From contig JAFPQL010000164.1 in assembly GCA_017414145.1 (NCBI GenBank), forward strand, positions 1-12,374: a stretch of DNA of 12,374 bases. The letters run 5' to 3'. Shown here in pieces: positions 1-12,374 of this stretch. Source of the stretch: Oscillospiraceae bacterium. GTDB lineage: Bacteria; Bacillota_A; Clostridia; Oscillospirales; Ruminococcaceae. Under the pieces are notes generated by a model. It did not search any database and was not told the DNA's origin. It saw nothing but the letters and a program-made list of their open reading frames with translations. Position 1 is the first letter of the stretch. Each line of letters opens with the position of its first letter. Both the position numbers and the translations under genes were made by a program.

Positions 1-158
1 ATGTCCTCTGCCGAACAGAAAGTACAGCCTCCGAGCTTGCGCCGGACAATCGCCAGCACAAGTCCGGTATACTGTCTGAGCAGCGCAGTGCAGCCTTCCT
101 CCGGACGCTCCCGCAGCAGCTTCAGCAGCTCTGCGTCAGTCACTCCGGTCACATCCAT
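1..158 (-). CDS. ECF-type RNA polymerase sigma factor, N-terminal part (runs off the left edge)
   Basis: The minus strand reads from an ATG at 158 and stays open to base 1, giving 52 residues. The visible part begins MDVTGVTDAELLKLL and continues through TALLRQYTGLVLAIVRRKLGG to CSAED. This is the usual start of sigma-70 region 2 in small extracytoplasmic-function sigma factors, which direct RNA polymerase core to a limited set of promoters. An in-frame TGA at 180-182 limits the upstream extension. A GTG immediately before the ATG is an alternative start. GGTGAGGTG lies directly before the ATG and AGGGAG lies further upstream, so the ribosome site is not ideal for either start. The gene follows the metallophosphoesterase gene by 107 bases. 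It may have its own promoter and need not belong to the five-gene operon. The DNA-binding region 4 and any anti-sigma gene are outside the window. Confidence 0.75.
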   Translation of the reverse strand, partial: MDVTGVTDAELLKLLRERPEEGCTALLRQYTGLVLAIVRRKLGGCTFCSAED

Positions 159-190
159 CACCTCACCGTCGGTGCTCCCTCATTATTGTA

Positions 191-210
191 TTCGGTAAAA
201 GTCAACCGAA
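191..210. promoter_or_regulatory. Inverted repeat in the ECF sigma upstream region
   Basis: TTCGGT (191-196) and ACCGAA (205-210) form a perfect 6-bp inverted repeat around an 8-nt spacer. On the minus strand the spacer side contains TTGACT, which resembles a -35 element, followed soon after by TACAAT. The spacing between those two is only 9 bp, too short for a sigma-A promoter. It could be an operator, an ECF-type promoter or a small hairpin. The rest of the 159-265 gap shows no convincing terminator for the upstream operon. Confidence 0.3.
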
Positions 211-265
211 CCTCACAGCGGGAGCCCAAAAATTTTTTGTGGTTTACGGGGGATTTGTAAGGCAG

Positions 266-1366
266 TCATTCCGCGGTGATGTCGATGACGACATACTCTG
301 AAATCGTGCCGGTCTTGAACGGAATTGCCCAGCCGGAAATACCGGATGTCACGACAAAATCGGTGCTGCCGCGCCGTTCCGTGCCGTAGACGCGGTCATT
401 CATGCCGGCCAGCAGTCCGATATAGCCCGCCGGGAAGATGTGTCCGCCGTGGGTGTGGCCGGACACCACAAGGTCGATGCCGGCGGCGGCTTCGGCGGCA
501 TAGTCATTCGGCTGATGATCGAGGCAGACGGTGTACCGCGTCCTGTCGAGGCTGCCGGTTACCTGCTCAGCCGTCATCCGGGCCGTATAGGATTTGTCCA
601 GCCGTCCGGTGATATTGAGCGTGCTGCCGATGACGGCTGTCTCATCCTCCAGCACAGTCACGCCGTTTCGTTCGAGTGCCGCCTTGACATCGTCGATTGT
701 GAAGCCGCGGGACTTGTAGTAGCCGCGGTCGTGATTGCCGTGGGAATAGAAGACGCCGTAGGTCGTCGGGATGCTGCCCAGCGCCTGTGCCGCACGCTCC
801 ATGTCCTCTGCCTTGGAGTCGTCATCGACAAAGTCGCCCGCCAGCAGAACCAGATCGGGCTTTGCCGCCGCGATGCGCTCTGCCTGCTTTGCGAATTTCT
901 CGCCGTCCAGTGTGATGCCGAGGTGTGAATCCGCCAGCAGCACGATGCGCAGGGAGCCGTTTTCCAGCGCCTTGTCCGTGCGGAACTGATAGTGTGTCTC
1001 ATAGACATGGTGCGCAAAGTACCAGCCGGCGCTTAAGATTCCCGCCGTCAGCAGCAGGGCGCAGATGCCCTCCGGATAGCGCCTGTTCCGCGGCGTTCCG
1101 GCGATTTTCCGGACGATCAGGCCGATCAGGTCGCAGAGGATCCAGATGACCATGAGATGAATCAGCACGACGATCACGGTCGGGATGTTGATGACAGCAA
1201 AGCCGAACAGCGCGAGAACCGGCAGCGCCGCTGCCAGCCACGAGAGCGCTCTGTGCGACTGACCGAGCCGCTGAAAGGGCACAAACCGGTGAAAGCGCGT
1301 CAGCAGGTAAAAAACACTTGCGGCGCCGAGTAAAATCAGTCCGCCGAAAACAATCGCCCAGAACAT
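266..1366 (-). CDS. Membrane-anchored calcineurin-like metallophosphoesterase (YkuE/YaeI-like)
   Basis: This 366-residue protein begins with about four hydrophobic segments (roughly residues 1-23, 40-60, 61-86 and 100-120). A calcineurin-like phosphoesterase domain follows from about residue 138. The metal-binding motifs are complete and in order: DSHLG (D146, H148), GDFVDD (D178), GNHD (N211, H212), LDHQP (H284) and GHTHGGH (H304, H306). Enzymes of this family hydrolyse phosphoester or pyrophosphate bonds with two metal ions. The multi-helix N-terminus resembles membrane phosphoesterases of the YkuE/YaeI type, some of which act on lipid substrates, but the substrate here cannot be read from sequence. 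The start is set by AAAGGA just upstream of ATG 1366, partly overlapping the stop of the preceding gene 12 bases away. This makes it the probable last gene of the operon. The product is probably membrane-bound; which side the domain faces is uncertain. Confidence 0.9.
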   Translation of the reverse strand: MFWAIVFGGLILLGAASVFYLLTRFHRFVPFQRLGQSHRALSWLAAALPVLALFGFAVINIPTVIVVLIHLMVIWILCDLIGLIVRKIAGTPRNRRYPEGICALLLTAGILSAGWYFAHHVYETHYQFRTDKALENGSLRIVLLADSHLGITLDGEKFAKQAERIAAAKPDLVLLAGDFVDDDSKAEDMERAAQALGSIPTTYGVFYSHGNHDRGYYKSRGFTIDDVKAALERNGVTVLEDETAVIGSTLNITGRLDKSYTARMTAEQVTGSLDRTRYTVCLDHQPNDYAAEAAAGIDLVVSGHTHGGHIFPAGYIGLLAGMNDRVYGTERRGSTDFVVTSGISGWAIPFKTGTISEYVVIDITAE

Positions 1367-1378
1367 ATAAACTTCCTT

Positions 1379-2977
1379 TCAGTGCAGCAGGCCGGAAATG
1401 CCTTCGCTGCGGAATTTTTCGCGGTATGTGCCGAGCTCGTCCTGAATCAGCCCGTCGATCACGCGCATTCCGAGCAGCTCGACGGGCGCCTGATCGTCTG
1501 TCAGCAGATGCCCGCCGCTCTGATACGGGGTCAGACGCTCCGAGACGCTGTTCATCAGCTCTGAGAGCGCCGCATCCGTGAGGACGGCACGGTTTTCGTC
1601 AAACCGGCGCAGCATTTCAGGGGAGCTGCCCGCAAAGAGCTCGCGGTTCGTCGTGTACGGCACATCGGCGGTATACACACAGGGGAATACCGCGGCGATG
1701 GTGTCGGCAAGCCATGCGTTGATGCCGTTTTCGCTGTCGGATTTCATGTTCATGTTGACGACCATGACGCCGTTTTCCTTCAGATGCTGCTTCACAAGCG
1801 TGAAGAATTCGCGGGAGGACATCTGAAAGGGAATCGTGATGTCCTGATAGGCGTCTACCATGATGACATCGTACTGCTTGTCAATGACATTGAGATAGGC
1901 GCGGCCGTCGTAGGTCGTGACCGGCACCGACTCCGGCAGGGAGAAGTATTCATGTGCCAGCGCGGTGATCTTTTCGTCAATTTCGACGCCCTCTGCGCGG
2001 AGATTGCCGATGCGGTTCCGGCACTGCGTCGCAAAGGTGCCGGTTCCCATGCCGAGCACGAGCAGATCTCTGCCGGTGGGGGGTTCTTCGGTCATCAGCG
2101 GGGCTGCCATCGCGTAGTCGTAGTACATTCCGGTCAGCTCGCCGGATTTCACATAGACCGACTGCACGCCGAACAGCACATTCGTTGAGAGCGAGACACG
2201 CGCCCCGTCGTCCTTGACCTGTAAATAGTTGTAGACCGATTCGCCCTCATAGGCGAGCTGCTTTTCCCAGAAGGCAAAGCCGAATTGCGTCGAGAGCAGA
2301 CAGCATCCCGCAAAGAGCAGCGCGGAAATCACGCACGGTACGGCGGATTTCTTCCGGCTGATGAAATAGATCAGCGCGAGCAGCAGCAGGACGCCGGAGA
2401 AGATCAGGAAGGTCACTGCCGTACCGACGGCCGGAATCGAGACAAAGGTCGGGACAAAGGTGCCGATGATGCTGCCGATGGTATTGAATGCGCCGAGCGT
2501 GCCGACGGTTTTGCCGCTGTCATTCAGATTGCTGACGGTATAGCGGCAGAGCGACGGCGTGACAGTGCCGAGCAGAAAGAGCGGGAACACAAAGACGATC
2601 ATGCAGGTCGCAAAGGCCGCCCAGATGAGGAAATTCGTGCTGACGGTCAGCACGAGCAGTGCCGAAACGCCCGCGATCACGAGCTTTCCGAAGAACGGAA
2701 TCGCCGCGATCCAGACCGCCGCGACGAGCATTCTGCGGTAGAGCCGGTCGGGGTCTGGATTTTTGTCGGCGGCGCGCCCGCCCCAGACATTGCCGAGCGC
2801 CATTGCAATCATAATCGTGCCGATGATGATTGTCCAGACGATCTGCGAAGAGCTGAAATACGGCGCGAGCAGACGGCTGGCGCCGAGCTCAACGGCCATG
2901 ACCGACATTCCCGCGAAGAATTCCGTCAGATACAGATACCACTTCCGGCTCAGAACGCCGGTTTTGTCCCCGCTCAT
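1379..2977 (-). CDS. Fused multi-pass membrane / spermidine-synthase-like protein
   Basis: This 532-residue protein has an N-terminal half (about residues 14-235) of six to eight hydrophobic segments. The C-terminal half is a Rossmann methyltransferase fold of the polyamine-synthase family. The nucleotide-binding loop reads LVLGMGTGTFA (306-316), the acidic strand end VEID (331-334), and YDGRA (356-360) matches the family's DGR motif. The classical catalytic DSTDP-type motif of spermidine synthases is replaced by DAYQDITIP (375-383), as in membrane-fused relatives, so true spermidine synthesis is doubtful. Substrate and product are unknown. An in-frame TAA lies 18 bases upstream of ATG 2977, making this the first possible ATG, yet no good Shine-Dalgarno site is visible. 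Coupling to the RyR gene 29 bases upstream is possible. It lies in the same operon as the metallophosphoesterase and the RyR/protease genes; whether it works with them is open. Confidence 0.85.
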   Translation of the reverse strand: MSGDKTGVLSRKWYLYLTEFFAGMSVMAVELGASRLLAPYFSSSQIVWTIIIGTIMIAMALGNVWGGRAADKNPDPDRLYRRMLVAAVWIAAIPFFGKLVIAGVSALLVLTVSTNFLIWAAFATCMIVFVFPLFLLGTVTPSLCRYTVSNLNDSGKTVGTLGAFNTIGSIIGTFVPTFVSIPAVGTAVTFLIFSGVLLLLALIYFISRKKSAVPCVISALLFAGCCLLSTQFGFAFWEKQLAYEGESVYNYLQVKDDGARVSLSTNVLFGVQSVYVKSGELTGMYYDYAMAAPLMTEEPPTGRDLLVLGMGTGTFATQCRNRIGNLRAEGVEIDEKITALAHEYFSLPESVPVTTYDGRAYLNVIDKQYDVIMVDAYQDITIPFQMSSREFFTLVKQHLKENGVMVVNMNMKSDSENGINAWLADTIAAVFPCVYTADVPYTTNRELFAGSSPEMLRRFDENRAVLTDAALSELMNSVSERLTPYQSGGHLLTDDQAPVELLGMRVIDGLIQDELGTYREKFRSEGISGLLH

Positions 2978-3006
2978 TCGGCAGCAGCCGGCTTATCGGC
3001 GGGGGC

Positions 3007-3288
3007 TTAGCATTTCTCGATCCGGTATCCGAGCGCGAGAATGGTCTTGAGGGTTTCCAGCGCGGTGTGGCGGTCGTAGTCGCGTTCTGTTTCCGTCAGC
3101 TCCGCATAGGGCACCAGACAGGGTGTCTCCTTTTTTCTGTCGTCGCGTGTTTCGCCGTAGCGCCAGCCCTCTGCCAGTCTGCCGGAAGCCCAGACCTCGT
3201 GGACATTTTCGGAGATCTGCTCTGTCAGCGCCAGCAGGTCGGCGGGCAGCTCAATGCCGCTTGTATCAATCGGCTTTGGTGTATACAT
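3007..3288 (-). CDS. Small stand-alone RyR-domain protein
   Basis: The whole 93-residue protein is one RyR domain, the small helical domain first named in ryanodine receptors and also found in bacteria. Recognisable elements are YTPKPIDTSGIELP at the N-terminus, ENVHEVWASGRLAEGW (32-47), YGETRDD just after it, CLVPYAEL (57-64) and the C-terminal ERDYDR...LETLKTILALGY block. No signal peptide or membrane segment is present, so it should be cytoplasmic. Prokaryotic RyR domains have been proposed as ligand-binding sensor domains; the ligand is not established here. AAAGGAG lies 11 nt before ATG 3288, and the gap to the preceding gene is 21 bases. That preceding gene also ends in a RyR-like domain, so the operon carries two. 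The short protein may be a sensor, adaptor or partner for the membrane protein or protease. Confidence 0.9.
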   Translation of the reverse strand: MYTPKPIDTSGIELPADLLALTEQISENVHEVWASGRLAEGWRYGETRDDRKKETPCLVPYAELTETERDYDRHTALETLKTILALGYRIEKC

Positions 3289-3309
3289 GGGGGAAACGGC
3301 TCCTTTCGG

Positions 3310-5619
3310 TCAGCTGCTGCGGGCTTCCAGATCCCGCAGGGGATTGTCGTAGGCCTTGTAGTTTGTCTGCGTCATGCTGCTGAATCTGTCCAGCAGATCC
3401 TCGCGCTCCGGCGGTTCCGTCAGGGGATTTTTCGTCTCCACGATGGTCGGATGCAGACGGAGTGCGATGTCCTTTGGCTGCAGATCGCTGCGGTGCATGA
3501 AGCCGAGCGACCGCATATACGCATTCCAGCGCCGGTGCTCGTTCCAGCTGAGCAGGGCATTGAGCTGCGGGTCGCCGGTTTCCGGCCGGATCAGACCGGC
3601 AAACTGTTCGGTGAGCGTCTGCCGGAGCCGGACCGCTTCAGGCGCAGAGAGCGCCTCTGCCGTGCGGAACTGCGTAAAGGCAGTCAGATTCTCCCGCAGA
3701 GATTCCGCGTCTTCCTTCCGCCGCAGGAATCGGAGCGCGGCAAACATTTTATAGCGGATGTGAACGGCTCTTGCCGTGCTGGACATATAGTTGTAGACAT
3801 TCTGCGCACGGGTGAGCATTTTCCCGGCGAGATCGGGCGTCCGCTGCGCTTCGTAGCTGCGGTTGAGAATCTGTGCGGAGCGTTCGGTGCTCTTGAGCAG
3901 AATGTTGTCGCTGCTGTAGATGTCCCGCAGACTGCCGACTGCCTGTGTGCGGATCATGCTGCCGGATGTGCCGATGCTGTCCGGACTGCTGTTGAGCGTT
4001 TCCGCGAGGTCGGCGTCATAGACGACACAGGCGATGAATACACGCCGCCTGCTTCCGCTGCGGACACGGTCTGCGGCGGCTGCCCGACGCAGGCGTTCGG
4101 CGGTTTCGATGTTCTTTTCGTCGCTGCCGAGTGCGACCAGCAGATAGTCGCAGTCGATCAGGCGGAGCGAGTCGGGCGCACTGTCCGGAATGCCGTCCGG
4201 CGCGAGAAGCGCAGTACAGGTCAGTGCCGCGATATCGCCGGCGGTCGCATCCGCCTGACAGTAGCGCAGCGTCATATAGGGCTCGTTGAGCACCTGCGGT
4301 TTGCCGTCGTCGTCCGGATAGACGCGCAGCAGGGGAGAGCCCGCCGCAGCGCTCTGCCGCAGTTCAGGATTGATCCGGTCGAGACGGGCGCAGAAATCCT
4401 CCGCGCTTCCCAGCGACACGGTGTTGATGCCGAGGGTGATGCCGGGCATCTGCCCGCACCACGAGGCGGCGAGCAGCATTTCCGTCCCGATGCCGCCGAA
4501 GCCGACGATGCCGACATTGAGTGTGCGGCACGCCGCCGGATCGGGCGAGGTCAGGAGCGGCTCATAGAGCGGATTGCTGGTCAGGAGCCGGTAGATCATG
4601 TTCTGTGCGCCGCGGACGCGGTCCACGGCGGGCATATGCGTGCGCACCTTCTCCTCGTCGCCGTGAAAGCGTCTGCGGAAGCTGTCACGGATGCGCCCGA
4701 TGATCTGCTGCTCTGTCAGCGAGAAGGAATCGTTGCTGTAGAAGATGCGGATGACCGTGCTGTCCAGATGTGCGCAGAAGGCGTCATCCGCGAGCGCGGC
4801 AAGGGTCTTGATGTTGTTGAGCTCGTTCTCGTCGATCAGGATATATTCCTTGGTGCGGCCCTTTCCTCTCCGGCTGATGATGCGGAGCAGATCCTCCCTG
4901 AGACAGATTGCGCCGAGTGCGCGGGCGCTGTCGAGCATCTCGGAGCGCGCCTCGTCCTCGCTGTCGGGGTAGGAGTCGGTGAAGATGATGCACGGGCGCC
5001 GCAGCGGACTTGCCGCCGCATTGCTGCTGCAAATGCTCTCCGCCAGCGCCAGAGAACGGGTGTTGAGTTCGCTGAAATAGAATTTCCGGCGTCTGCCGCA
5101 GAAAATTTCAATCAGCGCCAGACGGAGCTTCGGCAGGAAGCTCATGAGAATATTGAGGATAAAGGCACCGCCGATGACCGGCGCGGCGACATGGAGCAGC
5201 GACAGAATCAGACCGTAGACTGTGCCGGCCTGTTCGGTGCCGCCGCAGAGCGCTGTCATCATGGCTTTGCCGTCTGCGAGCCAGCGGGTGTAGTCTTCGT
5301 CCATGCTGAAGGTCTGGAGCCCGTGCAGCAGACTGTCGGCGGCGCGCTCGGCGGCGTTCAGGCCGTCCGCATCCGGGAGCGAAAGCCGGTTGACATAATA
5401 TCCCACGGCATATCGCTGCAAAGTCAGCACCATCAGCAGAAAGAGCGCGACGGTGAGCAGCCCGCTGAACTTCTTTCTCCGTCTGCGGACACTGCGCTGA
5501 CGGCGCACGGCCCGCAGAGGCACGATGACCGTCAGGAGAAAGCAGAGCAGCGTCAGCGCCGTCAGAATCCAGAGCAGACAGCGGTCGGCGGCCGACAGCA
5601 GGTTTGCAGGGTCAGACAT
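3310..5619 (-). CDS. Membrane protein with RCK/TrkA-like NAD-binding domains and C-terminal RyR-like domain
   Basis: This is a 769-residue protein. Hydrophobic segments lie near residues 14-36, 52-74 and 133-162, with a very basic loop (39-50) between the first two. A first Rossmann-like region (about 178-320) resembles TrkA-N/RCK domains. A second region (368-515) has a clear glycine-rich dinucleotide loop, VGIVGFGGIGTE (369-380), and DYLLVALGSDEKN (491-503), typical of RCK/TrkA. The C-terminus (about 684-765) carries NEHRRWNAYMRSLGF and TNYKAYDN, matching the core of RyR domains. RCK domains bind NAD(H) or nucleotides and gate channels. No canonical TVGYG filter is present, so a potassium channel is not supported. 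The start overlaps the protease stop by 8 nt, with AGGGAG inside the protease gene, so translation is probably coupled. It may be a membrane sensor that controls or anchors the protease; that role is inference. Confidence 0.85.
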   Translation of the reverse strand: MSDPANLLSAADRCLLWILTALTLLCFLLTVIVPLRAVRRQRSVRRRRKKFSGLLTVALFLLMVLTLQRYAVGYYVNRLSLPDADGLNAAERAADSLLHGLQTFSMDEDYTRWLADGKAMMTALCGGTEQAGTVYGLILSLLHVAAPVIGGAFILNILMSFLPKLRLALIEIFCGRRRKFYFSELNTRSLALAESICSSNAAASPLRRPCIIFTDSYPDSEDEARSEMLDSARALGAICLREDLLRIISRRGKGRTKEYILIDENELNNIKTLAALADDAFCAHLDSTVIRIFYSNDSFSLTEQQIIGRIRDSFRRRFHGDEEKVRTHMPAVDRVRGAQNMIYRLLTSNPLYEPLLTSPDPAACRTLNVGIVGFGGIGTEMLLAASWCGQMPGITLGINTVSLGSAEDFCARLDRINPELRQSAAAGSPLLRVYPDDDGKPQVLNEPYMTLRYCQADATAGDIAALTCTALLAPDGIPDSAPDSLRLIDCDYLLVALGSDEKNIETAERLRRAAAADRVRSGSRRRVFIACVVYDADLAETLNSSPDSIGTSGSMIRTQAVGSLRDIYSSDNILLKSTERSAQILNRSYEAQRTPDLAGKMLTRAQNVYNYMSSTARAVHIRYKMFAALRFLRRKEDAESLRENLTAFTQFRTAEALSAPEAVRLRQTLTEQFAGLIRPETGDPQLNALLSWNEHRRWNAYMRSLGFMHRSDLQPKDIALRLHPTIVETKNPLTEPPEREDLLDRFSSMTQTNYKAYDNPLRDLEARSS

Positions 5620-8600
5620 TGGCGGGCTCCCTGCGGACTGCGTGTGCCGAGAGGATGCGGCCGATCTCGTCGCCGGTCAGGTGATCGTGCTGAATCAGCG
5701 CATCGACGAGTGCGTCCACGGCCTCCTTGTTTTCGCGGATCAGCGAAACGGCCTGATCCATCTGTTCAGAGAGAATGCGGTTGACGGCGTCGTGAACGGC
5801 GGGCGCGAGCGCATTGCCGCTCTGACGGTCCGGATCGACCACGGCGAGGCCGAATTCATCGGTCATGCCGTAATAGCAGAGCATGGACTGCGCGACGCGG
5901 GTCGCGGTGTCCAGATCGCCGCTGGCGCCGGTCGAGATGCCGTCCTCATTGCCGTAATAGCAGAGCTCGGCGGCACGCCCGCCCAGTGCGGTGCGGATGC
6001 GTGCGAGCAGGTTTTCGCGGGTGCTGATCGGCTGATCCTCGTGATCGTCGTGCTGCATATAGCCGCCGTGATTGCCGCGGGCGACAATCGTGACATAGGA
6101 CGGATTTTCGCCGCTCTGCCAGCAGAGGAAGGTGTGTCCCGCCTCATGTCTGGCGACGCGCTCCAGCGTTTCGGGGTTCCACTTCTTGACATCGCCGCTG
6201 ACGAAGGTCTCGAAGGCCTCCTCCAGTACGGCGTCGGTGACGACGGTGCTGCCCTCGCGGATCGCGCTGCGCAGTGCCAGCTCAAAGACAGATTCAAGCT
6301 GTGCGAGGCTCATGCCGGTCGAGCGCACGGTCAGATTGTCAATCTGCTGGTCGGAGATCCGGAAGGCGGAGTTGGCGGCGAGCTTCATGCGGATGAACTG
6401 AATGCGGTCATCCTTCTTGGGCAGGTCGATGTAGACCCTGCGGTCAAACCGCCGCATGATCGCGCCGTCCAGACCCTTTCTGCTGGATTCGTCCGCATCA
6501 TAGTTGGTCGCGGCCAGCACAAAGACCGGCTTGGTCGGATCCTTCTTGAAGCCGTCCATTTCGGCGAGGAACGCCGTCAGAATCTCCTCCGCGGCATGGG
6601 TCTGTTCGCCGCCCGTGCGCTTTCTGGCAAAGGTGTCGATTTCATCGACAAAGAGAATCGACGGGGCATACTTGCGTGCGGTGCGGAAAATCTTGTGGAC
6701 AAGCTCCGGGCCTTCGCCGACATATTTCTTGAGGAACTGGTTGCCCTCCGCCGCGATGAAGGTCACATCGGATTCGGCGGCCATCGCCTTGGCGAGCATG
6801 GTTTTTCCGGTGCCGGGAGGACCGTAGAGCAGGACTCCTCTGGGCGCCGCGACGCCTGTGCCGAGATATTTTTTCGGATTGCGGAGATACTGCACGAAAT
6901 AGCGCAGCTCCTTCTTGGCGTCCTCCGCGCCGATGACCTCGTCAAACTTCACATCCGGGCGCGAGACGGCACTCAGCACATTGGCCTGATCCTCGGCATC
7001 GACCGCGACGCGCAGACCGAAGTCAAAGAGCCGGATGCGCGCTTTTTTGCCGTCCTCGGAGACAGACTGTCCCGTCTCGAAGCTGACGGCCTTGCTGGAG
7101 CGTGCCAGTTCGAGCATTCCGGCCTGCTGGTGCATCTGCCGGCAGATGGTTTCGATGCGGCTGCTGAAGGCTTCGGCACGCATCGGAATGATGTCGCGCA
7201 CGCCCTGCTGCTGGAAGGTTTCCGTTTCCTCCGCGCTGAAAGGCCGTTCCTCGTGCTCCAGCAGATAGACCGGCATCGAGGGATCGGCGGCGAGCAGGAA
7301 GCGGTAGAAGTCTCTCGAATCGGACGCAATGTCCTCGATGTTCAGGAACTGCTCGGTATTTTCACGCAGTCCGACGGTCATGTCCAGCAGCACCAGCTCG
7401 ATCGGATTGTGCTTCAGAAGCTCCTTGGCCGCCTCAACGCTCTCCGCGCAGACGAACTCGCACTGCGGGGCATTTTCGCGGCAGAAGGCGAGGGCTTCCT
7501 CGCCCGCAAAGAGCAGGATCTGCGGCTTTTCGTCCTGCGTGAACAGGCGCAGCACCTCCGGACGGTTTTCGGGCAGCATGACATCAAAGCTGATCTGCTC
7601 GATGTCCGAGACGCCGGTCTTGCGCGTGTCGGAGGAGACAAGGCGCAGCAGCTCAAAGATTTCGCTGTGGAAGAAGGATTCCGCACGGGCGCGGACCGCA
7701 CGGGCATCGGCGGCACCGCCCTCTCCGAAGAGCAGCGCCGGATAGACCGTCTCGTCGATCCGGATGTCGATGCCGCTGGCTTCCGTAAAGTTTTTCGCCT
7801 GCCGCAGAATCTCCTTCTTTGCGATCTTACAGAGATTGTATGCGGAGATGTGATTGAACATCACGACATTGCCGGAGGCAAAGCGCGAGAGAATGGCCGC
7901 GGGGAAGAACGCGCCGCCCGTCACCGGATTGATGTCGGTTTCCAGCGCTTTGAGAATGACCTTTCTGGTCAGCATGGCATAATTGCCCGTCTCGTTCTCC
8001 TCGTAGAGCTGTCTGCCGGCGTTTGTTGTGAAGAAGATGATCGTATCCTTGAAGGAGACTTCCTTATCGGTATAGCTGTCGCGGAGTCTGCCCGCGTCCA
8101 GAAGTTGCAAAAAGAGGTGGATGACGACCAGATGCGCCTTCTCGATCTCGTCAAAGAGCAGGACGCAGCGCGGATTTTTGGCGACAAATCCGGTGACATT
8201 GCCCTCCTGCGCGCCCTTGTAGACCTTGTCGGAGCCGGCGAACTCGGTGTTCGCCTCCTTGTCGGAATATTCGCTCATGTCAAAGCGCATGAAGGGCAGA
8301 CCGAGCGCTTCGGCGGCCTTTTCGGCGAGCAGAGTCTTGCCGACGCCGGGAGGCCCCGCAAAGAGGTAGGTCGCCCGCGGCCGGATGCGCGTTTTGTCCA
8401 TCATGGCGAGCATCTGCCCCTGAAAATAACCCTTTGCAAAGAGGTTGACAGCGTGATCCTGCCCGAAAACGGTCTGCAGGAGCTTGGCGCGCAGCGATTT
8501 GGTCTGACGGGTCAGCTCGTCCATGGAAAGGGGCTGCTCCTCCGGCTGCTCCGGTGCGCTGCCCTGGAGCTTCTGCTTCTGCACCAGCTCGTCGAGCGAG

Positions 8601-9229
8601 AATTTGCCGGACTGCTCCGGTGCTTCCTTCGTCGGGGCGGGCTTTTCGGCGGGCTTGTCAGCAGGCTTTTCGCCGCTGCCGCCGAGATTGAGGCCGGCGA
8701 GCGAGATGCTGCTGCTCTGCTTCAGCAGCGCATCGACGGAGATCGGCTCGCCGCTTTCCTCGGATGCTTCCGTGCTCTCGCCGGATTCGCCGGCCGGTTC
8801 GGGCGCGGCTTTGCCCGCGCTGCCGGAGCATTCCTTGAGTCCCTTTTCGATGATCGAGCTCGGCTCGCGGAGAATGCAGGCGAGCAGAAGCTCCGGCGAG
8901 AGCGTTTCCTCATGTGCCGATGCCGCCTCTGCGCGTGCCTCGATCAGCTTTTTGGAGAGGTACATACTGTCCTGAAAGATGCGTTTCCCCTCGGAAATAT
9001 AGTCAATCAGCACCGTCTTGAGCGCCTGCAGGTTGACGCGCTCCTGTTCGGCGCGGTTTTGAAACTGTGTAAAGGGCTGTTCGCCTTCAATCGGGAAGGT
9101 GCCGTCCAGCACCTCGATGACCGTGAGCAGATACCGCTCTGCGGTGAGCTGCGCGCCGGCTTCGCGCACGACCTCTCTGGAATGGTCGAGCAGCAGCTTC
9201 AGCAGCGCACTGTTTTTCACTTCAGCCAT
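5612..9229 (-). CDS. Fusion protease: Clp_N-like, Clp-type AAA+, receiver-like domain, FtsH-type AAA+, M41 peptidase
   Basis: This 1205-residue protein combines two unlike AAA+ modules. Residues 1-132 resemble a Clp N-domain (two LLL-type helical repeats). Residues 134-245 are an Ala/Glu/Pro/Ser-rich linker. Residues 246-500 form a Clp D2-like AAA+ with Walker A GPPGVGKT (292-299), Walker B LLFDEIEKAH (357-366) and sensor TTNAG (401-405). Residues 568-690 look like a response-regulator receiver (LVLLDM, D616). Residues 757-950 form an FtsH-type AAA+ with GPPGTGKT (803-810), pore loop KYVGEG (835-840), LFVDEID (859-865) and RRFDRR (926-931). Residues 1020-1200 form peptidase M41 with zinc motif HEAGH (H1028, E1029, H1032) and third ligand D1105 in STGASGD. 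All catalytic residues are present, so an active ATP-dependent protease is expected. Unlike FtsH it has no N-terminal membrane helices. ATG 9229 follows GGGAG by 9 nt. It is the first gene of the operon. Confidence 0.93.
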   Translation of the reverse strand: MAEVKNSALLKLLLDHSREVVREAGAQLTAERYLLTVIEVLDGTFPIEGEQPFTQFQNRAEQERVNLQALKTVLIDYISEGKRIFQDSMYLSKKLIEARAEAASAHEETLSPELLLACILREPSSIIEKGLKECSGSAGKAAPEPAGESGESTEASEESGEPISVDALLKQSSSISLAGLNLGGSGEKPADKPAEKPAPTKEAPEQSGKFSLDELVQKQKLQGSAPEQPEEQPLSMDELTRQTKSLRAKLLQTVFGQDHAVNLFAKGYFQGQMLAMMDKTRIRPRATYLFAGPPGVGKTLLAEKAAEALGLPFMRFDMSEYSDKEANTEFAGSDKVYKGAQEGNVTGFVAKNPRCVLLFDEIEKAHLVVIHLFLQLLDAGRLRDSYTDKEVSFKDTIIFFTTNAGRQLYEENETGNYAMLTRKVILKALETDINPVTGGAFFPAAILSRFASGNVVMFNHISAYNLCKIAKKEILRQAKNFTEASGIDIRIDETVYPALLFGEGGAADARAVRARAESFFHSEIFELLRLVSSDTRKTGVSDIEQISFDVMLPENRPEVLRLFTQDEKPQILLFAGEEALAFCRENAPQCEFVCAESVEAAKELLKHNPIELVLLDMTVGLRENTEQFLNIEDIASDSRDFYRFLLAADPSMPVYLLEHEERPFSAEETETFQQQGVRDIIPMRAEAFSSRIETICRQMHQQAGMLELARSSKAVSFETGQSVSEDGKKARIRLFDFGLRVAVDAEDQANVLSAVSRPDVKFDEVIGAEDAKKELRYFVQYLRNPKKYLGTGVAAPRGVLLYGPPGTGKTMLAKAMAAESDVTFIAAEGNQFLKKYVGEGPELVHKIFRTARKYAPSILFVDEIDTFARKRTGGEQTHAAEEILTAFLAEMDGFKKDPTKPVFVLAATNYDADESSRKGLDGAIMRRFDRRVYIDLPKKDDRIQFIRMKLAANSAFRISDQQIDNLTVRSTGMSLAQLESVFELALRSAIREGSTVVTDAVLEEAFETFVSGDVKKWNPETLERVARHEAGHTFLCWQSGENPSYVTIVARGNHGGYMQHDDHEDQPISTRENLLARIRTALGGRAAELCYYGNEDGISTGASGDLDTATRVAQSMLCYYGMTDEFGLAVVDPDRQSGNALAPAVHDAVNRILSEQMDQAVSLIRENKEAVDALVDALIQHDHLTGDEIGRILSAHAVRREPANV
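8504..8749 (-). repeat. Three copies of a short peptide motif in the protease linker
   Basis: Within the low-complexity linker the motif hydrophobic-S-x-D-x-L-x-x-Q recurs three times: ISVDALLKQ (163-171), FSLDELVQKQ (210-219) and LSMDELTRQ (234-242). The surrounding Pro/Ala/Glu/Ser-rich sequence is not similar between copies, which makes the motif stand out. Its regular form suggests short helices that bind the same surface, either on another subunit or on the protein's own domains. Confidence 0.6.
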
Positions 9230-9289
9230 TGGTTGTTGACTCCCTGTTTCGTATTTTCCGGATGCGTCCGCATTGCCGAAATCTCTTCT

Positions 9290-9318
9290 ATTATACTGAA
9301 TAATAGGCGTTTTGTCAA
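9290..9318 (-). promoter_or_regulatory. Perfect sigma-A promoter of the protease/RyR operon
   Basis: On the minus strand TTGACA (9318-9313) is followed by a 17-bp spacer and TATAAT (9295-9290). Both hexamers match consensus exactly and the spacing is optimal. Transcription should begin near 9283, giving a leader of about 54 nt before ATG 9229 that carries the GGGAG ribosome site. No operator-like repeat is obvious, apart from a small CGGA/TCCG inverted repeat in the leader near 9259-9270. This suggests steady, strong expression of the operon. Confidence 0.9.
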
Positions 9319-9330
9319 CAGTGCAGACAG

Positions 9331-9366
9331 ATAAAAAAGAGGACGCCCCGCTGTCAGGGGGCGCCC
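9331..9366 (-). terminator. Intrinsic terminator of the SPFH operon
   Basis: On the minus strand GGGCGCCCC (9366-9358) pairs with GGGGCGTCC (9349-9341) through one G-U wobble, with an 8-nt loop. TCTTTTTTAT follows at once. In the plus orientation the same position is an A-C mismatch and there is no U-tract, so it works for minus-strand transcripts. It lies just 13 bp upstream of the protease promoter's -35 element and separates the two operons. Confidence 0.9.
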
Positions 9367-9418
9367 TGTCGGTTTATGAATCAGGTTGTAAAACGGGGCA
9401 TGGTCTGTCTGCTCCGGT

Positions 9419-9676
9419 TCACCGTTTCCAGATGCGGCGGAGTCCCAGAAAATACAGCCAGCCCATCAGCAGGGCAATCAGTCCGCCGGCCACGGCCGTG
9501 CCGCGGTTCCCCTTGCGCAGTCCGCTGATGATCAGCAGCAGACCGATCACTGCAAACGGCAGGCAGACAAGGGAGGTCAGCACGGTTTTGACGACCCGCG
9601 GTACCCGTCTGCTCTCTATTGTCATCCCGAACAGCTCCTCCAGCAGGGAGCCGATGATCTCAATTAAAATTTCCAT
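9419..9676 (-). CDS. Small two-helix membrane protein, unknown function
   Basis: This is an 85-residue protein. The N-terminus (1-20) is an amphipathic stretch, MEILIEIIGSLLEELFG. A basic segment (SRRVPRVVK) follows, then two hydrophobic helices at about 30-52 and 59-78 separated by RKGNRG. The protein ends in RRIWKR, so both termini probably face the cytoplasm. I do not recognise a named family. ATG 9676 lies 1 base past the stop of the ribbon-helix-helix gene, with CGGAG about 9 nt upstream, so it is the third gene of the SPFH operon. It may be a membrane partner of the SPFH protein; this rests only on position. Confidence 0.8.
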   Translation of the reverse strand: MEILIEIIGSLLEELFGMTIESRRVPRVVKTVLTSLVCLPFAVIGLLLIISGLRKGNRGTAVAGGLIALLMGWLYFLGLRRIWKR

Positions 9677-9677
9677 A

Positions 9678-9887
9678 TCACTGCGCTCCGAACTGATCTA
9701 ATTCCACATCCAGCGGCCTGTCGATTTCCCGCCCGACATAGCCGCCGTTTTTTCTCCGCTGCTTCACGCACTCCGTCAGGATATACTCGATCTGTCCGTT
9801 GACGGAGCGGAAATCGTCCTCAGCCCATGCGGCAATGGCATCATAGAGCTGCTCGGACAGGCGCAGCGGAATCTGCTTTTTTGCCAT
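9678..9887 (-). CDS. Arc-type ribbon-helix-helix DNA-binding protein
   Basis: This 69-residue protein begins AKKQIPLRLSEQLYDAIAAW, the strand and first helix of a ribbon-helix-helix (Arc/MetJ) domain. The second helix follows in RSVNGQIEYILTECVKQRRK. The last 20 residues are polar and probably disordered. Such proteins dimerise and bind short, often tandem palindromes. The gene starts at ATG 9887, overlapping the SPFH stop codon by one base (TGATG), so translation is coupled. The operon's own promoter overlaps two tandem ATGATATCAT-like palindromes, a plausible site for autoregulation. It could be mistaken for an antitoxin, but no toxin-like partner is seen; the next gene is a membrane protein. 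Confidence 0.88.
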   Translation of the reverse strand: MAKKQIPLRLSEQLYDAIAAWAEDDFRSVNGQIEYILTECVKQRRKNGGYVGREIDRPLDVELDQFGAQ

Positions 9888-10921
9888 CAGTACAGCGAGC
9901 CGGAGTTGACAACCGGCTGGGCGTCATGGTTGCCGCACAGCACCACCAGCAGATTCGAGACCATTGCCGCCTTGCGCTCCTCGTCCAGCTCCACCGTCTT
10001 GTTTTCGCTGAGCCGTTCGAGCGCCATCTCGACCATGCCGACCGCGCCGTCCACGATCATCTTGCGGGCATCAATGATGGCAGATGCCTGCTGCCGCTGG
10101 AGCATGACCGCTGCAATCTCCGGCGCATATGCCAGATAAGTGATGCGTGCCTCCAGGATTTCGATGCCTGCGTTTGCAACCTTCTGCTGGATTTCATCGC
10201 GGATTCTCGCCGCGACGATCTCACTGGAGCCTCTCAGGCTGCCCTCGTCCGCAATGCCGTCGCCGGTCGTGTCCACATTCGGCGCGACATCGTAGGGGTA
10301 GATTCTGACGATGTTTCTGAGCGCGCTGTCACATTGCAGAGAAAGATACTCTTTATAGTTATCGACATCGAACACCGCCTGTGCCGTATCGGTCACGCGC
10401 CACATGACGGCGATGCCGATCTCGACCGGATTGCCGAGGCAGTCGTTGATCTTCTGGCGGTTGTTGTTCAGCGTCATGATCTTGAGCGAAATCTTCTTTG
10501 ACGGCATCATAATGTTGATATCCTGCTTCGTATCACCGCTCTGCGTCTGCACCAGACCGACTGACGCGACATCGCCGCTCTGCCGCAGTCTGGTCGCGGC
10601 CGCCGGATTGAAGCTGACGCAGAAGGGGTTGACCCAGTAGAAGCCGTCCTCCTTGAGCGTGCCGATATACTTGCCGAAGAGCGTCAGCACGAGCGCCTCC
10701 TGCGGCTTCAGGACCTTGAGGCCGAGCAGCGGAATCCAGCCGAGACAGAAGTAAATCAGACCGACGAGGAACAGTGTCAGTCGAAACGCGTTCACGCCGT
10801 CCTCGCCCTCCATGCCGCAGGCGCCGTAAACAAACAGCGCGACTGACGCGGCCTCCAGCAGCAGGAACAGCAGCATCATCGGGAGCCCGTTTTTCTTCTT
10901 TTTGATTATGATTTCTTTCAT
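9887..10921 (-). CDS. SPFH/band 7 domain membrane protein
   Basis: This 344-residue protein has a basic N-terminus (KEIIIKKKK) and two hydrophobic helices (about 13-35 and 46-68). The SPFH/band 7 region runs from VLKPQEALVLTLFGKYIGTL (70-89) to about residue 260: GFYWVNPF (93-100), VEIGIAVMWRV (166-176) and ALRNIVRIYP (200-209). The C-terminal part (235-310) is predicted helical, with the typical LQRQQASAIIDARK. SPFH proteins form membrane rings or microdomains and some (HflK/HflC, prohibitins) hold FtsH-type proteases. A loop VDTTGDGIADEG (216-227) resembles a calcium-binding thrombospondin type 3 or EF-hand loop, with one acidic position missing. ATG 10921 follows AAAGGA by 9 nt. It is the first gene of a three-gene operon with the ribbon-helix-helix protein. 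Confidence in the family is high; its role is not known. Confidence 0.93.
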   Translation of the reverse strand: MKEIIIKKKKNGLPMMLLFLLLEAASVALFVYGACGMEGEDGVNAFRLTLFLVGLIYFCLGWIPLLGLKVLKPQEALVLTLFGKYIGTLKEDGFYWVNPFCVSFNPAAATRLRQSGDVASVGLVQTQSGDTKQDINIMMPSKKISLKIMTLNNNRQKINDCLGNPVEIGIAVMWRVTDTAQAVFDVDNYKEYLSLQCDSALRNIVRIYPYDVAPNVDTTGDGIADEGSLRGSSEIVAARIRDEIQQKVANAGIEILEARITYLAYAPEIAAVMLQRQQASAIIDARKMIVDGAVGMVEMALERLSENKTVELDEERKAAMVSNLLVVLCGNHDAQPVVNSGSLY

Positions 10922-10940
10922 AACAATCCGTCCTTTCGTT

Positions 10941-10959
10941 CAGATTCCGTTTGAATCTG
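10941..10959 (-). promoter_or_regulatory. Leader hairpin before the SPFH ribosome site
   Basis: CAGATTC (10941-10947) and GAATCTG (10953-10959) are perfect 7-bp arms around a 5-nt loop. In the minus-strand transcript the hairpin lies in the short 5' leader and ends 4 nt before the AAAGGA ribosome site at 10936-10931. There is no U-tract, so it is not a terminator. It could stabilise the mRNA, affect ribosome loading or be an additional protein-binding palindrome. Confidence 0.5.
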
Positions 10960-10960
10960 T

Positions 10961-10981
10961 ATGATATCATTATGATATCAC
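10961..10981. promoter_or_regulatory. Tandem palindromes overlapping the SPFH promoter (candidate operator)
   Basis: ATGATATCAT (10961-10970) is a perfect palindrome. ATGATATCAC (10972-10981) matches it at nine of ten positions. Their centres are 11 bp apart, about one helical turn, so two bound dimers would sit on the same DNA face. The second copy contains the -10 element and the first covers the expected start of transcription. The operon encodes a ribbon-helix-helix protein whose family commonly binds such tandem sites. Confidence 0.6.
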
Positions 10982-11000
10982 AAGAACATCAAAATGTCAA
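10972..11000 (-). promoter_or_regulatory. Sigma-A promoter of the SPFH operon
   Basis: On the minus strand TTGACA (11000-10995) is followed by 17 bp and TATCAT (10977-10972), one mismatch from consensus. Transcription should start near 10965, leaving a leader of about 44 nt. The -35 element lies in one arm of a further inverted repeat, TGTCAAG/CTTGACA (10995-11010), so the promoter is flanked on both sides by symmetric DNA. Confidence 0.85.
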
Positions 11001-11028
11001 GTGCTTGACAGAAAAATTTATATTTTAA

Positions 11029-11463
11029 CTGCTACGGCGCACTGCAAATATAACGCTGTGTGCAGTCCTCCGCCCCGCATCTTCTTCGCTGAAAGCAAAT
11101 GCGGCTGCCGGACAGATCACACTGTCTGATGACGGCACCCTGACGCTCAGCGGAGAGGTCACAAGAGAGCAGATCTTTGCCTACGGGAACGACCCTGCCG
11201 TCACGCAGATCACTGCGGCGGAAGGTACCGTCTTCCCCGCAGACTGCTCGAATCTGTTTGACTGTGATGACGGTGACAGATGGTTCAATTTGACCGCGCT
11301 GAATCTGTCGAATGCGGACACCTCCCGTGTGACGAATATGAACGGAATGTTCGCAGGCATCAGCCTTGGCACACTGGACCTGACCGCCTTTGACACCTCT
11401 CGTGTGACAAATATGAGTTATTACGACAGTAGGCATAAAGAAGTTTTCAGACAAACATTTTGA
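11029..11463 (+). pseudogene. Remnant of a DUF285/BspA-like repeat surface protein
   Basis: The plus strand is open from after a TAA at 11026 to a TGA at 11461, but no ATG, GTG or convincing start is found before the coding part. From about 11080 it reads SSLKANAAAGQITLSDDG, like the end of a signal peptide and the mature N-terminus. It continues through LTLSGEVTREQIFAYGN and TVFPADCSNLF. Two copies of DTSRVTNM follow 25 residues apart (11317 and 11392), with LTALNLSNA and LGTLDLTAF before them. This is the DUF285 repeat of BspA-like cell-surface proteins. Intact members are usually several hundred residues with many repeats. Here the repeats stop abruptly after the second copy, and an unrelated tail SYYDSRHKEVFRQTF ends the frame. 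Both ends therefore look cut, and the tail is probably a deletion or recombination joint near 11416. No promoter or ribosome site of its own is visible. Confidence 0.65.
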
Positions 11464-11471
11464 GGAAAGGT

Positions 11472-11510
11472 CTTATTCTTGTGTGATACGGGGATAAGGC
11501 TTTTTTCTTT
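11472..11510 (+). terminator. Intrinsic terminator after the DUF285 remnant
   Basis: CTTATTC (11472-11478) pairs with GGATAAG (11492-11498) through one G-U pair, with a 13-nt loop, followed by GC and TTTTTTCTTT (11501-11510). It works on the plus strand, 9 bases after the remnant's stop codon. It probably belonged to the original gene whose 3' end survives here, and it insulates the acetyltransferase promoter. Confidence 0.75.
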
Positions 11511-11518
11511 TCTGGTGA

Positions 11519-11547
11519 TTGACATTCTCAATAGCGTTTGGTATAAT
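11519..11547 (+). promoter_or_regulatory. Perfect sigma-A promoter of the acetyltransferase gene
   Basis: TTGACA (11519-11524), a 17-bp spacer and TATAAT (11542-11547) match consensus exactly. Transcription should begin near 11554, giving a leader of about 50 nt with no obvious attenuator hairpin. The ribosome site TTAGGAG ends 7 nt before ATG 11605. Confidence 0.9.
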
Positions 11548-11604
11548 GCTTGTATAGGGTAAGCACTCGGTTTGCTCGTGAATTTGGTGTTTAGGAGTGA
11601 TTGG

Positions 11605-12243
11605 ATGAAAAATGGGAAACGACCTGATCCTGACAAAGTTCACCCGATCAATGGGTACGATAAAGAGATCTATATCAAGCCTACGATCAACAACCCCAAC
11701 ATTATTGTGGGTGACTTTTCATATATAGCTGATTCAGACTTTGAGAGTCATGTAACACACCATTATGAGTGGAATGGCGATAAGCTGATAATCGGCAAGT
11801 TCTGCCAGATAGCAGCAGGCGTTGAGTTTGTTATGAATGGTGCAAATCATCAGATGAACGCTGTGTCTACTTTTCCGTTCTACACGCTGGAAGGCTGGAA
11901 TATGGAGCCGCCTGCAATGGCTGACCTACCCTTAAAGGGAGACACGGTCATCGGCAATGATGTGTGGATAGGTCAAAATGCCGTCATTCTCCCCGGCGTT
12001 CACATTGGTGACGGTGCGATCATTGGTGCAAACAGCGTTGTAGGCAGAAATGTTGAACCTTACACAATCGTTGTCGGCAATCCTGCAAAGGTACTTCGTA
12101 AGCGTTTTGATGATGAGCTGATCGGACTGTTGCTCCGTTTCAAATGGTGGGATAAAAGCGTTGATGAAATAAATGCGTTGATTCCAATTCTGACTCGCAG
12201 TGATTTGAATAGGGTCAGAGAGGAGTTGAAAGCAAGGCTATGA
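11605..12243 (+). CDS. Vat-like xenobiotic acyltransferase (putative streptogramin A O-acetyltransferase)
   Basis: This 212-residue protein belongs to the hexapeptide-repeat xenobiotic acyltransferases. Aligned from memory with Vat(D), it shares HPINGYDKEIYIKP near the N-terminus, LIIGKFCQIAAGVEFVMNGA (61-80), KGDTVIGNDVWIGQNAVILP (111-130), the repeats GVHIGDGAIIGANSVVG, GNPAKVLRKRFD and IGLLLRFKWWD. The catalytic histidine is kept in NGANHQM (H82). Enzymes of this type transfer acetyl from acetyl-CoA to a hydroxyl of virginiamycin M-type antibiotics in the cytosol. Whether this copy gives resistance cannot be told from sequence; many clostridial relatives are untested. ATG 11605 is preferred over an upstream TTG (11572) because AGGAG lies 7 nt before it. 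Base composition is clearly more AT-rich than the operons to the left, consistent with transfer. Its stop overlaps the next start as ATGA. Confidence 0.88.
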   Translation: MKNGKRPDPDKVHPINGYDKEIYIKPTINNPNIIVGDFSYIADSDFESHVTHHYEWNGDKLIIGKFCQIAAGVEFVMNGANHQMNAVSTFPFYTLEGWNMEPPAMADLPLKGDTVIGNDVWIGQNAVILPGVHIGDGAIIGANSVVGRNVEPYTIVVGNPAKVLRKRFDDELIGLLLRFKWWDKSVDEINALIPILTRSDLNRVREELKARL

Positions 12244-12374
12244 TCATACTGATAACAGGTGCATCTCACACAGGCAAAACGCTCCTTGCACAAAAGCTGC
12301 TCGAAAAATACCATTATCCGTATCTGTCGATAGACCACCTGAAAATGGGGTTGATCAGAAGCGGACAGACTGAC
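12240..12374 (+). CDS. P-loop kinase-like protein, N-terminal part (runs off the right edge)
   Basis: Forty-five residues are visible, starting MIILITGASHTGKTLLAQKL. GASHTGKT is a Walker A nucleotide-binding loop right at the N-terminus, followed by YPYLSIDHLKMGLIRSG. The short strand, loop and helix order, and the acidic SIDHLKMGL segment, resemble small nucleotide or metabolite kinases and the adenylate-kinase-like proteins of clostridia. The Walker B motif and lid region are outside the window, so substrate and exact family are unknown. The ATG overlaps the acetyltransferase stop by ATGA, so the two are translated together and share its promoter. It may have moved with the acetyltransferase as one unit. 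Confidence 0.75.
   Translation, partial: MIILITGASHTGKTLLAQKLLEKYHYPYLSIDHLKMGLIRSGQTD

Follow-up and report, generated by a model that had tools for sequence, protein, structure and literature searches.

A zinc protease with two unlike AAA+ modules in one chain

The familiar self-compartmentalised AAA+ proteases are built in a few layouts, namely FtsH, Lon, ClpXP/AP/CP, HslUV and the proteasome. A gene in the window analysed here (the whole 12,374-nucleotide stretch of DNA, from an Oscillospiraceae bacterium) encodes a different layout, in which a Clp-type ring, a predicted receiver spacer and an FtsH-type ring are set on one M41 chamber, and it raises the question of how two unlike motors are coupled. 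The gene (positions 5612-9229) is open throughout and encodes a protein, P0001, of 1205 amino acids (aa); like all features of the window described below, it lies on the minus strand. The first ATPase module is of the ClpA-D2 type (AAA_2, PF07724; residues 283–417, positions 7979–8383) and scored 118.2 bits against a Pfam cut-off of 27. The second is of the FtsH type (AAA, PF00004; residues 799–935, positions 6425–6835; 169.5 bits, cut-off 21.2), and the ATPase motifs of both modules are intact. The M41 zinc peptidase (Peptidase_M41, PF01434; residues 1022–1191, positions 5657–6166), with HEAGH at 1028–1032 and D1105, scored 115.2 bits (cut-off 29.9). These scores, all far above the cut-offs, confirmed the first-pass annotation, which had placed two AAA+ modules of different clades and an intact M41 site in a single chain; the Clp-like half, for which a failure to match any AAA_2 model had been envisaged, matched strongly. 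The same annotation had set the architecture apart from standard FtsH and Clp, and the protein indeed failed both equivalog models, with 331.5 of the 600 bits required for FtsH (TIGR01241) and 167.2 of the 993 required for ClpA (TIGR02639). No PADLOC model spanned the entire protein. The 120 homologues listed (query included) covered 79–100% of the hybrid protease, and the seven named ones were all “AAA family ATPase”. A paper describing the family was not found in the open-access literature, so the other outcome envisaged, a well-described family with known function, did not occur there.

The catalytic residues were compared in an alignment of P0001 and 33 relatives, with counts for the first module taken over rows with letters. 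In the AAA_2 module, the Walker A lysine (K298) was kept in 32/32 rows, and Walker B (D360/E361), sensor-1 N403, arginine finger R449 and sensor-2 R510 in 33/33. K809, D862, E863, R926 and R927 of the FtsH-type module were invariant (34/34), as were H1028, E1029, H1032 and the third zinc ligand D1105; the zinc site read from one sequence is thus intact in all 34 aligned proteins. An aromatic residue (Y, F or W) at the pore of the second ring was present in 26 of the 34 and is not universal. Since domains and motifs are kept across relatives, the fusion represents a conserved family, and is neither a chance product nor an assembly join.

The N-terminal region (residues 1–240, positions 8510–9229) comprises a possible divergent Clp_N-like domain and a low-complexity linker. 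The proposed search of the protein with PF02861 (Clp_N) fell below the cut-off (17.3 versus 20.7 bits), and only 1 of 31 family members reached E ≤ 0.01 with this Pfam model. When a family profile was compared with the PDB, the ClpA N-domain ranked first (whole-sequence E of approximately 0.005, single-domain E of 0.1). Together, these sequence matches weakly support a Clp N-domain at the N-terminus. A further domain, overlooked in the first reading, is predicted between the two rings (approximately residues 568–700, positions 7130–7528), where structural modeling placed a (βα)5 receiver fold with a weak sequence match. The phospho-acceptor Asp of strand 3, D616, was found in 33 of 34 proteins (N in one), and no conserved column for the Thr/Ser after strand 4 or the Lys after strand 5 was visible by eye in a 32-row alignment; the domain is probably a pseudo-receiver. 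The protein had also been described as soluble. This held for P0001, in which no membrane anchor was predicted (maximum 1.43 over 19 residues, threshold 1.6), and not for the whole family, as 5 of 34 ORFs, with the most upstream start taken, reached at least 1.6 in the 19-residue hydrophobic scan.

Transcription unit of the hybrid protease

A σ70 promoter (TTGACA-17-TATAAT, positions 9290–9318) matching all 12 of 12 consensus bases is located 60 bases 5′ of the protease start codon. No such site was expected in shuffles (0), and the window has one further site. In the related locus L001, the same consensus occurs at 7892-7920, with the gene at 8001 and a different spacer sequence. An intrinsic-terminator-like hairpin (positions 9340–9367; 10 pairs, 8 of them G-C, with a T tail) sets the protease unit apart from the genes upstream. 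Downstream, the protease gene overlaps by 8 bases with a gene for a 769-aa RCK-RyR membrane protein (positions 3310–5619), which is followed by a free-standing RyR domain of 93 aa (PF02026; positions 3007–3288; 126.6 bits, Pfam cut-off 27.4). Two further genes, which encode a fused MFS/spermidine-synthase-like protein (positions 1379–2977) and, according to Pfam, a membrane metallophosphoesterase (positions 266–1366), are probably co-transcribed; of the 33 relatives' loci, two (L001 and L024) have the former and one (L001, clipped by the locus end) has the latter, and both genes are lineage-specific passengers.

RyR-type domains adjoining the protease gene

In the 769-aa protein, membrane helices at the N-terminus precede two Rossmann domains of the RCK/TrkA type, which have a GxGxxG motif and were modeled as a tandem RCK gating ring; the C-terminal domain is divergent. 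The last 170 residues matched no Pfam family at E ≤ 1, and we call this domain RyR-like on its residue pattern (E694, H695, R697, W698, R703, G706, H723 and D741). The accessible text of a preprint (PMC13232231) describes a phage glycosidase, RyDEP, in which the RyR fold is used on cyclic ADP-ribose immune signals, with ligand positions H75, W78, H100 and D117, the Trp stacking on adenine and H100 binding phosphate. H, W, H and D occur at the matching places in 67/67 RCK-RyR proteins. In the free RyR domains, H30, W33 and D72 were kept in 15/15 aligned sequences, and the H100 equivalent was Thr in 13, Asn in one and His in one, the equivalents being placed by residue-number spacing and not by alignment to RyDEP itself. 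A TVGYG-type filter was not seen by eye in the RCK-RyR proteins; an acidic TFSMDEDY segment, each residue of which is present in 52–64 of 67 proteins, follows a short helix. Three of the 120 RCK-RyR homologues listed (P0209, P0231 and P0237) carry a second C-terminal RyR domain, and thereby reproduce the order of the two adjoining window genes in a single chain.

Gene linkage and distribution

Linkage statistics were taken over 28 genomes, and locus counts over 33 relatives' loci. Strong RyR matches lay less than 3 kb from the protease in 13 of 20 cases (0.16 expected within 6 kb), and six of the seven RyR copies away from the protease adjoined an RCK-RyR gene (one by coordinates). CARF nucleases were within 6 kb of the protease in 13 of 24 cases (0.19 expected). 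An RCK-RyR gene was present in 15/33 loci, a free RyR domain in 13/33 and a CARF nuclease in 12/33; none of the eight window genes is a CARF nuclease (Pfam on eight, PADLOC on seven). Three representatives of the nuclease matched the PADLOC model CARF4--CARF_PDDEXK along their length (best E 5e-30 to 8e-32), all were under the Card1_endonuc cut-off of Pfam (best 25.2 versus 26.4), and no PDB relative was found by sequence. The residues of the nuclease are conserved, with E325, D327, K342 and other columns invariant in 13/13. Single loci have a TIR-TPR gene (L031) or an ADP-ribosylglycohydrolase (L008) in the same gene run as the protease; no signal synthase was consistently linked to it. The linked RyR, RCK and CARF genes, unseen in the first-pass annotation, are the best functional clue, and this genomic context is a larger find than the architecture itself.

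The family is patchy, being found in 3/391 genomes in the class, 3/398 in the phylum and 4/197 in the family (centre genome counted each time), and plasmid and phage records yielded no full-length copy. The hybrid protease is usually additional to FtsH, with a canonical FtsH over the cut-off in 21 of 28 genomes and within 10 kb at 0/22 places. In five of the 28 (G015, G017, G020, G025 and G028) it was the sole FtsH-model match at E ≤ 1e-60; because there is no other match, it may replace FtsH there, unless these MAGs are incomplete.

Proposed function and alternatives

We consider the evidence evenly poised for the proposal that this accessory cytosolic protease controls a nucleotide-gated effector module, possibly an anti-phage one. 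The Clp-N-like head would pick the substrate; the ClpA-D2-like ring, the receiver-fold spacer and the FtsH-like ring would form a single hexameric path that unfolds it and feeds it into the fused M41 chamber. The RCK-gated channel-like protein with its built-in RyR, the free RyR and, in many relatives, the CARF nuclease would be sensors of nucleotide-type ligands, and the free RyR would probably dock on or tune the RCK-RyR protein. The protease would most likely set the effector state by turnover of the RyR/RCK/CARF proteins or of a factor restraining them, and the effectors would act only upon an ADP-ribose-like or cyclic-nucleotide signal, such as might arise during phage attack or severe stress. 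A more specific and tentative version, to which we give distinctly less credence, places the protease at the centre of control in an immune module of gut Clostridia that is undescribed and works by nucleotide signals. In this version, a bacterial ligand-gated channel would sense an ADP-ribose-type signal through the RyR fold, which it would share with the ryanodine receptors of animals, the free RyR would set its sensitivity, a Card1-like nuclease would be the second effector, and the protease would arm or disarm them.

Alternatively, the protein may be a quality-control protease, i.e., a variant of FtsH that is soluble and has gained a Clp-type unfoldase ring to deal with aggregates, with incidental neighbours. 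Domains of these kinds make up the general machinery of proteostasis, and the five genomes without a separate FtsH match agree with this reading, as do the 12 of 33 loci without RyR, RCK-RyR and CARF genes (several clipped by contig ends), and the distant relatives that stand alone (L056 and L057, 28% and 38% identical, which lack all of these neighbours). However, linkage far above chance among hybrid proteases approximately 45–65% identical, together with the patchy distribution, makes this reading unlikely. The RCK-RyR protein could also be an NAD/ADP-gated cation channel that serves ion or redox homeostasis with no role in immunity, its level tuned by the protease; the gating-ring fold, the GxGxxG motif and the membrane helices are consistent with this, and for GsuK the part of the published account available (PMC3510474) gives ADP and NAD+ as activators. 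This explanation is equally improbable, because it accounts for neither the linked CARF nuclease in 12/33 loci nor the patchy distribution. A toxin–antitoxin-like arrangement, in which the channel-like protein and the nuclease would be toxic and released when a constitutive protease brake is lost in infection, would fit the strong consensus promoter, the overlapping genes and the effector-type neighbours, but it is the least probable, since proteases in known systems are more often triggers than brakes.

Comparison with known systems

The hybrid protease shares with FtsH and the i-AAA and m-AAA proteases (TIGR01241, M41) an AAA+ module with the second region of homology fused to M41, and HExxH with Asp as third ligand; it differs from FtsH in having no predicted N-terminal membrane anchor, and adds the AAA_2 ring, the receiver domain and possibly a Clp_N-like head. 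ClpA, ClpB and ClpC (Hsp100) have in common with it a D2-type AAA_2 module, two AAA+ modules per chain and possibly the Clp_N head, and Walker A/B, sensors and arginine finger are intact in its AAA_2 module as in Clp. The order of AAA+ clades in ClpA/ClpB/ClpC is different, and the second module of the hybrid is FtsH-type with a fused peptidase; because of this fusion, no ClpP partner should be needed. In the available text on the MoxR-vWA ternary conflict systems with FtsH (Kaur et al. 2020, PMC7159879), a two-AAA+ protein whose second module is FtsH-type and active likewise occurs in a setting that is accessory and conflict-like. There, the first module is FtsH-type and inactive, whereas that of the hybrid is AAA_2-type with intact Walker motifs; and those systems adjoin MoxR and vWA, whereas the hybrid adjoins RyR, RCK and CARF genes. 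MoxR or vWA partners were not among the eight window genes and 19 neighbour representatives scanned.

The linked nuclease resembles Card1/Can2 (CARF-PD(D/E)xK); unlike the setting of those enzymes, the genomes showed little sign of type III CRISPR, and the gene is absent from the window. Dual-RCK channels (GsuK, DMI1/CASTOR and Slo) resemble the RCK-RyR protein, in which membrane helices are likewise followed by what is predicted to be a gating ring of tandem RCK domains; the latter differs in its C-terminal RyR-like domain and in showing no TVGYG-type filter by eye. The free RyR has in common with RyDEP, as far as the preprint text available describes it, PF02026, the catalytic/ligand His and Asp and the adenine-stacking Trp; it differs in being a host gene adjoining a protease and a channel-like protein, and in its mostly Thr H100 equivalent. 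These linked genes give a testable bacterial setting in which an RyR-type domain may gate a channel by an ADP-ribose signal.

Domain organization of the hybrid protease

The hybrid protease is encoded by a stop-free, 1205-aa open reading frame at 9229-5612 on the minus strand. Pfam places an AAA_2 domain at residues 283-417 (118.2 bits), an AAA domain at 799-935 (169.5 bits) and a Peptidase_M41 domain at 1022-1191 (115.2 bits), each scoring several times its cut-off, and this order bears out the claim of the first-pass annotation that a Clp-type AAA+ module, an FtsH-type AAA+ module and an M41 peptidase are joined in one chain. The HEAGH zinc site with D1105 that it had named was also correct, and the zinc ligands and catalytic Glu were present in 34/34 aligned proteins (the hybrid protease and 33 relatives). 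Among NCBIfam models, the top relative of residues 232-499 (module 1, AAA_2) was ClpA and that of residues 754-1189 was FtsH, both well short of the equivalog cut-off. At the level of sequence, this layout is certain.

In the same 34-protein alignment, the Walker B motif of module 2 (the FtsH-type module) was kept in all 34, and in module 1 the Walker B motif, the arginine finger and both sensors (1 and 2) were intact in 33/33 rows with letters. The pore loop of module 1 was aromatic in 33/33 (Y in 32, W in 1), and that of module 2 was Y, F or W in 26/34. Both motors look active judging from these residues, and module 2 may have a less strict grip on the substrate. The middle domain, between the two modules, gave a weak cREC match, below the Pfam cut-off, and its profile matched the PDB weakly, the first match being a de novo protein, followed by response regulators. 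A plain Response_reg assignment from Pfam was dropped because of the sub-threshold cREC score, and fold comparison decided the assignment to a receiver fold.

Transcription unit and flanking genes

A perfect promoter consensus, TTGACA-17-TATAAT, lies at 9318-9290 on the minus strand, directly downstream of a terminator-like hairpin. No such site was expected in shuffled sequences, and the window holds a second one, ahead of an acetyltransferase gene. A relative's locus, L001 (90% identical), has the same consensus at the corresponding position; its spacer differs in sequence. Downstream of the hybrid protease follow the genes for the 769-aa RCK-RyR protein (3310-5619, minus strand), the free-standing RyR domain (3007-3288, minus strand), an MFS/spermidine synthase and a metallophosphoesterase, which overlap or are separated by gaps of at most 30 bases.

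Two genes lie upstream of this unit and outside it, encoding an SPFH/Band_7 membrane protein (10921-9887, minus strand) and a small two-helix membrane protein of 85 aa (9676-9419, minus strand). They were rejected as HflK-like partners of the protease, because the SPFH protein matched HflK only weakly in NCBIfam and neither gene was found in the 33 loci of relatives (tblastn, E≤1e-3); moreover, the terminator-like hairpin and the promoter lie between them and the unit. Farther along, a hexapeptide acetyltransferase gene (11572-12243, plus strand) is preceded by the second perfect consensus at 11519-11547; its product, which scores 269.5 bits with the Vat model (cut-off 300), is near the Vat/CatB group and is predicted to be xenobiotic acetyltransferase-like.

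The 769-aa protein had no match in Pfam, NCBIfam or PADLOC. It was identified as an RCK protein by fold comparison, and the listed fold matches all fall on the RCK part. Its C-terminal end, which had no Pfam match, appears RyR-like from its residue pattern. In two related proteins, P0209 and P0237, the precomputed PF02026 assignment stems from a second C-terminal RyR domain, as read from the sequences; the corresponding domain of P0231 is more divergent.

Linkage of the protease to putative sensor genes

Among the 33 loci of close relatives, which is what a scan of genome contigs finds, the RCK-RyR gene was present in 15, the free RyR gene in 13 and a Card1-like CARF nuclease in 12, and 21 loci had at least one of the three. 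In 28 genomes, 13/20 strong RyR matches (E≤5e-33) lay within 3 kb of the hybrid protease, compared with 0.16 expected within 6 kb under random placement, and 13/24 CARF nuclease places (merged by hand from 32 rows) lay within 6 kb, compared with 0.19 expected. As a control, canonical FtsH was within 10 kb in 0/22 cases. Seven weaker RyR matches were left out of the count; two of these adjoin the hybrid protease, inside RCK-RyR proteins, giving 15/27 for all rows. The 28 genomes stand for 28 of the 33 loci (L006, L013, L028, L029 and L033 were left out). Two near-identical loci of genome G009, L010 and L029, are on two contigs of one MAG and were counted twice; with one subtracted, the counts become 12/19 for RyR and 12/23 for CARF.

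Because 6/7 of the RyR copies away from the hybrid protease adjoin RCK-RyR genes (L034 by coordinates), and because the L036 contig carries two YbjN genes, CARF, two RCK-RyR genes and RyR with no hybrid protease, the RyR/RCK pair is an independent unit that the protease joins in many cases but not in all.

Other neighbors were less frequent. YbjN-like genes (19.9 bits against a Pfam cut-off of 22 in the one representative scanned) occurred in 10/33 loci; such genes were noted at L004, L005, L006, L007, L011, L016, L020, L024, L025, L030, L036, L043 and L058, mostly as tandem pairs upstream of the hybrid protease or of CARF/RCK-RyR genes. A TerB-like gene, so labeled by eye as Pfam gave no family, was found in 5/33 loci, and an HEFGH metallopeptidase, with an M10 match below the Pfam cut-off, in 4/33. 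At L007, L016, L021 and L025, a 367-400-aa HEFGH-motif protein is followed by the 152-161-aa TerB-like gene near the hybrid protease; L030 has only the latter.

Proposed role and candidate signals

The best fit to the anatomy and linkage is a two-motor protease that would regulate a nucleotide-gated channel/nuclease module, a reading to which we give about an even chance. An anti-phage role of the protease module is plausible.

Several observations bear on the signal. The ligand and catalytic positions H75, W78, H100 and D117 of RyDEP, a group of phage RyR-domain proteins described in a preprint (PMC13232231), map by spacing to H30, W33, T55 and D72 of the RyR gene in the window. Among free RyR domains, the H, W and D were kept in 15/15 aligned, and a His equivalent to H100 was present in 1/15. 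GsuK is described in PMC3510474 as a dual-RCK channel opened by ADP and NAD+. Each in a single case among the 33 loci, an ADP-ribosylglycohydrolase gene (L008, 7119-7907) lies directly upstream of the hybrid protease, RCK-RyR and RyR genes, and a 1473-aa TPR protein that scored 29.9 bits for TIR_2 (cut-off 28) is encoded at L031 (3435-7853). The latter is a possible signal maker; its gene shares a gene run with those of the hybrid protease, the RCK-RyR protein and RyR, and sits between these and the CARF nuclease gene.

Type III CRISPR was set aside as the signal source, since Csm1 scored over the cut-off in 0/28 genomes and the Cas10 palm (PF22335) in 3/28, the genomes being unfinished MAGs. 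Csm1 matched weakly in 12/28, and 9/15 of the weak rows match near positions 7-125, perhaps the HD domain of another protein. One PF22335 match was clear (G010, 84 bits); the other two, at 27.3 and 27.9 bits, narrowly exceeded the cut-off of 27, and the model also matches in E. coli. A SMODS cyclase was found in 2/28. Because the Cas10 and SMODS models searched (Csm1, PF22335 and the SMODS cyclase) match few of the 28 genomes, those cyclases do not explain the CARF nuclease.

Distribution and comparison with known systems

A database search with the hybrid protease scored 7998 candidates, 5033 of them at E≤0.001. The 120 matches listed, query included, had 79-100% query coverage, 51-100% identity and lengths of 1119-1240 aa; seven were named, each as "AAA family ATPase". 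All 33 loci were assigned to Clostridia, Oscillospiraceae, Ruminococcus, Eubacterium or Lachnospiraceae; for many of them a mammal or its gut is named. In samples centered on one genome (G001, itself counted; best 2-3 candidates per genome scored, E≤1e-100), the protease was found in 3/391 genomes of the class, 3/398 of the phylum and 4/197 of the family, two of the last four being partial or odd. The hybrid protease is accessory, not core. Canonical FtsH was over the cut-off in 21/28 genomes carrying it, and in 5/28 the hybrid protease was the sole FtsH-model match.

Plasmid or phage carriage was set aside, since no place covering 80% of the hybrid protease was found among 72,556 plasmid or 50,697 phage records; the matches listed, five of the six plasmid rows and five of the 24 phage rows, hit its FtsH half. 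Two distant members, L056 (28% identity) and L057 (38%), have neither the N-terminal region nor sensor neighbors, and the protease layout may thus predate its association with sensor genes. At L057, a 514-aa protein without a Pfam match (11143-12684) overlaps the end of the protease and is a possible partner there. Elsewhere, a relative (genome G986, contig C15, 4993-7461) lies within a 2021-aa open frame, possibly a larger fusion.

No description of the layout was found in the open-access literature searched, and passages of PMC8195603 offered nothing relevant; RyR-TrkA proteins or AAA+ proteins linked to CARF may have been mentioned before. Judged by its sequence, the hybrid protease is an AAA+ protease of variant layout, neither FtsH nor Clp/Hsp100. 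Unlike FtsH, it has no predicted membrane anchor and falls short of the FtsH equivalog score; unlike Clp/Hsp100, its second ring and peptidase are of another kind. It probably works like FtsH and Clp/Hsp100 in series.
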